A stretch of 64,000 nt of DNA from Geminicoccaceae bacterium (GTDB lineage: Bacteria; Pseudomonadota; Alphaproteobacteria; Geminicoccales; Geminicoccaceae): NCBI GenBank assembly GCA_025062095.1, contig JANXAZ010000002.1, positions 62,001 to 126,000 of the forward strand, in the 5' to 3' direction. The notes beneath the pieces were generated by a model. It did not search any database. It saw only the letters and a list, made by a program, of their open reading frames with translations, and was not told the DNA's origin. Shown here in pieces: positions 1 through 64,000 of this stretch (the first letter of the stretch is position 1; the number at the start of each line of letters is the position of its first letter). Both the position numbers and the translations under genes were made by a program.

Positions 1-332
1 ACACCAAGGCCGAATTCATCGAGAAGAACCCGAACACGGTCCAAGCTCTCGTCGAGGCGTTCCTCGCCGCGCTCCGTTGGATCGACAAAGCGACCCCGGA
101 AGAGATCGCCGCGGCCGTGCCCGAAGAATACTATCTCGGCGACAAGCAGCTCTATCTCGCCGCCGTTGCCAAATCCAAACCGATGTATTCGCGCACAGGT
201 ATCGTGCCGCCCGAAGGCATGCGCAACGCCCTCGAGATGCTGTTGCGATTCGACAAAGAGCTCGCCGGTGCCAAGATCGATCTGGCCAAGACCTTCGACG
301 GCCGCTTCGTCGAGCGCGCGGCCAAGGGCTGA
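1..332 (+). CDS. ABC transporter substrate-binding protein, C-terminal part (partial)
   Basis: The reading frame is open from base 3 at the window edge and stops at 332, giving the last ~109 residues of a protein that begins outside the window. The text is typical of the C-terminal helical region of NMT1/SsuA/TauA-type periplasmic binding proteins: a stretch meaning 'residues of the ligand domain then LRWIDKATPEEIAAAVP', followed by the YSRTGIVPPEGMRN segment that precedes the final helix in this family. Such proteins deliver nitrate-, sulfonate-, pyrimidine- or riboflavin-like ligands to an ABC importer; the ligand cannot be told from this fragment. The amidohydrolase that follows after 62 bp on the same strand may act on the imported compound (inference). 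Confidence 0.75.
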   Translation, partial: TKAEFIEKNPNTVQALVEAFLAALRWIDKATPEEIAAAVPEEYYLGDKQLYLAAVAKSKPMYSRTGIVPPEGMRNALEMLLRFDKELAGAKIDLAKTFDGRFVERAAKG

Positions 333-394
333 GCTCGTCAGCGCGGATCGCCGGTTCGCCAGCGCGAAGCGGCGGGAGGAGAAAGGCGCGGAAC

Positions 395-1552
395 ATGCGG
401 CGGTTCGATCTCGTCTTGCGCGGCGGACGCGTGATCGATCCCGGCACCGGCCGAGACGAGATCGCGGATGTCGCCTTCCTCGACGGCAAGGTCGCGGCCG
501 TCGGCGCGGAGGCCGCCGCCGGCTCCGGCGCGGTCGAACGGCGCGTCGACGGGTGTATCGTCACCCCCGGTCTCCTCGACTTCCACGCCCACGTCTATTG
601 GGGCGGCACGTCCTTGGGCGTGGAGGCGGATGCGCTGTCGCGGCGGTCGGGAACGACGACCTGGGTCGACGCCGGCTCCGCCGGTCCCGGGAATTTCGCG
701 GGCTTCCGCAAGCACGTCATCGAGCGATCCGAGACCCGCATCCTCGCTTTTCTCCACGTCTCCTTCGCCGGTATCTTCGCCTTCTCCGAGGACGTCATGG
801 TCGGCGAATCGACCGATCTGCGGCTCCTCGTTCCGGAAGCCTGCGCCCGCGTCGCCCGCGAGCATTCGGACCTCGTCAAGGGCGTGAAGGTGCGGATCGG
901 CGCCATCGCCTCGGGCACCAACGGCCTGGCGCCTCTTCATCTCGCGATCGAGGCGGCCGACCGCGCCGGTCTGCCGGTGATGTGCCACATCGATCGGCCT
1001 CCCCCGCGCTACGTCGAGGTGCTCGAGCTCCTGCGGCCCGGAGACGTGCTCACCCACTGTTTCAAGCCCTTCCCGAACGCACCGTGTTGGGCGGACGGCC
1101 GGGTCCGCGAGGAGGTGTGGAAAGCGCGCGAGAAAGGCGTGCTCTTCGATGTCGCCCACGGCAAAGGCTCGTTCTCCTTCGCCACCGCCCGCGCCATGCT
1201 CGCCGCCGGCTTCTGGCCGGACGTGATCAGTTCGGACGTGCACGCGCTCTGCGTCGACGGCCCGGCCTTCGACAATCTCGAGACGATGTCGAAGTTCTTG
1301 TGCCTGGGGATGCCCCTGACCGAGATCGTCCGTGCCGCCACCGCGACGCCGGCGCGCATCCTGGGTCGTCCCGACCTCGCCGATCTCTCCGTCGGCTCGA
1401 CCGGCGACGCCACCGTGCTGCGCATCGTCGAAGGAGAGCACCTCTTCCGCGACGTGCTCGGCGAGACGATGACCGGCGATCGGCGGTTCGTCCTCGACAG
1501 CGTCGTGCTCGCCGGCCGGCTGTGGCACGTCGCCGAGCCGGCGCGCACGTGA
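395..1552 (+). CDS. Dihydroorotase-like amidohydrolase (EF_0837/AHA family)
   Basis: A 385-aa metal-dependent hydrolase of the amidohydrolase superfamily. The start is ATG 395, with a GGAGGAGA ribosome site just before it; the frame is open further upstream but that part reads as out-of-frame binding-protein sequence. Predicted metal ligands are all visible: HAH at residues 64-66 (DFHAHVYWG), a candidate carboxylated lysine at 165 (GVKVRIG), His198 (MCHIDRPPP), His221 (THCFKPFPN) and Asp281 (SSDVH). Proteins of this family are annotated as dihydroorotases or D-amino-acid/selenocysteine-seryl hydrolases, but the true substrates are mostly unknown. It follows a transporter binding protein and ends 6 bp before the convergent TolC-like gene. 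It is not a canonical pyrC, since it lacks pyrimidine-pathway neighbours. Confidence 0.82.
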   Translation: MRRFDLVLRGGRVIDPGTGRDEIADVAFLDGKVAAVGAEAAAGSGAVERRVDGCIVTPGLLDFHAHVYWGGTSLGVEADALSRRSGTTTWVDAGSAGPGNFAGFRKHVIERSETRILAFLHVSFAGIFAFSEDVMVGESTDLRLLVPEACARVAREHSDLVKGVKVRIGAIASGTNGLAPLHLAIEAADRAGLPVMCHIDRPPPRYVEVLELLRPGDVLTHCFKPFPNAPCWADGRVREEVWKAREKGVLFDVAHGKGSFSFATARAMLAAGFWPDVISSDVHALCVDGPAFDNLETMSKFLCLGMPLTEIVRAATATPARILGRPDLADLSVGSTGDATVLRIVEGEHLFRDVLGETMTGDRRFVLDSVVLAGRLWHVAEPART

Positions 1553-1558
1553 GGGACT

Positions 1559-2959
1559 CTATTTCGCGGCGGGCTTGGGTGCGAGCGCCGGGGGCGGTTC
1601 GATCGAAATGCCGAACAGCCGTTCGCGGGCGATCCTGTAGTTGCGCTCGGGATCGTAGCGTTCGACCCTGAGCCCGAGATCTTCGACCGTGAGCTGGCCG
1701 ATCGCCGCCTTCAATTGATACGCCGCGAGGATCTCGTCGCGCTCGGCGCGCACGAGATTGACGCGCGAGGTGAAGAGCTCCTGTTCGGCGTCGAGAACGT
1801 CGAGGACCGTGCGCGCCCCGACCAGATTCTCTTCCTGCACTCCTTGCAGCGCGATGTCGTTGGCGCGGACCTCGGCGCGGAAGGCCTGGATCGCGGCCGT
1901 GGCGGCGAGCAGCCGATCCCAGCTCGCCGCCACGGTCTGCTGGACGCTGCGGTAGCTGGCCTCGAGATCGTTGCGGCGTTGTTCGACCGTCTGGCGGGCG
2001 GCGCGGACGCGCGCGTGTTCGGCCCCGCCCTGATAAAGCGGTACGGTCACGGTGAGGCCGATCGAAGCCTGACGCGACCAGCTGAGCGTCGCCTGCGGCT
2101 CCCAGGCGCGCTCGGCGCGCAACAACAGATCCACGCTCGGCAAGAGCGCGGCCAAGGACAGGTCGACGTCGTCGCGCGCGGCGGCGAGGGCGAAGGTGGC
2201 GGCGATCACTTGCGGGTTGTTCTCGGCCAGCCGGCGCGCCTCCGCGAGGCTGCGGGGAAGTCCCGCGGGCTTGACGGGTTTGGCGAGGCGGCCCGGTTCG
2301 CGTCCCACGACGCGCTGGTAGAAGGCGACGGAAGCGGCGAGATTGGCCTTGGCCGCTTCGACGTCCGCGCGCGCCCGCGACAGGCGCGCCTCGGCTTGCG
2401 CGACGTCCGTGCGCGCCACTTCCCCGACCTGGAAACGGTCGCGCGTCGCCTGCAGCTGCCGACGCAGGCGCTGCTCGTTGTTGAGCGCGAGGTCGAGAAC
2501 CGCGCGGTCGCGCCAGACCGCGGTATACGCGTCGACCCCGTCGAGGAAGAGCCGCTGCTCGAGAGCCAAGAGATTGGCGCGTTCCGCGCGCACGAGATTT
2601 TCCGCCCGGCTCGTCGCCGCCGTGGTCGCGCCCCCGGCGTAGAGGTTCTGGCGCAAGGTGGCGGCGATCGATCGGCTCCAGCGATCGGTGTCCTGGTCGA
2701 TCCCGGTCCCCGCGAACCGGCTCTGGCCCGTCACGCCCTGGACGCCGGCATCGAGGGTGATCGTCGGCCGCCAGCCGCCGAGCGCTTGCGGCACGAGCTC
2801 GTCGGTGGCGCGCAGGCGTGCGCGCGCGGCCGCGAGTTCCGGGTTCCCGATGTAGATCTCGACGAGCGCCTCCTCGAGCGTCTCGCCCGCGACCGGTGTC
2901 GTTCCCAGGAGCAGGGCCGCAGCGATTGCCCCGGCCAGGCTCGTGCGCATGCTCTGCAA
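1559..2959 (-). CDS. TolC family outer membrane efflux/secretion protein
   Basis: A 466-aa outer-membrane channel of the TolC/OEP type. Residues 1-25 form a signal peptide (hydrophobic run AGAIAAALLLGTTPVAGE). Two OEP repeats follow, each with long heptad-like helices rich in Ala, Arg and Glu (ELAAARARLRATDELVP early, ARVRAARQTVEQRR in the second half), and the typical 'PLYQGGAEHARVRAARQ' hairpin sequence. The annotated TTG at 2959 has a GGGAGAGGG site 5 nt before it; an ATG three codons later (2950) is the alternative. Channels like this serve type I secretion or RND pumps. An RND adaptor and pump lie about 6 kb away on the opposite strand and could be partners, but no partner is adjacent. 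Confidence 0.9.
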   Translation of the reverse strand: MQSMRTSLAGAIAAALLLGTTPVAGETLEEALVEIYIGNPELAAARARLRATDELVPQALGGWRPTITLDAGVQGVTGQSRFAGTGIDQDTDRWSRSIAATLRQNLYAGGATTAATSRAENLVRAERANLLALEQRLFLDGVDAYTAVWRDRAVLDLALNNEQRLRRQLQATRDRFQVGEVARTDVAQAEARLSRARADVEAAKANLAASVAFYQRVVGREPGRLAKPVKPAGLPRSLAEARRLAENNPQVIAATFALAAARDDVDLSLAALLPSVDLLLRAERAWEPQATLSWSRQASIGLTVTVPLYQGGAEHARVRAARQTVEQRRNDLEASYRSVQQTVAASWDRLLAATAAIQAFRAEVRANDIALQGVQEENLVGARTVLDVLDAEQELFTSRVNLVRAERDEILAAYQLKAAIGQLTVEDLGLRVERYDPERNYRIARERLFGISIEPPPALAPKPAAK

Positions 2960-3155
2960 TCACCCTCTCCCGGTCGCGCGACCGCGGATCGCGCTTTCCC
3001 CCGGCGCGCGAGCACCCCGCTTCGACAGCCGTGTGCAGCCTAATGTCGGCGCACGCGCTCGGGCAAGCCGAGCGGTCGACCGGCCGCGCGCCGTACGCTT
3101 TCCGGTAGCGCGGTCGTGGAAGGATCGACACAGGACCCGGAGGTCCCTGCCGCGA

Positions 3156-3890
3156 TCAGGGATAATCGCAGATCTCGAGCCGCACCTCGAGCACCCCGCG
3201 GCGGTCGCCGGCCCGCGCCGAGAAGCGGTATTCGCGCCGTTCCAACACGAAGGCCTGCTGCAACGGCAACGGCCCCGCGGCGATCTGCGGGTCCTTGCCG
3301 GCTTCGCGGATCGTGAGCTCGACCGGCTGGGCGGGATCGAACCAGGCCTCCGCCCGTCCGGTCGGGCTCTTCGCCGGTACCCCGCGCGCGCTCACCGCGA
3401 ACCGGTTCCCGGCGAAGCTCCGCGTGCCGGCGTCGCGGTTGGGGGTGATCGCGACCGGCACCGTCTTGGCCTCGATCGTCGCATCGCAGACCGGCGCCCG
3501 CGGCAGAGCCCGGATCGCGCGCGCGAGGCGATCGGCCGCCACCCCTTCCGCCAGGCGCTGCTCGAGCAGCTGCACCAGGGGCTCGAGTTCCGGCCGCGCC
3601 GGCGCCCGCGCGGGAGCGGGACCGCCGGCCCGCATCGCCCGCACGAGCCGTTCCTCGAGCGCCGCCGCGCGCGCCACCGCGGCCCGCATGTCCTCGCGCG
3701 CCGCCTCCAGCTCGGTCGACAGGCGCGCCCGCTCCCGCTCGCCCTGCGCGAGCCCGACGAGATAGGCCGTTCCCAGGGCGAGAAAGCCCGCGCCGAGCCC
3801 GGCGGCGAGGACGAGGAGGAAGAGCCACGGCCGCTGCTGGCGGCGTCGCGTCCCGAGGCCGAAAGTTCCGACGGTGTTCGCGCGCCACAC
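3156..3890 (-). CDS. Membrane-anchored coiled-coil protein of unknown function
   Basis: A 244-aa protein that I do not recognise. A basic N-terminus (RRRQQRP) precedes one transmembrane helix at about residues 22-45 (FLLVLAAGLGAGFLALGTAYLVG). A heptad-rich coiled coil follows at about 50-90 (ARLSTELEAAREDMRAAVAR), then a Pro/Ala linker and a C-terminal domain of about 120 residues that contains the only two cysteines (CDATIEAK and the near-terminal EICDYP). This suggests one inner-membrane anchor with an extracytoplasmic domain closed by a disulfide. The GTG start at 3890 lies 10 bp after the ppsR stop, so it is probably cotranscribed with ppsR. In many relatives the ppsR neighbours are maf and aroE; these are absent here. 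Confidence 0.7.
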   Translation of the reverse strand: MWRANTVGTFGLGTRRRQQRPWLFLLVLAAGLGAGFLALGTAYLVGLAQGERERARLSTELEAAREDMRAAVARAAALEERLVRAMRAGGPAPARAPARPELEPLVQLLEQRLAEGVAADRLARAIRALPRAPVCDATIEAKTVPVAITPNRDAGTRSFAGNRFAVSARGVPAKSPTGRAEAWFDPAQPVELTIREAGKDPQIAAGPLPLQQAFVLERREYRFSARAGDRRGVLEVRLEICDYP

Positions 3891-3900
3891 CGCTTCGGGC

Positions 3901-4776
3901 TCAGCGTTCGGCGAGAAGAGCGTTGGCCTCGCCCACGAGCGCGCCGATCTCCGGCCGTTCGCGCGCTTGGAGGAGCTGGTACAGGGTCGCCGCCGTCTCT
4001 TCCACCGAGCGTCGCGTGACGTCGATCTCGGGCCAGCCCATGCGCGCGTAAAGGCGACGCGCCGCGACGATCTCGGCCTTCACCCGCTCGAGGTCGGCGT
4101 AATCGCCGCCGAAGCGGCCGCGGTCGCCCGCCCGCACGCCGAGCATGCGTTGCCGATTGGCCCGGATCTCGGCCAGTACCTCGGGGCTCACCCACAGCCC
4201 GACCACGAGCGGACGACGCAGCCGCTCGAGCACCGGATGCGGGGGCGCATCGGGCAGCAAAGGCACGTTGCCGGCCTTGATCCCGCGATGGGCGAGATAC
4301 ACGCAGGTCGGCGTCTTGGAGGTCCGCGAGGGTCCGACCAGGACCACGTCGGCCTCCTCGAGTTCCTCGGCGAACTGGCCGTCGTCGTGGCGCATGGCGA
4401 AGTTCATGGCCTCGATGCGGCTGAAATAGCCTTCGTCCATCGCGTGCTGACGGCCGATCTGGGGTCGTCCGGCCGAACCCACGAGCCGCGTGAGCGCCTC
4501 CATCACCGGATCGAGAACCGCCACGCAGGGGATCCCCAGACGCCGGCAGTGTTCCTGGAGAAGATGGCGCAGCTCGGGCGAGACCAGGGTGTAGAGCACG
4601 AGGCCCGGTAGGGTCTCGATGATCGGGAGCACCTTCTCGAGTTGATTGCGGGTGCGCACGAAGAACCAGACGTGCTCGACCGGGGTCACGTCTTCGAACT
4701 GGGACACGGCGGCGCGGGCGACCGTGGTCACGGTCTCGCCGGTCGAATCGGAGATGAGATGGAGGTGCAGCCGCAA
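3901..4776 (-). CDS. ppsR: PEP synthase / pyruvate-phosphate dikinase regulatory protein (DUF299)
   Basis: A bifunctional kinase/pyrophosphorylase that switches phosphoenolpyruvate synthase or pyruvate-phosphate dikinase off by ADP-dependent phosphorylation and on by phosphate-dependent phosphorolysis. The 291-aa product has the family N-terminus (HLISDSTGETV, residues 6-16) and the nucleotide-binding loop GPSRTSKTP at 148-156. The frame is open far upstream, but homology begins at the TTG at 4776, which has GGAGG 6 nt before it (GGAGGGTTTCGTTG). A plausible promoter lies at 4946-4974. Divergence from hemE is a common alphaproteobacterial arrangement. The target dikinase is not in this window. 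Confidence 0.92.
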   Translation of the reverse strand: MRLHLHLISDSTGETVTTVARAAVSQFEDVTPVEHVWFFVRTRNQLEKVLPIIETLPGLVLYTLVSPELRHLLQEHCRRLGIPCVAVLDPVMEALTRLVGSAGRPQIGRQHAMDEGYFSRIEAMNFAMRHDDGQFAEELEEADVVLVGPSRTSKTPTCVYLAHRGIKAGNVPLLPDAPPHPVLERLRRPLVVGLWVSPEVLAEIRANRQRMLGVRAGDRGRFGGDYADLERVKAEIVAARRLYARMGWPEIDVTRRSVEETAATLYQLLQARERPEIGALVGEANALLAER

Positions 4777-4945
4777 CGAAACCCTCCGGAAAAGACCGGG
4801 GACGAACGGGGGAGCGGCCTCCGCGCGGATCCCGGAGAACGAAACCCGGCGGGGCGCCCGCGGCCCGTTCCCCGGTTCTCTCCACTCCTTCGTGCCGCGC
4901 GGCCCTCGCCGTCGAGCCGTCCCGGGAACAGCCGATCGTCCGAGA

Positions 4946-4974
4946 ATTATCCCCGTGATCCACCGCCGCGGCAA
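4946..4974 (-). promoter_or_regulatory. Probable sigma-70 promoter of ppsR
   Basis: On the minus strand, TTGCCG (4974-4969) is followed after exactly 17 bp by GATAAT (4951-4946). These match the housekeeping -35 and -10 consensus at 4/6 and 5/6 positions. The leader to the TTG start at 4776 would be about 160 nt. In such GC-rich DNA an AT-rich GATAAT in a gap is notable, but no start site has been mapped. Confidence 0.45.
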
Positions 4975-5000
4975 GTCCGCTTCCCCCGGGCTCTTCTTCG

Positions 5001-5037
5001 GCGCGCGGGGGCTTCGTCCCCCTACTTGTCCGCGCGC
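5001..5037. repeat. Perfect 8-bp inverted repeat with nested hairpin
   Basis: GCGCGCGG (5001-5008) pairs perfectly with CCGCGCGC (5030-5037). Overlapping the inside is a second possible hairpin, GGGGG-CTTCGT-CCCCC (5007-5022), so two alternative folds compete. It has no T tract, so it is not a standard terminator. It lies midway between the ppsR promoter and hemE. Confidence 0.55.
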
Positions 5038-5076
5038 GGCCGACGTGCGAACGGATCGCGGGACGGAGCCGGGAGA

Positions 5077-5092
5077 AACGGTGGGAACCGTT
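5077..5092. repeat. Inverted repeat AACGGT-N4-ACCGTT upstream of hemE
   Basis: AACGGT (5077-5082) and ACCGTT (5087-5092) form a perfect 6-bp dyad with a 4-bp centre. Its size and position 65-80 bp before hemE would suit a regulator site, but no regulator is known from the window. Confidence 0.4.
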
Positions 5093-5130
5093 GCGTCCCC
5101 GGTTTTCGCGCCTTCGCTCCTACAGCCTCC

Positions 5131-5142
5131 TTCTTCGAAGAA
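5131..5142. repeat. 12-bp palindrome at the hemE ribosome-binding region
   Basis: TTCTTCGAAGAA is a perfect palindrome ending 13 nt before the hemE ATG. Together with the AAAGAAGA that follows, it occupies the place where the ribosome site should be; no GGAGG is present. It might be a DNA operator or a weak RNA hairpin affecting initiation. Confidence 0.4.
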
Positions 5143-5155
5143 AGAAGACTCTTCG

Positions 5156-6235
5156 ATGGCCGATGCGCCGGGGATCGACCAGCCGGAAAGGGCGGAAAAG
5201 CCCCTCCTCGCCGTCTTGCGCGGCCGGCGCCTCGATCCGCCGCCGGTCTGGTTCATGCGCCAGGCCGGACGCTACCTTCCCGAGTATCGCGCGATCCGGG
5301 CGCGGGCACGCGGCTTTCTCGACCTCTGCTACGATCCCGAGCTCGCGGTCGAAGTCACGCTCCAGCCCCTGCGCCGCTTCGCGCTGGACGGGGCGATCCT
5401 GTTCTCGGACATCCTCGTCGTTCCCCACGCCTTGGGGGTCGAGGTCGTCTTCGTGGAAGGCGAAGGACCTCGGCTGGCCCCGATCGAGGGTCCGCGCGAG
5501 CTCGCGCGGCTCGATCCGACCCGCCTGCACGAACGCCTCGAGCCGGTGTACGAGACGCTGCGCCGGCTGCGCCGCGCCCTGCCCCCGCTCGTGACGCTGA
5601 TCGGCTTCGCGGGCATGCCCTGGACCCTCGCCGCCTACGTCGTCGAAGGCCGCGGCGCGAAAGACTTCGTGCGGGCGCGCGCGCTCGCGCGGCGCGAGCC
5701 GGCGTTCTTCGCCGCCCTCGTGGAGGTCCTGGAAAACGCCGTGCTCGCCTTCCTGGACCGGCAGATCGCGGCCGGGGCGGAGGCGGTGCAGCTCTTCGAC
5801 AGCTGGGCCGGGGTCCTGCCCGAAAGCGAGTTGCGGCGCTGGTGCATCGAGCCGGCCCGACGGATCGTCGCCGCCTTGCGCAGCCGCCATCCGGAGGTGC
5901 CGATCGTTCTCTTCCCGCGCGGGGTGGGAGCGAACCTTCTGCACTATCGCGAGCTCGGCGCGAACGCTCTGGCCCTCGACACGAGCGTGCCGATGGCCTG
6001 GGCGGCACGAGCGCTGGAGGGCTCCGAGCCGCTCGCGCTTCAGGGCAATCTCGATCCGGTGGCGCTGCTCGGCCCGGAAGAGGCGCTTGTGGAGGAGGCG
6101 CGGGCGATCGTCGCGGCCGCCGCGGCGCGGCCGCACGTGTTCAACCTCGGCCACGGAGTACTGCCCGAAACGCCGCCCGAACGCCTGGCGCGGCTCGTCG
6201 AGTCCTTGAAATCCGGGTGCGGACGGGCGATGTGA
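5156..6235 (+). CDS. hemE: Uroporphyrinogen III decarboxylase
   Basis: HemE removes the four acetate carboxyl groups of uroporphyrinogen III to give coproporphyrinogen III in the cytoplasmic heme pathway. The 359-aa product contains the first family signature around residues 31-45 (PVWFMRQAGRYLPEY, with the substrate-binding Arg35 and Arg39), the catalytic-Asp segment ILFSDILVVPH, and the second signature GFAGMPWTLAAYVVEG. Length fits the family (about 340-360 aa). The start is taken as ATG 5156 because the in-frame sequence upstream is not HemE-like; the ribosome site is weak and purine-rich. It is followed by hemJ and rho, an alphaproteobacterial order. Confidence 0.96.
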   Translation: MADAPGIDQPERAEKPLLAVLRGRRLDPPPVWFMRQAGRYLPEYRAIRARARGFLDLCYDPELAVEVTLQPLRRFALDGAILFSDILVVPHALGVEVVFVEGEGPRLAPIEGPRELARLDPTRLHERLEPVYETLRRLRRALPPLVTLIGFAGMPWTLAAYVVEGRGAKDFVRARALARREPAFFAALVEVLENAVLAFLDRQIAAGAEAVQLFDSWAGVLPESELRRWCIEPARRIVAALRSRHPEVPIVLFPRGVGANLLHYRELGANALALDTSVPMAWAARALEGSEPLALQGNLDPVALLGPEEALVEEARAIVAAAAARPHVFNLGHGVLPETPPERLARLVESLKSGCGRAM

Positions 6236-6358
6236 AGAGCGTCGTGGTTACGGCCGATCGGACGGGTTCCGAGCGCGCGTCGGCGATCCCGAGACCACGA
6301 GCCGCCCGTTCGTCGATCGGGCGAGCGGGGCATCGGCGGCCTCCGTGACAACGAGACG

Positions 6359-6790
6359 ATGACGAGCGGCCTGCTCTGGCTCAAGGCGCTGCACATCGTG
6401 GCCTTCGCCGCCTGGATGGCGGGGATGTGGTATCTGCCGCGCCTGATGGTCTATCACGCCGACACCTCGACCGGCTCGCCCGTCTCCGAGACCTTCAAGG
6501 TCATGGAGCGACGCCTCTTGAAGGCGATCACCACGCCGGCCATGCTCGTGACCGTCGCGGCGGGAGCGTGGCTCGCCACCGCCCAGGCGCAATGGCGCGA
6601 CGGTTGGCTGCACGCCAAGCTCGCGCTCGTGCTCGCGATGCTCGCGACCCACGGTCTTCTGGCCCGCCACGTCCGGGAGTTCGCCGCCGATCGGCGCGAT
6701 CGTTCGGCGCGCTACTTCCGGATCCTCAACGAGGTGCCGACGGTGTTGTTCATCGGCATCGTGGTCCTCGCCGTCTTGAAGCCGTTTTGA
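6359..6790 (+). CDS. hemJ: Protoporphyrinogen IX oxidase HemJ (UPF0093)
   Basis: HemJ is the membrane protoporphyrinogen oxidase used by many proteobacteria in place of HemG or HemY, and carries out the penultimate step of heme synthesis. The 143-aa protein has four predicted transmembrane helices, the conserved N-terminal histidine (His12 in [11 protein letters not shown]), the [14 protein letters not shown] signature, the MERRLLKAI segment with its conserved Arg/Lys, and the C-terminal [11 protein letters not shown]. It lies 123 bp after hemE and 41 bp before rho, so one heme-rho transcription unit is likely. No other oxidase is present in the window. Confidence 0.92.
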
Positions 6791-6831
6791 GGCCGGCTCG
6801 ATGGGCGTGCCGGCAATCTGGGACGACGACG

Positions 6832-8598
6832 TTGGCCGAGAGCGATTTGACCGAGGGTAAGTTGCCCTTCGCCGAGGACGCCGGCCCCGCGAGCGAGGCG
6901 GCGGCGCCGCGCCGGCGCCGCGCCCGGGCGCGGGCGGAGCGGCCGGCCGAGGCGCAGCCCGCGGCGAGCGCGGAGATGGGACACATCCCGGCGTTCCTGC
7001 AGCCGCCGGCGGAGCGCCGGCCGGAACCCTCGAGCCCCGCCGAAGCGAGCGGCGAAGCGCCGAAGGCCACGGTCGCGGAAGGCGGCGCGCCGGCCGAGAG
7101 CGCGCCCGCCGCCTCCGAGCCCGGGCTTCGCGGCGCGAGCGAAGCGACGAGCGAGACGCCGGCGCAAAGCGACGCCGAAGCGCGGCTGCGCGATCGGCGC
7201 GAGCCGCGCTTCCCGCCGCGGCCGCCGCTCAAGCTCGAGCCGCGCGGGCGCGAGACGCGGCCCGAGGCGCGGCCCGCGGAGCGGATCGAGGTGCGCCCGG
7301 TGGAAGAGACGGCCGAAGGTCCGGCGATCCCTCCCGAGACCCCGGCGATCAACCTCACCGAGCTCAAGAGGAAATCGGCGACCGAACTCCTCAAGTACGC
7401 CGAGGAGCTCGGGATCGAGGGAGCCAGCACGCTCAAGAAAGGCGATCTGGTCTTCGCCATTCTCAAGCAGCTCGCGGCTTCCGACATCCCGATCCGCGGC
7501 GAAGGGGTCCTCGAGATCCTGCAGGACGGCTTCGGCTTCCTGCGCTCTCCCGATGCGAATTACGTCGCCGGTCCGGACGACGTGTACGTTTCCCCCTCGC
7601 AGATCCGCCGCTTCGGCCTGCGCACCGGCGACACGGTCCAGGGTCTCGTGCGGGCGCCCAAGGAGGGCGAGCGCTATTTCGCCCTGGTGCGCGCGGATTC
7701 GATCAACTTCGATCCGCCCGAGGTCGCGCGGCACCGGGTGCATTTCGACAATCTCACGCCGTATTACCCGACCGAGAAGCTCAATCTCGAGATCCCGGGC
7801 CAAAAAGACCTCTCCACCCGCGTGATCGAGATCGTCGCCCCCCTGGGCAAAGGTCAGCGTGCGCTCATCGTCGCCCAGCCGCGGACCGGCAAGACGATGC
7901 TCATGCAGAACATCGCGCACGCGATCATGCACAATCACAAGGAGGTGTTCCTCATCGTGCTGCTCATCGACGAGCGGCCGGAAGAGGTCACCGACATGCA
8001 GCGCACCGTGCGCGGCGAGGTCGTCTCCTCGACCTTCGACGAGCCGGCCACGCGCCACGTCCAGGTCGCCGAGATGGTGATCGAGAAAGCCAAGCGCCTG
8101 GTCGAGCACGGACGCGACGTGGTGATCCTGTTGGATTCGATCACCCGGCTCGCGCGCGCCTACAACACCGTGGTCCCCTCTTCGGGCAAGGTCCTCACGG
8201 GTGGCGTCGACGCCAACGCTCTGCAGCGTCCCAAGCGCTTCTTCGGCGCCGCGCGCAACATCGAGGGCGGCGGCTCCTTGACGATCATCGCCACCGCGCT
8301 CATCGACACCGGCTCGCGCATGGACGAGGTGATCTTCGAGGAGTTCAAGGGCACCGGCAACGCCGAGATCGTGCTCGATCGGCGGGTGGCGGACAAGCGC
8401 GTCTTCCCCGCGATCGACATTCAGAAGTCGGGCACGCGCAAAGAAGAGCTCCTCGTCGATCGCGCCACGCTCGCCCGCATGTGGGTGCTGCGGCGCATTC
8501 TCAACCCCATGGGCACGGTCGACGCGATCGAGTTCCTCCTCGACAAGATGAAGTTCACGAAGACGAACGAGGAGTTCTGGGCCTCCATGAACCAGTGA
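6832..8598 (+). CDS. rho: Transcription termination factor Rho with extended disordered N-terminus
   Basis: Rho is the hexameric RNA helicase that ends transcription. From about residue 172 the protein is canonical: the Rho N domain ([20 protein letters not shown]), the cold-shock-like RNA-binding fold ([12 protein letters not shown]), Walker A at about 350 ([10 protein letters not shown]), Walker B ([16 protein letters not shown]) and the R-loop region. Before it lies an unusual 170-residue Ala/Pro/Arg/Glu-rich low-complexity stretch. The frame has no ATG at the right place; TTG 6832 is the best start but its ribosome site is weak, so the exact N-terminus is uncertain. The product would be about 588 aa, compared with about 420 in most relatives. 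Confidence 0.93.
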
Positions 8599-8705
8599 GG
8601 TCGCGTCCCGATCGCGGCGCGACGGACTGTTACGAAACGGGGGCTGTCCCGGGAGCGCGCGCCCGCCTAGATTGAGGCGGTGGTCTCCAGCCCCGGGGTC
8701 GCGGC

Positions 8706-9875
8706 GTGTTGCGCTCCGTTCTCTCTCTCCTCGTCGTCTTGTTGCTGGGCTCGGCCGCGGCCGGAGCCTATTGGCAGTACGTGGCGCTACCGGCGCAACA
8801 CAAGCAGCAGGCCGCCGCCCCCGGTCGGGGCGGTGGCGGCGGTCCGGTGCCGGTCGAAGCCATGGCGGTCAAGGTCGCACCGGCCGAAATCTCGATCGAG
8901 GCGGTGGGCACGCTTCTTTCCAACGAGCGGGTGAGCGTGCGGCCGGAAGTCTCGGGGCGCGTCGCCGCCTTCCATTTCGAGGAAGGCGGGAAGGTCGCGG
9001 CCGGCCAGCTTCTCGTCGAGCTCGATGCTTCCGTGGAGCGGGCGAGCCTGGCCGAGGCGAGAGCGCGGCTGTTCTTGGCCCAGAACAATCTCGAGCGGGC
9101 GCGCGAGCTGCGGCGGAGCAACGTCGGCACCCAGCGGGCCCTCGACGAGGCCGAAGCCGCCTTCCGCATCGCCGAGGCGGCGGTCGAGCTCGCTCAGGCG
9201 CAGCTCGCCAAGCGCCAGATCCGAGCCCCCTTCGACGCGCGCGTGGGTCTGCGGCGGGTGAGCGTGGGCGAATTCGTCGCCGCCGGTACCGAGCTCACCA
9301 CCCTCGAGCAGCTCGATCCGATCAAGGTCGATTTCCGCGTCCCCGAACTCTTCCTGCCCGCGGTGCGGGTCGGCAACAGCATCCGCGTCGCGGTCGACGC
9401 CTTTCCCGGCCGGAGCTTCGAGGGCCGCGTCACCGCCGTCGATCCGGCGGTCGACGAGCGCGGTCGTGCGCTCGTCGTGCGCGCGACGATCCCCAACGCG
9501 GACGAACTCCTGCGGCCGGGACTTTTCGCCCGCGTCCGCCTCACCCTGTCGACCAAGCCGGAAGCTTATTGGATCGCCGAAGAAGCGCTCGTCCCGCAAG
9601 GAGCCGAACAGTTCGTCTTCCGTCTCCTCGATCAGGGCGACGGCAAACCCAAGAAAGTCGAGCGGGTGGCGGTCAAGACGGGTCTGCGCCGTCCCGGCGA
9701 GGTCGAGATCGTCGAGGGTCTGAGGCCCGGCGATCTCGTCGTCACCGCCGGGGTCACGCGGGTCCGCGACGGTGCGCTGGCGCTCGTGCGCCGGCTCGAG
9801 GAGACGCCGCCGCGGACCGGCGAGACGCCGGTTCCCACCGCGCGCTCCCCGGAGATCCCGGGGCGTCAGGGCTGA
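8706..9875 (+). CDS. RND efflux periplasmic adaptor (HlyD/MFP family)
   Basis: A 389-aa membrane-fusion protein linking an RND pump to an outer-membrane channel. It has an N-terminal membrane anchor or uncleaved signal (LLVVLLLGSAAAGAYW, residues 8-23), a Gly-rich linker, the lipoyl halves (RVSVRPEVSGRVAAFHFEEG and KRQIRAPFDARVGLRRVSVG), a helical hairpin between them (LFLAQNNLERARELRRSNVG), a beta-barrel domain (KVDFRVPELFLPAV) and a C-terminal membrane-proximal domain. The start is GTG 8706 or the adjacent TTG 8709. The RND pump starts 12 bp later, so the two form an operon. Substrates are unknown. Confidence 0.93.
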   Translation: MLRSVLSLLVVLLLGSAAAGAYWQYVALPAQHKQQAAAPGRGGGGGPVPVEAMAVKVAPAEISIEAVGTLLSNERVSVRPEVSGRVAAFHFEEGGKVAAGQLLVELDASVERASLAEARARLFLAQNNLERARELRRSNVGTQRALDEAEAAFRIAEAAVELAQAQLAKRQIRAPFDARVGLRRVSVGEFVAAGTELTTLEQLDPIKVDFRVPELFLPAVRVGNSIRVAVDAFPGRSFEGRVTAVDPAVDERGRALVVRATIPNADELLRPGLFARVRLTLSTKPEAYWIAEEALVPQGAEQFVFRLLDQGDGKPKKVERVAVKTGLRRPGEVEIVEGLRPGDLVVTAGVTRVRDGALALVRRLEETPPRTGETPVPTARSPEIPGRQG

Positions 9876-9887
9876 GGGGAGGGACCC

Positions 9888-12800
9888 GTGCTGCTCTCCG
9901 ACGTCTCGGTTCACCGCCCGGTCTTCGCCTCCGTCCTGAGCCTGGTGATCCTGCTCGTCGGCCTGATGGCCTGGAGCCGGCTCCCGGTGCGCGAGTACCC
10001 CAAGATCGAAGAGCCGGTGGTCTCGGTCCAGACCACCTATCGCGGCGCTTCCGCCGACATCATCGAAAGTCGGATCACGCAACCGCTCGAGGAGGCGCTC
10101 TCGGGCATCGAAGGCCTCGACGTCATGACCTCCTCGAGCCGGCCCGAGCGCAGTCAGATCAACTTGCGTTTCCGCGTCGATCGCGATCCGGAAGCCGCCG
10201 CCGCCGATGTTCGCGACCGCGTGGCCCAGGCCCGCGCGCGCTTGCCCGACGACGCCGACGAGCCGGTGGTCCGCAAGGTCGAAGCCGACTCGCAGCCGAT
10301 CATCTACATCGCGCTCGCCTCCGACCGGCACGGGCCGATGGAGGTGAGCGAGATGGCCGACCGGCTGGTCAAGGACCGGCTGCAGAATCTGCCGGGCGTG
10401 GCCGAGGTGCGCATTTTCGGCGAGCGGCAGCCTTCCATGCGGATCTGGCTCGACCGGATGCGGCTCGCCGGCTACGGGCTCACCCCGCAGGACGTCGAAG
10501 AAGCGCTCCGGCGCCAGAACATCGAGGTACCGGCCGGGCGCATCGAAAGCCGCGGTCGCGAGTTCGAGATCCTCGCCGAGACCGATCTCAGGACCGTCGA
10601 GCAGTTCAACGAGCTCATCATCCGCGACGCGGACGGTTATCTCGTCCGCCTCAAAGACGTGGGCGAGGCCCAGATCGCGCCTCTGAACGAGCGGGTGACC
10701 TCGCGCTTCAACGGTCGGCTCTCCACCTCCGTCGGGGTGGTCAAACAGGCGACCGCCAATCCGCTCGAAGTGGCCGCTGCGGTACGCGAAGTCCTCCCTA
10801 AGATCCGCGAGGTCCTCCCCGAAGGAGTAGTGGCGGAGATCGGCTACGACAGCACGATTTTCATCGAGCGTGCGATCGAAAACGTTTATCGTGCGATCGT
10901 GGAAGCGATCGTCCTCGTCGTTCTCGTGATCTTCTTCTTTTTGAGATCGCTGCGGGCCACGCTGGTGCCGCTGGTCACGATCCCGGTCTCGCTCGTGGGC
11001 GCCTTCGTCTTCATGTGGGCGCTCGGCTTCTCGATCAACACGCTCACGCTTCTGGCCATGGTCCTGGCCGTCGGCCTGGTGGTCGACGACGCGATCGTGA
11101 TGCTCGAGAACATCGCGCGGCACGTCGAGATGGGCAAACGGCCTTTCCGCGCGGCGCTCGACGGGGCGCGCGAGATCGGCTTCGCCATCGTGGCGATGAC
11201 CATCACCCTGGCCGCGGTCTACGCGCCGATCGCCTTCCAGACCGGGCGGACGGGGCGGCTGTTCGTCGAATTCGCGCTCACCCTGGCGGGAGCCGTGTTG
11301 GTCTCGGGCTTCGTCGCGCTCACGCTTTCGCCGATGATGTGCTCGCTCCTGCTCCGACACGAGCAGCGGCACAACGTCTTCTATCGGGCGATCGAGGCCT
11401 TTCTGGCCGGGCTCACCCGCGCTTATCGCGCGAGCCTCGCCTTCGCTCTTTCCGTGCGGCCGGCGGTCGTCGCGCTCGCGCTCGTGGTCGCCGGCTTCGC
11501 CGTGCTCTTCTTCCGGGGCCTGCCGAGCGAGCTCGCCCCGGTGGAGGACCGCGGCACGGTGGTGACGATCGGCGTGGCTCCGGAGGGCAGCACTCTCGCC
11601 TACACCGATCGCTACGCCCGCATGATCGAGGAGGTCTACCGCTCCCAGCCGCTTTTCGAGCGGATCTTCGTCGTCATCGGCTTCGGTAACGACGTCGCGC
11701 GGGTGACCGGCTTCGGACGATTGGTGGATTGGGACGAGCGGACGGTCAAACAGCAGGACGTCACCCGCGAGCTCGCCCCCAAGATGTTCCAGATCCCGGG
11801 CATCCTCGCCTTCCCGAGCAACCCGCCGTCCCTCGGGCAGAGCCCGGTGAGCAAGCCGGTGCAGTACGTGCTGCAGACCTCGCAGCCCTATTCCGTGCTC
11901 GAGCGCGCGGTCGAGCAGCTCCTGGCCGCCGCGCGCCGCAATCCCGGTCTTCTCAACCTCGATACCGACCTCAAGCTCAACAAGCCGCAGATCGCGGTCC
12001 AGATCGATCGCGAGAAGGCGGCGCTCATGGGCATCGACGTGCGCACCATCGGGCAGACGGTGGAGACCATGCTCGGTGGTCGCCAGGTCACCCGCTTCAA
12101 GCGCGACGGCAAGCAATACGAAGTGGTGGTCCAGGTGAAGCCGCAAGACCGCGCCACGCCCGGCGATCTCTCGCAGATTTTCGTGCGCGGTGCGGGCGGG
12201 GTCATGGTGCCCTTGGCCAACCTCGTGACCATCGAGGAAAAGGTCGCGCCCAAAGAGCTCAACCACTTCAACAAGCTGCGCTCGGCCACGATCTCCGCCA
12301 CCCTCGCGCCCGGCTACTCCTTGGGCGAGGCGCTCGCCTTTCTCGATGCCGAGGCCGCCAAGCTCGATCCTTCGATCGTCACCGACCTCGACGGCCAGAG
12401 CCGCGAGTTCCGCCAGTCGGCGACGGGTTTGTGGATCGTGTTCCTTTTGGCGCTCGTCTTCATCTACCTCGTCTTGGCGGCGCAATTCGAGAGTTGGGTC
12501 GATCCCTTCGTAATCATGCTCACGGTGCCGCTCTCGATGACCGGGGCCCTGCTCGCGCTCCAGCTCACCGGCCAGAGCCTCAACGTCTACAGCCAGATCG
12601 GCCTCGTCACGCTCGTGGGTCTGATCACCAAGCACGGCATTCTGATCGTCGAGTTCGCCAATCAGCTGCGCGCCCGCGGCCGCTCCATCGCGGATGCGGT
12701 GCTCGAGGCCTCGGTTCTGCGCCTGCGGCCGATCCTCATGACCACCGGTGCCATGGTGCTCGGGTCCGTCCCCCTCGCGCTCGCCACCGGGGCCGGGGCG

Positions 12801-13001
12801 GAAGGGCGCCAGGCGATCGGTTGGGTGATCGCGGGCGGGCTGAGCCTGGGCACCTTCTTCACCCTCTACGTCGTGCCCGTGGCCTATACGCTCTTCACGC
12901 GCCGGACGTTGCCGCGCTGGGTGCGCGAGCAGGCCGAGCGCGAGCGGCGCGAGGCGGAAGGCGCGGCCGTCGCGCCGCCCCGTCCGGTGCCCGCGGAATA
13001 G
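9888..13001 (+). CDS. RND family inner-membrane efflux pump (HAE1-like)
   Basis: A 1037-aa proton-driven resistance-nodulation-division transporter. The N-terminus (SVHRPVFASVLSLVILLVG) is the usual first helix; two large periplasmic loops follow. The TM4 proton-relay aspartates are present in GLVVDDAIVMLEN near residues 398-411, and the second helix bundle ends with the expected LVTLVGLITKHGILIVEFAN motif. GTG 9888 has an excellent ribosome site (GAGGGGAGGGACCC). Its sequence resembles the MexK/VexK/MdtB-like HAE1 subfamily more than heavy-metal CzcA. The adaptor is directly upstream; the outer-membrane partner may be the TolC-like protein at 1559-2959 (inference). Confidence 0.95.
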   Translation: MLLSDVSVHRPVFASVLSLVILLVGLMAWSRLPVREYPKIEEPVVSVQTTYRGASADIIESRITQPLEEALSGIEGLDVMTSSSRPERSQINLRFRVDRDPEAAAADVRDRVAQARARLPDDADEPVVRKVEADSQPIIYIALASDRHGPMEVSEMADRLVKDRLQNLPGVAEVRIFGERQPSMRIWLDRMRLAGYGLTPQDVEEALRRQNIEVPAGRIESRGREFEILAETDLRTVEQFNELIIRDADGYLVRLKDVGEAQIAPLNERVTSRFNGRLSTSVGVVKQATANPLEVAAAVREVLPKIREVLPEGVVAEIGYDSTIFIERAIENVYRAIVEAIVLVVLVIFFFLRSLRATLVPLVTIPVSLVGAFVFMWALGFSINTLTLLAMVLAVGLVVDDAIVMLENIARHVEMGKRPFRAALDGAREIGFAIVAMTITLAAVYAPIAFQTGRTGRLFVEFALTLAGAVLVSGFVALTLSPMMCSLLLRHEQRHNVFYRAIEAFLAGLTRAYRASLAFALSVRPAVVALALVVAGFAVLFFRGLPSELAPVEDRGTVVTIGVAPEGSTLAYTDRYARMIEEVYRSQPLFERIFVVIGFGNDVARVTGFGRLVDWDERTVKQQDVTRELAPKMFQIPGILAFPSNPPSLGQSPVSKPVQYVLQTSQPYSVLERAVEQLLAAARRNPGLLNLDTDLKLNKPQIAVQIDREKAALMGIDVRTIGQTVETMLGGRQVTRFKRDGKQYEVVVQVKPQDRATPGDLSQIFVRGAGGVMVPLANLVTIEEKVAPKELNHFNKLRSATISATLAPGYSLGEALAFLDAEAAKLDPSIVTDLDGQSREFRQSATGLWIVFLLALVFIYLVLAAQFESWVDPFVIMLTVPLSMTGALLALQLTGQSLNVYSQIGLVTLVGLITKHGILIVEFANQLRARGRSIADAVLEASVLRLRPILMTTGAMVLGSVPLALATGAGAEGRQAIGWVIAGGLSLGTFFTLYVVPVAYTLFTRRTLPRWVREQAERERREAEGAAVAPPRPVPAE

Positions 13002-13004
13002 ACC

Positions 13005-13817
13005 TCAGCCGGCGGCGTACTCGGCGAACCGATAGGGTCCCGGCCAGTCGCCCACCGGCACGAGGTGGGTGACCCAACGCCCATCGGGCAGCCGGAGGTG
13101 GAGCTGAAACCCCGGGGGTTCGAAGGTGAAGGAGGACGGTGCGGTCGGATCGAGGACCAGGCCCACCTGATGCGCGGTGGCGGGTGCGATCGAGGCGAGC
13201 GTGCCCGCCCAGAGGGTCTGGATCGAGCGGTGGACGTGGCCGCAGAGCACGCGCTCGACCCGACCGTGCGCGCGCACGAGCGTTTCCAGCCGATCCGGTG
13301 CGGCGAGCGCGATCGCGTCCATGAAGGGGATGCCGGTCGCGAAGGGCGGATGGTGCAGGGCGAGGACCACCGATCGATCGCGCGCCTTCGCGAGCGCGGC
13401 TTCGAGCCAGGCGAGACGCCGCGCGCACAGCGCTCCGCCTTCCGAACCCTCGACGAGGGTGTCGAGCCCGATGAGGACGAGGTCGTCGAGCTCGACCGCG
13501 AACTGCAGAAACGTCGGGTCCTCGGTCGGACAGAAGCGGGGCACCAGATGCGCGCGGAAGGCGCCGCGCTCGTCGTGGTTGCCGGGAATGGCGAAGACCG
13601 GCATCGGGAGCCGCTCGAGCTCGCGGGCGATCTGCGCGTATTCCTCGGGGCGGCCGTCGCAGGCGAGGTCGCCCGTGAGGATCACGGCATCGGGCCGGGG
13701 ACGCCGGGCGAGCAAGGTGTCGATCGTGCGCGCGAGCCCCCGGGCGGTATCCACGATGCGATAGGCTCTGCGCTCGGGGGAGGTGACGTGGGGATCGGAA
13801 ACGTGGGCGAGCAGCAC
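13005..13817 (-). CDS. cpdA: CpdA-like calcineurin-type metallophosphoesterase
   Basis: A 270-aa cytoplasmic dinuclear metallophosphoesterase related to 3',5'-cyclic-AMP phosphodiesterase CpdA (class III). The five metal motifs are all seen: HVSDPHV (residues 5-11), [22 protein letters not shown] and CGHVHRS. The start is GTG 13817. It converges with the RND pump gene (3 bp apart) and diverges from acnA with a 183-bp gap. Cyclic AMP hydrolysis is inferred from family resemblance; other small phosphodiesters are possible. Confidence 0.8.
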
Positions 13818-13897
13818 GACGCGCGGTCTCCTCGAAGGGTGCCTCCCGCCTACTCGCTTCGGGGCCGGTCCGGAAGCGGCGGCGCGATCCTGCCGCG

Positions 13898-13926
13898 TTG
13901 GAGCGGACGGCCCGAGGGTCTATATG
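13898..13926 (+). promoter_or_regulatory. Possible acnA promoter
   Basis: TTGGAG (13898-13903), a 17-bp spacer and TATATG (13921-13926) lie about 75 bp before the acnA start in the cpdA-acnA gap. The hexamers match the housekeeping consensus only at 3/6 and 4/6, so the call rests mainly on spacing and on the AT-rich -10 in GC-rich DNA. Confidence 0.3.
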
Positions 13927-14000
13927 CGGGACGACCCCGCCGGACCGGGGCGCTCCCCGCCGCGCGGCTCCCAGGACTGCGAGCACGAGGGACGAGTGCG

Positions 14001-16712
14001 ATGAAGATCACGGGATCCGACAGCCTGGGCGTCCGCCGCACGCTCGAGGTCGGCGGTGTCGCCTTCGACTATTTCTCGCTCGCCGAAGCGGCGCGGAAGC
14101 TCGGGCCGATCGAGCGGCTGCCGTTCTCGCTCAAGGTGCTCTTGGAAAACCTCTTGCGCTTCGAGGACGGCCGCACGGTCACGCTCGCCGACGTCGAGGC
14201 CGTGGCGCGATGGCTGAAGACGCGCACGAGCGAGCACGAGATCGCCTTCCGCCCGGCGCGGGTGCTCATGCAGGACTTCACGGGCGTTCCCGCGCTCGTC
14301 GACCTCGCCGCGATGCGCGATGCGATGCTCGCGCTCGGCGGCGATCCCCGCAAGATCAATCCGCTGGTGCCCGTCGATCTGGTGATCGACCATTCCGTGC
14401 AGGTCGACGTCTTCGGCACCCCCGACGCCTACAAGAAGAACGTCGAGCTCGAGTACGAGCGCAACGCCGAGCGTTACGCCTTCTTGCGCTGGGGCTCCCG
14501 GGCCTTCGAGAACTTCCGGGTGGTGCCGCCCGGCACCGGCATCTGCCATCAGGTCAATCTCGAGTACCTGGCTCGGGTGGTGTGGACGGCGCGCGAGGGC
14601 AATCGCGAGATCGCCTATCCCGACACCCTCGTCGGCACCGACAGCCACACGACCATGATCAACGGGCTTTCCGTGCTCGGCTGGGGCGTGGGCGGGATCG
14701 AGGCGGAGGCCGCGATGCTCGGCCAACCGATCTCGATGCTGATCCCCGAAGTCGTGGGCGTGCGGCTGGTGGGCGAGCTGCCGGAAGGGGCGACCGCCAC
14801 CGACCTCGTCCTCACGATCACGCAACTTCTGCGCAAGAAGGGCGTGGTTGGCAAATTCGTCGAGTTCTGCGGAACCGGCCTCGACCACCTGCCGCTCGCC
14901 GATCGCGCCACGATCGCCAACATGGCCCCCGAATACGGCGCGACCTGCGGCTTCTTCCCGATCGACCGGATCACCCTCGAGTATCTCGCGCTCACCGGCC
15001 GCGATCCGGCGCAGATCGCGCTCGTCGAGGCCTATGCCAAGGCCCAGGGGCTCTGGCGCGAGCCCGGCTCGCCCGACCCGGTGTTCACCGATCTCTTGGA
15101 GCTCGATCTGGCGACGGTCGAACCGTCCCTCGCCGGTCCCAAGCGGCCGCAGGACCGCGTGCCGCTCTCGGCGGTGGCGAAGAATTTCGAGGAGGCTCTG
15201 CCGAGCCTTCTGGGCGGAGCCGATCCGCGGGCCGCGGTGCCGGTCGCGGGCACCGACTACAGCCTGCGCCACGGCGACGTGGTGATCGCCGCGATCACCA
15301 CCTGCACGAACACCTCGAACCCCGGGGTGATGATGGCCGCGGGTCTTCTCGCCAAGAAAGCGGTCGAAAAAGGCCTCGACCGCAAGCCCTGGGTCAAGAC
15401 CTCCCTCGCCCCGGGCTCGAAAGTGGTCACCGATTATCTCGAGCGGGCAGGCCTGCAGCGTTATCTCGATGCGATCGGCTTCGACCTCGTGGGTTACGGC
15501 TGCACGACCTGCATCGGGAATTCCGGGCCCCTGCCCGAGCCGGTCGCGCGCGCGATCGAGGAGGGCAAGCTCGTCGTCGCGGCGGTGCTCTCCGGCAACC
15601 GCAACTTCGAGGGCCGGGTGCACCCGCAGGTCAAGGCCAACTACCTCGCTTCCCCCCCGCTCGTCGTGGCCTACGCGCTCGCCGGGTCGATCCGCTGCGA
15701 TCTCGCCCGCGAGCCGCTCGGCATCGGCAAGGACGGAACACCGATCCGTCTCGCCGACATCTGGCCGAGCCCGGCCGAGGTCGCGGCGGCGATCCGCGAG
15801 GCGGTGAGCGCCGATCTCTTCCGCAAGTCGTACGCGGAAGTGTTCGCGGGCGACGAGCACTGGGAGCGGATCGGACCCGAAGAGGCGGGGCTCACCTACG
15901 CCTGGGACGAGCGCAGCACCTATGTGCGCCGTCCGCCCTACTTCGACGGCATGCGTCGGGAGCCCGAGGTCGCTCTCCCCGATATCCGGGGAGCGCGGAT
16001 CCTCGCGATCCTGGGCGACAGCATCACCACCGACCACATCAGTCCGGCGGGCTCGATCGCGCGCGGCACTCCGGCGGCGCTCTACCTCGAGAGCTTCGGC
16101 GTGCAGCCCAAGGATTACAACCAGTACGGAGCACGGCGCGGCAATCACGAGGTGATGGTCCGCGGCACCTTCGCCAATATCCGCATCAAGAACGAGATGT
16201 TGGGCGGCAAGGAAGGCGGCCGCACGATTTTGCAGCCCGACGGTGTGGAGATGTGGATCTACGATGCCGCGATGCGCTACAAGGAGCGCGGCGTGCCCGT
16301 CGTGGTCGTCGGCGGCAAGGAATACGGTGCGGGCAGCTCGCGCGACTGGGCGGCCAAGGGTCCGGCTCTTCTGGGCGTGAAGGCGGTGATCGCCGAGAGC
16401 TTCGAGCGCATCCATCGCTCCAACCTCGTGGGGATGGGGGTGTTGCCGCTTGAGTTCACGGACGGCGAGAACCGCAAGACCCTGGGCCTCGACGGCAGCG
16501 AGGTGATCGACGTCCTGGGCCTTTCCGCCGGGCTCGAACCGCGCAAGCTCTTGGAGGCGGTGATCCACCGCGAGGACGGCTCGACGCGGACCATCCGGCT
16601 GCGCGCCCGCGTCGATACGGCCGAAGAGGTCGAGTACATGCGCCACGGCGGCATCCTGCCCTATGTCTTGCGGATGCTCTTGGCGCAGAGCGAAGCGCAG
16701 GGCCGGGCGTGA
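14001..16712 (+). CDS. acnA: Aconitate hydratase A
   Basis: AcnA interconverts citrate and isocitrate in the TCA cycle through a [4Fe-4S] cluster. The 903-aa product has the expected length and domain order. The cluster cysteines are at about 434 (TTCTNTSNP) and 500/503 ([11 protein letters not shown]), and the C-terminal swivel domain carries [12 protein letters not shown]. The start is ATG 14001: the frame is open for 310 more codons upstream, but that part has no aconitase similarity and overlaps cpdA on the other strand. The N-terminus [15 protein letters not shown] is typical of the AcnA/IRP1 class. It appears to be transcribed alone. Confidence 0.97.
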
Positions 16713-16904
16713 GCGCGGGCCGCGGAGCCGTGCGCGCGAGCCGAGAGGGGTAGCCGAGCGGACGCGCGGCGAGGCGCCCGGGGCGGTCGCGGGCCCCGCC
16801 TTCTTCGCTCGCGCGCGGTTTGGCGTTGCGAGGGCGGTGGCACTGGTCGGCGCGCGCCGGCGCTCTAATTCGTCGGCTGTGTGCGGCTGCGAGCGAGGTG
16901 GTCG

Positions 16905-17507
16905 ATGGCGGATCGGGTCTTGAGCGAGGAGGGTCGCGATCTCCTGTTCTATTCCGGCCGTACCTTTTCCTACTGGCTCGATCGCGACGTCCCCGATTCT
17001 CTGCTCGAGGAGCTGTGGGATCTCGTCAAGCTCGGTCCGACGAGCGCCAACGGCCAGCCGCTGCGCGTGCTCTTCCTCAAGAGCAAAGAGGCCAAGAAGC
17101 GTCTCGAGCCGGCGCTTTCCGAGGGCAACGTGGCCAAGACGATGGCGGCGCCGGTGACCGCCATCCTCGCCTACGATACGCGGTTTTACGAGCTCCTCCC
17201 CGAACTCTTCCCGCACGAGCCGGAGGCGGTGGCCTGGTTCGCGGGGCCCGAGAACGCGCGCAAGGCGGAAGTGACCGCCTTCCGCAACGCGACCCTGCAG
17301 GCCGGATACTTCATCCTCGCCGCGCGCGCCCTGGGCCTCGATTGCGGGCCGATGTCCGGCTTCGACAACGCCATGGTCGATCGGGAGTTCTTCCCGGACG
17401 GGCGGTACCGTTCGAATTTCCTCTGCAACCTCGGCTACGGCGACCGCAGCCGCCTCCATCCGCGCAACCCGCGCCTGTCCTTCGCCCGCGCCTGCCGCAT
17501 TCTCTGA
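16905..17507 (+). CDS. Nitroreductase family protein, RutE/malonic semialdehyde reductase-like
   Basis: A 200-aa flavin-dependent oxidoreductase of the HadB/RutE nitroreductase subgroup. RutE in the Rut pyrimidine pathway reduces malonic semialdehyde to 3-hydroxypropionate. Supporting motifs are [15 protein letters not shown], the FMN-binding [16 protein letters not shown] (residues 38-53), and the conserved [22 protein letters not shown] 16905 follows GAGCGAGGTGG; length fits RutE (196 aa). A -10-like TCTAAT at 16864-16869 lies about 35 bp before the start, without a clear -35. No other rut genes are near, so a role in pyrimidine degradation is not supported here. Confidence 0.85.
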
Positions 17508-17649
17508 GGCTCGGGGGGTGATGGCCGGCGCGTGAAATCCTCGTCAGCCGCTCGTCCGGCCCACGCCGAACCTCGGTTCTTTTCAAACCGTTGACGGTGA
17601 CGTCCGGCGGTCGGGGGGCGGCCGCGCGTTCATGTGGGGCGTCCGCCCA

Positions 17650-17680
17650 TTGATCCAGGACCAAATCGGTCCCGTATACT
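17650..17680 (+). promoter_or_regulatory. Possible rpoH promoter
   Basis: TTGATC (17650-17655) and TATACT (17675-17680) lie 55-85 bp before the rpoH ATG. The -10 matches 5/6; the spacer is 19 bp, longer than ideal. It is a housekeeping-like candidate and I see no heat-shock (RpoH-dependent) signature in the gap. Confidence 0.35.
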
Positions 17681-17734
17681 GGGGCAGCCGGGCCGAGGAG
17701 AAGCTCTCGGTTCCGGCGCTGGTACGGAGGCCCC

Positions 17735-18625
17735 ATGGTGGTGTTGTCGGAGACGGCGGACACCGACCGCGCCAACCGCAAGCTCGTGCGCGATTCGATG
17801 GCCGCACCGCTTCTGGAACGCGACCACGAGCGCGAGCTCGCGATCCGCTGGCGGCAGCACGGCGACGAGAAGGCCCTGCACGAGCTCGTCCAATCCTACA
17901 TGCGGCTCGTCATCAGCATGGCGAGCAAGTTCAAGCACTACGGGCTGTCGCAGGCCGATCTCGTGCAGGAGGGCGTGGTCGGGCTCATGCAGGCGGCCGC
18001 GCGCTTCGAGCCCGAACGCGAGGTCCGTTTTTCCACCTATGCCGCCTGGTGGATCCGCTCCGCCATGCAGGACTACGTGCTGCGCAACTGGTCGGTGGTG
18101 CGCACCGGAACCACCGCCGCCCAGAAGTCGCTGTTCTTCAACTTGCGCCGCCTGCGGGCGAAGATCGAGGAAGCCACCGGCGGTCGCTTGGACGACGAGG
18201 GACGAAGCAAGATCGCCGAGGAGCTCGGGGTCAGCCGCAGCGACGTCGAGGACATGGAGATGCGCCTCTCGGCGCCGGATCAGTCCTTGAACGCCGCGAT
18301 CGGCGAGGACGGCGACGACGCCTGGCAGGACTTTCTCGCCGACGACCGCCCGAACCCCGAAGAGACGGTGGCCGAGCTCAAAGACGGCCGCACGCGTTCG
18401 GCCTGGATCGCCTCTTCGATCGCCGAGCTCAGCGAGCGCGAGCAGATCATCATCCGCGAGCGCCGGCTGCGCGAGGACGGTCGCACCCTCGAGGAACTCG
18501 GGGCCAGGCTCGGCATCTCCAAGGAACGCGTCCGCCAGATCGAGCACCGCGCGCTCATGAAGCTCAGGGCGGCGCTCCTGCGGCGCATCGGCCATCCCTC
18601 GGAGCTCGCTCTTCTGGGCGGCTGA
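17735..18625 (+). CDS. rpoH: RNA polymerase sigma factor RpoH (sigma-32)
   Basis: The heat-shock sigma factor directs RNA polymerase to chaperone and protease promoters. The 296-aa product has region 2 (SYMRLVISMASKFKHYG and STYAAWWIRSAMQDYVLRNWS), the RpoH box right after it (QKSLFFNLRRLR), and region 4 with the helix-turn-helix (TLEELGARLGISKERVRQIE). ATG 17735 is preceded by GGAGG with a 4-nt spacer. Alphaproteobacteria often have two RpoH proteins; whether another exists lies outside the window. ftsH, a classic RpoH-controlled gene, lies about 10 kb downstream. Confidence 0.95.
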   Translation: MVVLSETADTDRANRKLVRDSMAAPLLERDHERELAIRWRQHGDEKALHELVQSYMRLVISMASKFKHYGLSQADLVQEGVVGLMQAAARFEPEREVRFSTYAAWWIRSAMQDYVLRNWSVVRTGTTAAQKSLFFNLRRLRAKIEEATGGRLDDEGRSKIAEELGVSRSDVEDMEMRLSAPDQSLNAAIGEDGDDAWQDFLADDRPNPEETVAELKDGRTRSAWIASSIAELSEREQIIIRERRLREDGRTLEELGARLGISKERVRQIEHRALMKLRAALLRRIGHPSELALLGG

Positions 18626-18687
18626 GCCGGAACCCCTGGAGCGCGGCGTCCGCGCGGAGCGATCTCCGATCCGTGGGCACGCGATCC

Positions 18688-18704
18688 GAACCGTCGACCG
18701 GTTC
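18688..18704. repeat. Inverted repeat GAACCG-N5-CGGTTC
   Basis: A perfect 6-bp dyad (18688-18693 with 18699-18704) sits 10 bp upstream of the -35 element at 18715, in the gap between rpoH and the next gene. This placement would suit an operator or activator site. Confidence 0.4.
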
Positions 18705-18714
18705 GCGTCAGTGG

Positions 18715-18743
18715 TTGACGAAATACCTAAAGACTGCTACGGT
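18715..18743 (+). promoter_or_regulatory. Probable promoter of the 18772 gene
   Basis: TTGACG (18715-18720) matches the -35 consensus at 5/6 and is followed after 17 bp by TACGGT (18738-18743), a weak -10. The region around it is markedly AT-richer than the surroundings. The start codon follows 28 bp later. Confidence 0.45.
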
Positions 18744-18771
18744 TTCCTCGTGAACGGAGCAGGAGCGAGCC

Positions 18772-19419
18772 ATGGCCGAGATCGCGAGGACCGACGTCCG
18801 CGAGCCGCGCGAAGCGACCTTCGACGAAGGGGCCGCCGCGCCCCCGAAGTCGGCGAGCGGCCTCGCCGATCTGCTCGAGGGCGAGGAAGCGCGCAGCTTC
18901 GCCGAGCTGCGGCTGGCGTTGGAAGCGCGCTACCGGCCGGTCGATGCCGTCGAGCACGCGCTCGTGGAGGCGATCGCCGCCGCGCTCTGGCGCCAGCGCC
19001 GCCTGGATCTCCTCGAAGAACGCGTGCTGTGCGCGCTCGCGGCCGGCCGGTCGGTCGCGGGGATGCCGAGCCTCGCCACGCTCGCGCGCTGTCGGGCGCG
19101 CATCGAGCGCGATCTCGCGGCGGCCGAGGCGCGGCTCGCCCGGCTCCAGGCGCAACGGCCGGAGCCGGCCGAGGAGCTCGCGCTCGAGCCGGCCGAGCTG
19201 GCCGAACTCTTCGATCGCCTGTGCGAACGGATCGCGCCTCCGCTCGCCGGCGGCGCGCAGCCCGCGGCCGGGGTCGCGCCGGTTTCCCGGGAGGAGGCGA
19301 AACCGCCGCCGAGCACCGCCCCGGTGGCGGCCTCGGCCGCGTCGTCGCAGGCCCGACCGGCGCATTCCCGGGTTCCGGGACGCGAGCAGGCGCATCGCAT
19401 CGAACGCGCCGCGGCCTGA
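18772..19419 (+). CDS. Uncharacterised cytoplasmic protein
   Basis: A 215-aa protein without signal peptide or membrane segment. Its centre (residues 40-125) is helical and strongly Ala/Arg/Leu-rich, with a pattern of the type ALxxxYxPxxxxEHALVEAIAxxLWRxRRLD. I have seen this pattern in conserved hypothetical proteins of many alphaproteobacteria and planctomycetes, but no function is known to me. The C-terminal 60 residues are Pro/Ala-rich and probably disordered. It has its own probable promoter and inverted repeat upstream, so it is not simply an rpoH operon member. The weak ribosome site (GGAGCGAGCC) supports ATG 18772. Confidence 0.7.
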   Translation: MAEIARTDVREPREATFDEGAAAPPKSASGLADLLEGEEARSFAELRLALEARYRPVDAVEHALVEAIAAALWRQRRLDLLEERVLCALAAGRSVAGMPSLATLARCRARIERDLAAAEARLARLQAQRPEPAEELALEPAELAELFDRLCERIAPPLAGGAQPAAGVAPVSREEAKPPPSTAPVAASAASSQARPAHSRVPGREQAHRIERAAA

Positions 19420-19562
19420 GCCGTGGCCCCTGGACAAGGGGCGCGCGGGGGGCATGATGCGCCTCGGTTGGACCGCGGTCGGAACCGCTCCCCGGCCGCG
19501 CGAGACGGACGGACGGCCGGTCGGCGGTGCCGGTGCGATCCCTCTCCGATCCGAGGAGGACC

Positions 19563-20342
19563 ATGAACGACCCGATCCGTGCCGGCGCGGCGGCGCTCGC
19601 GCTCGTGCTTTCGGCGAGCGGTCCGCTCTTCGCTCGCGACAAGGACGGCAGCTTCGCCGTCAAGGGTCTCGGCAACGAGACCTGCGGGGCGCTCATGCAG
19701 GCGTTCAAAGAGAAAAAGCCGGGCGTGGAGGCCTGGATCAACTGGCTCGAGGGATATCTCACCGGGCTCAACGACGCCACGCCGCAAACTTATGACATCG
19801 CTTCTTGGCAGTCCCCGGTGGTTTTGTTCGAGCTCACCGCCCGCTATTGCTCGCAGAACGAGAGCCATCGCCTGATCCAGGCGGCCAAGGCGATCGAGGA
19901 CCTGATCCGACCCTTCAAGCTCGCCCAGCGCTCGCCCGTGGTCGAGATCAAGGTCGGCGACCGCACCCTCAAACACTACCAAGAAACGATCCGCCGCGCG
20001 CAAGAGCTGTTGATCAAGCAGGGCTTCTTGCAGGGCAAGGCGGACGGTTCCTGGGGGCCCAAGACCCAGGCCGCTTTCGAGGCCTACCAGGAACGCTCGG
20101 GCCTGAGGAAAACCGGCCTTCCCGATCAAGAGACGCTCTTCAAGCTCTTCTTCGAGGCGCGTCAGGCCGGACTTCTGGAAGAGCCGCAGCGCGCGGCGGC
20201 GCCCGCCGCGTCCGAGCGCCCGCGTCCGCAAGCCCAGCCTCCGCGCGAGCAGCGCGCAGCGAGCCCCCCGCGCCAGGCCCCGAGCCCCGCTCAGAGCCCG
20301 GCCGCGCCGGCGCAGCCGCCCTTGAACCTCCAGTTACGCTGA
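19563..20342 (+). CDS. Exported HdeA-like / peptidoglycan-binding domain protein
   Basis: A 259-aa secreted protein. A signal peptide spans about residues 1-22 (AGAAALALVLSASGPLFA). A segment at about 35-100 resembles HdeA-type small periplasmic domains, with a cysteine pair (NETCGALMQAF and ARYCSQNES) likely joined by a disulfide. A PG_binding_1 domain follows at about 140-200 (AQELLIKQGFLQGKADGSWGPKTQAAFEAY), then a Pro/Gln/Ala-rich tail. ATG 19563 follows GAGGAGGA. It converges with the aldolase gene, their ends overlapping by 9 bp. It may bind the cell wall; enzymatic activity is not evident. Confidence 0.78.
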   Translation: MNDPIRAGAAALALVLSASGPLFARDKDGSFAVKGLGNETCGALMQAFKEKKPGVEAWINWLEGYLTGLNDATPQTYDIASWQSPVVLFELTARYCSQNESHRLIQAAKAIEDLIRPFKLAQRSPVVEIKVGDRTLKHYQETIRRAQELLIKQGFLQGKADGSWGPKTQAAFEAYQERSGLRKTGLPDQETLFKLFFEARQAGLLEEPQRAAAPAASERPRPQAQPPREQRAASPPRQAPSPAQSPAAPAQPPLNLQLR

Positions 20343-20981
20343 GCCGGGGCTCGCGGCCCGCCAGGCGTCGAGGAAGGCGCGAGCGCGCTCGGCCACCCGC
20401 GCCGGGGGATCGCCCGGCCGGAAGAGCGCGGAGCCGATGCCGAAACCCCTGGCACCGGCGGCGCGGTAGGCGGCGAGGTTCTCGGGGGTGATCCCGCCCA
20501 CCGGGAGAAGCGCGACCTCGGCGGGCAGGACGGCGCGGAGCGCGCGCACCACCGCCGGGCCGAGCATCTCGGCCGGGAAGAGCTTCAGCGCCACCGCTCC
20601 GGCGTCGAGCGCCGCGAAGGCTTCGGTCGGGGTGGCGATCCCGGGCACGGTCACGAGCCCGCGCGCCACACCGGCGCGGATCAGGGCGGGATCGGCGTGC
20701 GGGGTCACGAGCAGACGCCCGCCCGCGTCCACGAGCCGCTCGATCTCCTCCGCTCGGCGCACGGTGCCGGCGCCGACGAGCGCCCGATCCCCGAAACCGC
20801 GCGCCAAACGACCGATGCTCGCGAAGGGGTCGGGAGAGTTGAGGGGCACCTCGAGGATCCGGAACCCCGCCTCGAGGAGCGCGCTTCCCACCGCGATCGC
20901 TTCTTCCGGCCGCAGCCCGCGCAGAATGGCGATCAGGGGCGGATCGGGCAGACCCGGTGGCGGCGTCGGATCGTCTTTCAC
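20334..20981 (-). CDS. dgoA: 2-dehydro-3-deoxy-6-phosphogalactonate aldolase (KDPG/KDPGal aldolase family)
   Basis: A 215-aa class I aldolase that splits 2-keto-3-deoxy-6-phospho-galactonate (or -gluconate) into pyruvate and glyceraldehyde-3-phosphate. The Schiff-base lysine is in GAVALKLFPAEMLGP, the general-acid Glu in LRGLRPEEAI, and the phosphate loop in LLPVGGITPENL. The GTG start at 20981 overlaps the dgoK stop as GTGA, which fixes the start. The partner kinase upstream favours the galactonate (DgoA) assignment over Eda, but specificity for both sugars is possible. Confidence 0.88.
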   Translation of the reverse strand: MKDDPTPPPGLPDPPLIAILRGLRPEEAIAVGSALLEAGFRILEVPLNSPDPFASIGRLARGFGDRALVGAGTVRRAEEIERLVDAGGRLLVTPHADPALIRAGVARGLVTVPGIATPTEAFAALDAGAVALKLFPAEMLGPAVVRALRAVLPAEVALLPVGGITPENLAAYRAAGARGFGIGSALFRPGDPPARVAERARAFLDAWRAASPGSA

Positions 20982-21913
20982 GCCGAGCCCTTCCCCAAAA
21001 GGCCGGCCAAGCGCGCGAGCCGCAGCTGGCCGCGCGCCGCGGCCTCGCTCGAAGCGATCGCACAAGAGCGTCCGGCGAGCACGAGTACCCGCTCCCAGCG
21101 CCGACAGAGCTCCGGCTCGCCCACGAGCACGACCTCGTCTTCCGCCCCGACGATCCCCGTCGCCTCGCGGATCTCGCAGCCGACGAGAAGACCGGAAAGA
21201 AAGGACGCCACGGCTTCCGGGGCGAGCTCGTCGGCGAGCGCGAGGGAGCGGGCGAAAAAGAGCCGTCGGAGCGTGCCCCCGCGCTCGGGCTCGGCTGCCA
21301 GACCGATCTCGGCGCCGCGCGAGAAAGCCGCCTCGTCCTCGGCGGCTTCCACCGCCAACCGACCGAGGATCGAATGGTCCTTGAGGACCGCGAACAGCTC
21401 CCCGGTCATGAAGGTCGTGAAGCTTTCGATGATCCCGGCGCGAATGCGCACCCATTTGCTGTGCGTGCCCGGCAGGCACAGAAGCCGAGCGTTCGGGAAC
21501 TCGTCGAGCGCGCCGATGACCTGGACCTCCTCTCCGCGCAGGACGTCGGGCAGGCCCCGGCGGTCGCGGGCGCACAGGCCGGGGACGAGGTTGACGATGC
21601 GACCCGAGGATGAGAGGACCGGCAGAAGCGCCCCGGCGAGGGCTCGGGGGCTCACGGGGCACAGGAAATAGGCGACCTCGTGCCAACCCTGCCGGCTCCC
21701 GACCATCCCCGAAGCCAAGACCGGCAGCCGCGGATGAGCCTCGAACCAGGCGCCCAGAAGGCGCACGAGCGTCGCGTCGAAGCCGCCGGGCGGAACGGCG
21801 AGGACGCCGTCGCGGGTGGCGATCCGCGCGAGCACCGCACCTCGCGCGTCGACGAGAAAGGCGCGAAAAGAACTCGACCCCCAGTCGATGCCGATGAGGA
21901 CCGGGTCGCTCAT
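20978..21913 (-). CDS. dgoK: 2-dehydro-3-deoxygalactonokinase
   Basis: DgoK phosphorylates 2-keto-3-deoxygalactonate in the De Ley-Doudoroff galactonate pathway. The 311-aa product has the family N-terminus LIGIDWGSSSFRAFLVD, then ASGMVGSRQGW and LCLPGTHSKWV, all typical of the DgoK (PF05035) kinase fold. ATG 21913 overlaps the preceding kinase stop as ATGA, and its own stop overlaps the aldolase start as GTGA. The gene is thus tightly coupled on both sides. Confidence 0.9.
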   Translation of the reverse strand: MSDPVLIGIDWGSSSFRAFLVDARGAVLARIATRDGVLAVPPGGFDATLVRLLGAWFEAHPRLPVLASGMVGSRQGWHEVAYFLCPVSPRALAGALLPVLSSSGRIVNLVPGLCARDRRGLPDVLRGEEVQVIGALDEFPNARLLCLPGTHSKWVRIRAGIIESFTTFMTGELFAVLKDHSILGRLAVEAAEDEAAFSRGAEIGLAAEPERGGTLRRLFFARSLALADELAPEAVASFLSGLLVGCEIREATGIVGAEDEVVLVGEPELCRRWERVLVLAGRSCAIASSEAAARGQLRLARLAGLLGKGSA

Positions 21914-22842
21914 TCGGTGCCCTCCGCAGCGCGCAAGAGCGCCTCGACCCGCGCGCGCGTGGGCAGCGGGGCGACGGCGCCGAAACCGGTGGTCGCCAGC
22001 GCCGCCGCGGCATTGGCGAAGCGGCCGGCGCGGAAGGGATCGCCCGTGCGCAGATATTCGGCGAGGAACGCCCCGTCGAAGGCGTCGCCCGCGCCCGTCG
22101 CGTCGACCGCTTCCACCCGATGGCCGGGAAACCGCTCGCGTCGTCGGGCCGTGGCCACGACGGCGCCGCGAGGACCCAGCGTCATGGCCACGATCTCGGG
22201 CCCCCAGGCGAGGACGCGGTCGAGAAGGGCGTCGGGGTCCTCGAGCCCGAGGAGCGCGCGCAGGTCGTCGAGCGCGGGTAGCAGGATGTGAGCCATGGCG
22301 GCCGCTTCGCGGACGATCGCGCGCGCTCGCGGCACGGGCCACAGACGTGCCCGGTAATTGGTGTCGTAGCTCACGAGTCCGCCCGCGGCGCGGACGATCT
22401 CGAAGGCTCGGAAGACGGCATCGCAGGCCGAAGTCGAGATCGCTTGGCTGATCGCCGAGGCGTGCAGGACGCGGGTGTCGCGCACATAGGCCTCGGGCAG
22501 GTCCTCGGGAGCGAGCCGGCTCGCCGCCGAGCCGGAGCGGAGATACGAGAAACCGTGGCCGGTGGGGCCGTGCCCGACGAAATAGGCCCCGGTGGGAGCC
22601 GCGGGGTCGCGGATCACGGCGGAATGGTCGACCCCTTCGCGGCGCCACAGCTCGAGGAAGGACTCGCCGAAGGCGTCGGTGCCGATGCGGGTGAGGTAGC
22701 CGACCCGAAGCCCGAGGCGGGCGGCGGCGACGGCGACGTTCGCGGTATCGCCGCCGTGGCCCAAGAGCACCCAGGGCTCGCCCGGACGCGCCTGGTTGAG
22801 CTCGACGAGAGGCTCGCCCAGGCAGAGAAGATCGAGGCTCAA
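21910..22842 (-). CDS. kdgK: PfkB family sugar kinase, probable 2-dehydro-3-deoxygluconokinase
   Basis: A 310-aa ribokinase-fold kinase. It shows the first PfkB motif (GGDTANVAVAAARLG, residues 29-43) and the catalytic anion hole DATGAGDAFDGAFL near the C-terminus. Residues such as GVDHSAVIRDPAAPTGAYFV agree with 2-keto-3-deoxygluconate kinases. The start must be TTG 22842: no ATG or GTG lies nearby, homology begins there, and the codon overlaps the macrodomain stop as TTGA. With dgoK and dgoA it suggests use of gluconate/galactonate-derived or pectin/alginate-derived keto-deoxy sugars. No transporter or dehydratase is in the cluster. Confidence 0.87.
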   Translation of the reverse strand: MSLDLLCLGEPLVELNQARPGEPWVLLGHGGDTANVAVAAARLGLRVGYLTRIGTDAFGESFLELWRREGVDHSAVIRDPAAPTGAYFVGHGPTGHGFSYLRSGSAASRLAPEDLPEAYVRDTRVLHASAISQAISTSACDAVFRAFEIVRAAGGLVSYDTNYRARLWPVPRARAIVREAAAMAHILLPALDDLRALLGLEDPDALLDRVLAWGPEIVAMTLGPRGAVVATARRRERFPGHRVEAVDATGAGDAFDGAFLAEYLRTGDPFRAGRFANAAAALATTGFGAVAPLPTRARVEALLRAAEGTE

Positions 22843-23396
22843 GCGCCTTCGCCCCGGGCCAGACGCTCGAGGGCGGCGCGGTGCAGCGCCGCCGATTCGG
22901 GCGAGAAGCAGCAGAAGATCACCCTTCGGGGCCAGCTCGCGCGCTCGAGGAACTCGGCCACCGTGCGCACGGCGATGGACGCCGCGCGCTCGGGCGGAAA
23001 GCCGTAGATCCCGGTCGAGATGGCGGGAAAGGCGACGCTTTCGAGTTCGTGATCGAGAGCCAGCTCGAGCGAGCGTCGGTACGCGGAAGCGAGCTTCTCG
23101 TCCTCGCCGGCGGTCCCGCCGTGCCAGATCGGGCCCACGGCGTGGATGACCCACAGCGCCTTGAGGCCGAAGCCCGGGGTGATCACCGCATCGCCCGTGG
23201 GGCAATGGCCGATCTTGGCACAGGCCTTGGCGAGCTCGGGACCGGCGGCGCGATGGATCGCCCCGCTCACGCCCCCTCCCGGCGCCAACCGCTCGTTGGC
23301 GGCGTTCACGATCGCTTCGACGTCGAGGGTCGTGATGTCGCCCTCGACCACCGTCATGCGCGCGAGCGCGCCCGGGCTTGCTCCGCTGCCCGACAT
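22839..23396 (-). CDS. Macrodomain protein (O-acetyl-ADP-ribose deacetylase-like)
   Basis: A 185-aa MacroD/YmdB-type macrodomain. Hallmarks are GDITTLDVEAIVNAANERL (residues 19-37), the GGGVSGAIHRAAG loop (40-52), GDAVITPGFGLKA, and the late loop FPAISTGIYGFP. Such enzymes remove acetyl from O-acetyl-ADP-ribose or mono-ADP-ribose from proteins. ATG 23396 follows GGGAGGTTGGGGG. It is the first gene of the sugar-acid operon, its TGA overlapping the TTG start of kdgK, which implies coordinated translation. Why an ADP-ribose enzyme leads a sugar-acid operon is unclear. Confidence 0.9.
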   Translation of the reverse strand: MSGSGASPGALARMTVVEGDITTLDVEAIVNAANERLAPGGGVSGAIHRAAGPELAKACAKIGHCPTGDAVITPGFGLKALWVIHAVGPIWHGGTAGEDEKLASAYRRSLELALDHELESVAFPAISTGIYGFPPERAASIAVRTVAEFLERASWPRRVIFCCFSPESAALHRAALERLARGEGA

Positions 23397-23455
23397 CCCC
23401 CAACCTCCCTTTCGTGGCGGCCACTGTAGCACGCGGCCGCGCGGGGCGAGGAGGG

Positions 23456-24433
23456 ATGATCGCGAGCGTCCCGGTGTTCGTGCTGAGCGAGCGCCAGCGC
23501 CGCCGGCACAAGCTGCGCAACCTCGCGCAATCCGCGCTCCTCGTCGCCGCCATGCTCCTGATCCTGGGCCTGTGCGCGTATCTCCTCTGGGGTTGGAGCG
23601 GCGTTTTCTGGACTCTGGTGTGGGCCGGGCTGTCGCTTCTGTTCATGCCGAGCGTGGCCCCCGAATGGGTCATGCGGGCCTACGGCGCCGTGCCGATCCG
23701 TCCCGCCGAGTTCCCCGAGGGCTACGAACTGTTGCGCCGCTTGAGCGCGCGCGCCGGGCTCGAGCGCGTACCCCGGCTCTATTGGCTACCCTCGGCGATC
23801 CTCAACGCCTTCGCCGTCGGCCGGCGCGATCGCGCGGCGATCTGCCTTTCGGACGGGCTCTTGCAGGCTCTGAGCGCGCGCGAGCTCGCCGGGGTGATCG
23901 CGCACGAGCTCAGCCACATCCGCAACGACGATCTGTGGATCATGGGCCTCGCCGATCTCGTGAGCCGGCTCACGAGCCTGCTTTCCTGGCTGGGTCAGCT
24001 GTTGCTGCTGATCAATCTCCCCTTCGTGCTCGCGGGCCAGGCGGTCGTCCCCTGGCTCGTCGTCCTGCTCCTGGTCTTCGCGCCCACGATCGTGGGGCTG
24101 TTGCAGCTCGCGCTCTCGCGCGCCCGCGAGTTCGACGCCGATCTCGACGCCGCGGGTCTGACGGGGGATCCGCGCGGTCTCGCTTCCGCGCTCGCCAAGC
24201 TCGAGCGCTATCAGGGCCGGTACTGGGAGGAGATCCTCTTCCCCGGCCGGCGGATCCCGGTACCCTCGCTGTTGCGCACCCATCCGCCGACCGAAGAGCG
24301 GATCAAGCGGCTGTTGGACCTCTACGAACGCTTCGAGCCCGTGTTCGTCTTGCCCGAGCGGATCGCGGTGCCACCGCCGCGCCGCCGGGTCCACCCCACC
24401 CCCCGCTGGCACTGGCCGGGGTCCTGGTACTGA
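23456..24433 (+). CDS. Membrane-embedded M48 (HtpX-like) zinc metalloprotease
   Basis: A 325-aa integral membrane peptidase. Two helices precede the catalytic domain (residues 24-65), and two lie after it (about 168-215). The zinc motif HELSH is at 150-154 and the third ligand is Glu225 in AREFDADLDAAGL. The C-terminal RTHPPTEERIKRL is characteristic of M48B/HtpX relatives. ATG 23456 follows GGCGAGGAGGG. HtpX-type proteases work with FtsH in membrane protein quality control, and ftsH lies 3 kb downstream. It diverges from the macrodomain operon with only 59 bp between starts. Confidence 0.88.
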   Translation: MIASVPVFVLSERQRRRHKLRNLAQSALLVAAMLLILGLCAYLLWGWSGVFWTLVWAGLSLLFMPSVAPEWVMRAYGAVPIRPAEFPEGYELLRRLSARAGLERVPRLYWLPSAILNAFAVGRRDRAAICLSDGLLQALSARELAGVIAHELSHIRNDDLWIMGLADLVSRLTSLLSWLGQLLLLINLPFVLAGQAVVPWLVVLLLVFAPTIVGLLQLALSRAREFDADLDAAGLTGDPRGLASALAKLERYQGRYWEEILFPGRRIPVPSLLRTHPPTEERIKRLLDLYERFEPVFVLPERIAVPPPRRRVHPTPRWHWPGSWY

Positions 24434-24597
24434 GGCGCGGGCGCCACAGCGTGTCGCGCTCGGTGCCGCACCCGGCTTGCGGCGGGAATGCGCCGGCGAC
24501 ATAGCTCCGCCGGCCCCGGAGGAAACGCCGAAGAGCTCGCGTCCGGTCCGCGGGGCGGACGGGTCCCGAGCGCGCGTCCGGGAGCGAGCGAGCGGAC

Positions 24598-27003
24598 GTG
24601 CGTCAGGACCAGGATCTCCGTTTCCGAGCGATCGCGCCCGAGCCGGAGCCCGCGGCGCTTTATCTTTTCGGGCGCGAGCTCGGGGCGCGGCTGCGCGGTC
24701 TCGCGCGGACGCGGGCGCTGCCCTGGTGGCTCGCCTGGCCGGCGCTCTTCGCCGGCTGGTTCGTCCTCGTCGCGCCCTGGATCCTGGGCGGGGCCCTGGT
24801 TCCTTGGGACGCCAAGACGGAATTCTATCCCACCGTCCGCTTCCTCGCCCGGGCCTGGCACAGCGGCCAATCGGCGCTGTGGAACCCCTTCGTGTTCGGC
24901 GGCTGGCCGCTCGTCGCCGACCCGCAGTCGCTGATCTTCGAGCCCCTCTTCGCGCTCCTCGCGCTCCTCGACCCCGAGCCCTCGATGCACCGGGTCGACG
25001 CGGTGCTCCTCGTCCACCTTCTGATCCCCGGTGTCGGCGTGCTCTTGTGGTTCCGCGGCGCGGGCTCGCGGGCGGAAGGTGCGCTGCTCGCGGCGCTCGT
25101 CGCGATGATCGGCGGGGCGGTGGGGGCCCGGCTGCAGCACGTGGGCCTCGTCCTCACGTACGGTTGGCTCGTCCTCGCGCTCGCCCTTCTCGACGATCTC
25201 CTCCGCCGGCCTCGTTTCCGTTCCGCGCTCGGCTTCGCTCTCGTCGCCGCCCTCGTGGTGTCGGGCCGCAATCAGCTCGCGATGTTGGGCGTTTGGACGT
25301 TGCTCGGCCTGTTCTTGTACCGTTGGTTCGAGGCCGAGCGTCCGATCCCGTGGCTGCGCGAGCGGCTGATGTATCTCGTCGCGAGCGGTGCGATCCTGAT
25401 CGCGCTCGCCGCCGTGCCGGTTCTTTTGACGATGCAGCTCGCGCGGCTTTCCAATCGTCCGGCGATCGACTTCGCCGAGGCCGCCCGAGGCTCGCTGCAT
25501 CCGATCAATCTCCTCACTCTCTTCGCCGCCGACTTCCTCGGTTCGTTGGGCTCGCATCTACGCTATTGGGGGCCCAACAGTTTGGTGTGGCCGTGCTGCG
25601 ACCTCACCGATCGGGCGACCAACTTCCTCTACCTCGGCATCGTGCCCGCCGCCCTTCTCTTCTGGCAGGGCTCGGTGCTCGGGAGGCTGGCCGAGCCCGC
25701 GCTGCGTTTCTGGGCGTGGCTCGCGGCGATCGCCCTTTTGTACGCGCTCGGCGAGCACACGCCCTTCTTCCGCTTCGCCTTCGAGTGGGTGCCGGGGGTG
25801 GACCGTTTCCGCCGCCCGGCCGACGCCGCGTTTCTGGTCAACCTGGCCTCGGCCGTTCTCGCCGGGATGCTCTTGAACCGCGCCCTCGAGGAGCCGGCTC
25901 GCCCGTGTCGTTTCCGCCTGATCCTGAGCGGCGCGATCCTCGTGGCCGGGCTCGCCGCGGGGCTCGCGTTCGCCCGTGCCTTCGACGCCTTCGGGCAGAG
26001 CTGGCCGGTCCTCGCCACGAGCCTCGTGCTCGTCGCGATCGCCGTGCGCGTCGTCGAGGAACTCCCGCGTCGGCCCTGGCTCGCCGCTCCGCTCGTGGCG
26101 GCGGCGCTCCTCGATCTGCGCCTGCACAACGTCGGCACGGCGCTCAACGCCGCTTCGGCCGGCGATCGCCGGGAGCTCGCGCAGATCGAGAACGGCCCGC
26201 TCGGTACGCTCCTCGCCTCGCTCGTCGCGGATGCGAGCGGCGGGGCGCACCGCGCCCGGGTCGAGATGATCGGCCTCGGGGGATATTGGCAGAAAGCCTC
26301 CACGCTCTGGGAAGTCGAGAACACCCTCGGTTACGGTCCTCTGCGCCTGCGGGCCTACGGCGAGCTCTTGGGGGTCGAGCAGAACAGCCACGGCCCGGTG
26401 CGTCGGTTCACCGCGTTCGCCCCCGGCTATGCGGCACCCCTCGTGCGTCTCCTGGGCCCCCGCCTCCTCGTCACCACGGTCGAGCCCGAGCGGCTCGATC
26501 CGCGCCTTCCGCCCGGCACCTTGCCGCTTCTCGCTGCCCACGGCGCGGTGCGCATCTACGAGAATCCCTGGGCCCTGCCGCGGGCGATGCTGGTCCGCCG
26601 CGGTGTCGTCCTCGACGAGGACCGCATCCGGGCGCGCGGGCTCTGGCCGGCACTCGACCCCGAGCAAGCGGTGATCCTCGACCGCAAGCCGGCGGAATGG
26701 AACCGCTGGGCGACGCGCATCGACGGCTCGGTCGTCGAGCCCGAGGTCGAGATCGTCCAGTACCGGACCACCGAGGTCCAGCTGCGCGCCGCGACCGCCT
26801 ACCGCGCGTTCCTCGTCCTCAACGATCTCTGGTACCCGGGCTGGGAAGTCGAGGTCGACGGTCGGCCGGCGGAGCTGTTGCGCGCCAATCTGCTGTTCCG
26901 CGCGGTCGCCTTGCCGCCCGGTCGGCACGACGTGGTGTTCCGCTTCCGACCGTTCTCGCCCGCCAACCTCCTGGCCGCCGCCGGCTTCGCCCGGGCCGAG
27001 TGA
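24598..27003 (+). CDS. YfhO-family multi-spanning membrane protein
   Basis: An 801-aa membrane protein with about a dozen predicted helices in the first 520 residues (for example AWPALFAGWFVLVAPWILGG, LLIPGVGVLLWF and LYLGIVPAALLFW). The DAKTEFYPTVRF and WNPFVFGGWPLVADPQ motifs in the first outer loop are typical of YfhO and related GT-C-like proteins. A C-terminal beta-rich domain ends in DLWYPGWEVEVDGRPAEL, the usual YfhO ending. YfhO in Bacillus is needed for lipoteichoic acid glycosylation; here a lipid-linked glycosyltransfer role is only inferred. GTG 24598 is the chosen start. It converges with ftsH. Confidence 0.82.
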   Translation: MRQDQDLRFRAIAPEPEPAALYLFGRELGARLRGLARTRALPWWLAWPALFAGWFVLVAPWILGGALVPWDAKTEFYPTVRFLARAWHSGQSALWNPFVFGGWPLVADPQSLIFEPLFALLALLDPEPSMHRVDAVLLVHLLIPGVGVLLWFRGAGSRAEGALLAALVAMIGGAVGARLQHVGLVLTYGWLVLALALLDDLLRRPRFRSALGFALVAALVVSGRNQLAMLGVWTLLGLFLYRWFEAERPIPWLRERLMYLVASGAILIALAAVPVLLTMQLARLSNRPAIDFAEAARGSLHPINLLTLFAADFLGSLGSHLRYWGPNSLVWPCCDLTDRATNFLYLGIVPAALLFWQGSVLGRLAEPALRFWAWLAAIALLYALGEHTPFFRFAFEWVPGVDRFRRPADAAFLVNLASAVLAGMLLNRALEEPARPCRFRLILSGAILVAGLAAGLAFARAFDAFGQSWPVLATSLVLVAIAVRVVEELPRRPWLAAPLVAAALLDLRLHNVGTALNAASAGDRRELAQIENGPLGTLLASLVADASGGAHRARVEMIGLGGYWQKASTLWEVENTLGYGPLRLRAYGELLGVEQNSHGPVRRFTAFAPGYAAPLVRLLGPRLLVTTVEPERLDPRLPPGTLPLLAAHGAVRIYENPWALPRAMLVRRGVVLDEDRIRARGLWPALDPEQAVILDRKPAEWNRWATRIDGSVVEPEVEIVQYRTTEVQLRAATAYRAFLVLNDLWYPGWEVEVDGRPAELLRANLLFRAVALPPGRHDVVFRFRPFSPANLLAAAGFARAE

Positions 27004-27006
27004 GGC

Positions 27007-28848
27007 TCAGGCGGCCGCCTTCTCGAGCTCGCTTTCGCGCTGCAGACCCGCGGCGAGCCGGCGCAACGCGGCCTCGTCGAGGGTTTCGACCTGGAGCAGT
27101 TCCTTGGCGCAGCGCTCGAGCACCTCGCGGTTGCGAGCGAGGATCGCCAGTGCGCGCTCGAACTGCTGATCGACGATCCGACGCACGGCGAGATCGATCT
27201 CCCGCGCCGTGTCCTCGCTGTAGCTGCGTTCGAAGGCGAACTGGCCGGGCGCGGGCTGCAAGAAGGGGCTGCGCTCGACGTCGTAGGCGATGGACCCCAG
27301 CCGCTCGTCCATGCCGTAGCGGGCGACGATGGCTCGCGCGATGTCCGTGGCCCGCACGAGATCGTCGGCGGCACCGGTGGAAAGATGGCCGAAAACGAGT
27401 TTCTCGGCCGCGCGCCCGCCGAGGATCACGGCGATCTTGTTCAAGAGCTCGTCTTTGGTCATCAAGAAACGATCCTCGGTCGGCCGCTGGATGGTGTAGC
27501 CGAGAGCGCCCACCCCGCGCGGGACGATCGAGACCTTGTGCACGGTGTCCGTGCCCGGGAGCGCGAGCGCCACGAGCGCGTGCCCCGTCTCGTGATAGGC
27601 CACGATCTCGCGCTCGCGCGGATTGAGCACGCGGTTGCGCTTCTCCAGCCCCGCCACGATCCGCTCCACCGCCTGCGTGAAGTCCTCCATCGTCACCGCG
27701 TCCGCGCGCCGGCGGGTGGCGAGCAGCGCCGCTTCGTTGACGAGATTGGCGAGATCGGCACCCGAAAATCCGGTGGTGATCGCCGCGATCTTCTCGATGT
27801 CTGCGTCAGCAGCGATCCTGATCTTCTTGATGTGGACTTTGAGTATCTGGATGCGCCCGTTCTTGTCCGGCCGGTCGACCAGCACTTGACGATCGAAACG
27901 TCCGGCGCGCAGAAGCGCGGGATCGAGGATCTCCGGCCGGTTGGTGGCGCCCAACAGCACCACCCCTTCCGAGGGATCGAAGCCGTCGAGCTCGGCCAGG
28001 AGCTGGTTCAGGGTCTGCTCGCGCTCGTCGTGCCCGCCGATGCCGGTGAGCGTGCTGCGCGCACGACCGAGCGCGTCGAGCTCGTCGATGAAGATGATCG
28101 CCGGCGCCGCCTTGCGCGCCTGCTCGAACAGGTCGCGCACGCGCGCGGCGCCCACGCCCACGAACATCTCCACGAACTCGGAACCCGAGATCGAGAAGAA
28201 GGGCACCCCCGCCTCGCCGGCGACGGCGCGGGCGAGGAGCGTCTTGCCCGTCCCGGGCGGACCCACGAGGAGCACGCCTTTGGGAATGCGGGCGCCCAGC
28301 CGACCGTATTCTTTGGGGTTCTTGAGGAACTCGACGATCTCTTTGAGCTCGGCTTTGGCTTCGTCGACCCCGGCCACGTCGTCGAAGGTCACCTTGGTGT
28401 CCTTCTCGACGTAGATCTTGGCCTTGGATCGCCCGACCGACATGAAGCCGCCGAGCCCTTGCTTCTCGGCGAACTTCCGGAAGACGAAGGCCCAGATCGC
28501 GAAGAAGACGAGAACCGGGACGACCCAAGACAACAGATCGCGCAAGAACGTGGTCTCGACCACGCCCGTGAACTGAACCCCGCGCTTGGCCAGATCGTTG
28601 GCGATCGCCGGGTCGACGCGCGGGGTGACGAACTGGGTCTTTCCCGCTTGCGGTTCTTTGAAGAAGCCGGTGATGTACTGATCGCCCACGGCGATCCGGT
28701 CGACGAGGCCCTTGTCGAGATAGTCCAGGAACTCGGAATAGGGGATCACTTCCGTGGTGCGCATCTCGCGCCACCAGCCCTGGAACAGGAGCAGAAGGAG
28801 CGCCGCCGCCACCACGTACCAAAGGTGGAGTTGCTGCTTGCGGTCCAT
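27007..28848 (-). CDS. ftsH: ATP-dependent zinc metalloprotease FtsH
   Basis: A 613-aa membrane AAA protease that degrades misassembled membrane proteins and selected cytoplasmic regulators. TM1 is at 9-24 and TM2 at about 105-124, with a short periplasmic domain between. Walker A is GPPGTGKT (196-203), Walker B IIFIDE (251-256), the second region of homology [21 protein letters not shown] (300-320), and the zinc site HETGH (419-423). The N-terminus [15 protein letters not shown] is typical of an FtsH paralogue found beside the main copy in many proteobacteria; glmM, the usual neighbour of the main copy, is 14 kb away. A GGAGGGA site supports ATG 28848. A 9-bp inverted repeat lies in its leader. 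Confidence 0.96.
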
Positions 28849-28867
28849 GGCTGGTCCCTCCGCGCGG

Positions 28868-28903
28868 CCGACGGCTTCGTGCGCCTAGATAAGCAGCCGT
28901 CGG
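28868..28903 (-). repeat. 9-bp perfect inverted repeat in the ftsH leader
   Basis: CCGACGGCT (28868-28876) pairs perfectly with AGCCGTCGG (28895-28903), around an AT-richer 18-nt centre that reads GCTTATCTAGGCGCACGA on the ftsH strand. It begins 20 nt upstream of the ATG. It could be an RNA hairpin in the leader or an operator flanking a promoter -10. Confidence 0.55.
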
Positions 28904-29049
28904 TCGGTCGGCCAGCCGTGCGCCGGCCGCATCGCGCGCGGGCTCGCGCCGAGCCCGTCGAGCCGAGGCGGGTGCGGGCGGAGGCCGGCCGCGCCCGAGG
29001 GCCCGCGAACTGCGAAGCCCTCGGCACGATCCTCGTGGTGCGATCGCGC

Positions 29050-31737
29050 TCAACCGCGCGAACCGGCGAGCAGCGCCTTGAGCCGATAGACGAGCTCGAG
29101 GGCGGCTTTGGGCGTGAGCTCGTCGGGGTCGATCTCGGCGAGGAGCTTCTCGACCGGCGAGGGCTCGGGCGGCGGCGGAGGGTCGAGCCGGGCGAGGCGC
29201 GCCGCGGCGGCGGCGAACAGCGGCAGGTCTTCGGCCAGGCGCGCGATCGCCGAGCGCGGCTCGCCCTCTTCGAGGAGCCGCAACACTCGCTCCGCTCTGC
29301 GGACCACGGAGGGGGGCAGACCCGCGAGCCGGGCGACGTGGATGCCGTAAGACCGGTCGGCCGCGCCCTTGGCGACCTCGTGCAGGAAGATCACCTCGCC
29401 CTGCCATTCCTTGACCTTGACCGTGTGGGTCGAGAGCGCCGGCAGGCGCGCCGCGAGCGCGGTGAGCTCGTGGAAGTGGGTGGCGAAGAGCCCGAGGCAG
29501 CGGTTGACGTCGTGCAGATGCTCGAGGACCGCCCAAGCGAGCGAGAGCCCGTCCCAGGTCGCGGTGCCGCGGCCGATCTCGTCGAGGATCACGAAAGAAC
29601 GCGGCCCGGCCTGGTTCAGGATCGTCGCCGTCTCCACCATCTCGACCATGAAGGTCGAGCGGCCGCGCGCGAGATCGTCGGAAGCGCCGACCCGCGAGAA
29701 GATCCGATCGACGAGGCCGATCTCCGCTTCTTCGGCCGGGACGAAGCTGCCCATTTGAGCGAGGACGAGGACGAGCGCGCACTGGCGCAAAAACGTCGAC
29801 TTCCCGGCCATGTTGGGACCGGTCAGAAGCCACAGTCGGTCCTCGGGCCCGAGCTCGAGATCGTTGGCGACGAAGGTCTCGTGGCGGGCCTCGAGGGCCG
29901 CTTCGACCACCGGGTGACGGCCGCCCTTGATGCGGATCCGCGGCCGGTCGTCGAGGCGCGGCCGGGTCCAGCGGCGTTCGCGCGCGAGTTCGGCGAGGGC
30001 GGAAGCGACGTCGAGCTCGGCGAGGACCGCGGCCGTGCGGGCGAGCGGCTCGGACGCCGCGAGCACCGCGCGGCGCAGCTCCTCGAAGATCCGCAGTTCG
30101 ATCGCGAGCGCGCGCTCTCCCGCCGTGGCGATCTTCTGGGCGAGCTCGGAGAGCTCGGCGGTGCCGAACCGTCCGGCCCCGGCCATGCTCTGGCGCAGCC
30201 CGAAGCCGCTCGGAACCTTGGCGAGCTGGCTCTGCGGCACTTCGACGAACCAGCCGAGGACCTGGTTGTGGCGGATCTTGAGCGAGGAGATCCCGGTCTC
30301 GGCGCGGTAGCGCGCCTCGAGCGCGGCGAGGTGGCGGTGCGCCTCGTCGCGCAAGGAGCGCTGGAGATCGAGTTCGGGGTCGGCGCCCGGACGCACGAGG
30401 CCTCCTTCCCGCGCCACGATCGGCGGCTCGTCGACCAGCTGGGCGGCGAGCCGTTCGCGCAGCTCGTCGAGATCGGGAAGCTCGGCCGCGAGGGCGGAAA
30501 GCGGGGGGGCGGCGTCGGCGAGGCGGAGGGCGATCGTTCGGGCGATGGCGAGCGCCTGGCGGATCGCGGCGAGATCGCGCGGCCCGCCGCGACCCAAGGA
30601 GAGGCGGGCGAGCGCGCGCTCGAGATCGGGCAGACGGGCGAGCTCGCCGCGCACGGCCGCGCGCGCGGGAGGGTCTTCGAGAAAGGCCTCGATGCGATCG
30701 AGGCGGGTGCGGATGGTGTCGAGATCGCGCGAAGGTGCGGCGAGCCGCTCGGCGAGGAGCCGCGCACCCGCCGCCGTGCGGGTGCGGTCGAGGACGGAAA
30801 GCAGACCGGTCGCGGGATCGCCCGAAAGCGATCGCGTGAGCTCGAGGTTGCGCCGCGTGGCGGGATCGATCTCGAGCACGGTGCCGGGCGCGATGCGCCG
30901 CGGCCGCGCGAGGCGCGGCAGGACACCTTTCTGGGTGAGCTCGAGATAATCCATGAGCGCGCCCGCGGCGGCGAGCTCGGCATCCGAAAAGGCGCCGAAC
31001 GATTCGATCGTGGCCACGGCGAAGCACGCGGCGAGCCGCGCCCGCGCCGCGGCCGGCGCGAAAGCCGCCTCGCGCAGAGGGGTCACCCGTTCGCCCCGCT
31101 CGGCGAGGGCGCGGGCGAGCTCCTCGCTGCCGGCGAGGGGCTCGGGAACGAGCACCTCGCCCGGCTCGAGCCGCGCGAGAAGGGCGGGAAGGCCGCGGGC
31201 ATCGGTGGGCTCGGTGAGGAAGTCCCCGGTGGAGATGTCGACCCAGGCGGCGCCCCAGCCGCGGCCCGCGCGCGCGAGGGCGAGGAGGTAGTTGTGCCGA
31301 CGGGCTTCGAGCAGCCCGTCTTCGGTGAGCGTGCCGGGAGTGACGATGCGCACCACGGCCCGCTCGAGCAGCCGTTTGCCCGGTCGCTTGCGGGCTTCGG
31401 CGGGATCCTCGAGCTGCTCGCAGATCGCCACTTTGCGCCCGCGGCGGATGAGCTTGGCGATATAGGGCTCGGCGTTGTGCGCGGGCACGCCGCACATCGG
31501 GATGTCTCTGCCCATGTGCCGTCCGCGCCGGGTGAGTGCGATGTCGAGAAGATTCGCCGCTTCGATCGCGTCTTCGAAGAAGAGCTCGTAGAAGTCGCCC
31601 ATCCGGAAGAACAGCAGGGCGTCCGGATGGGCCGCCTTGAGCTCCTGGTACTGGGCGATCATCGGCGAGGCGAGCTCGCTCGGCGCGGCCGCGACCGCGG
31701 TCACGCGTTCGTCGTCGTTCCGTCCTCGGGCACTCAC
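29050..31737 (-). CDS. mutS: DNA mismatch repair protein MutS
   Basis: MutS recognises base mismatches and short loops and recruits MutL. The 895-aa product contains the mismatch-reading Phe-X-Glu motif (RMGDFYELFFEDA, about residues 42-54), the connector and clamp domains, and the ATPase domain with Walker A GPNMAGKST (about 640) and FVILDEIGRGTATWDG. The GTG at 31737 (VSARGRNDDER) gives a length typical of alphaproteobacteria; the frame upstream is open but not MutS-like. A short C-terminal tetramerisation tail is present. mutL is not in the window. Confidence 0.96.
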   Translation of the reverse strand: MSARGRNDDERVTAVAAAPSELASPMIAQYQELKAAHPDALLFFRMGDFYELFFEDAIEAANLLDIALTRRGRHMGRDIPMCGVPAHNAEPYIAKLIRRGRKVAICEQLEDPAEARKRPGKRLLERAVVRIVTPGTLTEDGLLEARRHNYLLALARAGRGWGAAWVDISTGDFLTEPTDARGLPALLARLEPGEVLVPEPLAGSEELARALAERGERVTPLREAAFAPAAARARLAACFAVATIESFGAFSDAELAAAGALMDYLELTQKGVLPRLARPRRIAPGTVLEIDPATRRNLELTRSLSGDPATGLLSVLDRTRTAAGARLLAERLAAPSRDLDTIRTRLDRIEAFLEDPPARAAVRGELARLPDLERALARLSLGRGGPRDLAAIRQALAIARTIALRLADAAPPLSALAAELPDLDELRERLAAQLVDEPPIVAREGGLVRPGADPELDLQRSLRDEAHRHLAALEARYRAETGISSLKIRHNQVLGWFVEVPQSQLAKVPSGFGLRQSMAGAGRFGTAELSELAQKIATAGERALAIELRIFEELRRAVLAASEPLARTAAVLAELDVASALAELARERRWTRPRLDDRPRIRIKGGRHPVVEAALEARHETFVANDLELGPEDRLWLLTGPNMAGKSTFLRQCALVLVLAQMGSFVPAEEAEIGLVDRIFSRVGASDDLARGRSTFMVEMVETATILNQAGPRSFVILDEIGRGTATWDGLSLAWAVLEHLHDVNRCLGLFATHFHELTALAARLPALSTHTVKVKEWQGEVIFLHEVAKGAADRSYGIHVARLAGLPPSVVRRAERVLRLLEEGEPRSAIARLAEDLPLFAAAAARLARLDPPPPPEPSPVEKLLAEIDPDELTPKAALELVYRLKALLAGSRG

Positions 31738-31773
31738 GGCACGCGACGATGCTCGACCATGCCCGATCGAGGG

Positions 31774-31802
31774 TTGACCGCTTTTCGCTTTATAGTTGAA
31801 AT
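31774..31802 (+). promoter_or_regulatory. Possible promoter of the 31934 gene
   Basis: TTGACC (31774-31779), a 17-bp spacer and TGAAAT (31797-31802) lie in the mutS-31934 divergent gap and match the consensus 4/6 and 4/6. On the other strand the same AT-rich stretch contains TATAAA, a possible mutS -10, but no -35 is seen for it. Confidence 0.4.
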
Positions 31803-31933
31803 GGGCCCGCGGAGCTCGCGACGGAGCGGGCCCGGGCGACGAGCGGGTTCGGGCTCGATCGGGTAGAGGTGGTCCATATGAGCGTGGATCCGTGCGCAAG
31901 AGGCGCGCCGCGCTCGGCGTCGGGGGGGCGGCG

Positions 31934-32461
31934 ATGACCGCCGGGCCGGCCGAGCTTTCGGCCCTCCTCGCGGCCGCGCTGCCGAAAGACTGGCCGATGG
32001 CCCTGGCCGCGGCGGAAGACCTCGCGCAACGGCTCCGATATCTCAGCTGGCCGGATCGGGCCAGGGTCCTCGACGACTATCTGTGGGCGCAAGCGCGCGA
32101 GCGCTTGTCCACCGATGGGGTGACGGCGGTGGTCAACCGCCACGCCGAGGCGTTCCGACCCGGCCATCCGAGCCGAGGCTACGCGGTCTGGTGCCAGAGC
32201 ATCGTGTCCGCGGTGTTGGTGTTGCTCGAGGAGGCGGGTCCGGTCCTGTGCGCGCCTCAGGCGCTCACCTGTCTTCTTTCCGTGCGTCCCGAGCACCGGG
32301 CTCTCGTCGACCCCTGGCTCGCCGAGACCACGCCGGAGGAGCTGCACCGCGAACTCGCGCGGCTTCCCGGTTACGCCTTTCTGTTGCTCACCCTCTGCCC
32401 CAACGACTCGGCCGAGAGCTTCATGGCTCGGGACGCGTTCTGGAGGGCGATGTTGGGCTGA
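31934..32461 (+). CDS. Uncharacterised protein
   Basis: A 175-aa mostly helical soluble protein that I do not recognise. It starts at ATG 31934 after a G-rich stretch (GGGGGGGCG); a GTG at 31892 is a longer alternative. Visible features are an N-terminal segment ELSALLAAALPKDWPMAL, a central LSWPDRARVLDDYLWAQARER, and three cysteines (VWCQS, LCAPQALTCLL, TLCPND). No membrane span or signal peptide is evident. Its last 41 bp overlap the end of pbpC on the opposite strand. It is alone on its strand. Confidence 0.6.
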   Translation: MTAGPAELSALLAAALPKDWPMALAAAEDLAQRLRYLSWPDRARVLDDYLWAQARERLSTDGVTAVVNRHAEAFRPGHPSRGYAVWCQSIVSAVLVLLEEAGPVLCAPQALTCLLSVRPEHRALVDPWLAETTPEELHRELARLPGYAFLLLTLCPNDSAESFMARDAFWRAMLG

Positions 32462-34511
32462 ACGCGCGTCTTTTTTCCCGCCGCTCCACGGCGATGGCGA
32501 TCGCATCGCTGCGCCCGAGCGCGTCGACCACGCGCAGCCGCGCGAAGCCTTCCTCCTCGGGCGACCACGAAGGCGGAGCGCGGCGCGGGAGGGCGAGCGG
32601 GCGGTCGTCGACGAGCCAGCGATAAGGCGGGCGGCCGCCCGTCGCGCGCAAGGGCACCGCCTCCTTTTCCCCGAGCAGGAGGAGGCTGCCGTCGACCGGA
32701 AAGGTGATCCGCGGTGGCTGCTCCCGCTCGGGGACGCGGGCGAGCCCGCGCGGTGCGAGGCGCGCGAGGGCGGGAGGCGGCGGGCCGAGGAGCGGATGGT
32801 CGGGGGCCGGGGGCGCGCGCGGGCGATCGGGCAGAAGTGCCGCCACGCGGAAGAGAAGCGGTGCCGCCGTGCCGGGCCCGTTGCAGACCGCGCAGGCCGC
32901 ACCGTCCGCACGACCGACCCACACGCCGACCACGTGGCCGCCGTCGAAGCCCACCGCCCAGCCGTCGCGGAAGCGGTGCGAGGTGCCGGTCTTGTAGGCG
33001 ATCCGTCGCGTGCTCGCGGGAATTCCGGCCGGGCGCGGCACCTCGGCGAGGACGGCGGCGAGCGCCTCGGCGGTAGGCGGGGCGAGAAGGGGGATCGGCT
33101 CGCCCGCCGGGCGGAGCGGATCGTCGTGCGGCTCCACGACCGTGCCGTCGCGGGCGAGCGCGCCGTAAGCCGCGACGAGATCGACGAGGCGCGTGCCCAC
33201 GCCGCCCAGGACCAGAGGCAGAGCCGGGGCGCTCGCGGGGGAGACGAGCCGGATCCCGGCGGCGGAAAGCCGCTCCGCGATCACCCAGGGTCCGAGGTGA
33301 TCGGCGACGAGCACCGCGGGGAGGTTCGAGGAGGCGATCAGCGCCTCGCGCAAGGTGACGTCGCCCTCGAAGCCGCGGTCGAAGTTCTGCGGGGCGTAGT
33401 CGTCGAAGCGCAGCGCGCGGTCGCGCACGAGCGTGCCCGGATGCGCGATCCCGGCGTCGAAGGCGAGGCCGTAGACGAAGGGCTTGAGGGTCGAGCCCGG
33501 GGAACGGACGGCGCGGACGAGATCGACCTTGCCCGCACGGCGCGGATCCGCCCAGTCGCCCGAGCCGATCCAAGCGCGCACGGCACCCGTGGCGTGTTCG
33601 ACGACCAGGACGGCGAGATCGACGGGCGGGGGCAGCCGATCGAGCTCCGCCCGTGCGAGCCGCTCGAGCGCGCGCTGCAGGGCACCGTCCAGGGTCGTGC
33701 GCACGACCGATCCCGGCGGGGCGTCCCGCGCCCGCCGTTCGCTCAGGTGCGGGGCGTGGAAGGGCATGGCGCGGCGCGTGCGGGGGATCGGCGCGGCGCG
33801 GGCGGCGGCGAGATCGGCGGCATCGAGAAGACCCGCGCGGAAGGCCCGCTCGAGGACGCGGTCGCGCGCGCGCTGCGCGCGCTCGGGGAACAGATCGGGG
33901 CGCAGGCGCGAAGGCGCTTGCGGAAGGGCGACGAGAAGAGCCGCCTCCGCCGGGCTCAAGGAGCGCGGCTCGCGCCCGAACCAGGCGAGCGATCCGGCGC
34001 GCACGCCCTCGAGATTGCCGCCCATCGGGGCGAGCGCGAGATAGGCGGCGAGGACGCCCGATTTGCCCAGGCGCCATTCGAGCTGGAGGGCGCGCGCGAT
34101 CTCGAGGAGCTTGGCGGAGAGCGTGCGCGGGCGGGGCTCGAGCAGGCGGGCGAGCTGCATGGTCAGGGTCGAGCCGCCCGATACGATCCGACCGTGGCGG
34201 AGCGCCTGGTAGAGCGCGCGCGCGAGCGCGAGCGGGTCGACGCCGGGATGCGAGAAGAAGCGGCGGTCCTCGACCGCGAGCAGAAGCGCGCGATAGAAAG
34301 GGTCGACGTCTTCGGGTCGGACGAGCAGACGCCAAGTGCCTTCCGGGCTCGGAAAGGCGCGCAAGAGTTCGCCCTCGCGGTCGACGACGAGCGTGGAAGC
34401 GGTGGCGAGCCGCTCGAGCGGCGGGGGGAAGGCGCGATCGAGGGCGAGAAGAGCGAGCACCGCCGCGCCGATCGCGCCCGAGACCGCGAGCGTGCGGCGG
34501 AAGGCGGGCAT
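32421..34511 (-). CDS. pbpC: Penicillin-binding protein 1C
   Basis: A 696-aa bifunctional peptidoglycan glycosyltransferase/transpeptidase. TM anchor at about 8-25; GT51 domain with EDRRFFSHPGVDP (81-93) and GGSTLTMQLARLL; transpeptidase domain with the active-site STLK (Ser340-Lys343), SSN, and KTGTSHRFRDG; and a C-terminal BiPBP_C immunoglobulin-like domain (PPRITFPVDGSLLLLG). The ATG overlaps the alpha-2-macroglobulin stop by one base (TGATG). Pairing of PBP1C with a bacterial alpha-2-macroglobulin is widespread and thought to couple wall repair to protection against proteases. Confidence 0.95.
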   Translation of the reverse strand: MPAFRRTLAVSGAIGAAVLALLALDRAFPPPLERLATASTLVVDREGELLRAFPSPEGTWRLLVRPEDVDPFYRALLLAVEDRRFFSHPGVDPLALARALYQALRHGRIVSGGSTLTMQLARLLEPRPRTLSAKLLEIARALQLEWRLGKSGVLAAYLALAPMGGNLEGVRAGSLAWFGREPRSLSPAEAALLVALPQAPSRLRPDLFPERAQRARDRVLERAFRAGLLDAADLAAARAAPIPRTRRAMPFHAPHLSERRARDAPPGSVVRTTLDGALQRALERLARAELDRLPPPVDLAVLVVEHATGAVRAWIGSGDWADPRRAGKVDLVRAVRSPGSTLKPFVYGLAFDAGIAHPGTLVRDRALRFDDYAPQNFDRGFEGDVTLREALIASSNLPAVLVADHLGPWVIAERLSAAGIRLVSPASAPALPLVLGGVGTRLVDLVAAYGALARDGTVVEPHDDPLRPAGEPIPLLAPPTAEALAAVLAEVPRPAGIPASTRRIAYKTGTSHRFRDGWAVGFDGGHVVGVWVGRADGAACAVCNGPGTAAPLLFRVAALLPDRPRAPPAPDHPLLGPPPPALARLAPRGLARVPEREQPPRITFPVDGSLLLLGEKEAVPLRATGGRPPYRWLVDDRPLALPRRAPPSWSPEEEGFARLRVVDALGRSDAIAIAVERREKRRAFSPTSPSRTRPEP

Positions 34512-37500
34512 CAGCGGGCGGTGATCGCGATCCTGGCGGATGCCGTGCGCGCGAAGCGCGCCGGATCGTACATGTCCTCGACCTGGGCTCCGGGGAGCTC
34601 GAAGCTGCCGGGGGTGACGGCCCGCACGAGATAAGCGAGGCGGAAGGCCGACCGGTCGGGTGCGAGATCGAGCGCGGCCACGAAGCGATCGTCGCGGAGC
34701 GCGAGATAAGTCGGCTCGTCGAGTTGCCCGAGCCAGGCGAAGCGCTCGAGCTCGGTGGCGCCCACCAGCCGCACCGGTTCGAGCTCGAGGCCGGCGGGCA
34801 GGGGATCGACGAGGAGCGTCCGACGGTAGCCGGGTTCGTCCGCGGCCCCTTCGAGGAGCACGACGAGCTGTTGGTTCTGGCGCAGCCGGGCGAGGTCGAC
34901 CGGCCGGCCGTCGGGGGCGAAGAAGCGGCGCTCGAGTCGATAGCCGCGGCTTTCGGCCCGACCGGCATCGGCCGGAAGCCCGGTGAGCGCGATCGACACC
35001 CACAGACGATCCCTGCCCGTGTTGCGCAACGTCACGGGCTCGCGCGGTGCAGGCGCGGAGCGCACGACGGCGCCTTCGCCTCGCAGGGCCTCGGCCCCGA
35101 GCGTGGCCGAGATCGCGCGGTCCGAGCGCAGCGCCGCGGCGGCGCGGAGCAGCCAGGCCTGCTCTTGGGTGGAAAGATGGCGCGTGGCGGCGGCGCGCCG
35201 GGCGGCGCGATCGGCGAGGGCGAAGAGCCGCTCGGGTCCCAACAGTCGGGCTTCGCCCGCGACCGCGAGGACGAGCGCGTCGTCGCGCAGAGGCGAACCG
35301 TAGTCCTCGAGACGATCCGCGACGGCCGTGCGCCCCTCGCCGAGCGCGGCCAGAAGGCGGGCGACGAGCGCGCGCTCGCCCAAGCTCGCGAGCGCCGCGG
35401 CGAGCTGGATGCGCGCGGCATCCGTGGGCAGCCCCTGTTCGGCGCGGAGGGCGAACCACCGCAACCGCGAGGGATCGGCCGCGCCCTCGCGGGCCAGGAC
35501 CCAAGCGGCGTAAGCCCCGGCGGCGAGATCCGCGGGTCCCTCGCCGAGAGCGGCCAACCGCGCGGCGAGGAAATCGCGGGTGCGCGCGAGCATGGTCTCG
35601 GGAACCGGCACTTCCGCCGCCTTCGCCGCGAGCAGGAAGTCCTGGACGTAAGCGGAAAGCCACAGCTCGTGCGGACCCGAAGCCGTCCAAGCGGCGAAGC
35701 CGCCCGCGGCCGTCTCCAAGGACGCGAGCCGGCCGATGGCACTCTGGACGATCTCGCTCCATCGCTCGCCTCCGTCGAGCGCACCCGCGCGTCGCGCGGC
35801 GAGGAAGGCGAAGGCGCGGCTCGCCACCTGCTCGGCGCAGCCGTAAGGATAGCCCTCGAGCTCGCTCAAAAGTCCGGGGACGTCGAAAGCGGGGAGACTG
35901 GCCAGGCGCAAGCCGAGCCGAGCGGTCCCGGGGAGGAACTCGGCGGCGAGCTCGGGCCGCAGAACCAGGCTCTGACCGGGCTCGAGGACTTCGAGCCGGC
36001 GGCGGGTCAGCACGGGGCGCGGGGAGCGCACGGAGAGCCGGTAGCTGCGCTCGAGCGCGATGCCCTTGGGACCTTCGAGGGTCAGCCGGACCACCGCATC
36101 GCCCGGCGCCGGGCCGGCCGCGAGCTCGAGGCTCGCCGAGCCTCGGCGATCGGCCGCCAGGCGCGGAAACTCCAGGCTCGTGCGGTCGAGAGAAACCGGG
36201 CCCTCGGTGGCGAGGCGCGCGCGCCAGGTTCCGGGGGGCAGGTCTTCCGCGGGGAGGAGGTCGAGGCGGACGCGCGCGCGATCGCCGGGGGCGAGAAAGC
36301 GGGGCAAGGCGAGCTCGGCGACCAGCGGAGGCCGCACGACCACCGTGGTCTCGGCGGCGCCCACGCGCGACGGACCCCACGCCACCGCCACGAGACGCAG
36401 CCTTCCGGCGAATTCCGGCACCGGGAAACGCGCGCGCACGACCCCCTCGGGGTCGGGCACGAGGGGTGCGGTCATGGTGGCCACGGTTTCGCGACGGCGC
36501 AGGTTCGGGTCGGCGATCTGCAGGGCGATGCGCCGATCGCCGCCGCTTTCGACCCGGCCGATCTCGCCCGCGGGATCGACGAGCCGCCCGTAGACGTCGC
36601 GCAGCTCGACCCCGAGCGCGCGTCGTCCGAGATAGTGCGCGACCGGATCGGGGGCGGAAAAGCGGGTGAGGGCGAGGATCGCGTCGTCGACGAGCGCGAG
36701 CACGACCCGGCTCGGCTCGTCGCGGGCACCGGTCAACCGCACCGCGACCTCGAGGTTAGAGGAGGGCCGAATCTCCTTCGGCGCCTCCAGAGCGAGGTCC
36801 AACCGTCGCTCGGCGAGCGGGCCCGGCAGCCAGGCCACGCCCACCGCGCGCACCGGCAGGCGCGGGAGAACGGCGCCGGCGGCGCTCACCGCGACGGCGA
36901 GCAGATGCGCGCCTCCCGGTCCGATCGTCCCGACCTCGATTTCGTGCTCGGCGCCGCCTCGCGGCACCTCGAGCTCGTGCACCGCACGGACGGCGTGGTC
37001 GGCGAGGAAGAGCGCGACCCGGGCGTCGAAGGCGGGCTCGATGCGGACTCGCATCCGACCGGGCCGCTCCGCCGGCCGGACGTCGAGGGGCAGTTTGTCC
37101 GGGCGTTCGGCGGCATCGGTGCGGACCTGCCAGCCCACGGAAAAGCGCAGACCCGTCGCGGCGCCGGCGGCAGGATCGAAGACCTCGAGCCGGTAGCGGC
37201 CGAAGGGCAGCGGGGAGAGCTCGAGCCGTCCGCGTCCGTCGCCGGCGACGGCGATCTCGCCCGAGCCGATCACCCGATCGTGAACCACCTCTTGCCATTC
37301 CCAGCGCCCGCCGCGCTGGAACCAGACGTAGTCCCAATCCTCGGCGAAGAGCTCGTAGGCGAGAGGCGCGGGTCCGTACGGACGGCCGTCGCGGTCGAGG
37401 AGGAGGAGGTCGAAGAGCGGTGCCGAGCCTTCGCCCAGGGTCTGCCCGAATGCCGCCCGCAGGCCGATCCAGCGCTCGCCCGTGGAAAGCGGAGCGGTCG

Positions 37501-39229
37501 TCTCGGCCGTCACCGGGCGGCCGTCGATATCGAACAGACGCGCGCGCAAGAGCACTTCGAGCGGTCGGCTGGTCTCCGGAACCTGCTCGAGTTCGAAGGC
37601 GAGCTCGGCGCGGCCGCGCGCATCCGTGGCGAAGGCCGAAGCAGGGAGGGCTTCGGGCAGCGGCTCGTCGCCGACGAGCCCGAAGACGTAGCCCGGGGCT
37701 TCGGGGAAAGGCTCTCGGGCGGAGCGGACCACGACCTCGAGCTCGCCCGGGAGCTCCGCCGCGGGCGCACCGAACAGATAGCGGCCTTCGACGCGGACGG
37801 TATTCGCGCGCGTCGGATCGACGCGCGGCTCGACGGGGCGCAGAGCGAGCTCGAGCCGAGGCGGCACGAAGTCTTCGACCACGAAGCTCGCGGAGCCGAT
37901 CGCCGGAGCGTCGGCGCCGGCGTGCGCGGTGAGCGTCCACACCCCGCTCGCCGCCTCGCTGGCTACGGGAAAGCTCAGCCTGCCCCCGCCGAGCGGGTCG
38001 GCGGGAAGGAGAAAGCGCGCCGCCTCGAGCCCGTCGGGGCGGAAGAGCTTGACGGTGACGGGCAGGTCGGGAACCGCGCGCGCCTCGGCATCGCGCACCA
38101 ACACGCCGAGATGGACGGTTTCGCCCGTCCGGTAGACACCGCGCTCGGTCCACAGAAAGGCGTCGAGCGGACCCGGCGGGGTGCGGCCTTCGATACCGAG
38201 CTCGACGAGATCCAGGGGCGGCTCGTCCAGGCGCACGAGCACGAGATCCCCCTCGCCTTTTCGGGCGAGGAGAAGACGCGGCGCGGCGCCGCCGGAACCG
38301 CGCAGCCGTCCGGCCGGGATCCGCGCGAGTCCGCGCTCGTCGGTCGCGGCGGTGGCGAGGACCTCGTTGTTGCGGGCCAAGAGTTCGATGCGGACGCCCG
38401 AAAGAGGTCGCGCGTCCTCGAGCGCACGGGCGAGAAGGGTGAGGCCGTGGGAGCCGCGCACCGCCGAAAGCGCGAGATCGGAGAGCGTGAACCACTGGGT
38501 GGCGCGGTTCTCCCAGGGCTCGGGCTCGGCGCCCTCGGGCACGGCCACCGCGACGTACAAACCGGGTCGCGGTGAAGGGAGGAGGCTCTCGAGCGGCACG
38601 AGGGTGCGGACCGTCTCGTTGGGGCGCCGGGGCAGGGCGACGCGCACCGCGCCGACGCGTTCGCCGAGGGTCTCGGCGATGCGCTCCTCGCTCCACGCCT
38701 CGAGGGCGCCGCCGAACACCCCCTCCTCGAGGACCGCCGGCAGGTTGCGGTCGCTCACGCGATAAAGGGTGATGCGGGCCGTGCGAACGTTGACGCTCTC
38801 CAGCGGAAGCCCCGTGCCCGGGCGCAGGGGCAACAGCGTTCCCCGGCTCTTGAAGGCGAGGTTCGGGGCGCGGTCCGGCACCGAAAAGGCGATCGCGATC
38901 GATCGGTCGAGGCGAGCGCCGTCCGCCGCCGGCAATCCGGCCTCGACGGTGAGCCGGTAGCGCTCGCCGTGGACGAGACCGCTCGCGCACAGCCGCGTGC
39001 CGCGAGCCACCAGAGCGAGCTCCGCGGTCGGTTCGATCCGCACGAACGGCGCGAGCTCGGCCTGCCGCAGGCGCGGCAGCGCGCGGTCGAAGAGCAGGCA
39101 CACACCCGGCGGGCGCTGTTCGACCGCGAGCTCGTAGCTCAGATATTCGAGGGCCGCGGCCGCACCCGCGCGCGCGACGAACGCGATCAGCGCGCACGCG
39201 AAAAGACGCGCGAGGAAGTATCGGCGCAT
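34511..39229 (-). CDS. Bacterial alpha-2-macroglobulin with thioester motif
   Basis: A 1572-aa periplasmic protease inhibitor. It has an N-terminal signal sequence (residues 1-25), a series of macroglobulin beta-sandwich domains (for example [19 protein letters not shown]), the A2M domain (FSAPDP then [11 protein letters not shown]), and the thioester domain with the intact CAEQ motif (Cys1131-Gln1134, in GYPYGCAEQ). Such proteins trap invading proteases through the reactive thioester. Many homologues (YfhM) are lipoproteins; here the signal has only a poor, very early LFAC box, so a soluble periplasmic form is more likely. ATG 39229 lies inside the end of rnhB, a 43-bp overlap. Confidence 0.94.
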
Positions 39230-39843
39230 GGTCTTCCTCCTTTCTCGCCGAGCTCGCGCGCGCGGTCCGGGTCGCGTCCGGCGAGCGCCGCGCGGACCGG
39301 AGCGAAAGCGAGCCGATGGTGGGGTGTGGGGCCGAGGGCGAAGAGCGCGTCGCGATGGGCCTTCGTGCCGTAGCCGGCGTTGGTGGCGAAGCCGTAGCCC
39401 GGCCAGCGGCGATCGAGCCGCGCCATGAGGCGGTCGCGGAGGACCTTGGCGACGATCGAGGCGGCAGCGATCTCGGGAACCCGCGCATCGCCGCCGACGA
39501 TGCACCGGGTGGGGATCGAAAAGCCCGGGTCCTGGTCGCCGTCGACGAGCACGAGATCGGGGACGACGGGAAGCCTGGCCACGGCGCGGCGCATGGCGAG
39601 AAGGCTCGCGCGCAGGATGTCGAGGCGCTCGATCTCGCGCACCGAGGCCGCGCCGATGCCGATCCAGGCGCTGTCCGCGAGAAGGCGGGCGAGGCGCTCG
39701 CGCGCGCGAGGGGAGAGCGCTTTCGAATCCGCTAGCCCCGGGATCGGCCGGCGCAGGATCGCGGCGGCCGCGAGCACGGGCCCGGCGAGCGGGCCGCGCC
39801 CGACTTCGTCGACACCGGCGACGAGCTCGTGGCGCGTGCTCAC
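39187..39843 (-). CDS. rnhB: Ribonuclease HII
   Basis: RNase HII cleaves RNA in RNA-DNA hybrids and removes misincorporated ribonucleotides. The 218-aa product shows all acidic active-site positions: [14 protein letters not shown] near the N-terminus, [18 protein letters not shown] and [13 protein letters not shown]. The GTG start at 39843 overlaps the asparaginase stop as GTGA. The C-terminal 14 codons overlap the start of the alpha-2-macroglobulin gene in another frame. Confidence 0.95.
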
Positions 39844-40844
39844 CGGGCGAACTCCCGTGGCCAACCCTCGACCGGTGCGACGCGACCGACCGGTGTTCCG
39901 GCGTGATTGTAGAGGACGGGACGGGCCCGGGGCGAAAGCGCCGAACGGGCTTGGGGGGACAGCCAGCCGAGCGCGTCGAGAGCGGCCAAAAGCGCGACTT
40001 CGGCCGCGCGGGCGGCGCCGTCCTCGACCTTGAGGGCGAGCCCGAGACCGCTTCCCGGAGCCGCCGCGAGGTACACCCCTTCCGCCCCGGTCTTGGCGAG
40101 AAGCCCCTGCTCGAGCAGGAGCGTGCAGAGCCGGCCGCGACCGGCGACCAAGAGCGGTTCCGCGCGCATCGCCCGGGCGATCCGCGCTGCGGCCGCGGCG
40201 CGCTCGGGAGCGAGCCCGTCGGGCGTGGCGAAGCGGGCGAAGGCGGTGGCGAGCGCGGAAAGCGGCACGGCCCAGGTGGGCACCCCGCAGCCGTCGATCG
40301 CCGGCGGTTCCTCGAGCCGTCCGTCGCAGAGATCGCACAGGACGGCGCGGATCGCCCGCTGCACCGGATGATCGGGCCGCTCGTAGCTCGAAAGCGGCGC
40401 CCCGAGACGGCGCGCGAGGGCGAGCATGCCGGCGTGCTTGCCGGAGCAGTTGTTGTGCAGCCGCGAGGGCGCCTCGCCCGCGCGCGCGAGCCGCTCGGCC
40501 GAGGGACCGTCGAGCGGGGGATGGGGGCCGCAGACGAGCACGGTTTCGTCGCAACCGAGGCGAGCGAGCCAGGCCGCCACCGTCGCGACGTGGATCGGCT
40601 CGCCCGCGTGCGAGGCGCAGGCGAGCGCGAGCTCGGCGGCGCTCAGCGCCCAGGCATCGGCCGCACCCGATTCGACGAGGGGCAGGGCCTGGAGGGGCTT
40701 GACGGCGGAGCGGGGATAGACGGGGCGTTCGGTGTCGCCCACCGCGAGGCGCAACCGGCCGCCGCGGTCGGCGACCGCGAGGCTCGCGCGGTGGCGGCTC
40801 TCGACGCGATCTCCGCGCCAGACCTCGACCGCGACCGGAACCAG
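39840..40844 (-). CDS. L-asparaginase II (thermolabile Rhizobium-type, PF06089), apparently CTG-initiated
   Basis: A 334-aa asparaginase of the Rhizobium etli AnsA-like family, unrelated to the classic bacterial type I/II enzymes, converting asparagine to aspartate and ammonia. Motifs include the N-terminal [42 protein letters not shown], and the family's [13 protein letters not shown] and [13 protein letters not shown]. No ATG, GTG or TTG occurs in frame near the beginning of homology. A CTG at 40844 with GGAGG 5 nt before it (GGAGGGGGCG) is the only sensible start. The stop overlaps rnhB as GTGA. It diverges from a DUF423 gene. Confidence 0.9.
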
Positions 40845-40893
40845 CGCCCCCTCCCCTCGTGCGCCCGTGACAGGGTGCGAGTGCCAGGATAAG

Positions 40894-40908
40894 GGTCCGC
40901 GGCGGACC
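40894..40908. repeat. 15-bp dyad GGTCCGC-G-GCGGACC in the asparaginase/DUF423 divergent gap
   Basis: The two 7-bp arms are perfect with a single central base. It lies 50 bp upstream of the asparaginase start and 15 bp upstream of the DUF423 start, within a 78-bp gap. That is a suitable place for an operator affecting both genes. Confidence 0.5.
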
Positions 40909-40922
40909 AGGCGAGGTGGCGC

Positions 40923-41324
40923 GTGAAGGGTTCGGTCGGCGGTCGCGCGATCCTGGTCGCGGCGGCTCTGCTCGGTGCGCTCGCGGTCGCCATGGGTGCC
41001 TTCGCCGCCCACGGGTTGCGCGCATCGGGCGATCCGCGCGCGGTCGAGCTGGTCGAGACCGCGAGCCGCTACCAGCTGATCCACGTGCTCGCGGCGTTCG
41101 CCGCGAGCGCGCTCGCCCCGGAACGCCGGGCCGCACCGCTGCTGTTCGTGGCGGGCGGGATCCTCTTTCCCGGAAGCCTCTACGCGCTCGCCCTCGGGGG
41201 CCCGCGCGAGCTCGCGCTGGCGGCCCCGGTGGGTGGCGGGCTCTTCGTCCTCGGCTGGCTCGTCTTCGCCTTCGGCCTGGCCCGCCGAGACCCTCGGCGC
41301 GAGGGGAGCCGCGGGGGCGGCTAG
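40923..41324 (+). CDS. DUF423 small membrane protein (YgdD-like)
   Basis: A 133-aa protein with four predicted transmembrane helices. The DUF423 signatures are visible: [18 protein letters not shown] (residues 16-33), the [10 protein letters not shown] segment, and the [14 protein letters not shown] motif. Function is unknown in all members. The GTG start follows GCGAGGTGG. Its stop overlaps the stop of the convergent lipoprotein gene by 4 bp. Confidence 0.87.
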
Positions 41325-42826
41325 TCGAGCGGACCCGTCGCGGCGCGCCGGAACGGGGCGAGGCTCGCAACCGAGAGGCTCCGGCCGTGCTCGGGATCCA
41401 GGCTCACGGCGACCACCCGACCGTCTTCGAGGACGGGCTCGCCCGCAGGCGGCAGGGATGCGCCGGAGAGGTCCCGCGCGATACCGAGCGGAAGAGGCGG
41501 GCCCGCGCGGGGCACGTGGAGGAGGACGAGGTCGGGATGGGCGGGCGCGTCCTCGATCGGCACGCCCCAGGTCGCGAAGCCTTCCGCCGTTTCGACGCGG
41601 ACGAGGCTCGAGGCGCCGAGCACGCGCCTGAGGGTCACGACGGCGTGGCGGCCGAGATAAAAGCCGCGGGCGGTACCGCCCCGGCCCTCGACCCGGACGA
41701 GAGCCGCGGCCGCATCGCGAGCACGCGGCACCGTTTCCCGCGACCCGAGCGGAGGAGCCGGCGAAGACCGGGAGGGGGGCGGAGCGGGATCCGCTGCGGG
41801 CGGAGGTGCCGCGGGTTCGACCCACAGTCGGGCGAGCGCGCTCGCCCCGCCGGTCTCGCCCGCGTGCGTCCGCACCGCGTCCGCGAGGGGGGCGAGAAAA
41901 GCGGAAAGACGCGGGTGCACCGGCGCTCGGGCGAGTTCCTCGAAGCGCTCGCGGGGCAGGAAGGGAGCCGTGCCGGCGGCGAGGCGCTTGTCTTTAGGAT
42001 GGACGCGCTCGGCCACGGCGAACCGCAGGCGTTCCGCGAAGGGCTCGGCGATCGCCCAGAACCGTCCGCCGCGGCGATCGAGGAGGGCGAGGCGGAAGGT
42101 GCCGGTGCGCCGGAGCTCGGTATCGACAACCGGCACTTCGTAGGTCTCAATCTTCTCCTCTTCGACCCAGCGCGGGATCGCCGCGAGCTCGGCCTCAGCC
42201 CGTTCGATCTCTTTCGCGCGCGCGAGCGAATCGATCCCGCTCAGAACGAACCCGCCCAGAAGAGCGAGGCCGCCCGCGAGCGGATCGTCGGTCGCCCCGA
42301 GCCGGCGCAGATCGCGCGCTCGGGCACGCTCCTCGCGCTCGTGGCGCTCGCTCGATCGAGAAAGCGCGCGCCGGGCGGCTTCGTATTCGGGGTTGAGCCG
42401 GCGCTGAACGGCAGCGACCCGCTCGGACCATTCCGTCCGCCGGGCGAGCTCGCGTCGATCGACCGTCACCTCCGGCGGATCGAGGACCAGAAGACACTCG
42501 GCCGCCTCCGCCCTCTCGCCCGAGACGGCGGGGAGGGGCAGATCGAGGACCCATGGGGCGCCTTCCGACCGCGCGGGACGCTCGAGCAGGGCGATGGGCG
42601 CATCGTCCGAAAGCGCGGGCGGCGTGCCGCGCGCGACGGCCTCGGCGAACCAGAGGAAGAGATCGCGACAGGAAAGATCCCGCGGCCAGGACGGTGGTTC
42701 GGCCCGCACCGGCGGCGCCGGCTCGACGGCGGTCGGAGCGCCGTCCGCCGTCGGCCCCGAGCAGGCGGATGCGAGAAGGAGCGAACCCAGAAACGGGCCC
42801 GCGGCGAGGACCGGCCGAGGAGCCAT
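41321..42826 (-). CDS. Lipoprotein with degenerate trypsin-like (pseudoprotease) domain
   Basis: A 501-aa exported protein. The signal ends in LLLASACSG, a lipobox-like site with Cys22. A charged coiled-coil region rich in Arg/Glu lies at about 140-230 ([20 protein letters not shown]). A Pro/Ala/Ser linker near 345-370 leads to a C-terminal fold resembling a trypsin/DegP domain: [14 protein letters not shown], then [17 protein letters not shown], then [17 protein letters not shown]. In this alignment by eye the catalytic His position is Arg (VVTLRRVLG), the Ser position is Ala-Gly-Glu, and only Asp remains. It would be a binding rather than cleaving protein (inference). It is upstream of no obvious partner. 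Confidence 0.65.
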
Positions 42827-42860
42827 GGCGACCTCCGCGGATGCGGAGGCTAGCAGAGAT

Positions 42861-42873
42861 CAACTTTTAGTTG
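42861..42873. repeat. Short inverted repeat CAACT-TTT-AGTTG
   Basis: A perfect 5-bp dyad in an AT-rich island between glmM and the lipoprotein gene, 35 bp upstream of the lipoprotein start. The stem is too short for a terminator; it may be a regulatory site or chance. Confidence 0.3.
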
Positions 42874-42938
42874 AAGAGCTCGGCCCGGGCTTTCGCGCGC
42901 CGTTCCGCGCGGCCGAGGCGGCGCCCCGGGGTCGCTCG

Positions 42939-44288
42939 CTAGGCCCGTGCGCGGGCCTCGATCGCCTCGGCGACGTTCGCGAGCACGGTTTCCAGAAGGG
43001 TTTCGTCTTCGGCTTCGACCATGACGCGGATCACGGGTTCGGTGCCCGAGGGGCGAACGAGGAGGCGGCCGTGGCCGTCGAGCCGGCGGCGTTCGCGTTC
43101 GAGCAGGCCGGCGAGGCTCGGATCGGCGAGGTCGACCGGACGTTCGGTGCGCACGTTGCGCAGCTTCTGCGGGACGGGCTCGAAGACGCGGCCGATCTCG
43201 CTCAAGGGGCGTCCGGCGCGGACCATGACCGCGAGCACCTGCAACCCGGCGAGCAGCCCGTCGCCGGTGGTGGCGAGATCGGCGAGGACGATGTGCCCGG
43301 ACTGTTCGCCGCCCAGGTTGTAGCCGCCTTCGCGCATGGCCTCGACCACGTAGCGGTCGCCCACGCGCGTGCGCTCGAGGCTCAGGCCGAGGCGTGCGAG
43401 GTGACGCTCGAGTCCGAGGTTGGACATGACCGTGGCGACGACACCCGGCCGCGACAGGCGGCCCTCGCGCTGCCATTCGCCCGCGATCAGCGCCAGGATC
43501 TGGTCGCCGTCGACGAGCTCGCCGTGCTCGTCCATGAGCACGATGCGGTCGGCGTCGCCGTCGAGGGCGATCCCGAGATGCGCTTTGTGCTCGAGCACCG
43601 CCGTGCGCAGCGTCTGGGGATGGGTCGAGCCGCAGCCCTCGTTGATGTTGAACCCGTTCGGCTGACAGCCGATGCGCACGACCTCCGCGCCGAGCTCCCA
43701 GAAGAGCTCGCCGGCGAGATGGTAAGCGGCTCCGTGGGCGCAATCGACGACGAGCTTGATCCCTTCCAGGGTCAGGCCCTTGGGGAAACTGCTCTTGAGG
43801 TTCTCGAGGTAGCGACCGCGGGCGTCCTCGATCCGTTGAGCGCGGCCGAGCTCCGCCGGCGGGACGCGACCTTTTTCCCCGTTCTCCTCCATGAGCGCTT
43901 CGATCTCGGCTTCGACCTCGTCCGAGAGCTTGTAGCCGTCCGGCCCGAACAGCTTGATGCCGTTGTCGGCGAAAGGATTGTGGGAGGCCGAGATCATCAC
44001 CCCGAGATCGGCGCGCAGCGAACGGGTGAGAAAGGCCACCGCCGGAGTGGGCATGGGGCCGGTCAGGACGACGTCCATGCCGGCGGAGATGAACCCGGCG
44101 GTCAACGCCGGTTCGAGCATGTAGCCGGAAAGCCGGGTGTCCTTGCCGATGACCACCCGGTGGCGATGGTTGCCGCGCCGGAACCGCCGTCCCGCCGCGA
44201 GCCCCAGCCGGAGCGCCGTCTCGGCGGTCATCGGCTCGACGTTGGCCGTACCGCGGATCCCGTCGGTGCCGAACAGCTTGCGAACCAT
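42939..44288 (-). CDS. glmM: Phosphoglucosamine mutase
   Basis: GlmM converts glucosamine-6-phosphate to glucosamine-1-phosphate for peptidoglycan and LPS precursors. The 449-aa product has the N-terminal FGTDGIRG, the phosphoserine loop [13 protein letters not shown] (Ser102), the metal site GDADR and the C-terminal phosphate-binding [12 protein letters not shown]. Length is standard. It is transcribed alone here rather than behind ftsH-folP as in many proteobacteria. A GGAAC-N16-CGTT element lies 125-150 bp upstream. Confidence 0.97.
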
Positions 44289-44413
44289 GAACCGATCCCG
44301 TTCGATCGCGTCTCATGCTTGCGGGCGAGCCACACGGGGATGCGGCAGCGGACGGTTTCCCCCTGGCTTCCCGCCCGATCTATGCGGCATTCGTGGTAAA
44401 GGAATCGTTACCG

Positions 44414-44438
44414 AACGCGCAACCGTCCGAACCGTTCC
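44414..44438 (-). promoter_or_regulatory. Possible EcfG-type (general stress) promoter upstream of glmM
   Basis: Read on the minus strand, GGAAC (44438-44434) is followed after 16 bp by CGTT (44417-44414). This matches the known alphaproteobacterial sigma-EcfG consensus, GGAAC-N16/17-cGTT. The predicted start would lie about 120 bp before glmM. No ecfG or phyR gene is in the window. Confidence 0.35.
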
Positions 44439-44457
44439 ACGATCGGGAGGGCGAGCG

Positions 44458-44664
44458 ATGAGCGAACCCGTCGGTGCTCTGGTTCCCTGCTCCGCGGCCG
44501 ATGCCGCCGTCGCTCCGGTGCGGCCCGCCTCCGGCCCGGGGCTCGAGCCCGAAAGCGGAAGCGAGGCGGGTGCGCGGCGCGCGCCCCATCCCTGCGAGCG
44601 CAGGCGACGCGCGCGGCTACCCGATCGTCTCTTGCGCGGGCTGGTGTTCGATCGGCTCGTCTGA
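44458..44664 (+). CDS. Possible small protein, uncertain
   Basis: A 68-codon frame starting with ATG 44458 behind a GGGAGGGCGAG ribosome site. The product is Ala/Pro/Glu-rich, then strongly basic (PCERRRRARLPDRLLRGLVFDRLV), with an amphipathic C-terminal helix. The last 48 bp overlap the end of the nitrilase-family gene on the other strand. I recognise no family; the support is the ribosome site and the otherwise empty upstream gap. Confidence 0.3.
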   Translation: MSEPVGALVPCSAADAAVAPVRPASGPGLEPESGSEAGARRAPHPCERRRRARLPDRLLRGLVFDRLV

Positions 44665-45564
44665 ACGCTCGTATTCGCGCAGCGCGAACCTCCCGGGAGC
44701 ACAGCGTCGCCAGCCGGGCCAGACCTCGGCCGCTCCGGCGCGCAGGCGACGCAGCGCACCGAGCGGGACCGCGCGCGCGAGCAAGAGCGGCCCGGGCCCG
44801 CTCGTGTGCGCGAGCGGACCGGTTTCGGCCCACACCCCGGTCGAGCCGAGGTCGGTCTCGCAGGGCACGTAGAGCCCCGCTCCCGAGACGTTGGGGCGTT
44901 CGGGCGGCACCGGCACGGTGCCGACGCCGCCGGCGACCGCGACCGCGCAACACAGCTCGACCGCGCGTGCGCGCGCGCAAGCGACCACGCGGTGGTAACC
45001 CGAAAGACGGGCCGTGTCGGTGGGAACGAGGACGAGATCGGGCGGGTCGCGCGCGAGCCGGGCGGCGAGATCGGGCTGCTCGACGTCGAGACAGACGAGC
45101 ACGGCGATGCGGATGCCGTTCCAGCGGAAGACGCGGAGCTCCTCCCCGGGTTCGAGCATCCAGGCCGCGGGATCGCGCTCGTCCGGGGTGAGCGCGAGCT
45201 TGTCCTGGTAGAGGGTGCGTCCGTCGGGAAGGCGGAGCACGGCGCGGTTGCGATAGCCCGCGCCCTCGCGGGCGGGGAAGCTGCCGGCGAGACAAACGAG
45301 GCCCAACCGTTCGGCCGTATCGAGGAGCGGCGGCACGAGGATCTCGGCTTCCCGTGCGATCCAGGGGATCTCTTCGCTCTCGGGCAGGCCCGGCGGCGCC
45401 CATTGCAGCCAGAGCTCGCCCAGATGCTCGGGCATCACGACGATGTCCGCACCGAGCGCGCGGGCGCGGCTCATCTGCGCGCGCACCAGGGCCAGGAAGG
45501 CGTCCCGACCGGCGAGGCGGAACGCCATGTTCGTAGCCCACAGCGCGAGCGTGACCCGGTCCAT
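44617..45564 (-). CDS. Carbon-nitrogen hydrolase (nitrilase superfamily)
   Basis: A 315-aa cytoplasmic amidase/nitrilase-fold enzyme. The catalytic triad is complete: Glu46 (VVMPEHLGELW), Lys122 (YQDKLALTP) and Cys158 (AVLVCLDVEQPD). The start is ATG 45564 after GGGGAGAAAGAG; the upstream in-frame sequence is not similar. The unusual Asp-Val after CysLeu differs from glutamine-dependent NAD synthetases and N-carbamoylases, so the substrate is undefined. It diverges from the 45659 gene with a 94-bp gap. Confidence 0.87.
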   Translation of the reverse strand: MDRVTLALWATNMAFRLAGRDAFLALVRAQMSRARALGADIVVMPEHLGELWLQWAPPGLPESEEIPWIAREAEILVPPLLDTAERLGLVCLAGSFPAREGAGYRNRAVLRLPDGRTLYQDKLALTPDERDPAAWMLEPGEELRVFRWNGIRIAVLVCLDVEQPDLAARLARDPPDLVLVPTDTARLSGYHRVVACARARAVELCCAVAVAGGVGTVPVPPERPNVSGAGLYVPCETDLGSTGVWAETGPLAHTSGPGPLLLARAVPLGALRRLRAGAAEVWPGWRRCAPGRFALREYERSDEPIEHQPAQETIG

Positions 45565-45658
45565 CTCTTTCTCCCCGGCGGCGCGCGCTTTCGCGCAAAC
45601 GGACGGCGCTGTCGAGGTGGCGCTTGATCGTGGTGCGCCGCGGGTTAGCGTGGGAGCG

Positions 45659-45919
45659 ATGAGCGAAGCGCCCCACCGTCCGTCCGTGCTCGCGAGCCTG
45701 CCCAACGGCGAGGCCGTCCGCGCCGAGGAGGTGCGCCGGATCCTGATCGAGCCGGCACCGGCGCCCCCGCGCCTCGAGGGTCAGCGCTTCTCGGTGGTCG
45801 TCGAATTCGCCGCGGGCGAAAGGCGGGTGATCGCGACCGGGCTCGCGCGCCCCGAGGCTCTGGACCTCGCGCGCCGGTGCGCCCGGGCGCTGCAGGAAGC
45901 GGAGAAACCGACGAAGTGA
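45659..45919 (+). CDS. Small uncharacterised protein
   Basis: An 86-aa protein starting at ATG 45659 with GGGAGC just before it. The sequence suggests a small alpha/beta fold (RFSVVVEFAAGERRVIATGL followed by a helix EALDLARRCARALQEA), like a ligand-binding or partner subunit. I do not recognise a family. Its stop overlaps the start of the next gene as GTGA, so the two are translated together. Confidence 0.6.
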   Translation: MSEAPHRPSVLASLPNGEAVRAEEVRRILIEPAPAPPRLEGQRFSVVVEFAAGERRVIATGLARPEALDLARRCARALQEAEKPTK

Positions 45920-46335
45920 GCCGCTGGCGCGGCTGGCTCGCGCGTCTGAGAAGAAAGTCCGAGCCGGTGGCGCCGCCGCCGGCCCCGAGCCCGCCTGCCG
46001 CCGAAGGCGGGGTGGTCGTGGTGACCGTGCTCGGACTCGGGGGGGAAGCGCTCGAGAAGGTACTCGAGATGGTCCACCGCGAATGTCGGGCCCTGGGCCG
46101 CAAGCCGGTGTTCGTGACCGACGGCGCCGACTTCGCCCCCTTCCGGCGGCGCAGGCTCGTGGTCGAGCAGGTCCCCGATGCCGCGCTCATGCGGCTGCGC
46201 GTCCCGGATCTGCCCTGGTGGCTCTACGAGGAGCGTCTGTTCGCCCTCATCGGCAAACGCTGGCGCGCGAGCGCGGTCGTTCATTTCGGCCGGCGTCCCT
46301 CCGAGGGCTGTCTTTCGGCGCTCAACGAGCGCTGA
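45916..46335 (+). CDS. Uncharacterised protein coupled to the preceding small gene
   Basis: A 139-aa protein. GTG 45916 overlaps the previous TGA, which decides the start. After a basic N-terminus (RWRGWLARLRRK) and a Pro-rich linker comes a Rossmann-like beginning (GGVVVVTVLGLGGEALEKVLEMV), then CRALGRKPVFVTDGADFAPF and a Trp-rich segment LPWWLYEERLFALIGKRW. Two cysteines are present. This may be a glycosyltransferase accessory or a truncated GT N-terminal fold; the convergent and following genes are glycosyltransferases. Its end overlaps the convergent gene by 14 bp. Confidence 0.6.
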   Translation: MSRWRGWLARLRRKSEPVAPPPAPSPPAAEGGVVVVTVLGLGGEALEKVLEMVHRECRALGRKPVFVTDGADFAPFRRRRLVVEQVPDAALMRLRVPDLPWWLYEERLFALIGKRWRASAVVHFGRRPSEGCLSALNER

Positions 46336-48526
46336 GGAGGGAATCGCGCGCGGCGGCGGGGAGCCGGTCGGGTCTGCGCTCGCGCGGCCAGCTGCGCGCG
46401 AGCACGGCGAGGAGCACCGCCGCCTCGCGCGCACCGGTGAAAGCGGGCAGGCGGGCGGCGCGTGCGCGCAAACTCTCTCGGAACGATGGGTCCAGAAGCC
46501 GCTCGATCGCGCACGCGATCCGATAGGGCTCGCTCGTCCGCCCGCAGAGCGCGAGTCCCGCGCGCTCGGCCCACAACGCGCGCCGTTCCTGCTCTTCCAT
46601 CATCGGGTTCTCGTTGGGCACGAAAAGGGTCGGCACGCGGGCGGCCAAGAGCTCGTGGAAGCTGTTGTAGCCGCAAGCGGCGATCGCTAAGTCGAAGGCC
46701 GCGAAAAAGCGCGCGATCGGGAATCGGACGAGCCGGCGCACGCCTGCGGGCAGGCTCGGTTCCGCTTCGCTGATCGGCCAGTCGAGGGCGACGACCTCGA
46801 CCTCGGGGCGCGAAAGGAGCGAGCGCGCGACGATGCGATCGACGATCCCGTAGTCGTAATTGTTGCGCGAGCCCAAGAGCAAGAGCACGGCCGTGCGACC
46901 CTCGGCGATCCCCAGTTCCGTCCGCGCCGCCGCGCGCGGAAGGAGCTCTTCGGGATCCGAGAACACGATCGGAGGAACGAGCACGCGTTCGAAGATCCGG
47001 CCGGCCGTGATCCCGCGGTCGTAGGCGGCGGCGAGGTCGCCGGGCTCGATCACGAGGTCGAAGTAGCGGACCCGGTCGATCGTGTCGTGCCCCGCATCGG
47101 GGCGCCAAAAGCCGCGGCGGATCCACACGAACGGCCGGTCGGCGCAGGCGAGCCGGCATTCGACGAGCGGCTGGTAGGGCACGTTGCCGTCGAAGACCAC
47201 GCAGGCCGGATCCCAGAACGCGATCGCTTCGAGGAGCCGCGCGCGGAAGCCTTCGGCCCAGCGCTCGGGGCTTTCGCGGCTCGCCGCCTGGGCCGGCGTG
47301 TACTCGGCGAGAAAGCCGAGGCGGCGGAGCAGATCCACCGCCTGGGAAAGAGCCAAGAAGACGGGCTCGATCCCTCCCGGCAGGCGGCGGGCGATCGCGG
47401 CCGTGCGCACGAGATGACCGATCCCGATCCCGTTCGGGATCACGAACAGGAGGCGGCGCGGCCGCTCGTGCTCGCGCCGGAGCCAAGGGCGAGGAGCATC
47501 CGGCCGCGGGGCGCCGAGCTCGTCCTCGAGACGCGCGCGCAGACGCTCGGGGCCGAAGAGCTCCCGCACGAAAGCGCCCGCGGTGCGCGCGAGACGGACC
47601 ACGGCCCCGCGGTCGAGCTCGGCGAGGGCTTCGCCGACACCTTCGGCCGACGCGGCGAGCGCGGCATCGCCGAGAACAGGTTCGAGCGCCGGCGGCACGA
47701 GGCAGGGAACCCCGGCGGCGAGGGCTTCGAGGAGGGCCGGGGGCAGCCAGGCATCCCAGTCTTCGGGTGCCACCGCGACCCAGGCCGCGAGCTCGGCCAA
47801 GAAGCTCCCGAGGTCGGGGAGATCGCCCGGGACGAGCGCGAGCGCCGCCGGGGTCCCGGGCTCGAGGAGCGCGCGTTCGGCGGCTTCTTCGGCGAGGATC
47901 CCCCGAGCCTCGGAGGGAAGGCGTCCGAGCGGTGCCCCCGCGCGAAAAGGCCCCTCTCCGTGTCGGCCGACGAAGCGCTTCGGACCTCGTTCCGGTGCGG
48001 GCTCGGTGTGCTGGACGAGAAACGGCCAAGGTTCGGAAGCGCGGGGCAGATCGCGCCAAGGCGCGGAGCGCGCGAGCGCGCGGGCGAGAAGCGGATCGGC
48101 CGGCACCAGAGCGGGAGCGGCGCCCAGCACCTCCTCGGCCTTGGCGAGCAGTTCCGCGGGGTCGAGAAGGAGCGCGGTCCAAGCCGAAGGCGGAGCCTCG
48201 AGGCGCACGAGCGCCTTTTCGGCGCGAAGGCGCGGTGGGCGAAAGGCGAGCCCGAGGAGCGGGGTCGCCTCGTAGGCCAGGGCCAGGCGGCAGAATGCCT
48301 CTCGCGCAGGATCGAGGAGCAGAACGGAGCGGGTCTCGAGCAGAGCGCGCAAGCGGGGCTGGATCGGGCGGGCGGGCAGGACGGGCGGGGAGGCGAGCGG
48401 CAGGAAGCCGCAGCGCCAGCCGCAGGCGGCGGCGAAGTCGAGAAGGGCGGCGAGTTGGCGCCCCGCGGCACCGCCGCGGAAGGGATCGGCGGCGACGACG
48501 AAGTCGAACTCGAGCCGCGTGCTCAC
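46322..48526 (-). CDS. Probable double glycosyltransferase (degenerate GT-B unit fused to MurG-like GT)
   Basis: A 734-aa soluble protein. The first ~350 residues resemble a degenerate GT-B glycosyltransferase, ending with WLPPALLEALAAGVPCLVPP, the place where GT4 enzymes have their sugar-nucleotide site, but without the usual Glu-X7-Glu. From about 355 a second unit begins as MurG/GT28-like: LLFVIPNGIGIGHLVRTAAIA, then LLLLGSRNNYDYG, and the acceptor/donor loop CGYNSFHELLAARVPTLFVPN. ATG 48526 is used. A divergent GT follows across an 80-bp gap, so the two may build one glycan. The donor is unknown. Confidence 0.75.
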   Translation of the reverse strand: MSTRLEFDFVVAADPFRGGAAGRQLAALLDFAAACGWRCGFLPLASPPVLPARPIQPRLRALLETRSVLLLDPAREAFCRLALAYEATPLLGLAFRPPRLRAEKALVRLEAPPSAWTALLLDPAELLAKAEEVLGAAPALVPADPLLARALARSAPWRDLPRASEPWPFLVQHTEPAPERGPKRFVGRHGEGPFRAGAPLGRLPSEARGILAEEAAERALLEPGTPAALALVPGDLPDLGSFLAELAAWVAVAPEDWDAWLPPALLEALAAGVPCLVPPALEPVLGDAALAASAEGVGEALAELDRGAVVRLARTAGAFVRELFGPERLRARLEDELGAPRPDAPRPWLRREHERPRRLLFVIPNGIGIGHLVRTAAIARRLPGGIEPVFLALSQAVDLLRRLGFLAEYTPAQAASRESPERWAEGFRARLLEAIAFWDPACVVFDGNVPYQPLVECRLACADRPFVWIRRGFWRPDAGHDTIDRVRYFDLVIEPGDLAAAYDRGITAGRIFERVLVPPIVFSDPEELLPRAAARTELGIAEGRTAVLLLLGSRNNYDYGIVDRIVARSLLSRPEVEVVALDWPISEAEPSLPAGVRRLVRFPIARFFAAFDLAIAACGYNSFHELLAARVPTLFVPNENPMMEEQERRALWAERAGLALCGRTSEPYRIACAIERLLDPSFRESLRARAARLPAFTGAREAAVLLAVLARSWPRERRPDRLPAAARDSLLSAR

Positions 48527-48556
48527 GGGCGAGGCGGTTGTCGGGAACGGAGCCGT

Positions 48557-48566
48557 CTCCTAGGAG
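48557..48566. repeat. 10-bp palindrome CTCCTAGGAG in the divergent GT gap
   Basis: A perfect 10-bp palindrome lies between the divergent glycosyltransferase genes, 31 bp upstream of one and 41 bp upstream of the other. It could be a shared operator. Confidence 0.35.
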
Positions 48567-48606
48567 CGGGCGAGCGAGTCGAACACGGGCTCGCCGAGGC
48601 CGTCTC

Positions 48607-49707
48607 ATGCCGCATCGTCTGGTCTTCTTTCCCGATTATCGCGGCGCCAATCCCTACCAGAGCCTTCTGTACGCGCACAGCGCGGAGGAGCTGTATCCCG
48701 AGCCCGGGTCGATCGCCGAAGCGATCGCGGTGCGCCGCCGCCAGGCTCCGGAAGAGGCGACGATCTTCCACCTCCACTGGGAGGACGCGGTCTATCGCAA
48801 CGAGCCCGACGAGGCGTCGGCGCGCACCGCCGCGGAACGCTTCGCGGCCGAACTCGAGCGGTTCGTGGATTCGGGCGGGACGGTGCTGTGGACGCTGCAC
48901 AACGAGATCCCGCACGACGATCGGTTCCCGAGCGTGCGCGCCGCGCTGCGCGCGGTCCTCGCGCGCCTGGTCGACCTCGTCCACGTCCACGGGCTCGCGG
49001 GGGTGCGCTTCGCCCGTGACGAGCTGGGGATCGGCCCCGAGCGGCTGGCCGTGGTGCCGCACGGAAACTATCGACCCCACGTGGCTCCGCTGCGCGGGCC
49101 GCGCTCTTCGAGCCGCAGCGCGCTCGGGTTGCCCGAGGACGCCCGGGTTCTCCTCTTCTTCGGCCGCCTCGACGCTTATAAGGGGGGCGCGGAACTGCTC
49201 GAGGCCTTCGGTGGGCTCGATCGTCCCGAGCTCTGGCTCGTCGTCGCCGGCAAGCAGGTGGCGCCGCTCGACGATTCGCTCGCGGCGCTGCCGGAGCGGG
49301 TGCGCGGGCGCGTTCGCGTGGAGGCCGGACAGATCCCGCGCGAGCGAATCCCGATTTTGTTTCACGCGGCGGATGCGCTGGTGGCGCCCTATCGGCGGGT
49401 GCTCACCTCGGGAGCGGCGATGCTCGCGCTCACCCTCGCGCGGCCGGTGATCGCACCGGCCCATCCCGGCCTCGGGGAGCTCGTGCGCGACGGCGTCGAG
49501 GGGCTTCTCTACGATCCTGCCGAGCCCGCAGGCCTCGAGCGCGCGATCGAGCGCTTTCTCGCGCTCGACGTCGAGGTGCGGCGGGCATTGGAAGTGCGCG
49601 CCGAAGAACGCGCCGGGCTCTTCGATTGGCGCATGCTCGGCAATCTGTATCGCGGTCTGTTCGCGATGCTCATCGCGGCCCGCCGGCCGATGCGTCGGCT
49701 GGATTGA
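48607..49707 (+). CDS. Glycosyltransferase (GT-B fold, GumK/GT70-like or GT4-like)
   Basis: A 366-aa cytoplasmic glycosyltransferase. The N-terminal half has HRLVFFPDYRGANPYQSLLY and the VLWTLHNEIPHDDRF loop; the C-terminal half has the typical FFGRLDAYKGGAELLEAF, the donor-binding region PYRRVLTSGAAMLALTLARPVIAP and a GLGELVRDGVEGLLYDP ending. The pattern is of enzymes acting on exopolysaccharide or LPS intermediates. ATG 48607 is the start; a poor ribosome site precedes it. Its end overlaps the convergent lipoprotein gene by 38 bp. Confidence 0.86.
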   Translation: MPHRLVFFPDYRGANPYQSLLYAHSAEELYPEPGSIAEAIAVRRRQAPEEATIFHLHWEDAVYRNEPDEASARTAAERFAAELERFVDSGGTVLWTLHNEIPHDDRFPSVRAALRAVLARLVDLVHVHGLAGVRFARDELGIGPERLAVVPHGNYRPHVAPLRGPRSSSRSALGLPEDARVLLFFGRLDAYKGGAELLEAFGGLDRPELWLVVAGKQVAPLDDSLAALPERVRGRVRVEAGQIPRERIPILFHAADALVAPYRRVLTSGAAMLALTLARPVIAPAHPGLGELVRDGVEGLLYDPAEPAGLERAIERFLALDVEVRRALEVRAEERAGLFDWRMLGNLYRGLFAMLIAARRPMRRLD

Positions 49708-50377
49708 GCAGCTGCTCGGCCGCCCGCACCACGGCCTGTTCGAGCCGGCCGCTCGGCCGGCACACGAGACCCTGAGCGAAACGTCCCGTGGTTCCGGTCT
49801 CGAAGGCGGCGGTCTCGCGCTGGGTGTCCAGGACGCGGCCGTCGAGGGCGACGCGGTCGACCGTGCGGGTGAGCACGTAGGTCGCGCGCACCTCGAGCCG
49901 GCTTCCCGGTTCGCTCGGGCGGGCGATCGCGAGCAGCCGGCCGTCGAGACGCAGTTGGCGCAAGAGCACCTCGCGCCGCTCGGGCGGCGCGAGCGGGATG
50001 CGCAGGTCGAGGCGGGCGGCGGGGATGCGCCGCGGCGGCGCGCCGGGCTCGTGGAGCTCGAAGCTGCCGCAGTCCACGAAGGGCTCGGGATCGCCCGAGC
50101 TCGTGAGCTCGAGCCAGGCCGTGCCGTCTTCGGCGGTGCCGCGCCGCATCCGGCTCTTCTCCGCACCCAGGGCTTCGGCGAGACGTGCGATCGCCGCTTC
50201 GGGAGGTACGGCGGTGGCGATCACCGGCACGGGAGGCGGAGGGTCCGCGGGCGGGAGATAGTTGCGCTCGACCGGCTCGCGCCCGAAACGCGGAGGCGTA
50301 GGCGGGGCGGTCGCGCAAGCCGCGAGCAGGCTCGCGAGCAGGAAAGGGAAGCCGAAGCCGTGGCGGTGCGGGATCAA
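49670..50377 (-). CDS. Outer-membrane-type lipoprotein, unknown function
   Basis: A 235-aa lipoprotein. The signal ends in SLLAACATA, a good lipobox, with Cys21. A Pro-rich linker is followed by a domain with LDLRIPLAPPERREVLLRQL and EVRATYVLTRTVDRVALDGRVL, resembling envelope lipoproteins of the LPP20 or CsgG-associated type, though the match is weak. The TTG start at 50377 overlaps the previous gene's stop as TTGA, supporting it. The two genes form a small envelope operon. Confidence 0.65.
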   Translation of the reverse strand: MIPHRHGFGFPFLLASLLAACATAPPTPPRFGREPVERNYLPPADPPPPVPVIATAVPPEAAIARLAEALGAEKSRMRRGTAEDGTAWLELTSSGDPEPFVDCGSFELHEPGAPPRRIPAARLDLRIPLAPPERREVLLRQLRLDGRLLAIARPSEPGSRLEVRATYVLTRTVDRVALDGRVLDTQRETAAFETGTTGRFAQGLVCRPSGRLEQAVVRAAEQLLNPADASAGGPR

Positions 50378-50667
50378 TAGAGGTCCTGCGCCCGACCCGG
50401 TTCGGCGGCCGGTCCGGCCGCCGGCTCGACACTGCTGTCCAGAGAACGCGCGATCAGCTGGCGAAAAGCCTCGGTCGCGTACCGACCGAGCGGATATTGG
50501 TCGAGGTAGCGCTGGAAGGCCTCCGGGGTTGCCTCTCGGACGACACTATCCCAGAGCTGTCGCTCGGGATCGGTGCTCTGAGCGCGCGCCGAACCGGCGG
50601 CTCCGTGCGCCACGCCGAGGGCAAGAAGCGCGCGCAGCGCCGCATAGACCGTCCTGAAACGTTCCAT
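50374..50667 (-). CDS. Small secreted protein with WDS...YLDQYP repeat motif
   Basis: A 97-aa protein with a signal peptide (TVYAALRALLALGVAHGAAGSARA). The mature part reads PERQLWDSVVREATPEAFQRYLDQYPLGRYATEAF, a helical motif seen in TPR-like or caspase-associated bacterial proteins. ATG 50667 is preferred for the signal peptide; GTG 50703 is an alternative with a poor ribosome site. It is coupled to the lipoprotein gene by a TTGA overlap. The function is unknown. Confidence 0.6.
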   Translation of the reverse strand: MERFRTVYAALRALLALGVAHGAAGSARAQSTDPERQLWDSVVREATPEAFQRYLDQYPLGRYATEAFRQLIARSLDSSVEPAAGPAAEPGRAQDLY

Positions 50668-50740
50668 TCGCGCGACCCGAGGCGACGGACGGCGGCGGGC
50701 CACCGCCCGCTAGAGTTCTCCTATCCTGCGCCGGATCTGT

Positions 50741-51838
50741 CTAGGCGTTGGTGCGATCGGCTTCGGGTTCGCGTTCGGTCGAGCGCACCCGGGGTCGCAC
50801 GGTGCTCGGCGGAGGCGCGAAGCCCACCGCCGCGAGGAGCCGGCTCACCGCCGCGGGTGCCGCGAGGCGTCCTTCGGCCACCGCGGTCTCGAGCGCAGGC
50901 AAGAGCTCGTCGAAGGACGGGTCGCGACGCAGAAGGGCCATCAGCCGGTCCTCGAGCAGGGCGTGGAACCAGCGCACCTGCTGGGCCCGCCGGCGCGCCG
51001 CCCGCTCTCCGCTCGCCTCGAGCACGCGGCGGTGGCGTTCGATCTCCGCCCAGACTTCGGCGATCCCGCGGCCTTCTTTCGCGCTCGCGGTGAGCACCGG
51101 AGGGCGCCAGACGGGGCTCGCCGGTTCGAGGATCCGCAACGCCGAGCCGTATTGCCGCGCCGTCTGCTCGGCGGCTTCGCGCAGCGCACCGTCGGCCTTG
51201 TTGACGACGACGAGATCGGCGAGCTCGACGAGGCCCTTCTTGATCCCCTGGAGCTCGTCGCCGGCGCCGGGCAGCAGCAGGGCGACGAAGATGTCGACCA
51301 TGTCGGCGACCACGGTCTCGGATTGGCCCACGCCCACGGTCTCGACGATGACGATGTCGTAGCCCGCGGCTTCGCACAAAAGCATCGTCTCGCGGGTGGT
51401 GCGGGCGACCCCACCGAGGGTGCCGGCGCTCGGAGAGGGTCGGATGAAGGCGTTGGGATCGGCGGCGAGCCGCGCCATGCGCGTCTTGTCGCCGAGGATC
51501 GACCCCCCGGTGCGCTGGCTCGAGGGATCGACCGCGAGCACCGCCACCCGATGCCCGCGGGCGGTGAGAAAGCTGCCGAACGCGTCGACGAAAGTGCTCT
51601 TGCCGACCCCGGGTGCTCCCGTGATGCCGATGCGCTCGCTCGCGCCGGTCGCGGGAAGCAGGCGATCGAGGAGGATCTCGGCGAGCGCCTCGTCTTCCGG
51701 ATGGCGGCTTTCCACGAGCGTGATCGCGCGGGCGAGGACGGTCCGGTCGCCCGCCCGGATGCCCGCGACGAGGGTCTCGACATCGAGCGTTCGTCGGCGC
51801 TGCGGTCGGTCGAGGGAGCGCGCGGCGCTCGGCGCCAT
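50741..51838 (-). CDS. meaB: Methylmalonyl-CoA mutase-associated GTPase MeaB (ArgK family)
   Basis: MeaB is a G-protein chaperone that loads and protects adenosylcobalamin in methylmalonyl-CoA mutase. The 365-aa product has the P-loop GAPGVGKS (74-81), the switch segment with [20 protein letters not shown], the DxxG-like ETVGVGQSE and the guanine-specificity NKADG. The ATG starts 6 bp after the ccmC stop, so the two are likely cotranscribed. The mutase genes are not in the window, implying a propionate/methylmalonyl-CoA pathway elsewhere. Confidence 0.95.
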
Positions 51839-51844
51839 CGTCCC

Positions 51845-52552
51845 TCAACCCCCTTCCGCCGCGCGCAGCCGCCGTTCGGCGAGCAGGAGACGGACGCGCA
51901 GCACGAGCACGCAGACGAAATAGAGCTTGAAGACCACGGCCATGGTGAGAAGCGGCCAAAGCATGCTCGGATGAATGGTGGGGCCGTCGAAGCGGAACAC
52001 GCTCGCCGGCTGGTGGAGCGTGTTCCACCAATCGACCGAGAATTTGATGATCGGCAGGTTGACGACGCCGACGACGGCGAGGATGGCCGCCGCGCGCGCT
52101 CCGCGGTCGGGGTCGTCGAAGGCTTCGTGGAGAGCGATGTAGCCGAGGTAGAGGAAGAACAGGATGAGGACCGAGGTGAGCCGCGCGTCCCACACCCACC
52201 AGGTGCCCCACATGGGCTTGCCCCAAATCGAGCCGGTCACCAGGGCCAAGGCGGTGAACACGGCCCCGATGGGAGCGGCGGCGCGGGCCACGATCTCGGC
52301 CATGGGATGGCGCCAGACGAGGGCCGCGGCGCTGCCGCCCGCCACCACGAGATAGGTGAACAGCGCCATCCAGGCGGCGGGGACGTGGACGTACATGATC
52401 CGCACCGCCTCGCCCTGCTGATAATCGGGCGGGGAGGCGACGAGCGCCATCCACAATCCGATCGGGGCGAGCGCGAGCACGCCGGCGAGCGCCCAAGGGT
52501 AGACGGCGTCGAGCAGACGCGCGAGGCGGAGCGGATTGGCGTAAGCGTGCAT
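51845..52552 (-). CDS. ccmC: Heme exporter protein CcmC
   Basis: A 235-aa six-helix inner membrane protein that presents heme to CcmE in cytochrome c maturation. The tryptophan-rich WWD signature is present (MWGTWWVWDARLTSVLIL) with flanking histidines at PAAWMAL/YVHVP (heme axial region) and LHQPAS. ATG 52552 gives the normal length. Two dyad symmetries lie directly upstream. It is separated from ccmB and ccmA by an oppositely oriented methyltransferase gene, unlike the usual ccmABC order; ccmD, ccmE and later genes are not visible. Confidence 0.94.
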   Translation of the reverse strand: MHAYANPLRLARLLDAVYPWALAGVLALAPIGLWMALVASPPDYQQGEAVRIMYVHVPAAWMALFTYLVVAGGSAAALVWRHPMAEIVARAAAPIGAVFTALALVTGSIWGKPMWGTWWVWDARLTSVLILFFLYLGYIALHEAFDDPDRGARAAAILAVVGVVNLPIIKFSVDWWNTLHQPASVFRFDGPTIHPSMLWPLLTMAVVFKLYFVCVLVLRVRLLLAERRLRAAEGG

Positions 52553-52557
52553 GGGGC

Positions 52558-52569
52558 CAGACCGGTCTG
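52558..52569. repeat. 12-bp perfect palindrome CAGACCGGTCTG before ccmC
   Basis: The palindrome ends 6 nt upstream of the ccmC ATG on its coding strand and takes the place of an obvious ribosome site. It is a candidate operator or translation-blocking element. Confidence 0.55.
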
Positions 52570-52575
52570 ATCGAG

Positions 52576-52594
52576 ACGGGAGGTAGCATCCCGT
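52576..52594. repeat. Inverted repeat ACGGGA-N7-TCCCGT in the ccmC/methyltransferase gap
   Basis: Two perfect 6-bp arms with a 7-bp centre, only 6 bp beyond the 12-bp palindrome. Together the dyads cover much of the 90-bp divergent gap, which suggests regulatory use. Confidence 0.45.
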
Positions 52595-52642
52595 GCCCGG
52601 TGTTGGTAGAGCGGGCGCGCGCCGCGCGATCCGCCGGGGACC

Positions 52643-53140
52643 ATGAGCCGGCTCGACTCCTTCATCCGTCGCCTTCTCGCCCAACGCGCCTGTCTCGAAG
52701 AGGCCGCCCGACTGGTGGCCGGCCTGCCCGGCCCGATCGTCGAGATCGGGCTCGGCAACGGCCGCACCTACGACCACTTGCGCGAGCTCTTCCCCGACCG
52801 CCCGATCTGGGTCTTCGAGCGCAAGCCGAAGCCGCATCCCGCATGCATGCCGCCCGAGGACAAGCTGTTCGCGGGCGACATCGCGCGCACGCTCCCGACG
52901 GCGCTCGCCCGCATGGGACGAAGAGCCGTCCTCGTTCATTCCGACATCGGCTGCGGCGATCCCGTGCGCACGGAGAGGAACAGGCGCAAACTCGCCCGCT
53001 ATCTGCCGGCGATCGTCGCCAAGGACGCGGTCGTCGTCTCCGACCAGCCGATCGAGGGTCGCTGGCTCGTGCCGTTGCCGCTGCCCGAGGGCGTGGATCC
53101 CGGACGCTATTTCCTCTACCGCTGCGTCGGCTTCGGATGA
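52643..53140 (+). CDS. Class I SAM-dependent methyltransferase (Methyltransf_30-like)
   Basis: A 165-aa protein with the glycine-rich SAM motif IVEIGLGNGRTYDHLRE (32-48) and acidic second strand VFERKPKPHP, matching the small PF12692 family of putative methyltransferases with unknown substrate. A conserved-looking HSDIGCGDP motif is at about 103-111. ATG 52643 follows GGGGACC. It lies between ccmC and ccmB but on the other strand, so it is not part of the ccm transcript. Confidence 0.8.
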   Translation: MSRLDSFIRRLLAQRACLEEAARLVAGLPGPIVEIGLGNGRTYDHLRELFPDRPIWVFERKPKPHPACMPPEDKLFAGDIARTLPTALARMGRRAVLVHSDIGCGDPVRTERNRRKLARYLPAIVAKDAVVVSDQPIEGRWLVPLPLPEGVDPGRYFLYRCVGFG

Positions 53141-53146
53141 GACGCC

Positions 53147-53815
53147 TCACTCGAGGGCGAGGCGCAAGGCGGCGGCGACGGCGAAGGGGGCGAGCGCGAG
53201 CGCACCTAAGAAGAAGGCGCCCAAAAAGAGCAGAGCCGCGCGCGCATCCGTCCCCGCGATCAGCGCCTCGGCGGCCGCGAGGCCGAAGATCAGGACCGGG
53301 ATCTCGAGCGGGAGGACGAGGAGCGCGGCGAGCATCGCACCTCGCCCGGAGCCGGCGAGCAGCGCGGCCCCGATCGCGCCGACGAGCGTGAGCGTGGGCG
53401 TGCCGAGGAGCAGCGAAAGCGGCAGCGCCCAGAGCGCCTCGCTCGGGAGATGGGCGAGGATCGCCAGAAGCGGCGAGGAGAGCGCGAGGAGAAGGCCGGT
53501 GCCGAGCCAGTGCGCGAGGCAACGGACGGCGACCAGGAGCTCGAGCGGCGCGACCGACAACAGGAGCTGTTCGAGCGAGCCGTCCTCGAGGTCGGGTTGG
53601 AAGAGGCGCTCGAGGCCGAGGAGGACGGCGAGGAGCGCGAGCACCCAGATCACCCCCGTACCGATGCGGGCGAGGATGTCCGGAGAAGCGCCCACGCCCA
53701 AGGGAAACAGAGTGAGCGCGAGGACGAAGAAGGCGACCACGAGCAGGCTCTCGCCCGCGCGCCTGCGGGCCAGGCGCAGATCGCGCGCGAGCAGGGCGAA
53801 GACGGCCTTCAGCAT
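53147..53815 (-). CDS. ccmB: Heme exporter protein CcmB
   Basis: A 222-aa six-helix membrane subunit of the CcmAB heme-maturation ABC transporter. Typical sequences are LFQPDLEDGSLEQLLLS, the EDG cytoplasmic loop of CcmB, and multiple hydrophobic helices (VFALLARDLRLARRR then LLVVAFFVLALTLFPLG). ATG 53815 overlaps the ccmA end by 7 bp. Confidence 0.93.
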   Translation of the reverse strand: MLKAVFALLARDLRLARRRAGESLLVVAFFVLALTLFPLGVGASPDILARIGTGVIWVLALLAVLLGLERLFQPDLEDGSLEQLLLSVAPLELLVAVRCLAHWLGTGLLLALSSPLLAILAHLPSEALWALPLSLLLGTPTLTLVGAIGAALLAGSGRGAMLAALLVLPLEIPVLIFGLAAAEALIAGTDARAALLFLGAFFLGALALAPFAVAAALRLALE

Positions 53816-54426
53816 GCCGAGCGGTCACCGAGCTCCAAGACGAGCGGATCGCGCACGGAGACGTCGCCGTGGGTCGCGATCACGGCGATGCCGCCTCGCG
53901 CGCGGTGGCGCTCGATCGCCTCTTCCAGGCGTGCGCGGCCCTCGCGATCGAGGGCGACCCCCGGCTCGTCGAGAAGCCAGAGCGGCCGCGGCGCCGCGGC
54001 GAGCCGGGCGAGGGCGAGGCGGCGGCGCTGGCCCGCCGAGAGCGTGCGCGCGGGCCTGTGGGCTCGGGCGGCGAGGCCGAAGCCCTCGAGCGCGCGCGCG
54101 AGCGGCTCCGCGCCGGGGCCGAGGAGAGCGGCGAGGAAGGCGAGATTTTCTTCGGCCGTGAGCAGGCCTTTGAGGCCGTCGGCGAAGCCGAGGAAGTGCA
54201 CGCGGGTCCGGTGTCCGGCGAGGTCCTCGGCGATGTCCTCGCCGTCCCAGCGGATGACCCCCGCGGCCGGGCGCGCGAAGCCGGCGAGAAGGCGCAGCAG
54301 GCTCGTCTTCCCGGTGCCGTTGGCCCCGACGAGCAGGAGCGCATCGCCCGGCTTCAGGCGAAAGGCGAGATCGGAGAAGATCAGACGCCCGCCGCGCCGA
54401 CAGGCGAGCTCTCGGGCTTCGATCAA
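53809..54426 (-). CDS. ccmA: Heme exporter ATP-binding protein CcmA
   Basis: A 205-aa ABC ATPase that powers release of holo-CcmE from CcmC/CcmD. Walker A is GANGTGKT (34-41), the signature LSAGQRRRLALARL, Walker B LWLLDEPGVALD and a late switch His. The N-terminus IEARELACRRGGRLIF is typical of CcmA. The start is TTG 54426, 7 bp after the stop of the CoA-ligase gene, so it could be read by the preceding catabolic transcript as well as by its own promoter. Confidence 0.93.
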   Translation of the reverse strand: MIEARELACRRGGRLIFSDLAFRLKPGDALLLVGANGTGKTSLLRLLAGFARPAAGVIRWDGEDIAEDLAGHRTRVHFLGFADGLKGLLTAEENLAFLAALLGPGAEPLARALEGFGLAARAHRPARTLSAGQRRRLALARLAAAPRPLWLLDEPGVALDREGRARLEEAIERHRARGGIAVIATHGDVSVRDPLVLELGDRSAC

Positions 54427-54433
54427 GGGCCGG

Positions 54434-55684
54434 TCACGGGGAGGGGCGACGGTCGTCGATCACCTTCCCGTCCTCGGGCAACGTGCCGGGGGGCACGAGC
54501 TCGATCTCGGCCCGCAGACCGGTGGCGGCGCGCACGGCTTCGGCGAGGGCCTGTTCGAGGCCGCTCGGCGCCCCGGCCACTTCGCAGCGCAGGACCATGC
54601 GGTCGCGCTCCTCCTCGCGGCTGACCTCGAGACGCGCGCGTCCCACCATGTCGAAGCGCTTCAAGGCTTCGCCGATCTGGTGCGGATAGACGAACATGCC
54701 GCGGACCTTCACGCCCTGATCGACCCGTCCGAGCCAGCCCTTGATGCGCATGTTGGTCCGGCCGCAGGGGCTCTGGCCGGGCAGGACGGCGGAGAGGTCG
54801 CCGGTAGCGAAGCGGATGAGGGGATAATCGGGATTGAAGACGGTGACGACGACTTCGCCGATCTCGCCCTCGGGGACGGGATCGCCGGTACCGGGACGCA
54901 CGATCTCCAGGATGACCGCCTCGTCGACCACGAGCCCTTCGCGCGCGCTCGTTTCGTAGGCGATGAGACCGACATCGGCGGTGGCGTAGCACTGGTAGGC
55001 GTCGATGCCGAACTCGCGCCGGAGCCGTTCGCGCAACGAGGCCGGAAAGGCCTCCCCCGAGACCAGGGCCTTGGTGATCGAGGCGGTCGAATAGCCGAGC
55101 TCGCGGGCTTTTTCGAGAAGGACGAGGAGAAAGGAGGGGGTGCCGACGTAACCTCTGGGCTTGAGATCGTGGATGACGCGGGCCTGGAGCTCGGTCTGGC
55201 CGGTGCCGCCCGGGATCACGGGACAACCGAGGGCGCGCGCGCCGCCTTCGACCATCGAGCCGGCCGGGGTGAGGTGGTAGGAGAAGGTGTTGTGGATGAG
55301 GTCGCCCGACCGGAAGCCGGCGGCGAAAAGAGCACGAGCGAAGCGCCAGTAGTCCAGGCGCGGGCCTTCGGGATCATAGATCGGCCCCGGCGAGGCGAAG
55401 ATGCGCACGAGCCGCGAAGGCGGGGTAGCGTTGAAGCCGCCGAAGGGCAGCGCCGCCTGCTGCAGGCTGTGCAGCTGAGACTTCCTGAGGACCGGGAGTT
55501 TGGCCAGGGCCGCGCGGTCGACGATCGCATCGGGATCGACGTCGCCCAGGTGCCGGACGAAGGCCGGGGCGTTGTCGAGCGCGTGGCGAATCAGGCCGGG
55601 GAGGGCGTGGAAGATCGCCTGTTCGCGCTCGGCCGGCCTGCGCACCTCTTGGCGATCGTAGAACTCCCCACCGCTCTCCGCCAT
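54434..55684 (-). CDS. Phenylacetate-CoA ligase-like (PaaK family) AMP-forming ligase
   Basis: A 416-aa acyl-adenylating enzyme that activates aryl or related acids with CoA. The family features are FASPGPIYDPEGPRLDYW (replacing the common SSGTTG loop), the adenylate site YATADVGLIAYET, the hinge GWLGRVDQGVKVRGMFVYPHQI and a C-terminal PaaK domain. The P-loop departs clearly from the normal STGTTGKP, as in the subgroup found in liv-type clusters. ATG 55684 follows GGAGGAACCGGTC. It is the last catabolic gene of the liv operon. Confidence 0.86.
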   Translation of the reverse strand: MAESGGEFYDRQEVRRPAEREQAIFHALPGLIRHALDNAPAFVRHLGDVDPDAIVDRAALAKLPVLRKSQLHSLQQAALPFGGFNATPPSRLVRIFASPGPIYDPEGPRLDYWRFARALFAAGFRSGDLIHNTFSYHLTPAGSMVEGGARALGCPVIPGGTGQTELQARVIHDLKPRGYVGTPSFLLVLLEKARELGYSTASITKALVSGEAFPASLRERLRREFGIDAYQCYATADVGLIAYETSAREGLVVDEAVILEIVRPGTGDPVPEGEIGEVVVTVFNPDYPLIRFATGDLSAVLPGQSPCGRTNMRIKGWLGRVDQGVKVRGMFVYPHQIGEALKRFDMVGRARLEVSREEERDRMVLRCEVAGAPSGLEQALAEAVRAATGLRAEIELVPPGTLPEDGKVIDDRRPSP

Positions 55685-55817
55685 GACCGGTTCCTCCGTC
55701 TGGCCACCGCGCGACGGCCGCGCGTGTCTTATAGGCGCGACGCCCGTTTCGCGTAACGGGGAACGCGGCGGAACGGAAGGGTCGGCAGGATGCGGCACGA
55801 GGCTCGAGGCGGCGCGA

Positions 55818-56663
55818 TCAGAGCCAACGCTTCCGCCGTTTGTAGCTCTTGATGTCGCGGAAGCTCTTCCGGCCCGTCGCGCTCAAGCCCAGATAGAATT
55901 CCTTGACGTCTTCGTTGTCGCGAAGGGCCTCCGCCGGGCCGTCGAGGACCACGCGACCGTTCTCGAGGATGTAGCCGTAGCGAGCGTAGCGCAAGGCCAC
56001 GTTGGTGTTCTGCTCGGCGACGAGGAAAGTCACCTTTTCTTCGCGATTGAGCCGATCGACGATCTCGAAGATCTCTTCCACCAGCTGCGGCGCGAGGCCC
56101 ATCGAGGGCTCGTCCAAGAGGACGAGGCGCGGGCGAGCCATGAGAGCACGGCCGATCGCACACATCTGTTGCTCGCCGCCCGAAATGTAACCGGCGAGGA
56201 CTTTCCGCCGCTCCTTCAGACGCGGGAAATACGAATAGACCATCTCCAGATCGCGTTGGATGGCGGCCTTCCCGTCCTTCCGGGTAAAGGCGCCGGTCAG
56301 GAGGTTTTCCTCGACCGTGAGATGGCCGAAGCAACGGCGCCCCTCCATGACCTGGAGGCAGCCGCGGCGGACGAGCTCGCTCGGCGAGAGGCGATGGACT
56401 TCTTCGCCGTAGAAGGTGATCGAGCCTTTGGTCACCTCGCCGCGCTCGGCGTGCAGGAGGTTGGAGATCGCCTTCAAAGTCGTGGTCTTGCCGGCGCCGT
56501 TGGCACCCAGAAGGGTGACGATCGCCCCTTCCGGGACCTCGAGACTGACCCCTTTGAGCACGAGCACGACGTGATCGTAGACGACCTCGATGTTGTGGAC
56601 GGCGAGCGCCGTCCGCGGGGTCGCGGGTTGATCGAAGGGAGCGGGGCGAGCGAGCGCGTTCAT
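55818..56663 (-). CDS. livF: Branched-chain amino acid-type ABC transporter ATPase (LivF)
   Basis: A 281-aa ATPase with Walker A GANGAGKT (53-60), signature ISGGEQQM and Walker B LVLLDEPSMGLAP. Its C-terminus carries an extra basic tail after the normal LivF end (FYLGLSATGRKSFRDIK, then RRKRW), which I know from transporters associated with aromatic or organic-acid CoA ligases. This tail separates it from true leucine LivF. ATG 56663 has a weak ribosome site, and a strong hairpin lies upstream. Confidence 0.92.
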   Translation of the reverse strand: MNALARPAPFDQPATPRTALAVHNIEVVYDHVVLVLKGVSLEVPEGAIVTLLGANGAGKTTTLKAISNLLHAERGEVTKGSITFYGEEVHRLSPSELVRRGCLQVMEGRRCFGHLTVEENLLTGAFTRKDGKAAIQRDLEMVYSYFPRLKERRKVLAGYISGGEQQMCAIGRALMARPRLVLLDEPSMGLAPQLVEEIFEIVDRLNREEKVTFLVAEQNTNVALRYARYGYILENGRVVLDGPAEALRDNEDVKEFYLGLSATGRKSFRDIKSYKRRKRWL

Positions 56664-56689
56664 GGGGCGGCGACCAACGGCGGGAAATA

Positions 56690-56713
56690 GGCCGGGGCCA
56701 CGGGGCCCCGGCC
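56690..56713. terminator. Strong GC hairpin between livK and livF
   Basis: GGCCGGGGCC (56690-56699) and GGCCCCGGCC (56704-56713) form a perfect 10-bp stem with a 4-nt loop. On the coding (minus) strand it lies 8 nt after the livK stop and is followed by TATTT rather than a full T tract. On the plus strand it is followed by TTTT. It may stabilise the livK mRNA end or attenuate reading into livF. Confidence 0.7.
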
Positions 56714-56721
56714 TTTTCGGT

Positions 56722-58026
56722 TCAGTTGCAGGTCCGCGGCGTGATACCCTTCTCCTTGGCGTAAGCCATGGCCGCGGCCTCGACCTTGGGACGGAGATAC
56801 TCGTTGTTCGCCTCGATCCAGTCGGAGACGAACACCCACTTCTTGCCGTCCCACTGATGGATGCGGGCCTTGCGCGAGCCCTCGTGGTCGCGGCAGGAGA
56901 CCTTGATCGGAGTGATCAGACCCTCGAAGCCGAGCTCCTTGATCCTCTGCGCCGTCAGCTCGAGCCGCTCGTAGCCTTCGCGCACCTGCTCGCCGGTGGG
57001 GACTTTGACGTTGAAGATCTTCTGAGCGTTGCGCACCGCCTCGAGCTTGAGCATGGCGTCGATCATGCCGCGATTGTAGAGGACTTCGCCCACTTCCTCG
57101 CGCTTGCCCGCGCCCTTGCCGGCATCGTAGACATACTTGAGGATGTCCTTGTGGACCGGGTAGTCGGCGCCGGCGGGATGCAGCGCCAGGCCCTGATATC
57201 CTTTGGCGTCGTCACCGGCGGGACGGACGTCGGGCTCGGCCGCGGCCCACCAGACACCGTACATCCGCTCGCGCGGATAGCCCACCGCCACCGCTTCCTT
57301 GATGGCGGTCGAGTTCATCACGCCCCAGCCCCAGAGAAAGACGAAGTCGGGCCGCGTCTGGCGGATCTTGAGCCAGGCGGCCTTCTGCTCGACGCCGGGA
57401 TGGGTGACCGGGATGGCCTCGAAGGTGTAGCCGTATCGCTGCGCGTGCTCTTGAAGGACGGGGATCGGTTCTTTCCCGTACGGGCTGTCGTGGTAAACGA
57501 GAGTGATCTTCTTGCCCTGGAGGCCGCCCGCGATCTTGTTGACGTGCTGGATGAGGATATCGGCCGCGCTCCAGTAGGTCCCGAGGAGCGGGAAGTTCCA
57601 GGTGAACACGCGCCCGTCGGCCGATTCGGAGCGGCCGTAGCCCATGGTCTGCAACGGGATCTTGTCGACCGCAACCTTCTCGGTGAGGGCGAAGGTGATA
57701 CCCGTGGAGAGCGGCGAGAAGGCGATCGCGCCTTTGGCGCCCTTCCCCTTCAGTCGCTCGTAGCACTCCACCCCGCGATCGGTCGCGTAGCCGGTTTCGC
57801 ACTCCTCGAATTCGATCTTGACCCCGCCCACGCCGCCGTCGCGCGCGTTGATCATGGCCACGTAATCGGCGACGCCGTTGGCGAAGGGGATGCCGTTGGG
57901 GGCGTAGGGTCCCGAGCGGTAGACGAGCGAGGGATAGTAGATCGTTTCCGCTGCGGAAGCGGAGCCGGCGAGCACGGCGAGCGCCGCCGCACCGGCATAC
58001 ATCGCGGTCAAGAAACGGAGCCTCAT
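56722..58026 (-). CDS. ABC transporter periplasmic binding protein (LivK-like)
   Basis: A 434-aa type I periplasmic binding protein. A signal peptide covers about residues 1-25 (AGAAALAVLAGSASAA). The mature text begins ETIYYPSLVYRSGPYAPNG, typical of solute-binding proteins in organic-acid/aromatic clusters, followed by GGVKIEFEECETGYATDRGVECYERL. One cysteine pair near 80-90 is likely. ATG 58026 has an excellent GGGAGGTGAAAC ribosome site, as expected for the most abundant subunit. The ligand is probably a carboxylic acid rather than leucine (inference from neighbours). Confidence 0.91.
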   Translation of the reverse strand: MRLRFLTAMYAGAAALAVLAGSASAAETIYYPSLVYRSGPYAPNGIPFANGVADYVAMINARDGGVGGVKIEFEECETGYATDRGVECYERLKGKGAKGAIAFSPLSTGITFALTEKVAVDKIPLQTMGYGRSESADGRVFTWNFPLLGTYWSAADILIQHVNKIAGGLQGKKITLVYHDSPYGKEPIPVLQEHAQRYGYTFEAIPVTHPGVEQKAAWLKIRQTRPDFVFLWGWGVMNSTAIKEAVAVGYPRERMYGVWWAAAEPDVRPAGDDAKGYQGLALHPAGADYPVHKDILKYVYDAGKGAGKREEVGEVLYNRGMIDAMLKLEAVRNAQKIFNVKVPTGEQVREGYERLELTAQRIKELGFEGLITPIKVSCRDHEGSRKARIHQWDGKKWVFVSDWIEANNEYLRPKVEAAAMAYAKEKGITPRTCN

Positions 58027-58072
58027 CGTTTCACCTCCCGTTCTGCCGTGTCTTTTCCCGGCGCCGGGCCGC

Positions 58073-59137
58073 TCAGTAGGGGAACGGCCACAGGCGCATC
58101 TTCTCCTTGCCGATCTGCCAGAGCCGCGCGAGCCCGTGCGGCTCCCAGATCAAGAAGAGCACGATGAGCGTGCCGAAGATCATGAACTCGAGATGCGAGA
58201 CCATCGCCGTCGACAGCCGAATGCCGATCATCGCCGGCGCCTGGTTCAAAAAGATCGGAAGGATGGTGATGAAGGCGGCGCCCAGGAAGCTGCCCAGGAT
58301 CGAGCCCATGCCGCCGATGATCACCATGAAGAGAAGGCGAAAGCTCATGTCGATCGAAAACGCCAGGGGCTCCCACGACCCCAGATGCACGAAGGCCCAC
58401 AGCACGCCGGCGAGACCGGCGACGAAGCTCGAGACGGCGAAGGCCGAGAGCTTGGCGTGCATCGGCCGGATGCCGATGATCTCGGCGGCGATGTCCATGT
58501 CGCGGATCGCCATCCAGGAGCGGCCGAGGCGCGAACGCACGAGGTTCTTGGCCAAAAGCGCGATCGCGCAGACGAAGGCGAGGCAGAGCCAGTACTTCTC
58601 GCGCTCCGTATCGACCACCCAGCCGAAGAAGTCGAGGACGGGGGCGGTGACCGAGCCCGAAGGCGTGTAATTGGTGAACCAGCGCACGCGCAGGAAAGCC
58701 CAGTCGGCGAAGAACTGCAGCGCGAGGGTGGCGACCGCGAGATAGAGGCCCTTGATCCGGAAGGACGGCAGGCCGAAGACGATGCCGACTCCCGCGGCGA
58801 TCAGTCCGGCGAGGAAGAAATCGAGCAGAAGCGGCAGCTCGGGCAGGCGCAGAGCCAGATTGTAGGCGGAATAAGCGCCCACGGCCATGAAAGCGCCGGT
58901 GCCGAGCGAGATCTGACCGCAATAGCCCAAGAGCAGGTTGAGGCCGATCGCCGCGAGCGAGAGGATCAGGAAGGGGATCAGGATCGCGCGCAAGAGATAC
59001 TCGTCGGCGAGAAGCGGGACGCCGACCCAGGCGATGGCGAGGATCGCGGCGATGCCGATGCGATCCTCGCGCAACCGGAAGATCGCCTGGTCTTCAGCGT
59101 AAGAGGTGCGGAACTGGCCGGTCTCGCGGTAGATCAC
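58073..59137 (-). CDS. livM: Branched-chain amino acid-type ABC transporter permease (LivM)
   Basis: A 354-aa permease with about ten helices and the LivM signatures LNLLLGYCGQISLGTGAFMAVGAY and GPSFVAGLAG-type EAA region (SSFVAGLAGVLWAFVHLG). GTG 59137 begins 3 bp after the livH stop, so translation is coupled. The N-terminal 40 residues before the first helix are unusually long and hydrophilic (TSYAEDQAIFRLREDR). Confidence 0.92.
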   Translation of the reverse strand: MIYRETGQFRTSYAEDQAIFRLREDRIGIAAILAIAWVGVPLLADEYLLRAILIPFLILSLAAIGLNLLLGYCGQISLGTGAFMAVGAYSAYNLALRLPELPLLLDFFLAGLIAAGVGIVFGLPSFRIKGLYLAVATLALQFFADWAFLRVRWFTNYTPSGSVTAPVLDFFGWVVDTEREKYWLCLAFVCAIALLAKNLVRSRLGRSWMAIRDMDIAAEIIGIRPMHAKLSAFAVSSFVAGLAGVLWAFVHLGSWEPLAFSIDMSFRLLFMVIIGGMGSILGSFLGAAFITILPIFLNQAPAMIGIRLSTAMVSHLEFMIFGTLIVLFLIWEPHGLARLWQIGKEKMRLWPFPY

Positions 59138-59140
59138 GGC

Positions 59141-60046
59141 TCATACCCGCTCGATGATCTTTTCGCCGAACAGCCCTTGCGGCCGGACGAGGAGCACCGC
59201 AAGCGCGAGCACGTAGGCGAACCAATACTCGATGCCGCCTCCGATGGCCGGGCCGATGTAGAATTCGGCGAGCTTTTCGCCGGCACCGACGATCAGCCCG
59301 CCCAGGATCGCGCCGGGGATCGAGGTGAGGCCGCCCAGGATCAGCACCGGCAGGGCCTTCAGGGCGACGAAGGAGAGCGAGAACTGGACGCCCAACTTCG
59401 AGCCCCAGGCCATACCCGCGACGAGCGCGACGACGCCGGCGGTCGACCAGACGATGAGCCAGATCTGGTTGAGGGGGATGCCCACCGATTGCGCGGCCTG
59501 GTGGTCGTCGGCGACGGCGCGCAGCGCGCGGCCGATCTTCGTGCTGTGAAAGAAGATCGAGAGAGCGAGGACGAGGCTGCCGGCGACGGCGGCGGCGAAG
59601 ACGTCGACCGGGCTCACGAGAATTCCGCCGGGGAAGAGGTTCTCGAGCAAGAACCAAGGAGAGGCGGAGATCCCGAGGTCGAGCTGGTAGACGTTCGAGC
59701 CCCAGATCGTCTGTCCGAAGCCGTCGAGGAAGAAGGTGACGCCGATCGTCGCCATGAACAAGATGAGCCCGTGCTGGCCCACGAGCGGGCGCAACACGAG
59801 CCGCTCCACCGCCCAGGCGAGGGCGATCATGATCGCGATCGTGAGCGCGATCGCCACCGGGAACGGCAGCCACTCGGAAAGGCGGACGAGGGAGAGGGCG
59901 GCGAAGAGGACCATCGCCCCCTGGGCGAAGTTGAACACCCCGGAGGCCTTGAAGATCAACACGAAGCCGAGAGCGACGAGGGAGTAGAGCACCCCGCTCA
60001 TGAGGCCGCCCAACAGGACCTCGAGGACGGGGCCGAGCTCAGCCAT
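59141..60046 (-). CDS. livH: Branched-chain amino acid-type ABC transporter permease (LivH)
   Basis: A 301-aa permease with eight or more helices. The family signatures GLMSGVLYSLVALGFVLIFKASGVFNFAQGAMV near the N-terminus and AVADDHQAAQSVGIP (the EAA loop) near 170 are clear. ATG 60046 overlaps the livG stop by 8 bp. Confidence 0.93.
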   Translation of the reverse strand: MAELGPVLEVLLGGLMSGVLYSLVALGFVLIFKASGVFNFAQGAMVLFAALSLVRLSEWLPFPVAIALTIAIMIALAWAVERLVLRPLVGQHGLILFMATIGVTFFLDGFGQTIWGSNVYQLDLGISASPWFLLENLFPGGILVSPVDVFAAAVAGSLVLALSIFFHSTKIGRALRAVADDHQAAQSVGIPLNQIWLIVWSTAGVVALVAGMAWGSKLGVQFSLSFVALKALPVLILGGLTSIPGAILGGLIVGAGEKLAEFYIGPAIGGGIEYWFAYVLALAVLLVRPQGLFGEKIIERV

Positions 60047-60875
60047 GGGCGACCCCCAGATAGGCCTCGATCACCGCCGGGTCGTTGCGCACTTCCTCCG
60101 GCGTGCCGTCGGCCAAGAGGCGACCGTAGTCGAGCACCACGACCCGATCCGAGATGTCCATGACCACGCTCATGTCGTGCTCGATGAGCGCCACCGTCGT
60201 GCCGAATTCCTCGTTGACGTCGAGAATGAAGCGGCACATGTCCTCTTTTTCTTCGAGATTCATGCCCGCCATCGGTTCGTCGAGGAGCAAGAGCTCGGGT
60301 TCCATGGCGAGCGCCCGGGCGAGCTCGACCCGCTTCTGCAACCCGTAGGGGAGCTTGCCGACGGGGACGTGGCGGATGTGGGTGATCTCCAGGAAATCGA
60401 TGATCCGCTCGACGAAGGCGCGCTCGCGCAACTCCTCGCTGCGCCCGCGACCGATCCGGAAGGCCTGCTCGAGGAAAGAGGCGCGCATCTTGAGGATGCG
60501 GCCGGTCATGATGTTGTCGAGCGTGCTCATCCCCTTGAAGAGGGCGATGTTCTGGAAGGTGCGCGCGATCCCGCCCTTGGCCGCCTCGTGCGGGCGCATG
60601 CGGGTGAACACCCGGCCCTTCCAGACGATGCGCCCTTCTTGAGGCTGGTAAAAGCCGTTGATGACGTTGAGCATCGAGGATTTGCCGGCCCCGTTGGGGC
60701 CGATGATGGCGCGGATCTCCCCTCGCCGGATGTCGAAGCTCACATTCGAAAGCGCGCGCACCCCGCCGAAGCGCAAGGAGATGTTCTCGACCGCGAGGAG
60801 CACCTCGCCGATCCGCCGCTCGCGCCGCGCGGCGCGCTCGGCGGAGGTCGCGACGGGCGCCGAAGCGACGGCCAT
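60039..60875 (-). CDS. livG: Branched-chain amino acid-type ABC transporter ATPase (LivG)
   Basis: A 278-aa ATPase with Walker A GPNGAGKS (59-66), the LivG-specific GGIARTFQNIALF, the signature region KLPYGLQKRVELARAL and Walker B LLLLDEPMAGMN. The 25-residue basic N-terminal extension (SAERAARRERR) is unusual. ATG 60875 follows the acyl-CoA synthetase stop directly (TGAGATG), and the end overlaps livH, so it sits tightly in the operon. Confidence 0.93.
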   Translation of the reverse strand: MAVASAPVATSAERAARRERRIGEVLLAVENISLRFGGVRALSNVSFDIRRGEIRAIIGPNGAGKSSMLNVINGFYQPQEGRIVWKGRVFTRMRPHEAAKGGIARTFQNIALFKGMSTLDNIMTGRILKMRASFLEQAFRIGRGRSEELRERAFVERIIDFLEITHIRHVPVGKLPYGLQKRVELARALAMEPELLLLDEPMAGMNLEEKEDMCRFILDVNEEFGTTVALIEHDMSVVMDISDRVVVLDYGRLLADGTPEEVRNDPAVIEAYLGVAHG

Positions 60876-60876
60876 C

Positions 60877-62871
60877 TCAGGCGGCCCGCGCGAGGCGGCG
60901 ATGGGCCGAGGTGTCGCGGATCTCGAGCTCGGCCTCGACGCGACCCTGGCGCCCGTCCTCGAAGGTGACCACGGTATCGACGTGCACGCGTGCACGATCG
61001 GCGTAGATCGCCTCGATGATCTCGGCATAGCGCTCGTCGATCACGCCCCGGCGCACCTTCCGCGTGCGCGTGACCTCGCCGTCGTCCGGGTCGAGCTCCT
61101 TGTAGAGGACGACGAAGCGGCGGATCCTCTGGCTTTCCGGCAGGCTCGCGTTGACCTTCTCGACCTCGCCGGCGAGGAGCTCGATGACCTGCGGGTTGGC
61201 GGCGAGGTTCTGGTAAGAGGTGAAGCCGATCTGGCGATTCTCGGCCCACTTCGAGACCATGGAATAGCGGATGCACAAGATCGCGGCGAGCCAGGGACGA
61301 CGGTTGCCGAGCACCACCGCCTCGCCGATATACGGCGAGAACTTGAGCTTGTTCTCGATGAACTGGGGACTGAAGCGCACGCCCGTCGTGGTGCGCGCGA
61401 TGTCCTTGATGCGGTCGATGACCACGAGCCTTCCCTTGGCGTCGAAATAGCCGGCGTCGCCGGTGCGCATCCAGCCGTCGGGGGTCAAGGCCTCGCGGGT
61501 CGCCTCCTCGTTCTTGAAATAGCCTTTGAACATGCCGGGATGGCGGGTCACGATCTCGCCGACCCCGTTCTCGTCCGGATCGTCGATCCGCACCTCGGTG
61601 TCGGGGAAGGGAACGCCCGAGCTGTCGGTGTCGAGCTCGTCGCCCCGTTGGATCGTGTAGGCCCCGGCGAGCTCGGTCTGGCCGTAGAGCTGGCGCAAGG
61701 GCACGCCCATGGCGAGGAAGAACTTGAAGGTGTCGGGTCCGAGCGCGGCACCGCCGGTGGCCGCGGACTTCAGGCGCGAGAAACCGAGGCGATCGCGCAA
61801 GGCGCCGAACACCAACAGATCGGCGAGCCGGTGGCGGCGGCCCCGCTCGAGCGCCGCGGTTCCCGCGCGCACCGCCCAGTCGAACAAGGCACGCGTGAGC
61901 GGCCCGGCGTCCATGATCCGCGCCCTGAGATCGGCCGCCGTCTGCTCCCACACCCGGGGGGCGAGCAGAAGATGGGTCGGGCCGATCTCCCGCAAGTCGC
62001 GCATCGCGGTTTCGGCGCTTTCCGGGAAATTGACCCGAATGCGGCACAGAAGCGGCATCGCCACCGTGTAGACCTGCTCCATGATCCAGGGCAGGGGCAG
62101 GATGCTCACGTACTCGTCTTCGGGGCCGCGCGGGTCGACCTCGAGATAAGCGGCGATGTGAGACAAGAAGGGTCGGAACTGCAGCATCGCCAGCTTGGGG
62201 TTCGCGGTCGTTCCCGAGGTGGTGCACAGGATCGCGACGTCGTCGCCCCGACCCTCGGCGACCTCGGCTTCGAACAGACCCGGCTCTTTGGCCGCGAGTT
62301 CCTCGCCCCGCTCGCACAATTCGCGCCAGGAGACGAGCCGGGGATCGCGATATTTGCGCATCCCGCGATCGTCGTGATAGACGATCCAGCGCAGGCTGCG
62401 CCCGGATTCGCCCAGCGCGAGGATCTTGTCGACTTGTTCTTCGTCCTCGCAGACGATCGCGCGCGCCTCGGCGTAGCCCACGAGATAGCCCGCCTCGTGG
62501 GCGAGCACGTCCTCGTAAATACCGAGGGTCATGCACCCCAGGCTGTGGGCGGCGAGCTCGCTCCACACCCAGTTCGGCCGATTGCGGCCGATCAGCGCCA
62601 CGACCTCGCCCCGCTGCACGCCGAGGCTCTTGAGCCCGAGCGCGATCGTGCGCACGCGATCGCGATAGTCGCGCCAGCTGTAGACGTTCCAGATCCCGAA
62701 CTCTTTCTCGCGCATCGCCGGCGCGTCGGGCCAGCGCTCGGCGTTGTGCAGGAGAAGCTTCGGGAAAGTGTCGAGTTCCTCGGACCAGGCGGTGGTCGCC
62801 GTCCGCGCCCGCGGGCGGCCGGCTCGCTGCGCCGCCCCGACGCGACGATCGAGTTCTACGAGCTGATCCAC
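60877..62871 (-). CDS. AMP-forming long-chain acyl-CoA synthetase-like ligase
   Basis: A 664-aa adenylate-forming enzyme and first gene of the liv-type operon. The P-loop TTSGTTANPK is at 217-226, a YGQTELAGAY adenylate motif at about 395, the hinge TGDAGYFDAKGRLVVIDRIKD and the final CoA lobe with FSPQFIENKLKFSPYI. It resembles ACSBG/FadD15-type enzymes found with liv transporters. GTG 62871 is the start. With the binding protein, permeases and PaaK-like ligase it suggests uptake and activation of a carboxylic acid (fatty or aromatic). Confidence 0.9.
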   Translation of the reverse strand: MDQLVELDRRVGAAQRAGRPRARTATTAWSEELDTFPKLLLHNAERWPDAPAMREKEFGIWNVYSWRDYRDRVRTIALGLKSLGVQRGEVVALIGRNRPNWVWSELAAHSLGCMTLGIYEDVLAHEAGYLVGYAEARAIVCEDEEQVDKILALGESGRSLRWIVYHDDRGMRKYRDPRLVSWRELCERGEELAAKEPGLFEAEVAEGRGDDVAILCTTSGTTANPKLAMLQFRPFLSHIAAYLEVDPRGPEDEYVSILPLPWIMEQVYTVAMPLLCRIRVNFPESAETAMRDLREIGPTHLLLAPRVWEQTAADLRARIMDAGPLTRALFDWAVRAGTAALERGRRHRLADLLVFGALRDRLGFSRLKSAATGGAALGPDTFKFFLAMGVPLRQLYGQTELAGAYTIQRGDELDTDSSGVPFPDTEVRIDDPDENGVGEIVTRHPGMFKGYFKNEEATREALTPDGWMRTGDAGYFDAKGRLVVIDRIKDIARTTTGVRFSPQFIENKLKFSPYIGEAVVLGNRRPWLAAILCIRYSMVSKWAENRQIGFTSYQNLAANPQVIELLAGEVEKVNASLPESQRIRRFVVLYKELDPDDGEVTRTRKVRRGVIDERYAEIIEAIYADRARVHVDTVVTFEDGRQGRVEAELEIRDTSAHRRLARAA

Positions 62872-62970
62872 CCCGCGTACCCCCTCGCCTCGAGCGTTCC
62901 CGCCCCGAGCTATACCAGGCCCGCAGGCGAGCGCATAGCAGGGTCGCAGCGATGGCAGAGCTCGCGCGCT

Positions 62971-63552
62971 TCAGGTCGTCGCGCGACGGTAGCGCCAGAC
63001 CGTGGCCGGGGGCAGGTTGCGGAGCACGTAGCGGACGAGTTCGGCGCGGATCCCGAGCCGGCGCGCCGGAACCGGGGGAACCGGGGAATAGCTGTACTGC
63101 AGCATGGTGCCCGGCTCGCGCAGCGCCTTGAACCCCTGCTCGACGATCGCGCGCTGGAAAGCGAAAGGCATGCGCACCATGGGCAGGCCCGACACCACGG
63201 TCGAGACGTCGCTGACCCCGAGCTCGGCGAGGATCGCATCCAGGCGGGTGGCGTCACCCTCGACCACCAGGCAGCCCGGCACGCGGCGCCGGAGATAGCC
63301 CGCGAGCTCGGGGTCGAGCTCGACCACGACGAGACGATCGCGCGGAATGCCGCGCTCGATCAGGCCCTGGGTGATGGCTCCCGTGCCGCCGCCGAGCTCG
63401 ACGACCCAACGGCCGGGTTGCCACAGCACCGCCTCCGCCACGGCGCGCGCGAGCGCCCGCGAGGACGGCTTGATCGAGCCGACCGAGCGGGGCGAACGCA
63501 GCCACTGACGGAAGAAAAGCTCGCTCTCCTTGACGAGATCGGCGCGCTGCAT
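62971..63552 (-). CDS. SAM-dependent methyltransferase, PmtA/phospholipid N-methyltransferase-like
   Basis: A 193-aa methyltransferase with motif I WVVELGGGTGAITQGL (49-64), motif II VVVELDPELAGYL, and the post-motif segment VVSGLPMVRMPFAFQRAI, very like bacterial phosphatidylethanolamine N-methyltransferase PmtA and rRNA adenine dimethylase-like proteins. The LLRSPRSVGSIKPSS-type start (WLRSPRSVGSIKPSSRAL) is characteristic. ATG 63552 is chosen because homology begins near it. Lipid methylation is an inference. Confidence 0.82.
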   Translation of the reverse strand: MQRADLVKESELFFRQWLRSPRSVGSIKPSSRALARAVAEAVLWQPGRWVVELGGGTGAITQGLIERGIPRDRLVVVELDPELAGYLRRRVPGCLVVEGDATRLDAILAELGVSDVSTVVSGLPMVRMPFAFQRAIVEQGFKALREPGTMLQYSYSPVPPVPARRLGIRAELVRYVLRNLPPATVWRYRRATT

Positions 63553-63720
63553 GCTCGTGATCCCGGCGGGTGCCGAAGGCTCGGCCTCGAGCCCTCCTTC
63601 CCCGACGAACGACCGTGAACCGTTTCGCCCGCACCGGTGCGCCTCGCACCCGCCCGCGAGCGTTGGCGCTGGATATCGGAGCGTGCACGGGCCCGCAAGC
63701 ACGGAAGTGTCACATCACGG

Positions 63721-64000
63721 TCACGATGCGCGCACGGTGCGGTCCCCGGGACAGGCGAGTTCGGCGAGGGCGCGCTGGGCCACGACGAGCATGGCGATCT
63801 CGAGCACCGGTGCGGCGAGGAGCTCGGCGAGCAGAGCCCGCCAGCGGGCGAGGCCGCGGATCTCGGTTTCCAGGAACAGGCGCACCTCGCGTTCCGCCGC
63901 CGCCGGGTCCGCCGGCCTCAGACCGGCGCGCAGCGCACCGCCCGCGAGCCGCCGCAGATCGCGCGCGAGCTGGTCTTCGAGCCCGGCGAGCGCCATGCGA
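63721..64000 (-). CDS. C-terminal end of a large protein, probably NAD-dependent glutamate dehydrogenase (partial)
   Basis: The frame is open to the right edge and stops at 63721, giving the last 93 residues. The text is helical, with RGLARWRALLAELLAAPVLEIAMLVVAQRALAELA, similar to the end of the very large NAD-glutamate dehydrogenases of alphaproteobacteria (helical segment, 'ELAAP-LDLAML' block, short tail). I judge this from the C-terminus only, so the call is tentative. The gene begins outside the window. Confidence 0.5.
   Translation of the reverse strand, partial: RMALAGLEDQLARDLRRLAGGALRAGLRPADPAAAEREVRLFLETEIRGLARWRALLAELLAAPVLEIAMLVVAQRALAELACPGDRTVRAS

Follow-up and report, generated by a model that had tools for sequence, protein, structure and literature searches.

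An alphaproteobacterial gene module in which GT-B glycosyltransferases recur beside a small exported protein ending in tyrosine

GT-B enzymes of the kind found at this locus act in the cytoplasm on nucleotide sugars. A precedent for a sugar on a tyrosine of an exported bacterial protein comes from Gram-positive bacteria, whose S-layer proteins are reportedly O-glycosylated on tyrosine; these tyrosines are said to be internal, and the proteins unrelated to the small exported protein considered here. For mycofactocin, the portions of PMC7491314 drawn on here describe a C-terminal Val-Tyr in MftA, glycosylation by MftF, and sugars carried on the hydroxyl of the C-terminal Tyr. The portions drawn on of PMC3482391 treat polymorphic toxins and not the present locus, and a literature search, with subscription papers and preprints outside its scope, found no description of the gene set.

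We analyzed a window of 64,000 nucleotides (the whole stretch of DNA, G000:C66:62001-126000) from a 3.3-Mb genome in 143 contigs. P0001 (45659-45919, plus strand) encodes an 86-aa protein of no known family, and P0002 (45916-46335, plus strand), which has a GTG start, encodes a 139-aa protein; as claimed in the first-pass annotation, the two genes share a GTGA overlap. The 734-aa tandem GT-B protein P0003 (46322-48526, minus strand) and, across an 80-bp gap (48527-48606), the 366-aa GT4 P0004 (48607-49707, plus strand) were also found as described there. The box drawn in that annotation (45659-49707) omits two minus-strand genes, and the conserved locus spans 45659-50667: P035 (49670-50377) encodes a 235-aa predicted lipoprotein (LLAAC, read by eye), and P036 (50374-50667) a 97-aa exported protein with a signal peptide read by eye and the C-terminus -QDLY, its terminal Tyr codon lying at 50377-50379. 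Gene calls in 20 stretches from relatives place P035 and P036 in the same block in the window's own genus and in genus g16. P0002 and P0003 converge, their 3' ends sharing 14 bp (46322-46335), and a carbon-nitrogen hydrolase gene (44617-45564), divergent from P0001 and adjoining glmM, is conserved in the genus.

The 80-bp gap does contain the 10-bp palindrome CTCCTAGGAG (48557-48566) to which attention had been drawn, but such a feature is at chance level, with a 10-bp palindrome in 368 of 1598 80-bp stretches of the window and in none of five relatives' gaps. A regulatory role was rejected on this chance-level frequency. The gaps of five aligned genus members have in common the heptamer TAGGAGC (48561-48567), located at the palindrome, but not the palindrome itself, and a promoter and terminator scan gave no signal above shuffles.

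Matches to P0003 define 40 loci, recovered as 42 stretches (in both G001 and G027 the locus spans two contigs). Counting profile matches at E<=0.001 in six-frame translations, we observe P0002 in 34 of these loci, a caspase domain in 23, P035 in 13, P0004 in 11, and P0001 in 7; in 39 we could identify a small exported protein. L101, where the contig is cut, is among the 40, its small protein not read. Outside the 40 are L172, L173, L174, L179, and L180, which have partial or distant GT matches with the full set absent, and L165, a Priestia megaterium plasmid with only the C-half of P0003 (31% identical; 5568-10020), near a nucleotide-sugar dehydrogenase, another glycosyltransferase, and spore coat genes. 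A P0002 match is absent from L087 and L101 (contig cut), L103, L104, L164, and L176; in L176 a called protein does match, at 2.8e-5. L103, L104, and L164 have neither a P0002 nor a P036 profile match; their 136-aa gene is not supported as a P0002 homologue (hhalign probability, 0.3%), and support for their small proteins as P036 homologues is weak (21%).

Within the family, P0002 is present in 11 of 31 genomes, all 11 of which also have P0003, and P036 (E<=1e-8) in 13, of which 12 have P0003 at E<=1e-20. P0003 carriers lacking P036 at E<=1e-8 are G014, G023 (with another small protein, also Tyr-ended), G024 (diverged), and G028 (contig cut). Among 385 class genomes, the three with full-length P0003 are also the three with P0002 and with full-length P036. 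These genomes themselves supplied rows to the P0003 and P036 profiles, while two of them supplied none to the P0002 profile; these searches first scored 2 to 12 candidates per genome, and weak copies may be missed. P036 matches occur in 63 of the 385 overall, most of the others being short and lying inside longer open frames. Outside the family, P0003 homologues of ~28-41% identity were found on 43 plasmid records, mainly from Rhizobium, Sinorhizobium, and Shinella, and also from Rhodobacter, Paracoccus, and Pelagibacterium. Four further full tandem loci were found among 398 phylum genomes, and a contig scan for relatives gave one close relative only. Judged by these matches, the predicted module recurs in Geminicoccaceae, Rhizobiales, and Rhodobacterales, at least three alphaproteobacterial groups. 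Comparison of the loci shows its recurring predicted parts to be a GT28-like GT-B, usually one GT4-type activity (as the N-half of P0003 or as a separate gene), P0002, and a small Tyr-ended exported protein. The enzymes belong to known families, and together they make up a conserved module with one striking constant feature.

That feature is the end of the small protein. Its last residue is Tyr in 37 of the 39 loci, and Tyr is penultimate in the other two (G024, -SYM; G624, -PYN); among other complete called genes, drawn from the window, the Geminicoccaceae stretches, and the later genome stretches but from no plasmid, 4 of 402 end in Tyr. Alignment A1 contains 13 P036 proteins, every one with a final Tyr that follows L, I, M, or V, and across all loci the preceding residue is usually L, A, I, V, or N. 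The 39 proteins, 64-159 aa long and with signal peptides or lipoboxes read by eye and with a crude script, fall into three similarity groups by single-linkage blastp. At 60% identity they form 24 clusters, and the 22 of these with a terminal Tyr are not independent, since the loci are related by descent. The terminal codon is TAC in 16 and TAT in 14 (32 loci) and stands before all three stop codons; this free variation of Tyr codon and stop points to selection on the amino acid.

Some of these genes were chosen with the ending in view. Six (L141, L144, L154, L155, L156, and L175) were found by seeking a small exported Tyr-ended ORF; they make up a single similarity group, and leaving them out gives 31 Tyr-ended proteins of 33. 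The small genes of L103, L104, and L177 were chosen among called genes with that ending in mind. Of the four full tandem loci obtained later, three are Tyr-ended and one has a penultimate Tyr. The small protein of R. etli is present in 32 plasmid records, all of them among the 43 GT records; R. sullae, R. gallicum, and R. etli 8C-3 carry diverged copies (35-39% identical) whose ending is still -VY. In G010, which has relatives of P035 and P036, 19 kb of sequence gave no P0003 match, and the P036 relative ends in -ANLP; as the assembly is 87% complete and a cut-off P0003-like fragment lies on another contig, it is one suggestive case at most. The near-constant terminal Tyr suggests that this end is acted on or recognized by the glycosyltransferases.

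Both halves of P0003 are related to glycosyltransferases: of 15 aligned homologues, 14 match PF04101 (E<=0.01) and 8 match PF13692. Only the C-half of the window's own P0003 scores (20.7 bits against PF04101, just below the cut-off of 22); the N-half, which has no Pfam match of its own, is identified via homologues. The C-half (approximately residues 356-734; 46322-47461, minus strand) is a GT28/MurG-like GT-B whose best solved relatives are the MurG-type entries 7d1i and 3s2u. Motifs were read in 37 loci (25 plus 12 added), excluding L101, L154 (two frames), and L160 (split). GxGxGH is present in the C-half in all 37 rows, and the Glu of the GYN motif in 36, G024 having Asp. Presuming that the glycine-rich loop with its His and the acidic residue of the C-domain play the roles that they have in MurG, we predict the C-half to be active.

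The N-half (approximately residues 1-345; 47492-48526, minus strand) is of GT4 type. What we take to be the GT4 motifs, a donor-binding R/K motif and E-x7-E, are kept as GRH.R...K[WF]P and E-x7-E in 20 of the 37 rows and are lost in the window and its genus, and the N-half is degenerate or absent in 14 rows. The degenerate form is retained in all five locus-carrying genomes of the genus and in genus g16, and in G021 the N-half is nearly gone (P0003 of 574 aa). Next to the C-half gene in G014, G023, and L164 lies a stand-alone GT related to the intact N-half, and 34 of 37 loci have one recognizable GT4-type gene or domain alongside the GT28-like one. The earlier description of GT motifs in both halves, the first degenerate, thus agrees with the loss of motifs that relatives keep and with the GT-B relation confirmed by homologues, short of a Pfam match in the window's N-half itself. 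The idea that the degenerate half is a scaffold fares less well: with an intact GT4 in so many relatives and the half almost lost in G021, a scaffold role could only be local. AlphaFold2 gave a pLDDT of 34 for P0003 (input, window and L034 only). A tandem GT split over two frames is seen on an R. beringeri plasmid (L160, 4318-6662), where the small protein still ends in Tyr, and second GT28-like C-half copies occur in Shinella (L141, 13512-15392, fused to a methyltransferase) and S. meliloti (L144, 14140-15360, no Pfam match).

P0004 matches PF00534 with 69.9 bits (cut-off 26.4; E 2.5e-19) and, in an alignment read by eye, has a TSG..LAL stretch in place of E-x7-E. It occurs in none of the 20 rows with an intact N-half and in 11 of the 14 with a lost one (the window, G001, G002, G004, G005, G022, G027, G021, G009b, G024, and Rhodobacter), the G027 copy being on a separate contig. 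The exceptions, with a degenerate N-half and no P0004 match, are L094, whose genome carries P0004 in its second locus, L177, whose P0002-bearing neighbor has a GT2 domain, and L178. This pattern supports replacement over a general scaffold, with P0004 as the proposed stand-in for the lost N-half activity. On the C-half tree (25 rows) the P0004 group needs three changes; N-half loss and P0004 are clustered on it and may have a single origin. The G004 orthologue of P0004 (L089, 7057-8157) is interrupted by an in-frame TAG and stands as two genes in the gene calls, and the Rhodobacter homologue (L142, 6265-7335; profile match, E 4.6e-77) is annotated as "peptidase M14."

P0002 stands alone in most loci and is elsewhere fused to a P0004-type GT4 (L102), a GT25 (L143), or a GT2/alginate-lyase protein (L177), the last of these fusions being matched by a 1517-aa protein in L178. 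Weak joins to a phosphoribosyltransferase are seen in L145 and L158. The fusions to GTs are good evidence that P0002 is a GT partner. P0001 is present in 8 of 31 family genomes and 7 of 40 loci (the eighth, G027, by the family-genome search), only in loci with P0004, and was not found in the Rhizobiales or Rhodobacterales loci scanned; by this distribution it is a lineage-specific accessory. The two small genes had been proposed to encode a pair of accessory subunits, which suits the 139-aa protein, tracking the GT in 11 of 11 genomes and in GT fusions, but not the lineage-specific 86-aa one. Neither protein had a significant match when solved structures were searched with profiles, and AlphaFold2 of P0002 alone gave a pLDDT of 46. 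In G022 a TerB-DnaJ protein (L092, 12139-12951) lies directly beside P0001.

The surroundings of the module vary. Heparinase II/III, alginate lyase, and nucleotide-sugar dehydrogenase are among the neighbors of some loci, and the lyases and dehydrogenases hint at a glycan that may contain uronic acid. Some caspase neighbors carry Sel1 or FGE-sulfatase domains; the caspase profile PF00656 has no match in the window's own genome and none in the stretches of the five genus loci. For P035, comparison with solved structures returned nothing significant, two BamC-type entries (E 0.58 and 1.6) being among six weak matches. Six window proteins were assigned 0 families by the antiphage defense models of PADLOC, and those compared with PHROGs had no match.

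We consider it most likely that the locus represents the form taken in this genus by an alphaproteobacterial glycosylation module, and we give a probability of about 0.4 to two GTs acting on, or building on, the Tyr-ended exported protein, where the glycosylation step is one that we infer. The first-pass annotation had proposed a glycan or protein-glycosylation system, and a tandem GT-B with a degenerate first half fits that proposal, with the same proviso for glycosylation. Nearly as likely, although it too must be called tentative, is that the Tyr is a docking tag for a periplasmic partner while the GTs independently make an ordinary surface polysaccharide or exopolysaccharide, and that the small protein, lipoprotein, and caspase/Sel1 proteins form an envelope surveillance set. 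The lyases and sugar dehydrogenases would suit a polysaccharide; the P036 repeat also occurs inside bacterial caspase proteins (profile matches in L099, L141, L154, and L156), and the caspase gene lies directly beside the small protein in L093, L142, L143, and L155. Against such a set, 17 of 40 loci, including all five of the genus, have no caspase match in the stretch, and in the caspase-less loci 14 of the 16 small proteins read still end in Tyr; the small protein was identified in 39 of 40 loci and the caspase in 23, and the window's own genome lacks the latter. Rather doubtful is the strictest form of the glycosylation reading, a dedicated C-terminal-Tyr glycosylation in which the two GT-B enzymes and P0002 would recognize the free terminal Tyr and assemble a glycan at the hydroxyl, so that across different protein bodies the substrate would be defined by this last residue only.

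The model of the first-pass annotation taken whole, a surface glycan system with the degenerate half as scaffold and the 86- and 139-aa proteins as accessories, seems unlikely to us. Retention of the degenerate N-half throughout the genus and in g16 speaks for it, as does the tracking of the GT by P0002, but the intact GT4 of 20 of 37 rows, the near loss in G021, and the lineage-specific P0001 do not, and its gene set omits the most constant small partner, the P036-type protein. We think it improbable that the module converts the last two residues into a modified peptide or small molecule akin to mycofactocin. The residues that usually precede the terminal Tyr would allow this, the mycofactocin sugar chain is placed on a tyrosine hydroxyl in the portions drawn on of PMC7491314, and radical SAM genes lie near or adjoin the small protein in two Rhodobacterales-type loci (L175, 11896-12891; L143, 8422-9954); however, the small proteins, 64-159 aa in length, carry signal peptides or lipoboxes, the radical SAM Pfam match occurs only in those two loci among the genes scanned, none being annotated in the other annotated loci, and there is none among ten window proteins scanned. 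Least probable is a type VI secretion accessory, in which the GTs and caspase would modify or guard a T6SS component. T6SS-type genes (VgrG, TssM/IcmF, TagF, DUF2169, or DUF4150) do lie near L142, L145, L146, and L158-L160, which are some of the rhizobial and Rhodobacter loci, but no T6SS gene is annotated in the Shinella or S. meliloti stretches. TssC (PF05943), found in 5 of 31 family genomes, has no match in the window's own genome, and on this ground a T6SS link was rejected as a requirement.

If the module glycosylates, the two GTs with P0002 would make a short glycan in the cytoplasm, possibly one containing uronic acid, which might be built on the small protein or have it as its anchor. 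The C-terminal Tyr could then be the acceptor hydroxyl or a docking tag. The product would be exported via the signal peptide of the small protein and might be handled in the envelope by the lipoprotein P035. In the window's genus the N-half would be a non-catalytic remnant, perhaps kept for folding or docking, with P0004 supplying the GT4 step. The caspase/Sel1 proteins of other genera may be a downstream sensor or protease; the window's own genome has none.

Four anonymous genes thereby become a defined module, with a testable prediction that rests on a last tyrosine. Should this Tyr be the sugar acceptor, it would represent a new way of marking an exported protein by its very last residue. 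In addition, the locus shows an enzyme domain that has lost its motifs beside a probable replacement enzyme, and the caspase-like proteins of rhizobia gain a regular gene partner.

Compared with known systems, the C-half of P0003 resembles GT28/MurG-like enzymes (PF04101), which most of its homologues match, but it is remote (below the Pfam cut-off in the window), is fused to a GT4-type half, and has a small exported partner. GT4 enzymes (PF00534/PF13692) are resembled by P0004 and by the N-half of relatives with its GRH.R...K[WF]P and E-x7-E motifs, whereas the window's N-half has lost these motifs and P0004 has TSG..LAL for E-x7-E. Bacterial caspase/Sel1 and caspase/FGE-sulfatase proteins, some with a P036-profile stretch, accompany the module in 23 of 40 loci yet are absent from the window's own genome. 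The module differs from mycofactocin in its larger exported body, its two GT-B enzymes, and a radical SAM that is unannotated in most annotated loci; the likeness lies in a gene-encoded small protein with Tyr as its last residue next to glycosyltransferases, and mycofactocin is the nearest working analogy.
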